From: an uncultured Saprospiraceae bacterium
GTDB lineage: Bacteria; Bacteroidota; Bacteroidia; Chitinophagales; Saprospiraceae
Direction of reading: 5' to 3'
Assembly (NCBI GenBank): GCA_937921825.1
Contig: CAKZVK010000081.1
Location: 1 to 43,041, forward strand
DNA length: 43,041 bases
The notes under the pieces were generated by a model. It saw only the letters and a list, made by a program, of their open reading frames with translations. It searched no databases and had not been told where the DNA came from. A program made the translations under genes and the position numbers. Positions 1-43,041 of this stretch are shown piece by piece. Each line of letters begins with the position of its first letter. Positions within the stretch are counted from its first letter, which is position 1.

Positions 1-134
1 TTCTGTAGTGTCTTTGCCATTATGAATCGCTCAGGTAATTCAATTGAATCACTTTCACTTCCTTCTAAAATCTGCAAAGCATTCATTATTGAAAATGAAC
101 TTCCTTTATCTTTATGATAGGTCGTAAGCTGCAA
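1..134 (-). CDS. Possible partial gene leaving the window (N-terminal part)
   Basis: A reading frame is open on the minus strand from a stop at 141-143 to the window edge. The likely starts are TTG at 134 or ATG at 86. From the ATG it reads MNALQILEGSESDSIELPER and continues with FIMAKTLQ. The composition is protein-like (acidic and polar, no stop), but only about 45 codons are visible and I recognise no family. It would lie downstream of the enoyl-CoA hydratase on the same strand, about 50 bases after its stop. A short inverted repeat (143-148 with 155-160) sits just before it. The opposite strand is also open over part of this stretch, so the call is weak. Confidence 0.28.
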   Translation of the reverse strand, partial: MQLTTYHKDKGSSFSIMNALQILEGSESDSIELPERFIMAKTLQ

Positions 135-185
135 AGGACATTATTCGTGTACTTACGAATCCATAGGTTCTGAATATAGGCAGCT

Positions 186-965
186 TTACTTCCTAAACTC
201 AGGCTTCCTTTTCTCAAGAAATGCATTGACCCCTTCCTTGCTTTCATCGGAGCCCATTGCTTCTCCAAAGAAATTAATCTCTTTTACAAAACCATTGACA
301 GTGTTATCAAAGTATGCATTGACGGTCTTAATGATTCCTGCTACTGCTCGAGGACCTTTAGAGGCAATCTTAGAAAGAATTTTCAAGGCAGTAGGAATGA
401 GTTCTTCCTGCGGCGTGACATGGGTCACAAGACCATACTCAAGGGCCTTGACAGCATCTATCATATCTCCAGTAAGGAGCAGTTCCATCGCTCTACCCTT
501 CCCTATATACTGTATCATACGTTGCGTACCTCCATAACCTGGGATCAAACCAAGATTGACTTCCGGCTGCCCGAATCGTGCATTATCTGAGCAGATACGC
601 ATATGGCAAGCCATCGCTAATTCATTACCGCCTCCTAAGGAGTAACCATTTATGGCCGCTATCACTGGCACTGGACAGTTTTCTATACTGTCAAATACTT
701 TATGCCCAAAAGCAGACTTCTTAGTACCGCCATCGACATCTAATTCCATGAATTCCTTAATGTCAGCACCTGCAATAAAGGCTTTCTCTCCTGAGCCTGT
801 AATGATGATTCCTTTGAGACTCGCCATATCTAGGCCCTCAGAAAATAAATAGCCAAACTCTTCCATTACAGTATCATTGATAGCATTCATAGCCTTGGGT
901 CTATTCAAGGTGATAATTGCAATGCCCTCTTTTTCTTCGACAAGTAAGGTTTCTAATTTCTTCAT
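186..965 (-). CDS. Enoyl-CoA hydratase / crotonase family protein
   Basis: A 259-residue crotonase-fold protein, the usual length for the family. It probably hydrates trans-2-enoyl-CoA in fatty-acid or amino-acid breakdown, or acts as a short-chain 3-hydroxyacyl-CoA dehydratase. The oxyanion-hole segment is KAFIAGADIKEF (61-72). The second conserved block, NGYSLGGGNELAMAC (106-120), carries Glu115, and GQPEVNLGLIPGYGGTQR (132-149) carries Glu135. Both catalytic glutamates are therefore present at the 20-residue spacing of rat mitochondrial hydratase, which favours a true hydratase over an isomerase. The ATG overlaps the stop of the upstream flippase by 4 bases (962-965, ATGA), so the two are translationally coupled although no shared function is obvious. 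The substrate cannot be told from sequence. Confidence 0.9.
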   Translation of the reverse strand: MKKLETLLVEEKEGIAIITLNRPKAMNAINDTVMEEFGYLFSEGLDMASLKGIIITGSGEKAFIAGADIKEFMELDVDGGTKKSAFGHKVFDSIENCPVPVIAAINGYSLGGGNELAMACHMRICSDNARFGQPEVNLGLIPGYGGTQRMIQYIGKGRAMELLLTGDMIDAVKALEYGLVTHVTPQEELIPTALKILSKIASKGPRAVAGIIKTVNAYFDNTVNGFVKEINFFGEAMGSDESKEGVNAFLEKRKPEFRK

Positions 966-2461
966 TTTATAATTCTTAGTCTCTTTAAAATATACAGTCC
1001 CATCTCATTGGCATCATCTGATATCCGCCAAAAGTAGGCGAGGCTAAGATAGGTGATTCCGATCAGTACCGATTTATATATCAAGTTAATAAATGGCCAC
1101 CCAGTATCAAACATAAAAGGATACAGCAGCAAAAAAGCCCCGAGTAGCAATAGTGTCTTAAGTATAGATCCCGTAAACGGTTGTAAGCCAAAACGAAAAT
1201 ATATAAATACTGTCTTAGCAAAATTGTACAAACAAAATGAAATGGCAGTGGCATAGGCTGCTCCTACAATTCCATGGAGAGGAATCAACTTCAGATTCAA
1301 AAATATATTTGCGCCTCCTAGAACCAATAAGAAAATCAGGTTCCATTTATAGTCCTTAGAGTAGATGAGTATATGGGTATTCATACTTGTCAGCATATCT
1401 ACCAATTTCGTAATCGCTAATACCAAGAAAATAGCTCGGACCTTGGGGAAGGTCGATGGATCTAGGGATAGCTGAACAAGATCATCTAACACAAACCATA
1501 TCATCAAAAAAACTAAGACACCTATTAGAAATAGGTTATTCGCTGCTTTCTTGTAGATCATATTTATTTCTTCTTTATTATCATCTTCCCAAGCCTTAGA
1601 AATAATGGGTGCCGCAATCTGGGTCAGCGACCGAGACGGTACATCTAAGACATTAGCGATGAATAGCGCTTTAGTGTAGAAGCTATTACTACTGACATGT
1701 AAGAAGAGAGGTATCATCACCCCGTCTAGTCTTGTCGCCAGATTACCTCCTAGATGATTGAGATTACTAAACAAAGCATACTTAGACATCTCACCATAAC
1801 TATCTCCACCCTCTGGCTTACGTATTTTCCCAAAATTCAGTATACCTAAATACTTAAGGTAGATTACCATCAATAGGACGGCCGCTAAAAAGAAACCTAA
1901 CAATGCATAAGCAAATACCGTCTGAGAAAACTCAAAGTATACATAGGCCAGTATAAGCAGAGGCAAGTATATCTTAAAGCCCAACTTTTCTATAATATCA
2001 GGGACCACTATCCGCAAGCCATTCCATGAATGACTTACTAGAAAGCGCAACAAAATCATCAAGCCCAAGAGGCCTAAGATAAAGATCTCATTCTCCTCTA
2101 TGATATCCACATTGGGCACTTGAGCCCAGGCCAGTAGCTTCAAGAAGAATGGCTTAAATAAAAACCACAACACCAAGAATGCTGAAAAAGCCAACACTAG
2201 ACCCGAAAAGATCAAAGTCAACAGACCATTATAATTCTGCTTATCTGCCTTACTGTAACTAGGAAAATACTTTACTATAAGTGAGAGCAGTCCTACACTA
2301 CCGATAGGCAGCAGGATACTCGCTGTGTTATAAATCCACTGAGCATAGCCATGCATCTCGGGATTGAGAGAATAGACGGTAAGCATCGCTATAGCTCCTA
2401 TAACTACCCCTACAAAGTTGACTATTGTAGATTTTAAGCCTTGTCTCTTGATTATACCCAT
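962..2461 (-). CDS. Polysaccharide/lipopolysaccharide flippase-like membrane protein (MATE/Wzx superfamily)
   Basis: A 499-residue, strongly hydrophobic protein with roughly 12-14 predicted membrane segments from near the N-terminus (MGIIKRQGLKSTIVNFVGVV) to the C-terminus. The length, the positively charged start, repeated hydrophobic blocks and the segment SNLNHLGGNLATRLDGVMIP fit the oligosaccharide flippase (RfbX/Wzx, PST) branch of the MOP/MATE exporter superfamily. Such proteins move lipid-linked sugars across the inner membrane for surface polysaccharide. No glycosyltransferase or polymerase gene is adjacent, so it is isolated from a polysaccharide cluster here. It shares a 4-base ATGA overlap with the enoyl-CoA hydratase that follows. 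The specific substrate is unknown. Confidence 0.8.
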   Translation of the reverse strand: MGIIKRQGLKSTIVNFVGVVIGAIAMLTVYSLNPEMHGYAQWIYNTASILLPIGSVGLLSLIVKYFPSYSKADKQNYNGLLTLIFSGLVLAFSAFLVLWFLFKPFFLKLLAWAQVPNVDIIEENEIFILGLLGLMILLRFLVSHSWNGLRIVVPDIIEKLGFKIYLPLLILAYVYFEFSQTVFAYALLGFFLAAVLLMVIYLKYLGILNFGKIRKPEGGDSYGEMSKYALFSNLNHLGGNLATRLDGVMIPLFLHVSSNSFYTKALFIANVLDVPSRSLTQIAAPIISKAWEDDNKEEINMIYKKAANNLFLIGVLVFLMIWFVLDDLVQLSLDPSTFPKVRAIFLVLAITKLVDMLTSMNTHILIYSKDYKWNLIFLLVLGGANIFLNLKLIPLHGIVGAAYATAISFCLYNFAKTVFIYFRFGLQPFTGSILKTLLLLGAFLLLYPFMFDTGWPFINLIYKSVLIGITYLSLAYFWRISDDANEMGLYILKRLRIIK

Positions 2462-2554
2462 CTGATAGATAAGCTACCAAAGGTCGGATATATAATTAAG
2501 ATTCTTACTAGAAATAATTCAAGTCTTCAATCCTAAATTTCACTATAGTAATAC

Positions 2555-3448
2555 TTACTCTTTTATAAAAGACTCTTGATATACCGATTCTTCTTTCGAC
2601 AAGGTTAGAAGGTAATATCCAGACTCCAGAGTAGAACAATCTAAATTCTGTGATTTCATTAAGCCTTTAGTCACTATATATCCATGACTATTTCTTATCT
2701 CGTAAAAAGTAGGGCTGTCTCTAATTTCTTGCTTTATGTTCAATATCCCTGCAGTAGGATTAGGGTAGCATTCTATTCTTTTAGTTTCAGAGTTCAAGGT
2801 ATTACTGCCTAAGTTGCTGAATCTAATTAATTGGTTACCATCACCATGATTTATTGATACATACACGTATTTCTCAAATGAATAGGTACTTAGTCGGATA
2901 TAATCATCTTCTATCACTGACAAATTCATCATTCCATTTTCTCCAAACTGCTCGTGCAGAGAAAGATCAATATTCAAAAGGTAGGCATCTATTCTAAAGC
3001 CATTATCAGTTGAAGACATACCTATAACTAGAAATGAACCATTGTTGAATTTCTCTACAGTTTCAGGAATGAAGTTTTCAGAAAACATGCTCTGATCAAG
3101 TTCTTCTACCGAACCATTACTCAGATTTAGTTTACAAAGGATAGGCTTTTGTGCTATTGAAGCTAACCCTCCATTATCACGAAATACTAAAATATGTTCG
3201 TCATCATACTGAACTAATTTCTCAGGAATGCGTAAATAACCTTCAGTTTGTACAAAGGTAGAAACATCCAAATCTTCGATTTTATTAATCAATCCGAGAT
3301 AATCAAAGGATTCAGAATTTTTACTACTAATCACCAAAGTTCTTTCTCGTGACAAGCTGAAATACTTTACAGGCGCACCTTGTTCAAAAGAATAATCTAT
3401 ATAAGTTGGACTGCTGAAAGTTTTTGAACTACTAGCATATCGGATCGG
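2555..3448 (-). pseudogene. 5'-truncated secreted protein with type IX secretion C-terminal tail
   Basis: The C-terminal ~80 residues form a T9SS sorting domain (Por secretion tail): the YPNPTAGILNI motif, then alternating strands ending LESGYYLLTLSKEESVYQES and FIKE. The preceding part contains a segment like a delta-60/beta-propeller repeat (EQFGENGMMNLSV). The frame is open from the stop at 3449-3451 with no ATG in its first 100 codons. The earliest usable NTG is TTG at 3355, but protein-like sequence already runs upstream of it (SSPTYIDYSFEQGAPVKYF). No signal peptide exists, and a T9SS cargo needs one. I infer that the 5' end of a longer gene is missing. The break coincides with the palindromic element at 3441-3511. 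A short expressed cytoplasmic product from the TTG (266 residues) is possible but would not be secreted. Confidence 0.65.
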
Positions 3449-3511
3449 CTATATCGGGAGTGCTGACGAAGGAGGCATTCCCTGATCATAGCATGTTACA
3501 TGCTGGTGATC
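3441..3511. repeat. Intergenic palindromic element with two adjacent hairpins
   Basis: Two inverted repeats lie back to back. The first pairs GGGAGTGC (3456-3463) with GCATTCCC (3475-3482), 8 pairs including one G-U, around an 11-base loop. The second pairs 3484-3496 with 3498-3511: outer arms GATCA/TGATC and inner arms AGCATGT/ACATGCT, 12 pairs with a small bulge and a 1-base loop. CGGATCGGCTATATCGGG adds short repeats on the left. The element ends the open frame of the truncated T9SS gene. It looks like a REP- or MITE-like dispersed palindrome, but no second copy is in this window, so that is inference. Confidence 0.5.
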
Positions 3512-3583
3512 TTATTGCAATTAGGTTTATTTCTGTTTTAAGACCTCAATTTGGAAAAGATATTTTCCTGTTAAAACTGCTTC

Positions 3584-3620
3584 TAATAAAAATGAGGTCG
3601 CCTCTGATGAGGCGACCTCA
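3584..3620 (-). terminator. Rho-independent terminator after the orphan lipoprotein gene
   Basis: GAGGTCGCCTC (3594-3604) pairs perfectly with GAGGCGACCTC (3609-3619) around a 4-base loop; an outer T-A pair extends the stem to 12. On the minus strand the stem is followed by ATTTTTATTA (3593-3584). It lies 22 bases beyond the stop of the lipoprotein gene that ends at 3642, so it should stop transcription of the 4674-3642 pair. It is the clearest terminator in the window. Confidence 0.85.
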
Positions 3621-3641
3621 AAATATTTACTCTCAATACTT

Positions 3642-4433
3642 TTACTCAACCACTTCAAATCCAAATACTCCTGACCATTCGGTATTGATACGACATGCAC
3701 TACCAGAAAGCACCTCATCAAGTTCTTCGTCAAAGCTGCACATTTTATCTAATTTCACCTCCTTATTCAAGAATCTTAGCTCGGTATAATATCTATCATA
3801 GTGGGGGTCACCCTGCAGAATATAACATACACCATAGCTATGAGGTTCTGGACAACCGCTATCGTTAGATACAGCTGCATATTCTGGAATTTTTCCCTCG
3901 CTAATGAGATGACCATCTATTGTCTCTATGACATCACGGACTAAATGAACGTATCGACCAGGCTCTCTGAAGACAACCTGATGCTCCATGAAATAAATAC
4001 CCTCTTCATAGGTGGGTCGTCCTCTTATACTTCCTGACCATCCTAAAGATGGGTTTACTAAGCTAGGACTATAGATGCTATCTATATAAAGCTCATTACC
4101 ATTATAGCCTGTTACCCACCCACTAGTGTCTATTCTATATAATTCGTGAGAAGGCTTAAAAGGGAAATCCTTAATCTTAAAGACTTCATCTCTACTAAGG
4201 TCATTCATGTCATCTGAAACTAAAACCTTAAAATTGACGGTATCGCCAACTTTATAGCTTGGTTTATGTGGTTCTATAAATAAGGGTGCTTCCAAATAAA
4301 AGGACCAGCCTCCATACTTTCTTTCATAGGGACATAACTCATTGTATTCCTCGGTGGAGAGTTGTTCTATACAGCCATTTAATGAAAAACATGCTACACA
4401 ACATACTAGTGATAGTCTAATTAAATACATCAT
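3642..4433 (-). CDS. Hypothetical lipoprotein
   Basis: A 263-residue protein starting with a signal sequence and lipobox (LNGC, Cys21), so it is probably lipid-anchored in the envelope. The mature part is polar and rich in aromatic residues, with several cysteines (for example in CPEPHSYGVCYILQ and the C-terminal MCSFDEE and SGSACR), some of which may form disulphides. It contains a segment typical of a beta-sandwich (PSYKVGDTVNFKVLV). I recognise no family. Its start overlaps the end of the small upstream gene by 17 bases, which suggests coupled expression, and a strong terminator follows. A second ATG three bases in is an equally possible start. The neighbouring truncated T9SS gene makes this look like an accessory, fast-evolving patch. 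Confidence 0.6.
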   Translation of the reverse strand: MMYLIRLSLVCCVACFSLNGCIEQLSTEEYNELCPYERKYGGWSFYLEAPLFIEPHKPSYKVGDTVNFKVLVSDDMNDLSRDEVFKIKDFPFKPSHELYRIDTSGWVTGYNGNELYIDSIYSPSLVNPSLGWSGSIRGRPTYEEGIYFMEHQVVFREPGRYVHLVRDVIETIDGHLISEGKIPEYAAVSNDSGCPEPHSYGVCYILQGDPHYDRYYTELRFLNKEVKLDKMCSFDEELDEVLSGSACRINTEWSGVFGFEVVE

Positions 4434-4674
4434 AAGCGTCTACAAAATTATTGAAGTCATTAAGATTATTTGGTGTATTAGGCAGATGGTCCACCGCTAG
4501 CCTATCTCTGAAGTCTCTGATACTTTCTACATCTGGATCCAATACATTATAGTACATCTCAGGAGTAAACCCTGCTATATTATCAACAAAGTCAATCTCT
4601 GGAATGACATCAAAAGCTGTTTGGATGTTTTCTGCGAGATTAACCACGAGAAGTAGCAGTAGAAGATTTTTCAT
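4417..4674 (-). CDS. Small hypothetical secreted protein
   Basis: An 85-residue protein. The N-terminus (MKNLLLLLLVVNLAENIQTA) looks like a signal peptide or a single membrane anchor. The remainder is acidic and Asn/Asp-rich (NTPNNLNDFNNFVDAYDVFN). There is no recognisable domain. It precedes and overlaps the lipoprotein gene by 17 bases on the same strand, so the two probably form a two-gene unit. An inverted repeat (4684-4704) lies immediately upstream of its ATG. Its small size and lack of homology signals leave open that it is not a real gene, but the signal-like N-terminus and the overlap support it. Confidence 0.45.
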   Translation of the reverse strand: MKNLLLLLLVVNLAENIQTAFDVIPEIDFVDNIAGFTPEMYYNVLDPDVESIRDFRDRLAVDHLPNTPNNLNDFNNFVDAYDVFN

Positions 4675-4683
4675 AATGATTGT

Positions 4684-4704
4684 TTTCTCTAAGCTATAGA
4701 GAAA
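4684..4704 (-). promoter_or_regulatory. Inverted repeat between glnS and the small secreted protein gene
   Basis: TTTCTCT (4684-4690) pairs with AGAGAAA (4698-4704) around a 7-base loop. On the minus strand it ends 10 bases before the ATG of the 85-residue gene and has no T-run after it. It is therefore more likely an operator or leader hairpin than a classical terminator of argS-glnS. Confidence 0.35.
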
Positions 4705-4755
4705 TCCTCAACTTCGGGTACTGCTAATATGTTTACAGCGACATTTCTAAAGTTT

Positions 4756-6435
4756 CTACTTCTTCTGTTTTTTCGCCCAGCTGTCTCTTAGTGCTACCGT
4801 TCTATTGAAGACTAACTTACCATCTGATGAGTCCTGGTCTTTAATAAAATAGCCTTTTCGCATAAACTGCAACGGTTCTGTAGCCCCTACTTCTGCTAAG
4901 TGCTTCTCCCCTAGTGCTTGAGTATTAGTAACCAGAGATTCCTTATTATAAAACTCTAAGAAATCCTTATCCTCGTGAGAAGTCGGTGTAGGATCTGTAA
5001 ACAAACGATCATAAAGTCTTAGCTCCAATGGTATCGCAGAAGTGCTATCTACCCAGTGCATAGTTCCTTTCACTTTTATACCCGAGTTATCACTGCCACT
5101 CTTACTCTCTGGAAAATAAGTACAATGGACTTCTGTTACTTCTCCCTTATCATCAGTGATATATTTATCTGCCTTGATGATGTATGCGCCTTTTAGTCGC
5201 ACATGCTTATCTGGAGCTAGTCGGAAATATTTCTTTGGTGGATCTAGCATGAAGTCTCCTTTCTCGATCCATATCTCTCTAGACAGAGTCATCATATGAT
5301 GTCCTGCGGATTCATCTTGCGGATTATTCTGAGAAGGTAATTCTTCTGTCTGACCTTCAGGATAGTTAGTAATGACCAGCTTTAGAGGATCCATCACTAC
5401 CATCACTCTAGTCGCTACTGCATTCAGATCATCTCTGATGACAGATTCTAGCAGTGCCATCTCTTGGAGATTATCTCTTTTCTGTACTCCTGTCAAAGCA
5501 CAGAACCTTCTGATACTTTCTGGAAGGTAGCCTCTTCTTCTGAGCCCAGACAAGGTAGACATCCTAGGATCATCCCAACCGCTTACTAGCCCTTCCTCTA
5601 CTAACTTGAGCAGTCTTCTCTTAGAAGTGATCATATAAGCTACATTCATTCTTGCGAACTCATACTGCTTAGACGGAAAGATGCCGAGCTGCTCTATGAA
5701 CCAGTTGTATAAAGGTCGGTGATGCATAAACTCTAATGAGCAACAACTATGGGTGATATTCTCGATAGAATCAGACTGCCCATGAGCAAAGTCATACATC
5801 GGATAGATACACCAAGCGTCGCCAGTATTATGATGATGTGCATGCTTGATACGATAGATCAGAGGATCTCTCATCAGCATGTTAGGCGCTGCCATATCTA
5901 TTTTAGCACGAAGGACCATGGCGCCATCAGGATGGTCTCCAGCTCTCATCGCTCTGAATTTCTCTAGATTTTCTTCTACAGACCTATCTCTGAACGGACT
6001 ATTAGTACCCGGCTTAGTAGGTGTGCCTTTCTGTGTAGCGATGTCCTCAGCTGATTGCTCATCTATATAAGCGACTCCTTTTTTTATTAGGTCTTCAGCG
6101 TATTGGTACAATTGCTCAAAATAGTCAGAGGTATAGAGAGCATCTCCTTCCCATTCATAACCTAACCAACTGATATCTTTCTTTATAGAATTGACATATT
6201 CTACATCTTCTTTTACTGGATTCGTATCATCGAATCTAAGATTGGTCTTACCGCCGTACATTTTGGCGGTTTCGAAATTAATCCAGATGGCCTTAGCATG
6301 TCCTATATGAAGATATCCATTAGGCTCAGGAGGGAATCGCATATGCACCCTACCTTCATGAGTACCCATCTCTAGGTCCTTCTCTATAATTTCTTGTATG
6401 AAATTCTTGCTTTCATTTTCTGTATTCTCACTCAT
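4756..6435 (-). CDS. glnS: Glutaminyl-tRNA synthetase
   Basis: Charges tRNA-Gln with glutamine in the cytoplasm. The 559 residues match the family length (E. coli 554). The class I HIGH site is in PEPNGYLHIGHAKAIW; the EPNG-H-GHAKA form is characteristic of GlnRS rather than GluRS. The second ATP-binding loop is at MITSKRRLLKLV, with Thr where the usual VMSKRKL has Met, followed by WDDPRMSTLSGLRRRGY. The C-terminal half carries the anticodon-binding beta-barrels (for example LRLYDRLFTDPTP). Having a direct GlnRS means Gln-tRNA need not come only from the GatCAB amidation route. It starts 6 bases after the argS stop, the last gene of a five-gene minus-strand operon. Confidence 0.96.
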   Translation of the reverse strand: MSENTENESKNFIQEIIEKDLEMGTHEGRVHMRFPPEPNGYLHIGHAKAIWINFETAKMYGGKTNLRFDDTNPVKEDVEYVNSIKKDISWLGYEWEGDALYTSDYFEQLYQYAEDLIKKGVAYIDEQSAEDIATQKGTPTKPGTNSPFRDRSVEENLEKFRAMRAGDHPDGAMVLRAKIDMAAPNMLMRDPLIYRIKHAHHHNTGDAWCIYPMYDFAHGQSDSIENITHSCCSLEFMHHRPLYNWFIEQLGIFPSKQYEFARMNVAYMITSKRRLLKLVEEGLVSGWDDPRMSTLSGLRRRGYLPESIRRFCALTGVQKRDNLQEMALLESVIRDDLNAVATRVMVVMDPLKLVITNYPEGQTEELPSQNNPQDESAGHHMMTLSREIWIEKGDFMLDPPKKYFRLAPDKHVRLKGAYIIKADKYITDDKGEVTEVHCTYFPESKSGSDNSGIKVKGTMHWVDSTSAIPLELRLYDRLFTDPTPTSHEDKDFLEFYNKESLVTNTQALGEKHLAEVGATEPLQFMRKGYFIKDQDSSDGKLVFNRTVALRDSWAKKQKK

Positions 6436-6441
6436 AATATC

Positions 6442-8283
6442 TTACATATATGCAGGCATCTCTATGCCTAGTAAACTCATAGCTTTCTTTAGATTCACTC
6501 CTACCGCCTGAGAAAGCGCCAGACGTAATTGTTTAGTCGCTTCATTCTCTGCTCCTAATATTCTACAGTCATGGTAGAAACGATGAAAGGTCTTGGCCAG
6601 ATTGTAACAATAGTTGGCCACATGACTCGGATCATATTTTCCGAATGCTTCACTGATGACCTCTGGATATGTTTGCAACTGTAGCAGCAATTCCTTTTCT
6701 AGAGGATGAACCGCCTCGTCTAACTTAGCGGGTACCTGGAAGCTTTCTTGTTCTGATTTTCTAAATATAGATTGTATTCTCACGTAGGCATTCTGGATAT
6801 ATGGACCCGTCTGGCCTTGCATATCCACTGACTCTTTAGGATCAAAGGTCATACGCTTTTTAGGATTCACCTTGATGATGAAATACTTAAGGGCAGCGAG
6901 ACCTACCTTTCTAAATATATCTTCTCTTTCTTCTTCACTTAAGCCTTCTAGTCCCCCTCTTTCTGCAGCGCCTTGTCTGGCTTCATCGATGACTTCTTTG
7001 ACGAGGTCATCGGCATCGACCACCGTACCTTCTCTAGACTTCATCTTGCCTGAAGGAAGATCTACCATTCCATACGATAGGTGGTGCAGGTTCTCAGCGT
7101 ACGGTTCTCCTAATCGCTTTAATATTTCGAATAGAACCTTGAAGTGATAATCTTGCTCATCAGCAACGACATAAACCAAATGGTCCATGTTGTAGTTCTC
7201 ATATCTTAGGTGTGCTGTACCCAAGTCCTGGGTGACATAGACAGAGGTGCCATCAGATCTTAGGACAATCTTATGATCCATCTTAGCATCTTCCAGGTCA
7301 GCCCATACACTACCATCTTCTTTCTGATAGAAGACGCCATCTTTGAGCCCCTGCTGCACAAAATCTTTACCTAATAGATAGGTCTCTGATTCGTAATTGT
7401 TATAGTCAAAGTCTACGCCTAGAGCTGCATAAGTTTTATCAAAACCTTCATAGACCCAACCATTCATCTTCTTCCACAGCGCAACCGTTTCTTCATCACC
7501 AGCTTCCCATCTTAGAAGCATCTCCTTGGTCTCCTTTCCTATCTTGCTATACTCGTTAAAGTATTTATTCTTGAAGCTCTTGAAGAAGCTCAGTTCGTCT
7601 TTATCCTTACCGTGTTCTTTATAAACTGAAGCGGCTTCTGGAGTCGCTTGCCATACTTTATATTCTTTCTGAAATTCTTGCTCAAAGGCAACATAGAACT
7701 TTCCTACAAAGTGATCGCCTTTTACATTTTCGGAGGAAGGCGTCTTGCCTTCTCCCATTTGTTGCCAGGCCCACATGGATTTACAGACTGCTATCCCTCT
7801 ATCATTAATGACTTGTGTCTTGATGAGTTCATAGCCGTTCGCTGCTGCGATTTGTCCCATGGACCAGCCTAACAGGATATTACGGATATGGCCTAAGTGT
7901 AAAGGCTTATTCGTATTAGGGGAGGCATACTCTACCATGAATTTCTTACCCTTATTGGGTAGTTGTCCATGACTTTCATTGCGCACCTCATCCAGTACTG
8001 CCCTCCAGAAAGAATCTGAGAGAGAGAGATTAAGGAAACCTTTGACGACATTAAAGTCGGTGATGATATCAGATTGTTCTTTGAGATGTGCTCCCAAGCT
8101 ATTCCCTATTTCTACGGGATTGCTTTTAAGCGCTTTCACTAGTGGAAAGACGACGAAGGTATAAGCCCCCTCAAATTCCTTCTTAGTAGGACTTATAATC
8201 ACCTGATTATCAGGTATACTATAGTCATATACTGTCTGGACTGCCGATTTGATATCCTGCTGCAATTGGGCAAGCATGCTCAT
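6442..8283 (-). CDS. argS: Arginyl-tRNA synthetase
   Basis: Charges tRNA-Arg in the cytoplasm. The 613 residues are within the family range. The domains in order are: an N-terminal Arg-tRNA synthetase additional domain; the class I catalytic core with VEYASPNTNKPLHLGHIRN (HLGH as the HIGH site); a KMSKS-like loop at LPSGKMKSREGTVV; and the C-terminal DALR anticodon-binding domain (TGPYIQNAYVRIQS, then VANYCYNLAKTFHRFYHD). The terminal LLGIEMPAYM is typical of ArgRS, where the final residues contact the tRNA. It lies 40 bases after rsmD and 6 before glnS on the same strand. Confidence 0.96.
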   Translation of the reverse strand: MSMLAQLQQDIKSAVQTVYDYSIPDNQVIISPTKKEFEGAYTFVVFPLVKALKSNPVEIGNSLGAHLKEQSDIITDFNVVKGFLNLSLSDSFWRAVLDEVRNESHGQLPNKGKKFMVEYASPNTNKPLHLGHIRNILLGWSMGQIAAANGYELIKTQVINDRGIAVCKSMWAWQQMGEGKTPSSENVKGDHFVGKFYVAFEQEFQKEYKVWQATPEAASVYKEHGKDKDELSFFKSFKNKYFNEYSKIGKETKEMLLRWEAGDEETVALWKKMNGWVYEGFDKTYAALGVDFDYNNYESETYLLGKDFVQQGLKDGVFYQKEDGSVWADLEDAKMDHKIVLRSDGTSVYVTQDLGTAHLRYENYNMDHLVYVVADEQDYHFKVLFEILKRLGEPYAENLHHLSYGMVDLPSGKMKSREGTVVDADDLVKEVIDEARQGAAERGGLEGLSEEEREDIFRKVGLAALKYFIIKVNPKKRMTFDPKESVDMQGQTGPYIQNAYVRIQSIFRKSEQESFQVPAKLDEAVHPLEKELLLQLQTYPEVISEAFGKYDPSHVANYCYNLAKTFHRFYHDCRILGAENEATKQLRLALSQAVGVNLKKAMSLLGIEMPAYM

Positions 8284-8323
8284 AAAAAATAATTAGACTG
8301 CGAAAATAGGGTTTATTGAATCA

Positions 8324-8863
8324 TCAAGCCTTGAAGAACGAAAAAATGGTCTGTCCATAATTTCGTTTATCTACCAAATTGAGATGAGATGAAAGGTCTA
8401 CATTGGGATTATGCTCTAAGACTAGCAGCCCATCAGCAGTAAGCATGTCTTTCTCAAGTATGAGATCAGGAATCTCTGGTATGTTCTTCAGTGGATAAGG
8501 AGGTCCTGCAAAGATATAGTCATATTGCTGCTCACAGCTTTTTATGAAGCTGAAGACATTCATCTTTCTGATATCTAGGTACTCTTCTATATCCAGCTTG
8601 GCTGCCATAGTCTTGACGAAGGCCACACAGCCCGGAAACTTATCTACATAGGTCGCATCTTCACAGCCTCGTGAGATACATTCATAGCAGTGATTACCGG
8701 TTCCGCCAAAGAGATCTAGAAACTTGATCTCTGAGAAATCTATCTTATTGGCCAAGATATTATAGAGACCTTCTTTAGAGATATCTGTGGTAGGTCTCGT
8801 AGGCCAGTTCTTAGCTGGTGGGGTAAACCGATGTCCTCTGAATTCTCCTCCTATGATACGCAT
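8324..8863 (-). CDS. rsmD: 16S rRNA (guanine966-N2)-methyltransferase RsmD, with altered motif IV
   Basis: The family methylates G966 of 16S rRNA in assembled 30S particles using S-adenosylmethionine. The 179-residue protein has the RsmD N-terminus (MRIIGGEFRGHRFTPP and the TRPTTD segment), SAM motif I as LDLFGGTGN (49-57), and the acidic ribose-binding site in TYVDKF. Motif IV, normally DPPY or NPPY, reads AGPPYPL (119-125): Gly120 (codon GGA, 8504-8506) takes the place of the catalytic Asp/Asn. GGA is two base changes from either Asp codon, so a single read error does not explain it. It overlaps the DUF3822 gene by 13 bases. The family call is firm; activity is uncertain. Confidence 0.88.
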   Translation of the reverse strand: MRIIGGEFRGHRFTPPAKNWPTRPTTDISKEGLYNILANKIDFSEIKFLDLFGGTGNHCYECISRGCEDATYVDKFPGCVAFVKTMAAKLDIEEYLDIRKMNVFSFIKSCEQQYDYIFAGPPYPLKNIPEIPDLILEKDMLTADGLLVLEHNPNVDLSSHLNLVDKRNYGQTIFSFFKA

Positions 8864-9648
8864 GTCTTACAGAGATAGAGGTCATAGTAATCAGGTAGCT
8901 TATCCATAGCTGAAGCATCCATTTTTATTCCTGTGTCAAAATAAGAGACATTGCCAAAGTACTTTCTAAGCATTTTTTTGAGCTTAGGATTATCATTTAG
9001 CTCACCTCCTAATAATAGAGGCGTAGACTCCCGATCCTTCTCAAAACGATCAGCAATCAAACTCAGATAATAGATGTAATCCGACTCATAGAAACAATCG
9101 AACTGATTATACAATCTGAAGCCGCCTTCATAATGCAGACAGACATGGAGAATATTATTAGCGATGTATCCTACCCAGTTAATTTTTGACTCAGTAGCAT
9201 ATCTTGATAAGGCTGTAGAGATATGGGAGGATTGATAGCCAAATTCTAAAGTCTTGATATTATCAATCACCTGCTTATTGAGATAATGCAGTGTAGTAAT
9301 ATCGAAGGCTTTGAAGTTATCTGTAGCTTGCTCATGATTATCTAATCGCTCTAAGTTGTAGAGCCCTTTGAAATAGAACTCAAAGTGTTCTTTTTCAAAA
9401 TCTTCATTGGCCAGATGTACATAAGGCTTTATAGCCGACAGGATATTAATTTTCTTGAGGTCATAGTAATAAGACCACAACTTGACAGAAGCATTAAGAC
9501 TTTCTAAGGGGTGATAGCCGGATTTGAGCAGAAGATTATCTGCTCCCCATAACCCATAAAAAAAACTGTCTGTGTAAAGGACCACAGACAGCTCAATGAT
9601 TACATTTTTATCTTTTATATGGTCAAATGCCAGATTTACCTTTCCCAA
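8851..9648 (-). CDS. DUF3822 family protein
   Basis: A 265-residue protein of the Bacteroidota-specific DUF3822 family. Recognition rests on its N-terminal strands (ELSVVLYTDSFFYGLWGADN), the segment QASHISTAL-like SSHISTALSRYATESKIN followed by HVCLHYEGGFRLYNQF, and its position directly upstream of rsmD, a known conserved neighbourhood. The fold is thought to be actin/ASKHA-like; the function is unknown. Conservation with rsmD suggests a link to ribosome or tRNA metabolism. It overlaps the upstream gene by 13 bases and rsmD by 13 bases, so translation of the three is coupled. Confidence 0.8.
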   Translation of the reverse strand: MGKVNLAFDHIKDKNVIIELSVVLYTDSFFYGLWGADNLLLKSGYHPLESLNASVKLWSYYYDLKKINILSAIKPYVHLANEDFEKEHFEFYFKGLYNLERLDNHEQATDNFKAFDITTLHYLNKQVIDNIKTLEFGYQSSHISTALSRYATESKINWVGYIANNILHVCLHYEGGFRLYNQFDCFYESDYIYYLSLIADRFEKDRESTPLLLGGELNDNPKLKKMLRKYFGNVSYFDTGIKMDASAMDKLPDYYDLYLCKTCVS

Positions 9649-10223
9649 TTTCCTGCAAGGTTAGGTGCATTCATATCACCAAACTTCAACATCTTATTTG
9701 GATCATAAGAGTTGTCATACTTTGAATAATTCGGTGAAGCGTATTTACCCATAAAGTTTTTCCATCTTGTGCCCACCTCTACGATATTTACCAGAGTAGA
9801 TTGGTAGGTCATCGTATCAGCATCGATATTGAAAGTCATACCGTCAGTGAATGGTACATATCTCAATGAATCAAGATTGATGTTAGATTTATTTCTAAGA
9901 GAATCCATGGCACTTTTATAAGTGATGACCTCTCTGAATTCCTCAGTACTCTTCTTATCATCCTTATCACCAAAGATTGTAACTATTCTAATGCTATCGC
10001 TTTTGATTACCTGAGCAAGTGTATCAAAGGTAGGAGCATATCCGCCTGTTACTGCCTTATAGATTTCTTGAGCAGTTCTGATGTCCTTGAGTTTAGTAAC
10101 CACTGCATCTTTTCTGAGATTCTTCTCTTCTTGGAAAGCGATTGGTTCTTTGATATTTAGGTACAAGACGTACGCTAAAAAAACCACCAAAATTCCTAGT
10201 ACTAAGCTGATTAAAGTCTTCAT
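9636..10223 (-). CDS. Conserved hypothetical membrane-anchored protein
   Basis: A 195-residue protein with one N-terminal membrane helix (ISLVLGILVVFLAYVLYL) and a soluble remainder that should face the periplasm. After the helix comes a helical stretch, then KDIRTAQEIYKAVTGGYAPT, which resembles the alpha-helix-then-loop layout of pseudopilins, though no prepilin peptidase site (G before F/M) is visible. Proteins of this shape are common in Bacteroidota genomes. It is the first gene of the operon leading into DUF3822, rsmD, argS and glnS, and overlaps DUF3822 by 13 bases. Function is not known; the pseudopilin resemblance is inference. Confidence 0.6.
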   Translation of the reverse strand: MKTLISLVLGILVVFLAYVLYLNIKEPIAFQEEKNLRKDAVVTKLKDIRTAQEIYKAVTGGYAPTFDTLAQVIKSDSIRIVTIFGDKDDKKSTEEFREVITYKSAMDSLRNKSNINLDSLRYVPFTDGMTFNIDADTMTYQSTLVNIVEVGTRWKNFMGKYASPNYSKYDNSYDPNKMLKFGDMNAPNLAGNWER

Positions 10224-10419
10224 TTTATTCTTTTCGTCTTATTCAGTAGAATAATAGTCTGATCATACAATGACCAACTGTGAAATAAGCAAATTTTCTT
10301 AACAAATCAGATATCAGAGGCGTCAAATTAACTTAATACTTGGGCATAATGAGCTATTATTTTGCCTAGCTATCCATGATAAAAGATGCTTTGAGGAGCA
10401 AAAATGGTGCATATTGACC

Positions 10420-10427
10420 TAATTTTG
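10420..10427 (+). promoter_or_regulatory. Bacteroidota-type -7 promoter element for tsaD
   Basis: TAATTTTG matches the Bacteroidota -7 consensus TAnnTTTG exactly and lies 15 bases before the tsaD ATG at 10443. Transcription would begin a few bases before the ATG and give a very short leader. A TTTG occurs at 10390-10393 but is farther upstream than the usual -33 spacing. The rest of the 219-base divergent region (10224-10442) is AT-rich with no other motif I can support. Confidence 0.5.
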
Positions 10428-10442
10428 TGCTGATTATACACT

Positions 10443-11447
10443 ATGAACAATATATATATACTCGCTATAGAGTCTTCTTGTGATGATACCTCTGCTGCAG
10501 TAATCTGTGATGGAGAAGTGCTAAGTAATGTCGTTTCTGTACAGACTGCACATGCTGAATATGGTGGCGTCGTTCCAGAACTAGCCTCTAGAGAGCATCA
10601 GCTGCATATCGTGCCTGTTGTAGATAGTGCACTAAAAAAGGCTGGAATCAAACCAGAACAGCTCGGGGCTATTGCCTTTACTAAGGGTCCGGGCTTACTC
10701 GGCAGCCTTATCGTAGGGGTCACTTTTGCCAAGTCAATGGCACTGAGTCTAGATATCCCTCTCATAGATGTACATCATATGCATGCACATGTCTTAGCCC
10801 ATATGGCAGAAAAACCACATCCTAGCCTGCCCTTTTTATGCCTGACAGTCTCTGGAGGACATACACAGATCATCAAGGTGACTGCTCCACTCGAGATGGA
10901 GATTCTAGGCGAGACCATCGATGATGCCGCTGGAGAAGCTTTTGATAAGACAGGTAAGATGCTCGGTCTACCCTATCCTGCAGGCCCTCTCGTAGATAAG
11001 CATGCGCGAGAAGGAGAAGCTATCTATCCTTTTACAAGATCAAAAGTAGGTGAGCTAAATTTTAGTTTCTCTGGTCTCAAAACGTCCATACTCTATTTCC
11101 TCAGAGATAAAATGAAGGAAGACGATCAGTTTATAAAAAAAGAACTAAATAACATCTGTGCCTCCGTACAGACCGCCATCATAGATATGCTGATGCACAA
11201 ATTAACTCTTGCTGCTCAGCAAACAGGTATCACAGAAATAGCTATAGCCGGTGGTGTCTCTGCCAACTCTGGACTGCGAGAAGCCCTCAAGGCTAAATCA
11301 GAAGAGATGGGTTGGACCCCTCATATTCCTGCTTTCCAATATTGTAGAGATAATGCTGCTATGATCGGCGTCGCTGGATACTATAAATATCTGAGCAAGC
11401 AATTTGTAGGACAAGATGTGGCTGCAGCGGCTAGGTTGGAGTTTTGA
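10443..11447 (+). CDS. tsaD: tRNA N6-adenosine threonylcarbamoyltransferase TsaD
   Basis: Transfers the threonylcarbamoyl group from TC-AMP to A37 of ANN-decoding tRNAs, working with TsaB and TsaE in bacteria. The 334 residues match the family. The ASKHA ATPase start is AIESSCDDTSAAV (8-20). Metal-binding histidines are in HHMHAH (112 and 116), followed by TVSGGHTQI (135-143), the DDAAGEAFDKTGKMLGLPYP segment, and AGGVSANSGLREAL near the C-terminus. It is a single plus-strand gene divergent from the rsmD-argS-glnS operon. Its stop codon abuts the heptad-repeat hairpin it shares with the convergent gene. Confidence 0.97.
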   Translation: MNNIYILAIESSCDDTSAAVICDGEVLSNVVSVQTAHAEYGGVVPELASREHQLHIVPVVDSALKKAGIKPEQLGAIAFTKGPGLLGSLIVGVTFAKSMALSLDIPLIDVHHMHAHVLAHMAEKPHPSLPFLCLTVSGGHTQIIKVTAPLEMEILGETIDDAAGEAFDKTGKMLGLPYPAGPLVDKHAREGEAIYPFTRSKVGELNFSFSGLKTSILYFLRDKMKEDDQFIKKELNNICASVQTAIIDMLMHKLTLAAQQTGITEIAIAGGVSANSGLREALKAKSEEMGWTPHIPAFQYCRDNAAMIGVAGYYKYLSKQFVGQDVAAAARLEF

Positions 11448-11514
11448 TAATGGATAATGGATAATTGATAATTGATAATTGAAGCTAATTGTCAACTATC
11501 CATTGTCAATTGAC
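11446..11514. repeat. Heptad-repeat hairpin between convergent tsaD and the DUF697 gene
   Basis: Five tandem 7-mers occupy 11446-11480: GATAATG twice, then GATAATT three times. After the 6-base loop GAAGCT the complementary heptads AATTGTC, AACTATC and CATTGTC follow (11487-11507), then AATTGAC. Pairing 11460-11480 with 11487-11507 gives a 21-bp stem with two mismatches and G-U pairs. A T5 run follows on the plus strand (11515-11519). The tsaD stop (11445-11447) touches the left arm, and the DUF697 stop (11506-11508, minus) lies in the right arm. A bidirectional terminator is the likeliest role. Confidence 0.6.
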
Positions 11515-12159
11515 TTTTTGTGCATCAAATATTTTCTTTTTTAGGATCTCAAATTCTTGTTCCGTCAGCATTCCATCGTTCTTCATCTGAGTGATAGACT
11601 CTAACTGCTTGACAAAGTCCTTCACCTTAGGAGCTGCTTTGGTTTCAGTCATGTTATCGACGACTTCTTCAGCGACATCATGTTTGACCTTTTCTTTCTT
11701 CTCCATTTCTTTAGCCATCTGCTTACCCTTCTCAAACTTCTCATCGTAGAACTTTTTCAGCCTTTCTGGATCGAAATCTAGAAAAGTACCTCCTGTCTCA
11801 AAATGGGTCTTGAATACTTCTCCGATAGCATAAGTAGAAGCTCCAGATAGCACAGCCAAGGTTACACCTCCGATAGCAGTACCTATAACTGGGATAAACT
11901 TTATTGCACGAGCCCCTAGTCTCGCAAAGCCAGAACCTACTAAAGCCGTGATGACAGCCTTGCCTTCTGTCTCTTTAAAATCCACTTCATAGACCTTGCA
12001 GAGTTGTCTAATCATGTCTAATTGGATAGCACCTACAGCAAATAGATCAGCAACTGGCACAGGTATAAAACCTGCACCCATCGACCAGATCATGTGATTC
12101 TTAATGACTGAATTAGCATGTGCTGTTTTCCCTTTATCTGAATTTTTCTTATCTGACAT
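11506..12159 (-). CDS. DUF697-like (YcjF/UPF0283-type) membrane protein with C-terminal SHOCT domain
   Basis: A 217-residue protein. Residues ~15-105 hold the hydrophobic DUF697-like region: helices around MIWSMGAGFIPVPVADLFAV and FIPVIGTAIGGVTLAVLSGA, with IQLDMIRQLCKVYEV between them. A charged Lys/Glu-rich linker (~125-185) follows. The last ~30 residues, ESITQMKNDGMLTEQEFEIL and the KKKIF that follows, are a SHOCT (short C-terminal) domain, usually involved in oligomerisation. Family members are poorly characterised membrane-associated proteins. It stands alone between tsaD (convergent) and the glycosyltransferase gene, 98 bases downstream of the latter's stop. Its own stop lies in the shared hairpin. 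Confidence 0.7.
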   Translation of the reverse strand: MSDKKNSDKGKTAHANSVIKNHMIWSMGAGFIPVPVADLFAVGAIQLDMIRQLCKVYEVDFKETEGKAVITALVGSGFARLGARAIKFIPVIGTAIGGVTLAVLSGASTYAIGEVFKTHFETGGTFLDFDPERLKKFYDEKFEKGKQMAKEMEKKEKVKHDVAEEVVDNMTETKAAPKVKDFVKQLESITQMKNDGMLTEQEFEILKKKIFDAQKVN

Positions 12160-12257
12160 TATTTAGACTTTACTATTACAAATGCTGAAATGAAATAACT
12201 AGTTCTCAAATTAGACTATAATCGATAAATGCAGCTCAAATATCCATAAAAAGTCCC

Positions 12258-13463
12258 TTAGCTTCTCTTTGTAGGCTCCCATATACTACTGTTCACCCCT
12301 GAGATGAAAGCAAAAAAACCGTGCAGCAGTGCTAGGTTCATTTTATTGAAATAGGTGATATGCTTGGTTAGGGTTCTATTCACCTTCAGGAGACTTAGTA
12401 GTTTATCTAGAAGTGGAACGCCAAGATACCAGACCACCTGCAGAGCTGTAACTATCGTAAAAAAACGATCACCAGCCCATGCCAGATATCCTGAGCTCAA
12501 GAATGTACCTGTCATCAGAAAAGGCCCTAACCAACGGATGACTTTATGTGATATAAAGGCAAAGCCTAAACTGCTGAATGGATTCAGTTGATGCTTGAAA
12601 GTCCATAGATTCTGAAAGTTGCCTGTAGAGATTCTCTTCTTTCTTCTGTACTCTTCCTCTACGGCATGAGAAACTTGTTCTGCACATACGGCTTCTAGGT
12701 CATTAATAGCCAGGTAGCCTTGTTCCAGTGTCTTCATAGCTATATAGAAGTCATCAACAAGAAAGTTCTCTGGGACCTTAGTAAATAGATTACTCCTCAT
12801 AGCAAAGCAACCTCCAAAAGGCCCTATCATTTTACCCCATAATCGCGACTCACTTTGCTTAAGCATAACTTCTGAGCCTAGATAAGTATTCTCGGATTTC
12901 GAGATTCCGTCTTCTTGCATTCCTGTATAGGTCATATGGGCATCGACCATACCTATCTCCTTATTTTTAAAATGTCTGACCAGCTTTTTCGCGACATCCT
13001 TACGCAGCATGACACTGGCATCCGTCATTAAGAAAATATGGTTTCCTGTAGATGGAGTATGTTCTGCAGCTAGGTCAGAAAGTTGATTGATGATTCTTAT
13101 TTTTCCTTGTCTCTGATCAAAACAGACGATTGATAGATGCTCTACCCGGCTTTCGTATGCCTTTAAGATTTCATTTGTCCGATCTGAGGAGTTATCAGAG
13201 CCGATATAGATTCGTAGTCTATCTTGAGGATAATCCAAATTAAGAAGACTCTCTAATTTTTCTTTTAGGACAAGTTCCTCATTGTAAGCTGCCATCAGAA
13301 TGGATACCATAGGCCATTCAGCTTCATTCTCAAAATGGAGACTATTTAAGGTCTTGTCTTTTGCGAGCCACGTCACCAGTCTTGGATAGACCAGATAGGT
13401 GTAAAGCAGCAAAGCTGTACAGGACAAAAAAATAATCTGTGAAACCAGAATCATAGCTGGCAA
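12258..13463 (-). CDS. Membrane-bound family 2 glycosyltransferase
   Basis: A 401-residue GT2 enzyme of the cellulose-synthase/IcaA type. One N-terminal membrane helix comes first, then the GT-A domain: the opening PMVSILMAAYNEELVLKEKL, the first Asp in YIGSDNSSDRT, the DxD-equivalent in FLMTDASVMLRKDV, the acceptor region GPFGGCFAMR with VDDFYIAMK, and a basic motif at EEEYRRKKRISTGNFQNLW in place of Q/RxxRW. Two or three C-terminal membrane helices follow. It should add a sugar from a nucleotide donor to a lipid or growing polymer at the inner membrane; the product is unknown. It starts 13 bases after menA, so the two are cotranscribed. Confidence 0.85.
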   Translation of the reverse strand: MPAMILVSQIIFLSCTALLLYTYLVYPRLVTWLAKDKTLNSLHFENEAEWPMVSILMAAYNEELVLKEKLESLLNLDYPQDRLRIYIGSDNSSDRTNEILKAYESRVEHLSIVCFDQRQGKIRIINQLSDLAAEHTPSTGNHIFLMTDASVMLRKDVAKKLVRHFKNKEIGMVDAHMTYTGMQEDGISKSENTYLGSEVMLKQSESRLWGKMIGPFGGCFAMRSNLFTKVPENFLVDDFYIAMKTLEQGYLAINDLEAVCAEQVSHAVEEEYRRKKRISTGNFQNLWTFKHQLNPFSSLGFAFISHKVIRWLGPFLMTGTFLSSGYLAWAGDRFFTIVTALQVVWYLGVPLLDKLLSLLKVNRTLTKHITYFNKMNLALLHGFFAFISGVNSSIWEPTKRS

Positions 13464-13476
13464 AGGTACTAATTGC

Positions 13477-14364
13477 CTAGATGATGATACCTAATCCAAA
13501 GAAGAGAACGAAAATCAAGGTACTAATCGCCATCTGCTTAAGGTAAGGGTCTAGAGATTGGGCTGTAAGTTTAGTTTTTACTGCTCTGGCATTTATAAAT
13601 AGTAAAGGAAGCACCAGTAGGAAAAGCCATTCTTTTATACTAGTATAATGAAGGAAGGTGTACCACACAGCACAAATAAACCCTACGGCAAGCAAAGAAA
13701 AATGATAAAGCGTTGCCCTAGTTCTTCCTAGTCTAGCAGGGATAGAATGCTTACCCGCTAATAGATCTGACTCTATGTCTCTAATATTATTGACATTAAG
13801 CACTGCTACTGTAAATAGACCACAAGCCGCTCCAGGCAACAACAAATCAGCTCTATAGCCACCCGTCATCAAATAATAAGTACCGATAATTCCCAACCAG
13901 CCGAAAAACAAAAAGACAGATAAATCCCCTAGGCCTATATAGCCATAAGGTCTAGCTCCATTGGTGTAATAGATGGCCGCAAGTATAGCCACAAGGCCTA
14001 AACCCAAAAAGATAAAAAAGACTTTCAATGAGATAGCAGATTGCCATAACAATCCAAGACCTAGAACTAAGGAAATTACAATGCTTACTCCCATTGCCAC
14101 TTTCATTTGCTTCTGGGTAATCTGTCCTGACTGAACGGCTCTAGCAGGACCCTCTCTATGTGCACTGTCCGCCCCATGGATAGAGTCCCCATAATCATTA
14201 GCCAGATTAGAGAGAATCTGAAGACTTATAGTCGTCAACAGTGCTAACACAAAGATGGTCAGATTGAATCCATGATCAGCTGCTGCAAGAAAGGACCCCA
14301 TGCCTATACTGGCTATTGCCAGAGGCAGAGTTCTTAATCGCATTGCTGATAACCACTGTTTCAT
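13477..14364 (-). CDS. menA: 1,4-dihydroxy-2-naphthoate polyprenyltransferase (menaquinone synthesis)
   Basis: Attaches the polyprenyl chain to 1,4-dihydroxy-2-naphthoate in the membrane, the step giving demethylmenaquinone. The 295 residues match MenA. The first Asp-rich motif is in NLANDYGDSIHGAD (53-66), followed by HREGPARAVQSGQIT, a MenA hallmark. The second motif is in NNIRDIESDLLAGKHSIPAR. About nine membrane helices are evident. It sits 34 bases after the A2M-like gene and 13 before the glycosyltransferase. No other men gene is nearby. Menaquinone as the respiratory quinone is consistent with Bacteroidota. Confidence 0.95.
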   Translation of the reverse strand: MKQWLSAMRLRTLPLAIASIGMGSFLAAADHGFNLTIFVLALLTTISLQILSNLANDYGDSIHGADSAHREGPARAVQSGQITQKQMKVAMGVSIVISLVLGLGLLWQSAISLKVFFIFLGLGLVAILAAIYYTNGARPYGYIGLGDLSVFLFFGWLGIIGTYYLMTGGYRADLLLPGAACGLFTVAVLNVNNIRDIESDLLAGKHSIPARLGRTRATLYHFSLLAVGFICAVWYTFLHYTSIKEWLFLLVLPLLFINARAVKTKLTAQSLDPYLKQMAISTLIFVLFFGLGIII

Positions 14365-14398
14365 AGAAATAGATATGATACTTCTAACAGCGAAATTA

Positions 14399-17300
14399 TC
14401 ATTTTGTTACCTCAATCTGTATTCCTTTGCTATGGCTGCTAAATTCTGGTGCATACATGGATTGAATCTCAGTGATTCCATTGCTGAACTTCCCGACATG
14501 GGCCGCCTTGACATCATACTCAAATACCCAGTTGCCCTTAGGCAGAAAATCAAAGTAGAAGTAGCTGGCTCTATCCTTAGTACTCTCATAGTAAGACAAG
14601 CCATCTTGCCATCTATACTGACTGAGTACATTCATAGGTTCTAGTCCACTGCTACGCATATCTTTCATTTCTATAAATTCCATCGGTCTATCTACTTGCA
14701 GTTCTATTCTGATGCGCAACTTATCTCCTGGAGCTACAGTATTCTCAGTGGTTATTTTTTCCAAAAGTTCACCAGATTCATCCACTGCGACTTTATAAAC
14801 CGCTTTATTTATAGTAAGCGGCGTATCATTAAACTGCTCTATCTTATCTAGGTCTTCAAAATATTGCCAGTAGGCCGCTCCCCAACTTACATTCTTATTT
14901 GGATTAGAAACTTTAATCTCGCTCATCTCTGGCTGCACCTTCTCCTTACTCCAATCCTTTCTGAAATAACCCGTCGCCAACTCAGCTTTAGGAATAGTCA
15001 CCGCTTCATTCATTAGAGGAAAAGAAATATCTAGAGTCCCATCAGTGCTTAACCATTTTGCATTGTCTAGAATAAAGGCATAACAGGCGAGCGCTGTGGC
15101 CTTTGAGGATTTCCAACTGTTGGTCTGTTTATTCTTGAGTAACCATAATTTCAATCCATCTATTTGCTCCTGAGACTCTCCTAATTCATGGAAGAGCTCT
15201 ATCATAATAGCCTGCTTATCTACATTATTGTTGTACCAATAATAGCCTGCCTGATCATTCCAGTAAGATCCTAGGATCTCATTGACTGTCATTTTTTCTT
15301 TCAATGATTCTAAGATCTTTTTTGCCAAATTTTCTTCTTGAAATCGTTGAGCAGCAAGAGCTATAAGGGCTTCCTGAAAGTTGCTCTTATTCATCCACTC
15401 TTCTTGACAAAGTTTTAGATACTTGCCGATCAGGTTGGAGGTTTTCGATTCTAACTTTTGGTCTGTAAAGAAACTTCGGACGTAGAGATAATGGATTGCT
15501 ATAGGATCTAAATGCTCATTTTTTCTTTTAGTTCTTTTTCTATCATATTCCGCAAAGGCATTGTCTATATAACTCAGAGCAGGATTTACCACGGCATTAA
15601 GTGCACTTACTTCTATACCTAACTTACTGAGATGCCCGATCTTCTCTAAGATATTTTGAGTCACATACCAATTATCTCTTCCGCCTGGCATCCAAGAGAA
15701 CCCACCATTGACAGTTTGTCTTTGCTTGAGGCGACCTACCATATCTCTAACCAGTGCCTGCTGATAATTTTCGTCAAGATGGAGCTTAAGTTGTCTGCGC
15801 TGCTCTTCTTCTTGGATTGCTGATCTAACCCATGGCGTATTATTCAGATCATTTATTTTCAGATCTTCATTCTTGCTAAGGTTGCTTTTCAGGTCTTCTT
15901 CAGTCCATCCTGCAATGACCTTCTTTATACTAGGCTGCTTAGTCAGGATATCCTGCATCAGTAGATTTCCATACACTGCATTTATGAGTTCTGTAGAAGA
16001 AGGGTTACTACTGGCCGTTAGTTGCGGAATAGCTTTCACGACTATCCATGCAGGGTTGACATTAAACTCCAGACTATAGTTATGATTTACTAGGCTAGAA
16101 CTGCTGTTCATTTTAGCCATTGCGTCTAGGCTGATCGTCTTCACTGATTCTGCAGATACATGTATAGGTAAGGTCTCCGTTACCAGCTTACGATTGGTAA
16201 GTACAGGGATTAGATTTTGCTCACCATCAGAATGACCACCTCCTTCTGTCCACATTTTTATAGCAATCGGTTCTAGATAGTCTTCAGGAATATAGAACTG
16301 CCACTCGATCGTCGTACTTTCCTGGCTAGCTAAGCTAGCGGATAGCTTTCCTGAGTCCTTCAGAAATAGTGCTGTAATATCTTTTCCTGATAGGGCATCA
16401 ACTATTTCTATATGGCTTACAGTTTCTAGTGTATTATCAGACAGGTTAGACACTTTCCCATTGATAGTTATCAGATCGCCTTGTCTAACAAATCTAGGCA
16501 TGTGTGGCTCTATCATCAGCGGCTTCTGAGTAAGAATAGACTTAGAATCAAAAGTGTATTGTAGCTCTTTATTATGAGCAAATAGTAATAAATTCCATTT
16601 GGTTAGAGCCTCATTCATTTTGAATTTCAAGGTGGCCTTACCATCTATGATACTAAGAGAAGGATAAAAGAAAACAGTTTCATTTAGATTTTCTCTGAGA
16701 GAAAAATTATCCTTTGCTACTTCATTACTGGTTCCATTGTTTTCTTTAGAATTGTTTGCCCATTCTGAAGTCCCACCTTGTTCCTCTGCCACTTCAAAAT
16801 CAGCACTTGCCGTATCAGCCATAGCTGCTTCAGGAGCCCCTGCTGAGGCCTGCATTGTTTTAGCTCTTTTCATAATGGGCGCCGATGATTCCATAGCCAT
16901 CTCATCCATGTAGCGTCCTCTCCTGTTCAGATATAGGCCGAAAGTATTGAGTTGTGGAGAGTATCCAAAAATGTGGAAGGTATTATAACGTGTACGGCTC
17001 AGATATACCTGACCATTCACTTTGCCAAAGCCTTTCGCTCTTATTTGGCCAGCTAGGGCATTTGTAGGGAAGAAATTTCTTTTCCAGTTATGACTGACAA
17101 ACTGATCTAAACTGGCATCGTACATCGTCGCTAGAAGCTCTCCCGAAATAGCCTTGCCATTCATATCCTTTATGACAAGTTCCCACTCCTCTTTGGCACC
17201 AGGTTCTAACTCATCCCTGAAAGTGTTATACTCTATCTTTAATTCCTTATTAGTCCAGGGTACGACGATAGGTATACGCTGAGAGTAAGTGCGCCCCTCC

Positions 17301-20300
17301 TTGATCATCATGAAATCGAGGTTAATGTTACCTCGATCTGCTTCTTTTACTACATAGCGTACTTGCCTTGATTGAGGAAGAGATTTCCACTCAGTCTGCG
17401 CCTTACCATTCTTATCGGTAATAGTATACAATACTTCAGCCTCCTTAAAGTCTGTGACAAGAGCTAAAATGACCTCATCACCTGGCTGATACGATTCTTT
17501 CGGAGTAGAGATCCAAAAGTGTAATCCAGCAGGCGCAGAACTACTCCTATCAAACAAGCTGATATATCTCACCAACTGAGACTCTCTGCCCTTCTCATCT
17601 GTAGCCTTGATATCCAACTTATAAACACCTGGAGGTAAATCACTCAACTCCTCTAATGGAAGAGTGCTAACCATTTCTTCTTTTAGAATTAATGCTACCC
17701 CTCTTTCTACCCACTTGGATTTATCAGTCTCGTCCACGTAAGCATCATAAGGAAATAAACTTTTAAACTCTGACTCTGGCAGGTACTGCAACTCAGGATA
17801 GTCCCAATATCTTTTACGCTTTACCTTAGAAGGACTTTCTATGGCCGTAACCTCCATTTCTACATTTACCTCTACCCGTTCATTTTCAGAATTAAGCACC
17901 TCAATTTCTGAGGGATTGTAAGTATTAAGCTCTGCGTACTCCGGTAGTTCTACTTTCAGATAAAAAGGTGTCGGCGATAGCACAAAAGACTTCTTCGAGT
18001 TTACCGATTCGCCAGTGGCATCCACGGCATCTATATGTACTACATAGTTATACGGATAAGTGTCGGATCCCGATTTGGTTAGAAAATCTACAGTAAAGCT
18101 ACCGTCTGCGTTCGTGCGGACTGAGCCAGAAGCCACTTGTTCATTACTCTGGTTACGACCGCCATAATAGCCATAGCGGAACCAACTCCTCATAGATCGT
18201 TCCACTCGATAATTAACCACAGCATCATCTACTATGGACCCACTAAAATTCTTCAGTGTACCTAAAACAGTAACTGAATCCCCTAAAGAATAAGCTTTAC
18301 TTAATTTATCTAGTTCAAGGAAAAGTTTCGGTCTTTTGTATTCCTCTACTCTTATTCTTTTCTGATTGGTTTGACGACCGACTCTGGCTTCTATAGTCAT
18401 AGCTCCAGTCAGTCCATTTTCAGGCGCTGTCATAGCTGTATGAAATGTACCGTACTCATTAGCTTCAAGATCTAGGGTTTTGATTTCCTGATAATTGGCA
18501 TCTCGAAAGACCAACTGTACTTTTTGTCCTGCAACTATAGAGGGTATGCGCTCTTCGCTATATTCTACAACTAGTCCTTTTACATATACGAGTTGTCCAG
18601 GCCTATATATAGCTCTATCTGTAAAGAGTACAACTTCCTGATACTTATTTTTCAGTCTATGACGACCACTGTAGTGACCCTCTCGCAAGTCTAGATAATC
18701 TTTCCCCTTGGTCAGCTTATAAAAGACATTTCTTTCCTTGGACTTGTATTCAAATCTTCCTTGTCTATCTGATTTTAATTCTGCTACTCTATTCCATTTG
18801 TTAGCCCTGGTCTGATGATCGTATTGCTCTGTATATACTTCGACATTCACATCGGACAGCGGTTCTCCAGATATCCTATCAGTGACATAGCCCAAAGCCA
18901 TTCCCCCCTCATAATTATCTAGTGAGATATATGCCAAATTAGAAACATGAAAAACGGAGATGACACCTTCACTCTTACCTGCTTTATGTTGCAGTAGCAT
19001 TGCATACCGTCCTGCTGACAAGCCTTGGATAGGAAACTCAATGCTATGCCATTTATGGTCTTCAGCTTGTTTCAGCTCTAAACGTCCATTAGTAACTGTA
19101 GGTAAATTTGAGACAAAAGCTATTTTCTCTTCTGATTTATAAGTTCGTTGATATTTGGAAAAGGCATCATCTTCCAGTCTTGTGATCTTATATTCTAAGG
19201 CGCTAGAATTTCTATAATTTAGCTTGGCTAAAAATGCCTTGTCGAGAAAGTTGACCTGCTCTACTTCTACTGCGTACTCTTCTTTTTCTAATCGATCTCT
19301 GAGAGAAGAGATAAACTGAGTATAATAGTTACTGCTGCCTTCTTCTAAAAGTTCATCCAGAAGTGTAGCCGCTTGCGTATAACTGTCTTTGTAGGATTCA
19401 CTAGTCTTTGACTGTTGTCCTTCATTCAGATAGAGGTTTATAAGTTTGATATATGGAGCCTCGTATCCCTGCTGACCATGATGTTTTTGCCCTAAACTGA
19501 GAAGAGCTGTTTTGTACCTATCCTTTTTATCACTAATCGTCGCATGCTGATTAACGAAATCCAAACGATTGACCTCTAACCATATGCTTTGTTCTAGTGA
19601 GAGACCTGACAATCTTTTAGTGTCCCCAAAAACCCTTAATGCAGTCAAGCCAAAGTCGTTATAAACCTTATCTGGGTCCCCTGCCTTTAATTCAAATGCT
19701 TCATCGTAAATCTCCTCTTGATTAAACAAGTAAGCATTAGTCGGTAAGGAGATCGTAGAGGTAGAAGTAGTAAAATGCTGTAAAGCTCTAAAGTGTAGAA
19801 ACTGCTCGATATTCTGAGCTCTGACTTTAGGCTGGGCTTGATCACTTTTCTGGAGCAGGATATCGACTTCCAATAGTTTGGCAGAGCCATCATAAGTAAG
19901 TGAAGCTATATAATAGTCAAAGGCTTTCTTTTGGATCTCTGCCAGAGAATTAAAAGGCAGCTCACCTTCAGGATCAGGCTCTGCAATATTAGTCCTCTGA
20001 CTGAAGCGGTAGGCATTGGCCATAGCATAACTGGCATACATCTCTCCGAGAAGTGAACTGAATACTGCTTTAGTAGAAGGTGCATTTATATGAGTAAGTT
20101 CAGACTCGAGCTCCAAAATGAAAGTTGCAGGATCTTTATCCTCAAAGGTTTGTGATAACTTAACCTTATAGATGATTGCTTTTATAAGTTGATCTTCGTC
20201 GCCCTTATCCTTGGCAAGATCATAGATTTGCTCTACGATTTTATAAGCGGACTTGGGCATTTGGCGCTCCTCTTTCGCCACCTGCTTCCATAGTTTGTCA

Positions 20301-20374
20301 TAGTCGTTGGATTCCGAATCCGATAAAAACAAACTACCAAATAGGCTGAAGACTACAAGCATTAAATATTTCAT
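14399..20374 (-). CDS. Alpha-2-macroglobulin family protein, no thioester motif
   Basis: A very large (1,991 residues) exported protein of the bacterial alpha-2-macroglobulin type. In order: a signal peptide (MKYLMLVVFSLFGSLF); a ~450-residue helical N-terminal region; a carboxypeptidase-regulatory-like beta domain (YVTDRISGEPLSDVNVEVYT); MG2-type domains (AIYRPGQLVYVKGLVVEYSE); a low-complexity insert (AMESSAPIMKRAKTMQASAG and onward, ~1180-1240); the A2M core (LNETVFFYPSLSIIDG, then MNEALTKWNLLLF); and a helical TED-like region with a C-terminal receptor-binding-like domain. The thioester CxEQ is absent: the corresponding stretch reads SSNPSSTELINAVYGN. Protease trapping by covalent capture is thus unlikely. 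No lipobox and no partner PBP1C gene are present. It follows the FAD oxidoreductase by 65 bases. Confidence 0.85.
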   Translation of the reverse strand: MKYLMLVVFSLFGSLFLSDSESNDYDKLWKQVAKEERQMPKSAYKIVEQIYDLAKDKGDEDQLIKAIIYKVKLSQTFEDKDPATFILELESELTHINAPSTKAVFSSLLGEMYASYAMANAYRFSQRTNIAEPDPEGELPFNSLAEIQKKAFDYYIASLTYDGSAKLLEVDILLQKSDQAQPKVRAQNIEQFLHFRALQHFTTSTSTISLPTNAYLFNQEEIYDEAFELKAGDPDKVYNDFGLTALRVFGDTKRLSGLSLEQSIWLEVNRLDFVNQHATISDKKDRYKTALLSLGQKHHGQQGYEAPYIKLINLYLNEGQQSKTSESYKDSYTQAATLLDELLEEGSSNYYTQFISSLRDRLEKEEYAVEVEQVNFLDKAFLAKLNYRNSSALEYKITRLEDDAFSKYQRTYKSEEKIAFVSNLPTVTNGRLELKQAEDHKWHSIEFPIQGLSAGRYAMLLQHKAGKSEGVISVFHVSNLAYISLDNYEGGMALGYVTDRISGEPLSDVNVEVYTEQYDHQTRANKWNRVAELKSDRQGRFEYKSKERNVFYKLTKGKDYLDLREGHYSGRHRLKNKYQEVVLFTDRAIYRPGQLVYVKGLVVEYSEERIPSIVAGQKVQLVFRDANYQEIKTLDLEANEYGTFHTAMTAPENGLTGAMTIEARVGRQTNQKRIRVEEYKRPKLFLELDKLSKAYSLGDSVTVLGTLKNFSGSIVDDAVVNYRVERSMRSWFRYGYYGGRNQSNEQVASGSVRTNADGSFTVDFLTKSGSDTYPYNYVVHIDAVDATGESVNSKKSFVLSPTPFYLKVELPEYAELNTYNPSEIEVLNSENERVEVNVEMEVTAIESPSKVKRKRYWDYPELQYLPESEFKSLFPYDAYVDETDKSKWVERGVALILKEEMVSTLPLEELSDLPPGVYKLDIKATDEKGRESQLVRYISLFDRSSSAPAGLHFWISTPKESYQPGDEVILALVTDFKEAEVLYTITDKNGKAQTEWKSLPQSRQVRYVVKEADRGNINLDFMMIKEGRTYSQRIPIVVPWTNKELKIEYNTFRDELEPGAKEEWELVIKDMNGKAISGELLATMYDASLDQFVSHNWKRNFFPTNALAGQIRAKGFGKVNGQVYLSRTRYNTFHIFGYSPQLNTFGLYLNRRGRYMDEMAMESSAPIMKRAKTMQASAGAPEAAMADTASADFEVAEEQGGTSEWANNSKENNGTSNEVAKDNFSLRENLNETVFFYPSLSIIDGKATLKFKMNEALTKWNLLLFAHNKELQYTFDSKSILTQKPLMIEPHMPRFVRQGDLITINGKVSNLSDNTLETVSHIEIVDALSGKDITALFLKDSGKLSASLASQESTTIEWQFYIPEDYLEPIAIKMWTEGGGHSDGEQNLIPVLTNRKLVTETLPIHVSAESVKTISLDAMAKMNSSSSLVNHNYSLEFNVNPAWIVVKAIPQLTASSNPSSTELINAVYGNLLMQDILTKQPSIKKVIAGWTEEDLKSNLSKNEDLKINDLNNTPWVRSAIQEEEQRRQLKLHLDENYQQALVRDMVGRLKQRQTVNGGFSWMPGGRDNWYVTQNILEKIGHLSKLGIEVSALNAVVNPALSYIDNAFAEYDRKRTKRKNEHLDPIAIHYLYVRSFFTDQKLESKTSNLIGKYLKLCQEEWMNKSNFQEALIALAAQRFQEENLAKKILESLKEKMTVNEILGSYWNDQAGYYWYNNNVDKQAIMIELFHELGESQEQIDGLKLWLLKNKQTNSWKSSKATALACYAFILDNAKWLSTDGTLDISFPLMNEAVTIPKAELATGYFRKDWSKEKVQPEMSEIKVSNPNKNVSWGAAYWQYFEDLDKIEQFNDTPLTINKAVYKVAVDESGELLEKITTENTVAPGDKLRIRIELQVDRPMEFIEMKDMRSSGLEPMNVLSQYRWQDGLSYYESTKDRASYFYFDFLPKGNWVFEYDVKAAHVGKFSNGITEIQSMYAPEFSSHSKGIQIEVTK

Positions 20375-20439
20375 TGAAGTGGTTTACTAAAAAGATGCTT
20401 ATCCAGTATGTATTACATAGAAACTAACTAATTAATTTC

Positions 20440-21495
20440 TCATTGATTTGTTACGAACCTGTTAAGGTCTACCTCATCGGAGATTGCTTGTCCATTTAAT
20501 AACAGTTCCACAAACGATTTTGCCCAATAAGGCGCTAGAGAAGTGCCCTTTGTTCCAAAGCCATTGAAGAGGTACACATTCTTGTTTTGGTGATGCTGCC
20601 CGATTAAGGGTCGACGTCCTTTGACACTAGGTCTTACTCCAGCCTTATGCTTTACTATTTCAAAATCGGTTATCAGCAGTTCATTTAATTTTTCCTGCCA
20701 TTGCGCACGAAATGCCACTGTGGGCTGTTCATCTAGCTCATCCCATTGATACCCGCCACCCGTCCAGAAAGAATGAGCACTCAACGGCGCGATATAGATC
20801 TTATCTCTTAAGAGTTGTGATGGTAATTGTTCTTTGATCTTAACTTCAAAGGATTCCCCTTTGGCTGGCTGAAATGGTAAATTAGAAAAAAGAGGATTGG
20901 TCGTAGATTTATAGCCATCGCAAAAAATAATGGAATCAAAAGTATGGCCCTCATACGTATACTCTGAGCTCTCATAATTAAGTTCTGAGTAATCAAATCG
21001 CTTAGTAATCAGCATCTCTTTCTGGATAAGAAAATCTCTATATCCAGAAATGAAAGAACTCACATCTACTTGAAAGCTCTGACTTATCGTCCCATAAGAA
21101 AATCTAGTTTGGACAATCTTATCATAGTTCTCTAAGTCTACAGGTGCCAGATAATCTTTATACCCTACCCGACTCGTTGCTTCGTTCCATTGATTCTCTT
21201 GGCTCAAGTTATCCAATGCACGTATGATATTGGCTTTGGTAATTAATGCTAACCCTAACAAACTCTCAAGCTCTGAATAAGTGTTCTGGGCTACAGGAAT
21301 CAAGTCCTCTATCATCCAGCTTTTGACGTAGCGTCTACCAGTAATAGGATTGACTATTCCTGCTGCTGCTTTAGTAGCTGCAGAGTTATGATGATCATCT
21401 ACTAACTTATGAGGGATCCCTCTTCTGTATAGCTCAAATGATAAGATACTACCAGCCAAGCCTTGTCCAATAATGAGGCAATTCTTTGCAGCCAT
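20440..21495 (-). CDS. FAD-dependent oxidoreductase (DAO/MnmC-C-like)
   Basis: A 351-residue flavoprotein of the D-amino-acid-oxidase fold. The FAD Rossmann motif is at the N-terminus (IIGQGLAGS, Gly10, Gly12, Gly15). The segment KAAAGIVNPITGRRYVKSW and the C-terminal VRPSVKGRRPLIGQH with LFNGFGTKGTSLAPYWA resemble glycine oxidase, D-amino-acid dehydrogenase and the C-terminal domain of tRNA-modifying MnmC. The substrate is unknown. Its ATG follows the stop of the MmcQ-like gene directly (TAG then ATG), in an operon that includes trmH, so a role in tRNA modification is a possibility, but that is inference from context only. Confidence 0.8.
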   Translation of the reverse strand: MAAKNCLIIGQGLAGSILSFELYRRGIPHKLVDDHHNSAATKAAAGIVNPITGRRYVKSWMIEDLIPVAQNTYSELESLLGLALITKANIIRALDNLSQENQWNEATSRVGYKDYLAPVDLENYDKIVQTRFSYGTISQSFQVDVSSFISGYRDFLIQKEMLITKRFDYSELNYESSEYTYEGHTFDSIIFCDGYKSTTNPLFSNLPFQPAKGESFEVKIKEQLPSQLLRDKIYIAPLSAHSFWTGGGYQWDELDEQPTVAFRAQWQEKLNELLITDFEIVKHKAGVRPSVKGRRPLIGQHHQNKNVYLFNGFGTKGTSLAPYWAKSFVELLLNGQAISDEVDLNRFVTNQ

Positions 21496-21852
21496 CTATA
21501 GTGCTTCTAATTCGGCCTTTAACTTCTTAGTCAGTTTAGATACGACCAAGTCATAAGAATGCTTTACCATCTCTGCTATCAGGTTATCTTCTAGGCCATC
21601 TTCAAGATACACGGTGTTCCAGTGCTTCTTATTCATATGCCAGCCAGGTATGATTTGATGGTGGTTCTCTCTCAAGGATTCTGACCATTCTGGGTCTGCC
21701 TTCAGGTTCGCTCTCGGGGGTACATCATCTAGGGGTAACAAAGCAAACATCTTTCCCATAACCTTGAATACCAAAGTGACTTCATCAAAAGGGAAAGTTT
21801 CTTCCGCTCCTTTCATGGACAAACACAATTCCCTGAAGACTTCAATGTTCAT
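21496..21852 (-). CDS. MmcQ/YjbR family protein
   Basis: A 118-residue protein of the MmcQ/YjbR (CyaY-like fold, formerly DUF419) family. Hallmarks are the N-terminal GAEETFPFDEVTLVFKVMGK, the middle PRANLKADPEWSESLRE, and HMNKKHWNTVYLEDGL. The family is called DNA-binding in databases, but its function is not established. The ATG overlaps the trmH stop by 4 bases, and its stop abuts the ATG of the FAD oxidoreductase, so it is embedded in the guaA-trmH operon. Confidence 0.9.
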   Translation of the reverse strand: MNIEVFRELCLSMKGAEETFPFDEVTLVFKVMGKMFALLPLDDVPPRANLKADPEWSESLRENHHQIIPGWHMNKKHWNTVYLEDGLEDNLIAEMVKHSYDLVVSKLTKKLKAELEAL

Positions 21853-22469
21853 CTGATATACCTCTTGTAATGTTCCTTTTTGTAAGACTCGAATAAAGTC
21901 TGCTTAGCACCTTGCTCTGGTAGCTCCTCACTATACATTTGGGCTTTAGATCTCTGTCTTGCCGCTTCATAAAGTGAGACTGCACAGGCAACAGAAATGT
22001 TAAGTGAATTGACCATGCCGAATTGCGGTATGGTAAAATTACCATCAGCGTAAGATAATGACGTTTCACTCAGACCTGCATGTTCATTGCCGAACAGCAA
22101 GGCGACATCTTCTGTAAGGTCTAGTTCATAGAGGTCTTTGCTTTCGGCATTTAAATGTGTCGCTAATATTTTAGAATAGCGCTTTCTGACTTCTTGGAAG
22201 CAAGCATGTGGATCAGTAAAAAAGTGGACATCTAACCATTTTCTTACTCCTGTAGAACTTCCTTTGACATCATCAAATCGCTCTGGTGAAAGATGGTTCT
22301 CCGTATACAAAACGAATAGTTCTTGTATTCCTACTGAGTCGCAGGTTCTCATGACTGCCCCTATATTATGTGGGTCATGTACATTTTCTATAACCACTGT
22401 CATACTCTGCCTAAGGGCTGCAACTCGTGCAAACTTAGCCAAGCGCTTCTCTGTTATGACTTGTTCCAA
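21849..22469 (-). CDS. trmH: tRNA (guanosine18-2'-O)-methyltransferase, TrmH-type SPOUT enzyme
   Basis: A 206-residue SpoU/TrmH-class methyltransferase. The SPOUT motifs are all present: motif 1 in NVHDPHNIGAVMRTCDSVG (Asn and catalytic Arg), motif 2 in VALLFGNEHAGLS, and motif 3 in IPQFGMVNSLNISVACAVSL. The Lys/Gly-rich GSSTGVRKWLDV segment and the end YEAARQRSKAQMY closely follow E. coli TrmH, which methylates the 2'-OH of G18 in the D-loop of tRNAs. It starts 3 bases after the lipoprotein stop and overlaps the MmcQ-like gene by 4 bases. Another SpoU paralogue target (rRNA) is less likely but not excluded. Confidence 0.88.
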   Translation of the reverse strand: MEQVITEKRLAKFARVAALRQSMTVVIENVHDPHNIGAVMRTCDSVGIQELFVLYTENHLSPERFDDVKGSSTGVRKWLDVHFFTDPHACFQEVRKRYSKILATHLNAESKDLYELDLTEDVALLFGNEHAGLSETSLSYADGNFTIPQFGMVNSLNISVACAVSLYEAARQRSKAQMYSEELPEQGAKQTLFESYKKEHYKRYIR

Positions 22470-22472
22470 AAC

Positions 22473-23822
22473 TTAGTTCTTGATAAAGTGGTTGTCCTCA
22501 AATTCTAGAATGTATAGATGATCATTCTGAAAATACTGAATATCTTCAAAGGCATCTCCTTTCTTTTTATCGAAGACTTTCAGTACTTCATATTCTGTCT
22601 GGAAGAGACTAGCCTCATAGGTATCGAGGAAATACTGGAATTTCTTACCGTAATTCTTGAGGCTCCGACCGATGAACATCATCATATCAAAACCCTTAAA
22701 GACTTCCTCTGATGGAAAATCATTATAGAGTCTAAAGTATTCTTGTCGGAATTCTTTCACCTCTGGGGCATTTCGATCTAGGTAAGAAGTCCTGCAGATA
22801 CGCATTTTCAAATTATTGTAGAGATCAAATTGAATCTTATCTGATTCTAAAAGTATAGGCATACCGTATAAGACTACATCATTGAGGCCTTTCTCTCCAC
22901 TCATCTTTCGGACCGCATTATAAACGAACTTTTCATCTTCTACAAAGGACCAATTAGGTAGTATAAAAACAGAGGTCTTGTCTGTGTAAAAGATACTATC
23001 ATAAGCCGTCTCCCCTATTATCAGAGAATCTTCCTCTAGAAAATATTCTTTGAAGGGCTTAGTTTCTGATCCTCGTGTCTTGGCATCTGCAACTTGCTGT
23101 ATATATTTCATCATTCCCAGATCTTTCTTAGTCTTTCTTCCTAGCAGAAAAACTTGCTCGTCACTAAAGTTCTCTTTGACATGATCTACGATTTTGATCA
23201 TATGCTTCTTCAGGCTGGGCTTCAGTTGGATATAATAAGGATTGTCTTTGGCGACTTTGGTGCTTGATAACCAGGGCGAAACTACTGGTATTTCATTGGC
23301 CTTGCCGTACTGTGCAGTAGTAGAAAGCTGCCCTCTTTCTTTGGGCCCGATGATTACATCAGCATTTTTGCATTGTTGTAGTTTCGAATCAAAATTGTCA
23401 GACTCAGAATCTAAGGTCAGTACATCTAAGACAATGTCTTCCTCCTTTAGTCTGTCCAATGCTAATTTGGTTCCTGCATAGAAATGTACCATTCTACCTA
23501 ACTTAGAATCTGGATCACTAGCATCCTCTAGGCTATTATTATCAAGCCCAAAAGGATATAACAAAGCCACTTGATAAGCGCTACGTTTGTCTAATTCCAA
23601 ATCTTCAATCTTGGTCTCGTATTCTTTAGTTCTATCTATCTCTGTCCAATAGATAGTATCTACCGTTCCACTCGTTCTTGTAGTTTTGTCTGATTTGTTT
23701 CTATCAGTCGGTGGTCTGGTCTGTGTAGCGTCAGAAATCGTTTTCTTACTGCCTCCACAAGAAGCAAGAAAAAAACCTAGCGCTACTAGTATACCGAATT
23801 GTATGAACTTATTCCCATTCAA
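22473..23822 (-). CDS. LpoA-like periplasmic-binding-fold lipoprotein
   Basis: A lipoprotein with a type 1 periplasmic-binding fold, related to amino-acid ABC receptor domains and to LpoA-type activators of penicillin-binding proteins. After the lipobox (FLASCGG) and a Thr/Lys/Arg-rich linker comes the core: [54 protein letters not shown], and later [15 protein letters not shown]. No LysM domain is visible. I prefer the TTG start at 23822, which gives a compact 22-residue signal ([17 protein letters not shown] before Cys22) and a 14-base overlap with guaA. An ATG at 23858 would add 12 residues and a 50-base overlap. Solute binding versus peptidoglycan-synthase control cannot be settled from sequence. 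Confidence 0.75.
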
Positions 23823-25347
23823 TTGTCGCAGGAGGTTTGGTACTGATATCATATACAACTCGATTTATACCTTTTACTTGATTGATAATTTCATTTGAGA
23901 TTTCTCCTAATAATTCATACGGCAGGTTAGTCCACTCTGCGGTCATACCATCGTTGCTATTTACAGCCCTGAGTGCAATCGTATATTCATAGGTTCTTTC
24001 GTCTCCCATTACACCAACGGATTTGACAGGTAGCAGTATTGTGCCTGCCTGCCATACTTTATCATACCACCCAGAAGACTTTAATTTTGAGATATAGATA
24101 TGGTCAGCTTCTTGGTTGAGTTGAATTTTTTCTTTGGTTAGCTCTCCGAGAACTCTGATGGCCATACCAGGTCCAGGAAATGGATGACGTCCCACAAAGG
24201 AATGAGGCAGCCCTAAGGTGTTACCTACCCTACGAACTTCATCTTTAAACAAGGTTCTCAGTGGCTCTACTAATTCTAAATCAAGTTTATCAGGTAGCCC
24301 TCCTACATTATGGTGGGACTTGATCGTAGCTGAGGGCCCTTTGACAGAAACGGACTCTATTACATCAGGGTAGATCGTTCCTTGAGCGAGCCACTTGACG
24401 TCTTTCATTTTCTTAGACTCAGCTTCGAAAACTTCTATGAATACACGGCCTATGATCTTTCGCTTTTGCTCTGGGTCAGAGATGCCACTGAGTTCTGATA
24501 GAAAATCTTCTGAGGCATCTACTCCGACTACTTGCAGACCTAGTTCTTTATATGATTCTAGAACTTCGCTAAATTCATTTTTTCTTAGGAGACCATTGTT
24601 TACAAAGATACCTGTGAGGTTCTTGCCGATAGCTTTATTGAGCAACATCGCCGCTACTGTAGAGTCTACGCCTCCTGATAACCCGAGTATAACTTTATCA
24701 TCCTTGAGCTGGGTTCTAAGAGCGGCAACCGTACTATCTATAAACGAGTCTGGTGTCCAATCTTTAGTACAGCCAGCAATCTTAGTAATAAAATTATCCA
24801 AGATCTGCTCACCCTCTAGAGTATGTGTTACCTCTGGGTGGAACTGAAGGCATCTTATATCATGCTTAAATCTACCGGGGTTAGACTTGAATACAGCAAC
24901 AGGAATGGAACTGGTATTCGCAAGGATAGTAAATCCTTCAGGTACTGCAGTGATACTATCTCCATGTGACATCCATACCTGACTAGAGGCAGAGACACCT
25001 TCTAGGATTACATCATTTTCTAGAGTAGTGATGGAAGCTTTACCATACTCTCTCTTATCTGACTTTTCTACCTTGCCACCGAACTGACTGGCAGTAAGCT
25101 GTGCCCCATAGCAGATTCCCAAGACAGGTTTCTTTTCCAGTATGGGTTCTATATCAAGGATGAGTCTGTTCTCATCATTCACAGAGAATGGGCTACCACT
25201 AAGAATTACTCCTTTTATCAGAGGATCATCAAAATCAATATTTTTATTGTAGGGATGAATCTCTGAGAAGACATTGAGTTCTCTCAACCTTCTGGCTATA
25301 AGCTGGGTATATTGAGATCCAAAATCGAATATTATTATCTTCTCCAT
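23809..25347 (-). CDS. guaA: GMP synthase (glutamine-hydrolysing)
   Basis: Converts XMP to GMP using glutamine and ATP. The 512 residues match the two-domain enzyme. The N-terminal class I glutamine amidotransferase has its nucleophile in LGICYGAQ (Cys79) and the His/Glu pair in [10 protein letters not shown] (His170, Glu172). The ATP pyrophosphatase domain has its P-loop at [14 protein letters not shown] (SGGVDS 224-229). The C-terminal dimerisation domain ends [15 protein letters not shown], the conserved GuaA end. It is the first gene of a tight operon with the lipoprotein, trmH, the mmcQ-like gene and the FAD oxidoreductase. The upstream region contains a promoter element and a nested hairpin. 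Confidence 0.97.
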
Positions 25348-25354
25348 TTGGCTG

Positions 25355-25362
25355 CAAATATA
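25355..25362 (-). promoter_or_regulatory. Bacteroidota-type -7 promoter element for guaA
   Basis: On the minus strand TATATTTG matches TAnnTTTG exactly and ends 7 bases before the guaA ATG (25347). If used, the transcript would be leaderless or nearly so. No convincing TTTG -33 box is visible at the usual distance. Confidence 0.45.
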
Positions 25363-25394
25363 AGAAATGCCAGCCCTGTAGCCTATGATGGACT

Positions 25395-25446
25395 AGGTAT
25401 AAAAGTAAAGGTGGACTAATTTCTTAACCCACCCTGCATTATACCT
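25395..25446 (-). promoter_or_regulatory. Nested inverted repeat between the OmpA-like gene and guaA
   Basis: Outer arms AGGTATAA (25395-25402) and TTATACCT (25439-25446) are perfect complements. Inside them GGTGG (25410-25414) pairs with CCACC (25429-25433). The structure begins 11 bases after the OmpA-like stop on the minus strand and lies about 30 bases upstream of the guaA -7 element. There is no T-run on the exit side, so it may be a 3'-end stem, an operator or both. I see no purine-riboswitch core. Confidence 0.4.
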
Positions 25447-25457
25447 TTATAATAAGC

Positions 25458-26057
25458 TTATCTTATTGTGATAGAGACCTTTGGTGATTCCTTATCGTTG
25501 GGATACATATTGGTTATGATCACATTAGACGGAACACCATTTACTTCAAAGTAATTTTTACAAGCCTCTAGTCTATTCTTAGTCAGCTCAATGCTTTTCT
25601 TATCATTGGCTGCGTGAAAAGATTCCAACAGAATAGATTTTGCTTTCTGCGCCTTAAAGTTTGTAGACAAAGACTTTATGGTAGCTATAGATGGATCGCT
25701 AAGAATCGCAGAATCATCGCCAAATTTGAGATATTCTCCAGAGAGAATAGGCGAGTTATTTGCTTTTGACTTAGTAATAATCTTGTCTTTCCTTGGCGGC
25801 AAAGGCGTTTTGGCCTCAGCTAATACAGGTTGACTTGCTTCTTTTCTGAATGGTACATATTGAAAATTATCTGAAGGAACAGAACTATCAAAACCACCTA
25901 AGTGATTAGTTACTTCTCCTTGTACAGAAATTATCTCGCTACCATCTAACTGTACCTTGGTAGGTACTCCATTAATCAGGATCACTGACTGAGCTGATAA
26001 ATGAATAAAAACAAAAGAAAGCAATATGGTCAATATTAAATTTTGAACATACTTCAT
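25458..26057 (-). CDS. Exported OmpA-like C-terminal domain protein
   Basis: About 199 residues from the chosen ATG at 26057, which begins a clean signal peptide (MKYVQNLILTILLSFVFIHL then SAQS). An in-frame ATG 15 codons upstream would put polar residues before the signal. The middle is Pro/Lys-rich. The C-terminal ~100 residues (EYLKFGDDSAILSDPSIATI through LTKNRLEACKNYFEVNGVPS) follow the OmpA-family peptidoglycan-binding layout: a strand, a helix with evenly spaced residues, and the SxxRAxxVxxYL-like helix as ELTKNRLEACKNYF. The classical Asp and Arg that grip diaminopimelate are not obvious, so binding is uncertain. The gene lies between nusB and guaA on the same strand, and the 238 bases upstream hold no other gene. 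Confidence 0.65.
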   Translation of the reverse strand: MKYVQNLILTILLSFVFIHLSAQSVILINGVPTKVQLDGSEIISVQGEVTNHLGGFDSSVPSDNFQYVPFRKEASQPVLAEAKTPLPPRKDKIITKSKANNSPILSGEYLKFGDDSAILSDPSIATIKSLSTNFKAQKAKSILLESFHAANDKKSIELTKNRLEACKNYFEVNGVPSNVIITNMYPNDKESPKVSITIR

Positions 26058-26295
26058 GGGTAATATTTGGATTATAAGTTGCCTACAATAACTAATCATC
26101 ATCAGTCACTGGTTTTACTCTTACTTAAAGTTCTTTATAAATTTCGTGCTTTTTATGAGTGGAAACACGGATTTTGAAAATTTAACTCCCGAAAGGCTCG
26201 TTTTTGTTGATTAGAGGGCAGAAACTGAGGAATTTGTCCATATTTTTACATGGATTTAACGTTAAAAACCTCGCTGAAATAGATATTTGGGATTT

Positions 26296-27231
26296 TTATT
26301 CCTCTAGACCTCTCCCTTCCTTAACGATATCGCCTGATTTTATGAGTTCTGTCGATAATTTATCTAGGATTCCATTGATAAATTCCTTGCTTTTAACTGT
26401 GCTGTAATGTTTTGCTAGTTCGACATATTCATTCATGGTAACCTTCGTCGGAATAGTTGGAAAATCCTTGAGTTCGCAAAGGGCCATTTGTAGTAAGATT
26501 GTATCTACCAGTGCTAATCGTTCATGATCCCAATTTTCTAAAACAGGAATAATATGTTGCATTAATTGCTCCTTAGAACTGACTGTCTTCTTCAATAAGT
26601 TGAGACCAAATTCCTTGACCGTTTCATCTTCTGGTAAGAATTCTTTAAAGCTATTCTTACTATCTGTCGGTAATAATTTTAGGTATTTCTTTACTGTTCC
26701 GACTACCAAGGATTTGTCATCTACCCAATTATAAAAATTGTCCTCTAACATTTCGTTGTAGTACTCATTCTGACGACAGAACCTGAAGAGCTCAAGAAGA
26801 AGCTCTAAGACATCTGCATCAGTAGTCTCCTTACTGATAAATTCTTGATAGCTCTCAGTCTTCGCAAAAGCATCATAGATCTTACTGATGTAGTCTTTAT
26901 TTATCTTGGATTCGAATTCTAGTGCCTCCCATTTCTTTGCCAAGACTGTGTTCTCAGCGATGTCTTGCATCAATGGATTCTTGACGAGCTTATCTGTAAA
27001 AGATTTATCTATCTCGGTGGGAAGATGCTTAGACTTCCTCTTGGCCATATCATTTGTGGAGACCTGAGTGATATTATAGATGACATATACCGAAAACAAA
27101 AAGAGTTCAAAGCTAAGCTCTATATTACTACTGTAGGACTTTATGATGTCCTTTGGCTTTAATGATTCGTCTCTGTCGAGAGAGTAAATCAACTGCATTA
27201 CCTTTATTCGTACACTTCGCCTACTAAGCAT
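26296..27231 (-). CDS. nusB: Transcription antitermination factor NusB (long Bacteroidota form)
   Basis: Binds boxA RNA with S10/NusE to promote rRNA antitermination. The 311 residues are about twice the E. coli length, as is usual in Bacteroidota, where an N-terminal helical extension (MLSRRSVRIKVMQLIYSLDR onward) precedes the NusB core. The C-terminal core is recognisable: WDHERLALVDTILLQMALCE, then IPTKVTMNEYVELAKHYST and KEFINGILDKLS. It is preceded by an exact -7 element and a leader inverted repeat, and followed by 238 bases with no gene up to the OmpA-like ATG. Confidence 0.92.
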   Translation of the reverse strand: MLSRRSVRIKVMQLIYSLDRDESLKPKDIIKSYSSNIELSFELFLFSVYVIYNITQVSTNDMAKRKSKHLPTEIDKSFTDKLVKNPLMQDIAENTVLAKKWEALEFESKINKDYISKIYDAFAKTESYQEFISKETTDADVLELLLELFRFCRQNEYYNEMLEDNFYNWVDDKSLVVGTVKKYLKLLPTDSKNSFKEFLPEDETVKEFGLNLLKKTVSSKEQLMQHIIPVLENWDHERLALVDTILLQMALCELKDFPTIPTKVTMNEYVELAKHYSTVKSKEFINGILDKLSTELIKSGDIVKEGRGLEE

Positions 27232-27247
27232 CTAAGACAGAATTTTA

Positions 27248-27267
27248 TTATAACACCTTTGTTATAA
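27248..27267 (-). promoter_or_regulatory. Leader inverted repeat upstream of nusB
   Basis: TTATAAC (27248-27254) and GTTATAA (27261-27267) are perfect complements around a 6-base spacer. The repeat lies between the putative nusB promoter (27278-27285) and the ATG (27231), that is, inside the expected 5' leader of about 40 bases. It could be an operator or an RNA hairpin. Confidence 0.4.
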
Positions 27268-27277
27268 AGTTAGTCAA

Positions 27278-27285
27278 CAAATGTA
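27278..27285 (-). promoter_or_regulatory. Bacteroidota-type -7 promoter element for nusB
   Basis: Minus-strand TACATTTG is an exact match to TAnnTTTG, 46 bases before the nusB ATG. Upstream is a very AT-rich stretch (about 27295-27340) with T-runs on the minus strand, which could serve as an UP-like element or as the U-tract ending the Nudix gene transcript. Confidence 0.45.
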
Positions 27286-27340
27286 CAGATAATAGGCTTG
27301 TAATAAAAAATATATTAAAAAAAATAATAATATATAAAAA

Positions 27341-27973
27341 CTACGCCAAGATTCTCTTTTCTCGATACCTCGTAATGACATCCATAATGTTCTTAAACAT
27401 GGGACCTGAGAGCTGTTCCACTTCACTGAGTTTCACCCATCTAGCTTCAGTGATTTCCTCCTCAGCTTGAGGAATGAGCTCTTGATTAGGAGCTTCCATC
27501 TTATACCAATAAGTTTTCTTTAGTGCCCTTTTACCTTTGTGCTTGAAGGCATGTCGTGTAGTGATCACTCTAGAGTGCAGCTTAATATGACCTATTCCAG
27601 TCTCCTCGGCTACTTCTCTTATGGCTGCTACTTTCTTACTTTCTCCTACTTCTATCTTTCCCTTAGGCAGATCCCAATGTCCCCTTCTGAATATAAAAAG
27701 TATGTTATCATCGCCATCATTGACAACTCCTCCTGAGGCTTTGACCACCTTGTACAAGGATTCTAAGTCTTTGACTAGCAACTTGGGAGTACTAGAGTGG
27801 ATAAGGACTTCATCGAATCGATCCGTCTTCTCTAGCATATCTATATAAGAGAGAAGCATTTTGGTTTTGCCAGTATATGGGGCTATTAATACTTTTTTGG
27901 AAGTCTTACGATCTCTAACTAATTGAGAATCAGCAATAGTTAGCGTATTCCCGTTTATGTATATTTTGTACAT
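27341..27973 (-). CDS. Nudix hydrolase with N-terminal extension
   Basis: A 210-residue protein. The Nudix box is complete: GKIEVGESKKVAAIREVAEE then TGI, matching Gx5Ex7REUxEExGU, preceded by FRRGHWDLPKG. Such enzymes hydrolyse nucleoside diphosphates linked to another group. The first ~75 residues (MYKIYINGNTLTIADSQ onward) are an additional alpha/beta segment seen in Bacteroidota relatives, of unknown role. The substrate is not predictable. Its ATG is only 21 bases from the pyrE ATG on the other strand, so the two divergent genes must share or overlap their promoters. Confidence 0.85.
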   Translation of the reverse strand: MYKIYINGNTLTIADSQLVRDRKTSKKVLIAPYTGKTKMLLSYIDMLEKTDRFDEVLIHSSTPKLLVKDLESLYKVVKASGGVVNDGDDNILFIFRRGHWDLPKGKIEVGESKKVAAIREVAEETGIGHIKLHSRVITTRHAFKHKGKRALKKTYWYKMEAPNQELIPQAEEEITEARWVKLSEVEQLSGPMFKNIMDVITRYREKRILA

Positions 27974-27976
27974 TTG
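27969..27976 (+). promoter_or_regulatory. Bacteroidota-type -7 promoter element for pyrE
   Basis: TACATTTG, an exact TAnnTTTG match, ends 18 bases before the pyrE ATG at 27995. It overlaps the first codons of the divergent Nudix gene, whose ATG is the complement of 27971-27973. No -33 box is convincing. Confidence 0.5.
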
Positions 27977-27994
27977 GCATTCTTAATAAAAAAG

Positions 27995-28636
27995 ATGAGC
28001 ACATTATCCTCTAACGTCGCTTCTAAACTTCTGGAAATCAAGGCAATCAAACTAAGTCCTAATGACCCTTTTACTTGGGCATCAGGCTTGAGGTCTCCGA
28101 TATACTGTGACAACAGAATCATTCTATCTTATCCCAAAATTAGAAATTTTATTAAGGATAGTTTCAAAAGTAAAGTTTGGGCATTTGGAGAACCAGATGT
28201 GATAGCTGGTGTAGCTACGGCTGGCATTGCTCATGGCGCATTATTAGCCGATGCTGTAGAGAAACCTTTCATCTATGTGAGATCAAAATCAAAAGCACAT
28301 GGAAGACAAAATCTCATAGAAGGTGAATTCAAAGAAGGGGATAAAATTTTAGTGATAGAAGACCTCATCTCTACCGGCATGAGTAGCATAGCTGCTTGTG
28401 ATGCTCTTACAGAGGCAGGAGGCAATGTGATAGGCGCAATGGCTATATTTACTTATGGCTTTCAGGGCTCTAAGAACGTATTTGATGAGAAAAAAATACC
28501 ATTAGATACTTTGACCAATTATAGATCATTGCTCAGTGAAGCACTAGAAACTAACTATATTACGCAATCAGAAAAAGACCTGCTAGAAAGTTGGAATAAA
28601 GATCCGAAAGCATGGTCTGATACCATATCTACCTGA
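27995..28636 (+). CDS. pyrE: Orotate phosphoribosyltransferase
   Basis: Makes OMP from orotate and PRPP in pyrimidine synthesis. The protein has 213 residues from the ATG at 27995 (MSTLSSNVASKLLEIKAIKL). A TTG seven codons upstream is in frame but overlaps the promoter and is less likely. Family marks: FTWASGLRSPIYCDNRI near the N-terminus, DVIAGVATAGIAHGALLAD, YVRSKSKAHGRQNLIEGEF (flexible-loop Lys/His) and the PRPP-binding motif VLVIEDLISTGMSS. It is followed 9 bases later by the M42 peptidase gene. Confidence 0.95.
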   Translation: MSTLSSNVASKLLEIKAIKLSPNDPFTWASGLRSPIYCDNRIILSYPKIRNFIKDSFKSKVWAFGEPDVIAGVATAGIAHGALLADAVEKPFIYVRSKSKAHGRQNLIEGEFKEGDKILVIEDLISTGMSSIAACDALTEAGGNVIGAMAIFTYGFQGSKNVFDEKKIPLDTLTNYRSLLSEALETNYITQSEKDLLESWNKDPKAWSDTIST

Positions 28637-28645
28637 TCAAATACT

Positions 28646-29731
28646 ATGAAAGTAATAACAAAGGAATCCGAAAAATTTCTCTATAAATATCTGAACTCTA
28701 CCTCACCTACCGGTTTTGAATGGGAAGGCCAGAAGGTATGGATGGACTATATCAAAAAGTATGTAGATGAAACACATCTGGATACCTACGGAACCGCTTA
28801 TGGCATCATTAATCCAGGTCAACCATACAAAGTAGTTATAGAAGCCCATGCGGATGAAATAGCTTGGTATGTAAACTATATCAGTGATGACGGCTATATC
28901 AATGTCATCAGAAATGGAGGGAGCGATCACATTATCGCACCATCCAAAAGAGTCAACATTCATACTCCAAAAGGTATAGTAAAAGGAGTCTTCGGATGGC
29001 CAGCGATACATGTCAGAAGAGGAAAAGATGCCAATCTATCTCCTAAACTGGAAAACATATTCATTGATGTCGGCGCCAAAGACAAAGCAGAGGTAGAAAA
29101 GATGGGGGTTCATGTTGGTTGTGTAATAACCTTCGAGGATGAGCTCATGAAGCTAAACGACCGATACTATGCTGGCAAAGCCCTCGATAACAAGATGGGC
29201 GGTTTCTGTATAGCGGAAGTGGCACGCTTGATCAAGAAAAACAAAAAGAAACTTCCTTATTCACTTTATGTAGTAAATGCGGTACAAGAGGAGATAGGAC
29301 TAAGAGGTGCAGAAATGATCGCTCACAGAATCAATCCAGATGTAGCTATCGTCACTGACGTTACCCATGATACTTCATCTCCTATGATGAAAGCTAAGGA
29401 ACAAGGAGACCAAAGAGCAGGAAAAGGACCAGTCCTTACTTATGCGCCAGCTGTACACAATAAACTACTGAAGCTAATAGAGAAGGCCGCTGACAAAAAC
29501 AAGATTCCATTCCAAAGATCTGCCTCTAGCAGGACTACTGGAACGGACACGGATGCATTTGCCTATTCCAATGCTGGTGTGGCTTCAGCGCTGATTTCTC
29601 TACCGCTTAAGTATATGCATACTACTGTAGAGATGGCTCATACGTCAGATATAGAAAGTGTCACTTTACTTATCTACCAGACTCTGTTGTCTATCAAAAA
29701 GAATCACGATTTTAAATACTTCAAATACTAA
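28646..29731 (+). CDS. M42 family metal-dependent aminopeptidase
   Basis: A 361-residue cytoplasmic peptidase of the M42 (glutamyl aminopeptidase/PepA, TET-type) family, which forms large oligomers that trim short peptides. The metal and catalytic residues are visible in order: His and Asp in VIEAHADEIAW, Asp in GKALDNKMGG, the Glu pair in NAVQEEIGLRG, Asp in IVTDVTHD, and the late His in SLPLKYMHTTVEMAHTSDIE. It is the middle gene of the pyrE unit, 9 bases after pyrE, and its end overlaps the opening of the UbiA-like frame by 74 bases. Confidence 0.92.
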   Translation: MKVITKESEKFLYKYLNSTSPTGFEWEGQKVWMDYIKKYVDETHLDTYGTAYGIINPGQPYKVVIEAHADEIAWYVNYISDDGYINVIRNGGSDHIIAPSKRVNIHTPKGIVKGVFGWPAIHVRRGKDANLSPKLENIFIDVGAKDKAEVEKMGVHVGCVITFEDELMKLNDRYYAGKALDNKMGGFCIAEVARLIKKNKKKLPYSLYVVNAVQEEIGLRGAEMIAHRINPDVAIVTDVTHDTSSPMMKAKEQGDQRAGKGPVLTYAPAVHNKLLKLIEKAADKNKIPFQRSASSRTTGTDTDAFAYSNAGVASALISLPLKYMHTTVEMAHTSDIESVTLLIYQTLLSIKKNHDFKYFKY

Positions 29732-30617
29732 AAGTACCCTCGATCCTGATTCATATGAATCCGATAGCTTATTCAAAAAGCTATTCAACTTTTATATTTA
29801 TAGTAGTCTGCATATTGCCTTAGGGGCAACGCTATTTACCGCAGAAGCCTATTGGACATTTAATCTTGAAGTGGATTATTACTATTTGCTGCTGGTATTC
29901 TCAGGTACTTTGCTTATTTATTCCCTACACAGGATTATAGGCATCCGCAAGCTTAACCATATCCAAGACAGTGGACGGTTCAGAGTGATCAGAGAATACA
30001 GAAGTCATATGATATTCTACAGCTTGCTTTCAGTCATCGCACTGTTATGGGCTCTATGGCATCTGGGCATGGATACTCTTTGGAAATTATCTGCAGCAGG
30101 CATTATCTCACTGGCTTATGTAATCCCCTTCTTTGGAGAAGGTAAAAGACTGAGAGATTTTAACTACATAAAGATTATTCTAATTGCGGTGGTATGGGCC
30201 TATATCTCTATCTTACCCTTACTGGGAGAAGTAAGCATACACATACTTGGAATGATTACGTTAGAAAGATTCCTATTCATTTTTGCCATTACCCTTCCGT
30301 TTGATATTCGAGACTTAGCTATAGATAACACTTCTAGATTGATTACTATACCCAAGATGATCGGCAACAAAAACACCTATAGGCTTTGTACTGCATGCAT
30401 GGTTGTAGGGCTGCTCGCTTTAGCCTTAGCGAGTAAGCTATCAGGGGCTGAGAACTTTTACAAGCACAGTTATTTAATCTTCATCATCTACTTAATGACC
30501 TTTGGGATCATACGACTCACGAAAGGGAAATCATCAGACTATTACTATAGTGGTTTACTTGATGGCACTTTAGTACTGAGGGGAATTATGCTATGGTGCT
30601 ATATCTCAGTCCTCTAG
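29658..30617 (+). CDS. UbiA-like membrane protein, start uncertain
   Basis: About 319 residues with some eight membrane helices (for example YYYLLLVFSGTLLIYSLHRI, ILIAVVWAYISILPLLG). The second UbiA-type Asp motif is present (ITLPFDIRDLAIDN); the first NxxxDxxxD motif is missing, with SLHRIIGIRKLNH in that place, so prenyltransfer activity is doubtful. The only NTG start before the first helix is GTG at 29658, inside the M42 gene. The first ~25 residues from it (LCCLSKRITILNT) do not look conserved, so initiation may occur at a rarer codon just after the M42 stop. The 3' end overlaps convergent trmD by 12 bases. Confidence 0.65.
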   Translation: MSLYLSTRLCCLSKRITILNTSNTKSTLDPDSYESDSLFKKLFNFYIYSSLHIALGATLFTAEAYWTFNLEVDYYYLLLVFSGTLLIYSLHRIIGIRKLNHIQDSGRFRVIREYRSHMIFYSLLSVIALLWALWHLGMDTLWKLSAAGIISLAYVIPFFGEGKRLRDFNYIKIILIAVVWAYISILPLLGEVSIHILGMITLERFLFIFAITLPFDIRDLAIDNTSRLITIPKMIGNKNTYRLCTACMVVGLLALALASKLSGAENFYKHSYLIFIIYLMTFGIIRLTKGKSSDYYYSGLLDGTLVLRGIMLWCYISVL

Positions 30618-31283
30618 CAGATCTGGACGCAGGGCTTCAGTCTTCTGCACAGCTTGCTCTTCTCTCCACTCTTCTATCTTCTTGTCATGACCAGATAGCA
30701 ATACCTCTGGGACTTGCCTGCCGTTATAGTCTGCTGGTCTAGTGTACACTGGCGGAGCTAGGAGGTTATCTTGATGGCTGTCTGTCAAAGCAGAAGTCCC
30801 ATCATTGAGGACACCTGGTATCAGTCTAGATATAGAATCTACTATTACTGCTGCAGGTAATTCTCCTCCTGATAAAACATAATCACCTATCGATAATTCT
30901 AGAGTCACATGCATATCTCTGATGCGCTGATCTATGCCTTTGTAATGACCTAGGATGATCATTATTCTGTTCTTAAGAGAAAGTTCATTGGCCTTACTCT
31001 GATTAAAAGTCTTACCATCTGGGGTGACAAAAATTACCTCGTCATACTTATGAGCAGCTTTCAGTTCTGAGATACACTTATCTAGAGGCTCTACCATCAT
31101 GACCATTCCAGCACCACCACCATACTGATAGTCGTCTATCTGGTTATGCGGACCAAGGCCATACTTACGGAGCTCTATGATATTTATCTCCAGGAGCTGC
31201 TTGTCTACCGCTCGCTTAAGTATAGAATGTTGAAATGGACTTTGGAGCAGATCTGGAACTGCTGATATTATATCAAAGACCAT
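30606..31283 (-). CDS. trmD: tRNA (guanine37-N1)-methyltransferase
   Basis: Methylates G37 next to the anticodon and so prevents +1 frameshifting; usually essential. The 225 residues match the family. Trefoil-knot SAM-binding segments are clear: GGGAGMVMMVEPLDKCI, IMILGHYKGIDQRI (usually CGRYEGxDxR) and LSIGDYVLSGGELPAAVIVD. The C-terminal domain has the TDSHQDNLLAPPVYTRP and VLLSGHDKKIEEWR segments. It lies 27 bases after the FKBP gene rather than in the rimM-trmD-rplS arrangement of many bacteria. Its stop is within the convergent UbiA-like gene. Confidence 0.96.
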   Translation of the reverse strand: MVFDIISAVPDLLQSPFQHSILKRAVDKQLLEINIIELRKYGLGPHNQIDDYQYGGGAGMVMMVEPLDKCISELKAAHKYDEVIFVTPDGKTFNQSKANELSLKNRIMIILGHYKGIDQRIRDMHVTLELSIGDYVLSGGELPAAVIVDSISRLIPGVLNDGTSALTDSHQDNLLAPPVYTRPADYNGRQVPEVLLSGHDKKIEEWREEQAVQKTEALRPDLLED

Positions 31284-31310
31284 AAATTATAATTTTTAGA
31301 TCCTTAGAAA

Positions 31311-31955
31311 TTACTCTATCGCTAATAAAGTAACATCAAATACTAAGGCAGAATACGGCGCTATAGTTGGACCAGCTGCTCTCTCTCCATAAGCTAAGTC
31401 ATAAGGTATAAAGAGTCTGTACTTAGATCCTACAGGCATAAGCTGCAGTCCTTCTTGCCATCCAGTGATAACACCATTCAATGGGAAAGATATAGGCTGG
31501 CCTCTATCTACAGACGAATCGAAAACAGTACCGTCTATTAATGTTCCATGATAGTGTACTTTGACTTTATCTGTAAGCGTCGGCTTAGTAGTATCAGTAG
31601 AAGGCTCTAATACTTTATACTGAAGGCCAGATGCAGTAGTGACGACATCTTTATCGGCTGCATTTGCTTTTAGAAATTGCTCTCCTGCTATTCTATTTTT
31701 AGCATGTGCCTTAGCTTGCATTTCGGACAGATAGGTTCTGAAATTTGCTTGAGCTTCTGCTGCTGGAATCTTCAAGTCTTTACCTGCAAGCACATCACTA
31801 ATTGCTTCGAAGAAAGCTGCTTGATCTAATTCTGATAAGCCCTGGGCAATTAAATCCTGACCTATCATAACTCCTGCACTGTAACTATTCTTATCCATTT
31901 GGGCTGTAATATTAAACGTAATCAATAAACACAAAGAAAAAAACAAAGACTTCAT
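31311..31955 (-). CDS. Exported FKBP-type peptidyl-prolyl isomerase (Mip/FklB type)
   Basis: A 214-residue protein that speeds cis-trans proline isomerisation, probably in the periplasm. A signal peptide (MKSLFFSLCLLITFNITAQM) is followed by the helical FKBP_N dimerisation domain (SYSAGVMIGQDLIAQGL to ~105) and the FKBP catalytic domain: VKVHYHGTLIDGTVFDSSVD, the VITGWQEGLQLMPVGSKYRL segment and IPYDLAYGERAAG. No lipobox is present. It lies between the M20 peptidase (26 bases upstream) and trmD (27 bases downstream) on the same strand. Confidence 0.92.
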   Translation of the reverse strand: MKSLFFSLCLLITFNITAQMDKNSYSAGVMIGQDLIAQGLSELDQAAFFEAISDVLAGKDLKIPAAEAQANFRTYLSEMQAKAHAKNRIAGEQFLKANAADKDVVTTASGLQYKVLEPSTDTTKPTLTDKVKVHYHGTLIDGTVFDSSVDRGQPISFPLNGVITGWQEGLQLMPVGSKYRLFIPYDLAYGERAAGPTIAPYSALVFDVTLLAIE

Positions 31956-31981
31956 TGTATACTTTTATTAAAATTAACTGA

Positions 31982-33376
31982 CTAGGACTTAGCCTTCAGC
32001 TTAGAATAATTTTCAAAAAATAAAGGTATTGTTTCTATGCCTTTGTAGAAGTTAAATAATCCATAATGCTCATTAGGAGAATGGATGTCATCGGAGTCTA
32101 AGCCAAAGCCCATCAGGACTGACTTCACACCAAATACTTTTTCGAACATAGCGACAATAGGAATACTACCGCCTCCCCTTACAGGAATAGGCTCCTTGCC
32201 ATAGGTTGTTTTCATAGCCATAGACGCCGCCTTATACTCTATCGTATTCGTTGGAGTTACAGCTGGAAAACCTCCATGATGGGGTCTCACTACTACAGTA
32301 ACTCCCGGTGGAGCGATTTTCTTGAAATGATCAGTAAACAGTTTAGTGATCTTATCAGGGTGCTGATTAGGCACCAATCTCATACTGATTTTGGCGAAAG
32401 CCTTAGAGGGCAAAACAGTTTTTGCTCCCTCACCGATATATCCTCCCCATATTCCATTAACGTCAAGGGTAGGTCTCGTCGAAGTCCTTTCTAAGGTAGA
32501 GTACCCTCTCTCTCCACTGATATCCTTTATACCAAGAGATTTCTTGTAAGCTGCTTCACTGAAAGGAGCCTTATTGACAAATTTTCTTTCATCACTACTT
32601 AGCTCTACGACCTCATTATAGAAACCAGGGATCGTAATGTGTCCATTCAGGTCATGCATGGAAGCGATCATCTGACAGAGGGCATTCACAGGATTGGTGA
32701 CACCTCCACCATATACTCCTGAGTGCAAGTCCTTGTTAGGTCCTGTCACTTCCACCTCTACATAAGACAAGCCTCTCAGTCCTACTGTGACACTTGGAGT
32801 CTTATTATCTATCACAGAAGTATCAGATAATAAGACCACATCCGAGCTGAGCATCTTAGAGTATTTCTTGCAGAAAATCTCTAGGTTATCAGATCCTACC
32901 TCTTCCTCTCCTTCTATCATGAACTTCACATTACAAGGAACGCCACCATTCTTTTGCATAGCTTCAAAAGCTTTGACATGCATGTATAGCTGCCCTTTAT
33001 CATCGCAGGCCCCTCTTGCAAAAATAGCTCCCTGTGGATGGATCTTGGTTTTCTTGATTACTGGCTCGAAAGGTGGACTATCCCATAGTTCTACGGGATC
33101 AGGGGGTTGCACATCGTAATGACCATATACTAAGACAGTCGGCAATTTAGGGTCTATGATTTTCTCTCCGTATACGATAGGATGACCTTTAGTAGGATAG
33201 ATTTTAGTCTTGTCTAAGCCAGCTTCATCCATTCTTGCCTTCAGGAACTGAGCGGCTTTCTTTACATCCTTGGCAAATTTAGGATCTGCACTTACAGATG
33301 GGATCCTTAAGAAATCTAGTAATTCATTAAGGAATCGCCTCTTGTTCTTGCTAATATAGGTCTGTACGTTTTTCAT
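31982..33376 (-). CDS. M20 family dipeptidase
   Basis: A 464-residue M20 metallopeptidase of the carnosine-dipeptidase-like branch. Zinc ligands and catalytic residues: His and Asp in LVYGHYDVQPPDP, the bridging Asp in GACDDKGQLYMH, and Glu-Glu in IEGEEEVGSDN. The lid or dimerisation domain (DLHSGVYGGGVTNPVNALCQ onward) and the late His in GFGLDSDDIHSPNEHYGL are also in place. There is no signal peptide, so it is cytoplasmic and likely to hydrolyse di- and tripeptides. It opens the M20-FKBP-trmD unit and has an exact -7 element 20 bases upstream. Confidence 0.92.
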   Translation of the reverse strand: MKNVQTYISKNKRRFLNELLDFLRIPSVSADPKFAKDVKKAAQFLKARMDEAGLDKTKIYPTKGHPIVYGEKIIDPKLPTVLVYGHYDVQPPDPVELWDSPPFEPVIKKTKIHPQGAIFARGACDDKGQLYMHVKAFEAMQKNGGVPCNVKFMIEGEEEVGSDNLEIFCKKYSKMLSSDVVLLSDTSVIDNKTPSVTVGLRGLSYVEVEVTGPNKDLHSGVYGGGVTNPVNALCQMIASMHDLNGHITIPGFYNEVVELSSDERKFVNKAPFSEAAYKKSLGIKDISGERGYSTLERTSTRPTLDVNGIWGGYIGEGAKTVLPSKAFAKISMRLVPNQHPDKITKLFTDHFKKIAPPGVTVVVRPHHGGFPAVTPTNTIEYKAASMAMKTTYGKEPIPVRGGGSIPIVAMFEKVFGVKSVLMGFGLDSDDIHSPNEHYGLFNFYKGIETIPLFFENYSKLKAKS

Positions 33377-33396
33377 CGATAATTATATTGAAGGCA

Positions 33397-33404
33397 CAAA
33401 GGTA
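33397..33404 (-). promoter_or_regulatory. Bacteroidota-type -7 promoter element for the M20 peptidase unit
   Basis: Minus-strand TACCTTTG matches TAnnTTTG exactly and ends 20 bases before the ATG at 33376. A GTTTG lies farther upstream, beyond the usual -33 spacing. The shared 116-base divergent region has no equivalent match for the AraC-family gene on the plus strand. Confidence 0.5.
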
Positions 33405-33492
33405 ATAGTAATGTGCATTAAATAAGATTTCAAACTCATAATCCGTTTATTATAATATATTAGCCGAGAATCAGACATTCATTCTGTTCTGC

Positions 33493-34602
33493 ATGGAGAA
33501 TCTATTTGTAGTATGTGGGGTTTTTTCTGCGCTTTTTGTGCTTTTACTTTTTACTAGAAAGTCGAAGCAACTTGAGCACATCTTCCTAGGTACTATCTTC
33601 CTCTTGATTACGATTAACTGTGTATTTGTATTTCTTTTTGCGAAAAGTCCTACGGTATACTATCAAGCTTTTTTCTCAGAGCTGAATTATGCCATTCCAT
33701 TATTATATGGCCCGCTGCTCTGGTTCTACAACAAGGCTCTTACCATAGAAAACTTCAAGCTCAAGAGCTGGGACTATTGGCATTTTGTGCCCTTTTTATT
33801 ATTCCTCTTGATCATATTGATACCAGTCTTTACAGCCTATAACTTACCTACTGACTCACAATTAGGGTATCCCCTCATTAAGTTAGTCACGGCACCCTTC
33901 TATCTTATTATGGTCATAAGGATCATTAGAAACTATCATAAAAAGTTTCTAGAAGCCTACTCCTATGAGCAAGAAGTGAATTTGCTATGGATGAACTGGA
34001 TAGTGGTGGGAGCCATAATATTATGGGTCATAGGCTCCGTGAGCTATATCTATAATCTCTTCAATGAACATGATAGCATCTTGCTCTATGATTATTATAC
34101 GCTTGGGTTTCTAGGCCTGTACATCTTTGGATTAGCCTTTATAGCGGTCAGGAAGACAGATCTATTCTCTGCTCAAAAACCACAGTTGCTAAAAATAGAA
34201 TCAGAAGAATCTATTGCCGAGACGGATAGGCCAGAGGAAAGCCTCAGAGCGCAAGAATACACAGATGAGGACAAAGCGAAACTTCTACAATTAATGGAAA
34301 CGGAGGAGCCCTATCTCGATCCCCTACTGACTCTCAATAAACTATCAAGACAATCTGATATACCCAGTTATAGATTGACCAAAGTGCTCAAGCTTTCCTT
34401 TGAGTCTAATTTCTATGACTTTATAAATAAGTATCGCGTAGAGAAAGTAAAAAAGCTTCTAGCTGATGGCAAAGCAGATAACTACAGCATCTTAGGAATA
34501 GCAGAGGAAAGTGGTTTTAATTCTAAGGCTTCATTCAATAGAGTCTTTAAAAAAACTACTGGGATAACGCCAACAGCTTATCTAAAAAACTTGAAGTCCT
34601 AA
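33493..34602 (+). CDS. Membrane-bound AraC-family transcriptional regulator
   Basis: A 369-residue regulator with about seven N-terminal membrane helices (VCGVFSALFVLLLF, IFLGTIFLLITINCVFVFLF, HFVPFLLFLLIILIPVF and others; to ~220), a short charged linker, and a C-terminal AraC/XylS double helix-turn-helix (~265-369: LTLNKLSRQSDIPSYRLTKV, then FYDFINKYRVEKVKKLLADG, GIAEESGFNSKASFNRVFKK and TTGITPTAYL). This layout is common in Bacteroidota, where the membrane part is presumed to sense a signal. The target is unknown. It is divergent from the M20 peptidase and convergent with cdaA; the two stops share 4 bases (34599-34602). Confidence 0.9.
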   Translation: MENLFVVCGVFSALFVLLLFTRKSKQLEHIFLGTIFLLITINCVFVFLFAKSPTVYYQAFFSELNYAIPLLYGPLLWFYNKALTIENFKLKSWDYWHFVPFLLFLLIILIPVFTAYNLPTDSQLGYPLIKLVTAPFYLIMVIRIIRNYHKKFLEAYSYEQEVNLLWMNWIVVGAIILWVIGSVSYIYNLFNEHDSILLYDYYTLGFLGLYIFGLAFIAVRKTDLFSAQKPQLLKIESEESIAETDRPEESLRAQEYTDEDKAKLLQLMETEEPYLDPLLTLNKLSRQSDIPSYRLTKVLKLSFESNFYDFINKYRVEKVKKLLADGKADNYSILGIAEESGFNSKASFNRVFKKTTGITPTAYLKNLKS

Positions 34603-35449
34603 TCGAATCCTGAGAAGTACTGAGTGACTTTCAGTCTCAATTCATCCTCAGAAACATTTTGGTAGATTCTTCCTTCTGAAGCATAAGAGACTTCCCCATT
34701 TTCTTCAGACACCATAACGGCAAGATGATTAGTGCTTTCCGTAGCTCCTAGGCCTGCTCTATGCCTGAGCCCCAGATCATCAGGTAAGTTGGTGTTTTCT
34801 GATACTGGTAAGATACAACTGGCCGCTACAACTTTATCATAGAGTATAACGACAGCACCATCATGCAGAGGGGCATTCTTAAAGAATAAATTTTCCAGGA
34901 GTATGGAACTGACTTTAGCATCTATGACCTTGCCTGTCTTTACGAGTTGGAAGGCATCTGACTTAGTGAGTATCATGAGTCCTCCTGTCTTAGTCCGACT
35001 TAGTGCCACAGTTGCTTTTAGTATTTCATTGGTCAATGCAGTGGCTTGATCTGTATTATCCAAGCCCGTCTGCTTGAAGAACTTTTCGAAGAAGTCGTAT
35101 CGGGTCTTCAAGGTATTATCTCCTACCATCAGTAAGAACCTCCTTATCTCTGGCTGGAAAATCACCATCAGTCCTATCAAACCAATTCCGGCTACAGAAC
35201 CCAACATAAGGCTGAGAAATCGCATTTGTAGATTGGTCACTACTGTAAGCAACAAGAAAAAGATAGTAATACCTATAAAGATATTAACTGCTACTGTTCC
35301 TTTGACATACTTATATACGAGGTATATTAAGTAAGCGGCAATGAGCACGTCTAGAATATCCAGTATCCTAATGGTAAAACCTCCTATTTCGAAAAGATAA
35401 ATAAGCCTCTTTTTTTGTAGTCCAAAGTTATCAAATTCAATGTCTCCAT
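34599..35449 (-). CDS. cdaA: Diadenylate cyclase CdaA (c-di-AMP synthase), apparent frameshift near the start
   Basis: Joins two ATP into c-di-AMP at the membrane. The DAC domain has both key motifs: DGA in NAPLHDGAVVIL and RHR in DLGLRHRAGLG. Three N-terminal helices fit CdaA. The uninterrupted frame has only a GTG at 35348, inside helix 1, yet the same frame reads conserved CdaA sequence upstream of it (LFEIGGFTIRILDILD). That frame has no ATG. An ATG at 35449, 6 bases after the previous stop, opens another frame (METLNLITLDYKK) which meets the CdaA frame at a run of seven A's (35410-35416). Reading one base twice there joins them into a protein of about 283 residues, close to the usual length. 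Either an indel in the run or slippage could explain it. Confidence 0.85.
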
Positions 35450-35455
35450 GTCAGT

Positions 35456-37618
35456 TTAACCTTCCAAGTATTTTACTGGACTGTTTGTATTATAGAAGAA
35501 GAACGACCAACGATCAGCCTGCTCCTCTATAATCTTAGAAGTAGGCTTGCCAGCTCCGTGCCCAGCATCCACATCGATTCTTAGGAGTACAGGTGCTTCT
35601 CCTGAATGGGCTTCTTGTAACCTAGCTCCAAACTTAAAGGAATGCGCCGGCACTACTCTATCATCATGATCTGCGGTATTAATCATAGTCGCTGGATATT
35701 CTACACCATCCCTGAGGTTATGTAATGGAGAATAGCTCATAAGATTTGCAAAATGTTCTTTCTCATCACTAGAGCCGTATTCTGGCACCCATCCCCACCC
35801 TACGGTGAACTTATGGTATCTCAACATATCCATAACTCCGACTGCTGGAAAAGCCACCGAAAACAAGTCTGGCCTCTGCGTCATAACTGCCCCTACTAGG
35901 AGTCCTCCATTAGAGCCCCCCGCTAGAGCCAGTTTATCAGAAGAGGTATATTTATTAGATATCAGATATTCTGCCGCACTTATAAAGTCATCAAAGACAT
36001 TCTGTTTATTATGTAGCATTCCGGCCTTATGCCATTCTTCACCATACTCTCCTCCTCCTCTTAGATTCGGCATAGCAAATACACCACCGTTTTCTAATAG
36101 TAACATCCTAGACGTACTAAAGCTCGGTGTCAGATTTACATTAAAGCCACCATATCCATATAGATACGCTGGGTTATCCCCATTCAATTCCAAGCCTTTT
36201 TTGTGGACTATAAACATGGGTACTTTCGTTCCATCCTTACTGGTGTAGAAAACTTGCTTTTCCACATAGTCTTCTGGGTTAAACTTTAGTTCTGTCTCAA
36301 AAAACTCAGTAGACTCATTCTTAGCAATGTCATATTTAAAGATACTACCTGGTATAGTGAAGGAGGTGAAAGAGTAAAAGAAGTGATCATCCTCTTTGTC
36401 TCCACCAAAACCCCAAGCTGTGCCTAAGCCCGGTAGTTTTACTTCGAGTGCATTAGATCCATCTTTATCAAAACGTTTAATGACAGTCTTTGCATCCTTG
36501 AGGTAGTTAGCCCATATTTTTCCACCTCCAAGATTGACATAGTCTAAGAGCTCTTCTTGCTCAGAGATGATTGTCTTCCAATTTTCTTTTTGCGGCTGAG
36601 AAAGATCTATAGACACGAGCTTATACTTTGGTGCATCGATATCTGTATGTACTAGAAATCGGCCCTCGTGATGATCCACGACGGTATTCTTATTCTCAAA
36701 ACCTTGAAAGAGAGGAATGTAATCAGAACCCGGCTTGGAGAGGTCTTTATAATAAGTTTCATACCCATCAGTACCTGTGGTCGCATTTACAATATGGAAT
36801 TTCTTATCCTCAGTCACGCCTCCAAAATGATAGCGCTTAGGTTCTTTAGGATTACTGTATATCAGCTTATCAGCTGTCTGTGGTTCGCCTAATTTATGGA
36901 AATATATAGAATGAAAATCATTTACAGCCGAAAGCTCGGTACCATCTTCTGGCGTTGGATACTTACTATAATAGAAGCCATTATCTAGCCATGATGCTCC
37001 TGAGAACTTTACCCATTTCAGTTCATCCTTTAGTTGCTTTTTAGTAGCTACTTCCATAACATAAATTGTGCTCCAGTCACTTCCTGCGTCGGCTTTAGAA
37101 TAAGCCAGGTATTTATAATCTGGTGAGAACCCTAAGATATTCACAGAGCTGGTACCTTCTGCAGACATCGTGTTAGGATCTAGAAATACTTCTGGTTCTC
37201 CGTCTATGCCCTTCTGGTAGTAGATGACAGATTGGTTCTGCAAGCCATCGTTTTTACTAAAGAAGTAATATGGGCCTTTCTTATAAGGAGAGCTTAACTT
37301 TACGTAATTAAACAGTTCTTCATATCTCTCCTTTATTTTTTCTCTGTAAGGAATCTTAGCTAGATAATCATAGGTCACTGCATTCTGACTCTGGACCCAC
37401 TGCTCTACTTTGCTAGCGGTGTCCTGCTCTAGCCATCTGTAGGGATCGGCTACCTTCGTGCCATGATAATCATCTATTACACTGTTATCTTTTGTAGTCG
37501 TTGGATATTCTATTTTCGGCATCTCATTAATTATCTTTGGGGAATCCTTATTACACGACCATAAAGATAAGAGCCCAAATAAGATAGATACTTGCAAAAA
37601 TCCTCTCTTTACTAACAT
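35456..37618 (-). CDS. Prolyl oligopeptidase family protein (S9), lipoprotein
   Basis: A serine peptidase cleaving short peptides after proline, about 720 residues from the ATG at 37618. This start gives a lipoprotein signal (MLVKRGFLQVSILFGLLSLW then SCN); an ATG 31 codons upstream would run into the divergent gene. A seven-bladed beta-propeller follows (ADPYRWLEQDTASKVEQWVQ opening; IPYREKIKERYEELF), then the alpha/beta hydrolase domain with YLYGYGGFNVNLTPSFS, the nucleophile elbow GGSNGGLL, the Asp in NTADHDDRVVPAHSFKF and the His in VDAGHGAGKP. It is probably anchored in the envelope. cdaA begins 6 bases after it. Confidence 0.93.
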   Translation of the reverse strand: MLVKRGFLQVSILFGLLSLWSCNKDSPKIINEMPKIEYPTTTKDNSVIDDYHGTKVADPYRWLEQDTASKVEQWVQSQNAVTYDYLAKIPYREKIKERYEELFNYVKLSSPYKKGPYYFFSKNDGLQNQSVIYYQKGIDGEPEVFLDPNTMSAEGTSSVNILGFSPDYKYLAYSKADAGSDWSTIYVMEVATKKQLKDELKWVKFSGASWLDNGFYYSKYPTPEDGTELSAVNDFHSIYFHKLGEPQTADKLIYSNPKEPKRYHFGGVTEDKKFHIVNATTGTDGYETYYKDLSKPGSDYIPLFQGFENKNTVVDHHEGRFLVHTDIDAPKYKLVSIDLSQPQKENWKTIISEQEELLDYVNLGGGKIWANYLKDAKTVIKRFDKDGSNALEVKLPGLGTAWGFGGDKEDDHFFYSFTSFTIPGSIFKYDIAKNESTEFFETELKFNPEDYVEKQVFYTSKDGTKVPMFIVHKKGLELNGDNPAYLYGYGGFNVNLTPSFSTSRMLLLENGGVFAMPNLRGGGEYGEEWHKAGMLHNKQNVFDDFISAAEYLISNKYTSSDKLALAGGSNGGLLVGAVMTQRPDLFSVAFPAVGVMDMLRYHKFTVGWGWVPEYGSSDEKEHFANLMSYSPLHNLRDGVEYPATMINTADHDDRVVPAHSFKFGARLQEAHSGEAPVLLRIDVDAGHGAGKPTSKIIEEQADRWSFFFYNTNSPVKYLEG

Positions 37619-37698
37619 TAACTGTGATTTTAATTCAAGATAATATTTATAATCAGCGAGAAGAATTTTAGTGGAAAAAAGTCCAATTTTATAGACTA

Positions 37699-38322
37699 AT
37701 GAAAAAAGCACTTTGTTTATTGATATTAATCGTAGCCCTGAGCTATGAGGTCTCTAGCCAAGCTAATCTAGAGTGGTTTGCTGCTGAGAGTATAGATGAA
37801 AACGACTATACAATATCACCTGATCTAGATTGTACACTAGTGCATGAGTCTTCAAATGAAAGTGGCATTGCAACTCATAAATTCATGCCGAGACAATTCT
37901 TTGTATACAATCACCCTCAGGTAAGAAAGTATATGAAAGATGAATATCTCATGGAGTGCACTGGCTTTATCAATAAAGTGGAGGAGAATCACTTTCTCAT
38001 CCTAGAATATAAAATCAACTCTGACAAAGCTAAGGTCAATTATGGCAACCTAGAAAAAGGTGGAAAGATCAAGGTGAAGCTCATCAATAAAGATCACCTC
38101 TACCTAGAAAATATAGAACGAAGCAGAGGCAAGGTCAAAAGAAATGATAAATACACAATCTATACGGGTACTTATGCCATTAACAAAACCAATGTCGGGC
38201 TCCTAAAAAAACACTACATAGATAAGATTACTGTGCTCTGGGAAGAAGGTGTAGAGGAATATGAAGTACAGAATATCGACTTAGTAAAGAACCAACTTAT
38301 CTATCTCTCAAATCTAAAATAA
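37699..38322 (+). CDS. Hypothetical exported protein
   Basis: A 207-residue protein with a signal peptide (MKKALCLLILIVALSYEVSS, cleavage likely near SSQA) and no lipobox. The mature part is rich in Lys and Glu with alternating hydrophobic residues, suggesting beta structure (HFLILEYKINSDKAKVNYGN, KGGKIKVKLINKDHLYLENI). I recognise no family. It is divergent from the prolyl oligopeptidase gene across 80 bases. Its stop TAA (38320-38322) is followed immediately by the GTG of miaE, so the two are cotranscribed, though nothing connects their functions. Confidence 0.65.
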   Translation: MKKALCLLILIVALSYEVSSQANLEWFAAESIDENDYTISPDLDCTLVHESSNESGIATHKFMPRQFFVYNHPQVRKYMKDEYLMECTGFINKVEENHFLILEYKINSDKAKVNYGNLEKGGKIKVKLINKDHLYLENIERSRGKVKRNDKYTIYTGTYAINKTNVGLLKKHYIDKITVLWEEGVEEYEVQNIDLVKNQLIYLSNLK

Positions 38323-38904
38323 GTGCTAGGACTAAAACTACCTACTGATCCTAGATGGGTCAATCTTGCAGAAAAAAGTCTGGAAGAAATTCTAACTGAC
38401 CATGCTTACTGTGAGCAGAAGGCAGCGACCTCTTGTATTACACTGATTCAGATGTTTCCTGATAGAGAAAGACTGGTAAAGGAACTAGCGCCTATAGTAA
38501 CTGAAGAATGGGGACATTTCAGAATGGTACTCAAAGAGCTAGAAAAGCGAAACCTAAAACTAGGCTACCAGAGAAAAGATGAATATGTCAATAAGCTCAT
38601 CAGCTTTCAAGAAAAAGGGGGCGGCAAGGATAAAAGTCTACTGGAAAGGCTACTCACCTTTGCACTCATAGAAGCCCGCAGTTGCGAAAGATTCCGATTA
38701 CTTTCTCTACATATATCAGAGGAGGAGCTCAAGGAGTTCTACCACAAATTCATGGTGAGTGAGGCAGGCCACTATAGGTTATTTATAGATCTAGCAAAGG
38801 AATATGCTGGCGAAGAAGTCGCTAAGGCTAGATGGCAAGAATACCTCGATTATGAAGCTACCATAATGAATGAGCTGACACCTAGAGGTGACAGGATGCA
38901 CTAG
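38323..38904 (+). CDS. miaE: tRNA-(ms2io6A) hydroxylase MiaE-like
   Basis: A di-iron monooxygenase that hydroxylates the isopentenyl group of ms2i6A37 in tRNAs, using O2. The 193 residues fit the Bacteroidota MiaE length. A four-helix ferritin-like bundle carries the ligands: Glu31 in HAYCEQKAAT, the EExGH of TEEWGHFRMVL (Glu62, His65), Glu in ALIEARSCERFRLL, and SEAGHYRLF. The LPTDPRWVNLAEKSLEEILT opening is typical. Translation starts with GTG directly after the stop of the upstream gene. It would depend on MiaA and MiaB, which are not in the window. It implies oxygen is available to the organism. Confidence 0.9.
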   Translation: MLGLKLPTDPRWVNLAEKSLEEILTDHAYCEQKAATSCITLIQMFPDRERLVKELAPIVTEEWGHFRMVLKELEKRNLKLGYQRKDEYVNKLISFQEKGGGKDKSLLERLLTFALIEARSCERFRLLSLHISEEELKEFYHKFMVSEAGHYRLFIDLAKEYAGEEVAKARWQEYLDYEATIMNELTPRGDRMH

Positions 38905-38935
38905 CCGTACAACCCTAAAGCCGTACAGCCCTAAA
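38904..38935. repeat. Two tandem 16-bp repeats
   Basis: GCCGTACAACCCTAAA (38904-38919) and GCCGTACAGCCCTAAA (38920-38935) differ at one base. They fill the whole space between the convergent stops of miaE and the desaturase. A recent small duplication is likely; there is no hairpin of note. Confidence 0.7.
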
Positions 38936-38936
38936 A

Positions 38937-39965
38937 TTATACCGCTAGATTCTCTTTATTCTTTCTGCCCGCTACAAAATCTGCTTCAGAAGACCCTGTG
39001 ATTTTTATACCCCCTCTATCGGTCCTTAGTACCCTACTGAAAAGAGATAGCTCTTTATCGAAGATCCACTGTAATAACAGTTTAGTCCATGAGGTATGAT
39101 AGACAAGAGTTTCATAGTACTCAGGAGCTATAGCCTTGATCTTTGGTAAATTGTTCCACGGCACATAGGCAAAGTCATGATGCTCATTATGATAGCCTAC
39201 ATTAAAAGCTACTTTATTGAGAATCCCATAGTAGCTGTAGGTCTCTTGAGGTGGGGCCACTAAAAAGTGCTCTTGGATCCATCTCGCACCTAATGGGTGC
39301 AGTCCTATCGAAAAGACAAAAGAGAAGGCAAAGTATGCCAAAGCAATAGGGCCCATGAATAAATAGATACAGACATTAAAAACTATTACAGTCAGGATAT
39401 TGATATAAATCCACTTACTAGCAAACTTGATCTCCTTGAGTCTTGGAGGTCTGAGAGCAGTAAAAACTGGGAAAAACATCAGCCATAGTGACTTCCCAAT
39501 GAAATTAGAGCCTATTAATTTTGCTTCCCAGCTACTTGGCAGGTCTGCATCTATATCATAATGTCCCTGAAAAGCATGATGCTTCAAGTGGTACTTTCTA
39601 AATGAAACCGAGGTAGGAAAAGCATTAGGAAGGTCACAGAGGATACCTCCCCATAGGTTTGCTGTTCTATTTTTGAACACCATATTATGCGTAAACTCAT
39701 GCATAAGCACAAACAAGGCATGATTAGCAAAGGCCCCTACAGCATACGCCGCAATCAATGCAACCCACCAAGCATAGCCACTAACAGCAAAAGCGACCGC
39801 TATCTGCAAGATAACTATCCCTAAAGTGTAATAAAACGTATTAGGATTTCTCCCCATAAGTTTCTTAATTTCGGGATACTTAGTGATGATCTCTTTAGTC
39901 CTCTGAATATGAGGCTCTTCTGAGTGGGAATGGTGAAAATCTGTCGTAAACTGGCTCATTTGCAT
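38937..39965 (-). CDS. Membrane desaturase resembling sphingolipid/dihydroceramide delta-4 desaturase (DEGS)
   Basis: A 342-residue membrane desaturase. The three His boxes are complete: HEFTH (89-93), HLKHH (126-130) and HNEHH (259-263). Beyond the general fold it follows eukaryotic DEGS1: an N-terminal Lipid_DES-like stretch (EEPHIQRTKEIITKYPEIKK then LMGRNPN), GLHPLGARWIQEHF, ETYSYYGILNKVAFNVGYHN before EHHDF, LPKIKAIAPEYYETLVYHTS, and ELSLFSRVLR. Human DEGS1 has near-identical wording at these places (from memory). It probably introduces a double bond in a sphingoid or capnine-type long-chain base, which Bacteroidota make. The gene is alone, convergent with miaE, and has an exact -7 element 11 bases upstream. 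A second ATG two codons in is an alternative start. Confidence 0.82.
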   Translation of the reverse strand: MQMSQFTTDFHHSHSEEPHIQRTKEIITKYPEIKKLMGRNPNTFYYTLGIVILQIAVAFAVSGYAWWVALIAAYAVGAFANHALFVLMHEFTHNMVFKNRTANLWGGILCDLPNAFPTSVSFRKYHLKHHAFQGHYDIDADLPSSWEAKLIGSNFIGKSLWLMFFPVFTALRPPRLKEIKFASKWIYINILTVIVFNVCIYLFMGPIALAYFAFSFVFSIGLHPLGARWIQEHFLVAPPQETYSYYGILNKVAFNVGYHNEHHDFAYVPWNNLPKIKAIAPEYYETLVYHTSWTKLLLQWIFDKELSLFSRVLRTDRGGIKITGSSEADFVAGRKNKENLAV

Positions 39966-39976
39966 GAATTATGGCG

Positions 39977-39984
39977 CAAAGTTA
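39977..39984 (-). promoter_or_regulatory. Bacteroidota-type -7 promoter element for the desaturase
   Basis: Minus-strand TAACTTTG matches TAnnTTTG exactly and ends 11 bases before the ATG at 39965, predicting a very short leader. The plus-strand response regulator across the 115-base gap has no equally good match. Confidence 0.5.
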
Positions 39985-40080
39985 AGTAATAATTGATGTC
40001 TTCTATAAACGCAGAATACATTATGAAGTTTTCGGAATTATTCTTGTTATACGTACTCCTGAGAATGAAAGCAACAAACC

Positions 40081-41043
40081 ATGGAATTACCTAAGATTCT
40101 TATCATAGACGATAGGGAGTTTGACAGAATTATATACAGAGAATATCTCGGAGAGGCTAATTATCAGTTCGCAGAACTGGAAGATGGCCTAGGAGTACTG
40201 GATAAACTACCAGAAATCAAGCCTGACCTTATACTCCTAGACTGGCAAATGCCACGTCAGGGAGGCCTAGAAACCTTGAAAATTATCAAAAAGAACAAGG
40301 CTTTTAGCGAAATTCCTATTATCATTATTACTGGTCTTCAAGACGAAAAAGTACTAGAAGAAGCATTTGACTATGGTAGTTTGGATTTTCTAAATAAGCC
40401 CGTCAGTAAGATAGAACTTATGGCTAGGGTACTGAATGCTATCAAACTCAATGATGCCAGCCAGACCATGCAGAAGCAGAAAAAGGAGCTGCTGGACCTC
40501 ACCAAGATTATCACCGCGCAGAAGGAAGAACTAGAAAAATCCTTGGCCATAAAGACTGAACTCTTAGATACTTCTGAGGAAGAACACCAAAAAGATATCG
40601 GAGAAGTCAAGAGAAAGATGCTGACAATGGAAATGGATAACACCAAAGTCAACACTAACATGAAATCGATCCTCTCTCTAGTAGAAGATTGCTATACTCA
40701 GCTAAAAAGTGAAAACCCTGAAAGTAGTGTCCTGAGAAGACTACGACAACTAGAAAGGAGAGTAACTGAACTTACTTCTGAGGACCAATCATGGTCAGAA
40801 TTTAAAGATGTATTCGAAAGTCTAGATAATCAGTTCTTTACTAAGCTAACTTCTAGAAATCCAAAACTAACAACTTTGGATCTCAAGCACTGCGCTTATA
40901 TAAAAATGAATATAGATAACTACGAGTTAGCTAGAATTCTGAATGTAGAAATGAAAAGTCTTCAGATGACTAGGTACAGGCTGAAGAAAAAGTTGAACTT
41001 AACTTCTGATGAAAACCTTAGAGAGTTTATTCTCTCGTTCTAA
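40081..41043 (+). CDS. Response regulator: receiver, coiled coil and C-terminal HTH-like domain
   Basis: A 320-residue regulator. The receiver domain (1-~125) has the acidic pair Asp10-Asp11 (ILIIDDREFDR), phosphoacceptor Asp54 (DLILLDWQMPRQGG) and Lys106 (LDFLNKPVSK). A long charged coiled coil follows (~130-235: QKKELLDLTKIITAQKEELE and onward). The last ~75 residues (LTSRNPKLTTLDLKHCAYIK, then NYELARILNVEMKSLQMTRY and RLKKKLNL) form the LuxR/GerE-like HTH that Bacteroidota often put at the end of sensor proteins. It probably binds DNA when phosphorylated. It is convergent with a histidine kinase gene 12 bases away, a possible partner, though convergent order is not the usual operon pairing. 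Confidence 0.85.
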   Translation: MELPKILIIDDREFDRIIYREYLGEANYQFAELEDGLGVLDKLPEIKPDLILLDWQMPRQGGLETLKIIKKNKAFSEIPIIIITGLQDEKVLEEAFDYGSLDFLNKPVSKIELMARVLNAIKLNDASQTMQKQKKELLDLTKIITAQKEELEKSLAIKTELLDTSEEEHQKDIGEVKRKMLTMEMDNTKVNTNMKSILSLVEDCYTQLKSENPESSVLRRLRQLERRVTELTSEDQSWSEFKDVFESLDNQFFTKLTSRNPKLTTLDLKHCAYIKMNIDNYELARILNVEMKSLQMTRYRLKKKLNLTSDENLREFILSF

Positions 41044-41055
41044 TCTTTTTCTTTT

Positions 41056-43041
41056 CTAGATATTCGGTTCTATGTGCTTGCAGATAGTAAAGTAAAAGGT
41101 CGCTCCTTTGCCTAGTTCAGATTCTACCCAGATGTCACCATTATGTTGTTCGACTATTTTCTTGCAGATAGATAACCCTATACCCGTACCCTTAAACTTA
41201 TTTTCACTGTGAAGCTTCTTGAACATTAAGAAGATTTCCCTAAGGTACTGCGGCTCTATTCCTATTCCATGATCCTTTACTGAGAAAGTAAATTTGCTGT
41301 CTGACTCTTGATAGTCAACTGTCACAAAAGGCGTCTCCCCTTCCTTATAGAACTTCATCCCATTCATGATTAGGTTCTGGAAAATTTGTCTGATTCTGGA
41401 AGCATCTGCAACCATTGTCTCCGGCAGTTTCACGATTTCTACTTTTCCTTTGACAGCTTCTACGGGTTCGCTCACTTCTATGAGCAAATGGTTAATGAGC
41501 TTGGGCAGATCGACATTCTCAAACTCTATCGCCTGCGTATTAATTCTAGAGAACGACAGTAGATCATCAATGAGTACTTGCATGTTAGTACTAGCAGTGA
41601 TAATTATATCCAAGAACCTGGCATTCTTATCCTCAAGAGAATTGCCGACATTATTCCTCAGTAACTGAGCAAAACTTATAACGGATCTAATAGGAGCCTT
41701 GAGATCATGTGAAGCGATGTATGCAAAGTTTTCCAATTGAAGATTACTCTCTATGTACTTCTTCATCTCTTCATTCTTAGCATTGAGAACTTCTAGCTGA
41801 TCCTGTATAATCTGCTTTTGCTTAACCTCATCTGTAACATTTCTGTAGTTCTTAATCATGTAGACTAGATTATCGAACTGGAACATTTTCTGAGAGGCCA
41901 CTACATCACAACAACCTGATTCATGCTCAAATCTATACTCTATTTTAGTATTGCCTTCCTTTATAGTATCTACTACTACTTTCCTTATGACGTCTAGACT
42001 CTTAGAGCCGTCCCTTTGGAATTCTGGCGAGATAGAAAGTAGATCATCTTCTCTATCAAATAATCTATCAGAGGTACTACCTACTATTTTTTTCATCTGC
42101 TCATTTCTTACGATGAGCTGCCCATCTACTATATAACCATCCTGGGCCTTGTATTTGATGATATCTATACCATCAAAACTATTATGAATCAGAGCCTCAT
42201 AGATGGAAGATTTCTCTTCTATGAGAATATTCTTTTGTATAGATTCTGTCTCATCAGATATCATAATATATACTAAGCTAGACTCCTGAATAGCTCTAAC
42301 CACATTTAGTTTAGTATATCTTTCAAAGCCGTCAGATTGCTTTACTATAAATAACTGATTTTCGATTTTTTCATCATTTTCTATGGCAGATTTAATCTTG
42401 GCTACCAATTTGTGCTGATCTACCTTAGGAAGATGATTAGTAAACTGAGGAAACAAATCTAAATCCTTGGTTTCTAACAGCTTCTCTCTAGTCTTATCAA
42501 ATAGCTTTACCGCTGCATTATTACAATCATTGATTGCTCCTGTTTTGAAATCGTAGACAAGAATGGCATTTTCTGTATTGGCAAATAATGAGTTGTAATT
42601 ACCCTCTGAAACGATCAATCTTTTTTCTGCTTCTCTTTCTTTTGTAACGTCCAGAAAGGATAAGAAAATTTCTTTGGGCTCACCATTTTCATCACTCAAT
42701 AGAGTCGCAATACCTTCTAGGAAAATATCTTCCCCTCTCTGATTTTTTGCTTCTACACTGGCCCATGCTTCACTCTCTCTATTCATTAGTTTTTGTAGAC
42801 CGTTGATTAGGGCAGCATGAGAGTCTTTATTGACGAAATCTGTAATTGGTCTACCTATGACTTCATCGGCACTTAGTCCATAGATCTGTTCTCCTCTTGG
42901 AGATACATAATTGATTATTCCTTGAGTGCTTACTCTTAATAGAGCAAAGGGAGAATGTTCTATAAGAGTCCTAAACTGATACTCTCTGAGTTCTAAATTC
43001 TCCTTTGCTTTTTTGACTTCGGTAATTTCTCTACTGACCTC
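41056..43041 (-). CDS. Multi-PAS sensor histidine kinase (5' end outside the window)
   Basis: The frame is open to the window edge, so at least 661 residues are visible and the N-terminus is missing. In order: the tail of one PAS/PAC (EVSREITEVKKAKENLELRE); a PAS with QFRTLIEHSPFALLRVSTQG and YGLSADEVIGRPITDF, with its PAC at FLSFLDVTKEREAEKRLI; a PAS at YNSLFANTENAILVYDFKTG; and a further PAS ending IKNYRNVTDEVKQKQII. Then a coiled coil, the H box FAYIASHDLKAPIRSVISFA (His near visible residue 445), N box QNLIMNGMKFY, and G boxes VKDHGIGIEP and KGTGIGLSICKKIVEQHNG. There is no receiver or DNA-binding tail. An internal ATG at 42786 is not the true start. It ends 12 bases from the convergent response regulator. 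Confidence 0.92.
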   Translation of the reverse strand, partial: EVSREITEVKKAKENLELREYQFRTLIEHSPFALLRVSTQGIINYVSPRGEQIYGLSADEVIGRPITDFVNKDSHAALINGLQKLMNRESEAWASVEAKNQRGEDIFLEGIATLLSDENGEPKEIFLSFLDVTKEREAEKRLIVSEGNYNSLFANTENAILVYDFKTGAINDCNNAAVKLFDKTREKLLETKDLDLFPQFTNHLPKVDQHKLVAKIKSAIENDEKIENQLFIVKQSDGFERYTKLNVVRAIQESSLVYIMISDETESIQKNILIEEKSSIYEALIHNSFDGIDIIKYKAQDGYIVDGQLIVRNEQMKKIVGSTSDRLFDREDDLLSISPEFQRDGSKSLDVIRKVVVDTIKEGNTKIEYRFEHESGCCDVVASQKMFQFDNLVYMIKNYRNVTDEVKQKQIIQDQLEVLNAKNEEMKKYIESNLQLENFAYIASHDLKAPIRSVISFAQLLRNNVGNSLEDKNARFLDIIITASTNMQVLIDDLLSFSRINTQAIEFENVDLPKLINHLLIEVSEPVEAVKGKVEIVKLPETMVADASRIRQIFQNLIMNGMKFYKEGETPFVTVDYQESDSKFTFSVKDHGIGIEPQYLREIFLMFKKLHSENKFKGTGIGLSICKKIVEQHNGDIWVESELGKGATFYFTICKHIEPNI

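Follow-up and report, generated by a model that had tools for sequence, protein, structure and literature searches.

The window analysed here, a stretch of 43,041 nucleotides that forms one whole contig (C81) of a Saprospiraceae metagenome-assembled genome (MAG), contains a gene that, judged by its domains and phylogeny, encodes a membrane-bound desaturase of the DEGS family, belonging to a bacterial subfamily. We consider it probable, with some reserve, that the protein is an O2-dependent diiron sphingolipid delta-4 desaturase that acts on dihydroceramide, and perhaps also on N-acylcapnine in some lineages. The enzyme family as such is known; what is new is its bacterial subfamily, whose substrate is uncertain and may be dual. 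The host genome comprises 4.0 Mb in 172 contigs and is 96.5% complete, and the nearest named relatives of the window, among the scan matches listed, are also Saprospiraceae MAGs. The coordinates of the features discussed below, including the reading frame that an earlier note on this DNA had placed correctly, are collected in Table 1.

Table 1. Positions of the desaturase gene, its domains and motifs, a neighbouring gene, and the host genes for long-chain base synthesis. Positions are those of the window unless another contig or locus is named.
Feature	Position	Strand	Details
DEGS-family desaturase CDS	38937..39965	(-)	342 aa; ATG at 39965, stop at 38937 (stop included)
Lipid_DES (PF08557) N-terminal domain	39840..39944	(-)	residues 8-42; 54.7 bits, cut-off 23
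FA_desaturase (PF00487) domain	39099..39770	(-)	residues 66-289; 97.2 bits, cut-off 29.7
His box 1, HEFTH	39687..39701	(-)	residues 89-93; H89, H93 invariant in 62 sequences
His box 2, HLKHH	39576..39590	(-)	residues 126-130; H126, H129, H130 invariant in 62 sequences
HPLGARWIQEH	39267..39299	(-)	residues 223-233; H223, H233 invariant in 62 sequences; R228-W229 is a bacterial-subfamily mark
His box 3, HNEHH	39177..39191	(-)	residues 259-263; H259, N260, E261, H262, H263 invariant in 62 sequences
TAACTTTG, match to the Bacteroidota -7 promoter consensus	39977..39984	(-)	sequence read; candidate only
MiaE-like tRNA hydroxylase gene	38323-38904	(+)	convergent with the desaturase; Pfam MiaE 143.5 bits
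SPT run, ten tightly packed same-strand genes	L046:6875-15673 (G000:C21, about 47874-56672)		
Host SulA (L200)	G000:C2:26186-27430	(-)	625 bits to the SulA-type query; Lys at 281

Two Pfam domains were identified in the protein. The N-terminal Lipid_DES domain, which bears the Pfam name "Sphingolipid Delta4-desaturase" and is specific to DEGS, has a single match in the host genome and none in the 14 control genomes, while the FA_desaturase domain is found in three host genes and has matches in five of the 14 controls. Both domains are present in all 62 of the aligned relatives (E <= 0.001). No NCBIfam model reaches its cut-off for the protein, and a sequence search of solved structures gave nothing better than E 0.19. 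Compared with three animal DEGS sequences that served as provisional references, the protein shares 37.6% identity with each of human DEGS1 and DEGS2 and 42.8% with fly ifc over 313-319 aa, with E-values from 2e-87 to 5e-70; ten ordinary desaturases, taken from the host and from related genomes, reach only 23-30% identity, at E 1e-10 or weaker. The fold predicted by AlphaFold2 is a confident model (mean pLDDT 93.8, pTM 0.91), but its Foldseek matches in the PDB are weak: two chains from FtsHi motor complexes rank first (E 3e-4), and AlkB (E 4.5e-3 and 0.022) and SCD (E 0.09 and 0.8) come after them.

The phylogeny confirms this placement. We extracted 127 DEGS-family proteins and left out those shorter than 300 aa and the exact duplicates, which yielded 110 bacterial rows for a 123-row tree. 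In this tree, the 113 DEGS rows stand apart from the ordinary desaturases (97 SH-aLRT), and the window protein sits in a clade of 24 rows, mostly Saprospiraceae, with a support of 99. A smaller tree of 63 rows, for which 42 of the 110 bacterial rows and 13 of 20 newly fetched genes were hand-picked for spread, again sets these 55 bacterial and the three provisional animal rows opposite five outgroup rows (91/88), the outgroup being very distant. The DEGS-like identity proposed in the earlier note is therefore upheld by the Lipid_DES domain and by both trees, and the phylogenetic check that it had suggested groups the desaturase with DEGS and not among the ordinary acyl-lipid desaturases.

The three histidine boxes are present as had been noted, in the pattern HxxxH, HxxHH, and HxxHH. 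All of the stretches that the earlier note had quoted as specific to DEGS (KYPEIKKLM, GLHPLGARWIQEH, ETYSYYG, FNVGYHNEHHDF, APEYYETL, and LSLFSRVLR) are found in the translation; the claim of specificity fails for GLHPLGARWIQEH, which is not specific to eukaryotic DEGS. At this place, the three provisional animal and seven canonical bacterial rows have G-H-F, and the window protein has A-R-W instead.

How is this difference distributed within the bacterial family? The motif HP(L/V)G(A/G)RW(I/V)QEH(Y/F) occurs in 122 of the 127 extracted proteins, and HPLGARWIQRHY occurs in three (two from KSB1 and one from Gemmatimonadota). The other two (L022 and L023) have HPT(S/A)GHFISEHY, which is close to the provisional animal sequences, and five of 20 further genes (L224-L227 and L237) are likewise of the G-H-F type. 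A comparison of 123 window-type rows with the seven canonical bacterial and three provisional animal rows revealed seven positions that separate the types (window/canonical): 86 V/L, 169 Q/Y, 227 A/G, 228 R/H, 229 W/F, 270 W/G, and 296 L/V. Positions 228, 229, 270, and 296 hold in all 123 window-type rows. The A-R-W sequence is a mark of the subfamily, and not a known requirement for activity. R228 was also considered as a mark of sulfonate binding and was ruled out, as it is present in all 123 window-type rows, including those from genomes with SPT only. Three smaller observations concern the variety within the family. In the proteins with HPLGARWIQRHY (L077 and L092 of KSB1, L112 of Gemmatimonadota), arginine replaces the glutamate before the conserved histidine. 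The bacterial genes of the canonical, eukaryote-like type reach at most 51% identity to the provisional fly ifc, in L224. Within one genus code (g129), L222 (genome G185) is of the window type and L224 (genome G298) is of the canonical type.

The desaturase gene is solitary, as the earlier note had observed: the MiaE-like gene on one side is convergent, and the response regulator gene on the other is divergent. The MiaE-like gene scores 90.9 bits with the NCBIfam model, below the cut-off of 320, and MiaE homologues adjoin the desaturase in nine of the best 80 loci, all from close Saprospiraceae. In the flanks of the best 80 loci, which extend to at most 10 kb and are often shorter, none of the genes of the host SPT run was found beside the desaturase (tblastn, at least 50 bits), and gene-neighbour evidence for a sphingolipid role was therefore dropped. 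No neighbour family is widely common; among the 14 families listed, each is present in at most seven of the best 80 loci. A mobile-element origin of the gene was also rejected, since no match was obtained in plasmids or in two viral-contig scans, the second of which gave 13 stretches matching the pattern and no relative of the desaturase. Eleven bases upstream of the ATG stands TAACTTTG, a match to the -7 promoter consensus of Bacteroidota, which we take to be TAnnTTTG. A promoter at this candidate site would leave a very short leader before the start codon. The scan for sigma-70 consensus sites found two, as compared to a shuffle mean of 3.9. Elsewhere in the window, a CdaA-type diadenylate cyclase with DAC and CdaA_N domains (34599-35348, minus strand) and a 1991-aa open reading frame (14399-20374, minus strand) were observed.

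The bacterial DEGS-family gene is widespread, and not rare. We scanned one genome per species for 84,980 species of bacteria and archaea and obtained at least 594 matched stretches; at least 582 of them encode a relative, and one gene may be counted repeatedly. The best 80 of these at least 582 belong to Saprospiraceae, Melioribacter and other Ignavibacteria, KSB1, Gemmatimonadota, Mucilaginibacter, Chitinophagaceae, and other Bacteroidota. Within the host genus, it recurs in 12 of 13 further genomes, and the thirteenth is 79% complete. In a sample of the phylum, it is present in 41 of 392 genomes, host included, each at E 1.3e-124 or better, and the other genomes of this sample have no desaturase match at E <= 1e-30.

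Which substrates could the enzyme meet in its host? The genome search for sphingoid genes that the earlier note had recommended found both an SPT, within a run of lipid genes, and a SulA. The SPT (L046:9116-10318, contig C21) scores 527 bits with the solved Sphingobacterium SPT (3A2B), as compared to 257 and 254 bits with the solved cysteate enzymes, and has alanine at the position corresponding to SulA 281. Conversely, the SulA-type query scores 618 bits with 7u7h, 595 bits with 28eh (Cysteate-C-fatty acyltransferase), and 229 bits with SPT; 7u7h, an AOS enzyme and the top-scoring chain, is presumably the SulA of A. finegoldii. The host SulA has lysine at position 281, a residue described as diagnostic of SulA (PMC9304779). 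The SPT run, which is on a different host contig from the desaturase, encodes in order a CDP-alcohol phosphatidyltransferase, a DUF4833 protein, a PAP2 protein, SPT, a GNAT protein, an epimerase, MIPS (myo-inositol-phosphate synthase), PgpA, GtrA, and a GT2 protein. By analogy with the roles described for bCerS and CerR (PMC11087976), the GNAT protein and the epimerase encoded 3' of SPT might be these two enzymes. GtrA and GT2 in the same run might mean that the inositol-phosphoceramide is glycosylated. With this gene content, the host cell could plausibly form dihydroceramide and its phosphoinositol derivative as well as N-acylcapnine. A host with both SPT and SulA may make both sphingolipids and sulfonolipids.

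We then compared carriers of the desaturase gene with non-carriers, scoring SPT as present at E <= 1e-95 in both the phylum sample and a class sample of 256 genomes, and SulA at the same threshold in the phylum sample. The 41 carriers in the phylum sample comprise 18 with SPT and SulA, 17 with SPT only, and six with SulA only. In the 17 carriers with SPT and no SulA, the base therefore comes from SPT, if from either. A separate search of 50 hand-picked genomes from the best 80 loci, which overlap with the phylum-sample carriers, detected an SPT-type gene scoring 385 bits or more in 43; the other seven each have a Lys281 enzyme, and no SPT was found in them. Compared with the PDB, one of these seven enzymes gave the 618, 595, and 229 bits mentioned above. 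Among cultured carriers, Mucilaginibacter species have both SPT and SulA, while Puia dinghuensis has SulA and yielded no SPT. In the phylum-sample carriers, residue 281 bears out these labels, being lysine in all 23 SulA-type and alanine in all 33 SPT-type genes read, counted apart from the two genes of the host and leaving out the SPT-type gene of G190.

In the class sample, 10 of 19 carriers have SPT, and among the non-carriers the figure is 14 of 237 (Fisher p 4e-7); counted by genus, SPT is present in 7 of 13 versus 9 of 134 (p 5e-5), both tests ignoring phylogeny. In contrast, SulA is not enriched (18 of 19 versus 209 of 237, p 0.7). Co-occurrence with either gene was rejected as an argument, because almost every genome of the class sample has one or the other (236 of 256, with SulA-type genes in 227), which makes it uninformative. 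SPT is absent at E <= 1e-95 from 9 of the 19 carriers in the class sample and from six of the 41 in the phylum sample. Two carriers, G646 (99% complete, locus L196) and G032 (89% complete, locus L019), yielded neither SPT nor SulA, and in G032 the SPT query matches nothing even at E 1e-30. In one example each from Ignavibacteriales (L179), KSB1 (L180), and Gemmatimonadota (L181), SPT adjoins homologues of the host GNAT and epimerase genes. A clean split between ceramide and capnine enzymes was sought by eye in the 123-row and 63-row trees and was not seen.

On these grounds, we propose the following scheme for the reaction. In the host, the likeliest substrate would be dihydroceramide or its phosphoinositol form, supplied by the SPT run. 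Since relatives of the enzyme occur in genomes with SPT only and in genomes with SulA only, we infer that it probably recognises the common 2-acylamino-3-hydroxy-alkyl core, and it may take N-acylcapnine too. By family precedent, the enzyme would use O2, together with electrons delivered by a redox partner, to take a hydrogen from each of the carbons C4 and C5 in the long-chain base of an N-acylated lipid, and a trans-4,5 double bond would be formed beside the C3 hydroxyl. The earlier note had cautiously suggested a delta-4 unsaturated sphingoid or capnoid base, and this reading gains support from the DEGS placement and from the SPT and SulA of the host. A capnoid base is a real alternative, given the carriers in which the searches turned up SulA and no SPT. 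According to a classification paper (PMC5037126), sphingolipids are the sole known substrates of delta-4 enzymes. As seven positions separate the subfamily from canonical DEGS, the chemistry could also differ. Other points that speak against our reading are the lack of SPT-run genes in the flanks of the best 80 loci, the carriers in which SPT or both pathways were not found, and the weak structural matches to known diiron enzymes. The active site of the desaturase fold is expected on the cytoplasmic side. In Caulobacter, keto reduction was proposed to be periplasmic and to follow N-acylation (PMC11087976), and a periplasmic keto reduction of this kind would sit awkwardly with a desaturase that faces the cytoplasm.

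Other activities have to be weighed against delta-4 desaturation. Both desaturation and C4-hydroxylation occur in the DEGS family, and DEGS2 is named a desaturase/C4-monooxygenase (PMC13161914), so that the protein might be a C4-hydroxylase or a DEGS2-like bifunctional enzyme that acts on dihydroceramide or capnine and gives 4-hydroxy bases of the phyto type. The bacterial sulfonolipid RIF-1, whose base has its second hydroxyl at C5 (PMC3463246), is in keeping with such an activity, as are the locations of the differing positions, three of which are in the HP stretch (227-229) while W270 follows HNEHHDF by five residues. The window protein is equally near to the provisional DEGS1 and DEGS2, which decides neither for nor against the hydroxylase, and we regard this activity as unlikely. 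An enzyme specific to sulfonolipids, which would desaturate N-acylcapnine and have only an incidental link with SPT, would accord with the high-scoring SulA of the host and with the carriers described above that have a Lys281 enzyme and no SPT (7 of the 50 named-locus genomes and 6 of the 41 phylum-sample carriers, in overlapping sets). Moreover, Batrakov reportedly described 4-ene bases in 1998 and 2000, in a sulfonolipid of Cyclobacterium marinus and a sphingolipid of Flectobacillus major. Nevertheless, the 17 carriers with SPT and no SulA, the lack of SulA enrichment among carriers, and the failure of the SulA-only carriers to form one separate clade by eye all speak against it, and we give it little credence. 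A different lipid target, such as the amide-linked acyl chain of sphingolipids or the acyl chains of glycerolipids, seems similarly improbable. The DesA-family protein CC_0202 of Caulobacter was reported to hydroxylate the amide-linked acyl chain (PMC11324152), and G646 carries the gene with neither SPT nor SulA found; against this stand the Caulobacter vibrioides control, which has an FA_desaturase match and no Lipid_DES, the membership of the protein in the DEGS family, and the enrichment of SPT in carriers.

As DEGS enzymes are usually described from eukaryotes, the gene might also have been acquired recently from a eukaryote, or the contig might be a contaminant in the MAG. This explanation is largely refuted, and we hold it to be extremely improbable: nearly all of the other genomes of the genus carry the gene, its neighbours are common to close relatives, the best 80 of the at least 582 matched stretches come from several phyla, and the window protein is placed firmly in its mostly Saprospiraceae clade. 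In the 63-row tree, the provisional animal DEGS are sister to six canonical bacterial sequences (100/100), and this joint group meets further bacterial rows at 82/90. A single clade of all 55 bacterial rows is rejected at the borderline (p-AU 0.045), while a single clade of the 49 window-type rows is not rejected (p-AU 0.47). The guess of the earlier note that the family may have a bacterial root thus finds backing in the sister relationship, tempered by the borderline rejection of bacterial monophyly. These results do no more than suggest a bacterial origin of the DEGS family: with a very distant outgroup, a weak root (91/88), and provisional animal rows, transfer may have gone in either direction. 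A still broader idea, which we put forward as a doubtful but conceivable one, is that one ancient bacterial family makes the delta-4 bond in both ceramides and sulfonolipids of Bacteroidota and neighbouring phyla, through their shared amide-hydroxy core, and that eukaryotic DEGS, and hence sphingosine, arose from its canonical-type branch.

The 4,5 double bond distinguishes the ceramide and sphingosine of animal signalling from the dihydro forms, which a review ascribes to bacteria in naming dihydroceramide as their product (PMC10191378). Among the literature matches listed, searched by titles and the starts of abstracts and with most subscription journals outside the search, there is no bacterial delta-4 desaturase. 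If our reading is correct, the gene described here is a candidate for the formation of bacterial long-chain bases with a double bond. Some bacteria may then make the sphingosine-type lipids usually credited to eukaryotes, which would bear on the source of eukaryotic sphingosine, and an unsaturated ceramide in a sample would not by itself prove a eukaryotic source. A study of the Black Sea reported that a median of 46% of the ceramide structures have one double-bond equivalent in the base (PMC11334938). The lipids of the anoxic water are not simply explained by the present enzyme, because it would require O2.

How does this system compare with those already known? The host SPT run looks like the inositol-phosphoceramide cluster of Bacteroides, by analogy with the inositol-lipid cluster of B. 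thetaiotaomicron, which comprises the PI-dihydroceramide synthase BT_1522, the CDP-alcohol-type protein BT_1523, the hypothetical protein BT_1524, PgpA (BT_1525), and MIPS (BT_1526) (PMC9246714). The CDP-alcohol transferase, PgpA, and MIPS are present in both. The host has a DUF4833 protein where Bacteroides has the hypothetical BT_1524, and it also has a PAP2 protein, the kind to which BT_1522 presumably belongs. Unlike BT_1522-1526, the host run further contains SPT, the GNAT protein, the epimerase, GtrA, and GT2, and the likeness is one of annotation. The Caulobacter acyl hydroxylase CC_0202 and the window protein are both desaturase/hydroxylase-family enzymes linked to bacterial sphingolipids (PMC11324152), a likeness at the level of annotation; unlike the window, the Caulobacter control genome has no Lipid_DES match. 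Further parallels are found within the DEGS family itself. The window protein resembles eukaryotic DEGS1 and DEGS2 in domain make-up, length, the three histidine boxes, and the ETYSYYG and NVGYHNEHHDF motifs, and differs from them at the seven positions; in the 63-row tree, it does not belong to the clade that unites the animal with the canonical-type rows. The canonical-type bacterial DEGS (L022, L023, L224-L227, and L237) belong to the same family and phylum as the window protein. In contrast to it, they possess GHFISEHY, and the six of them in the tree join the animal enzymes at 100/100, which the window protein does not.
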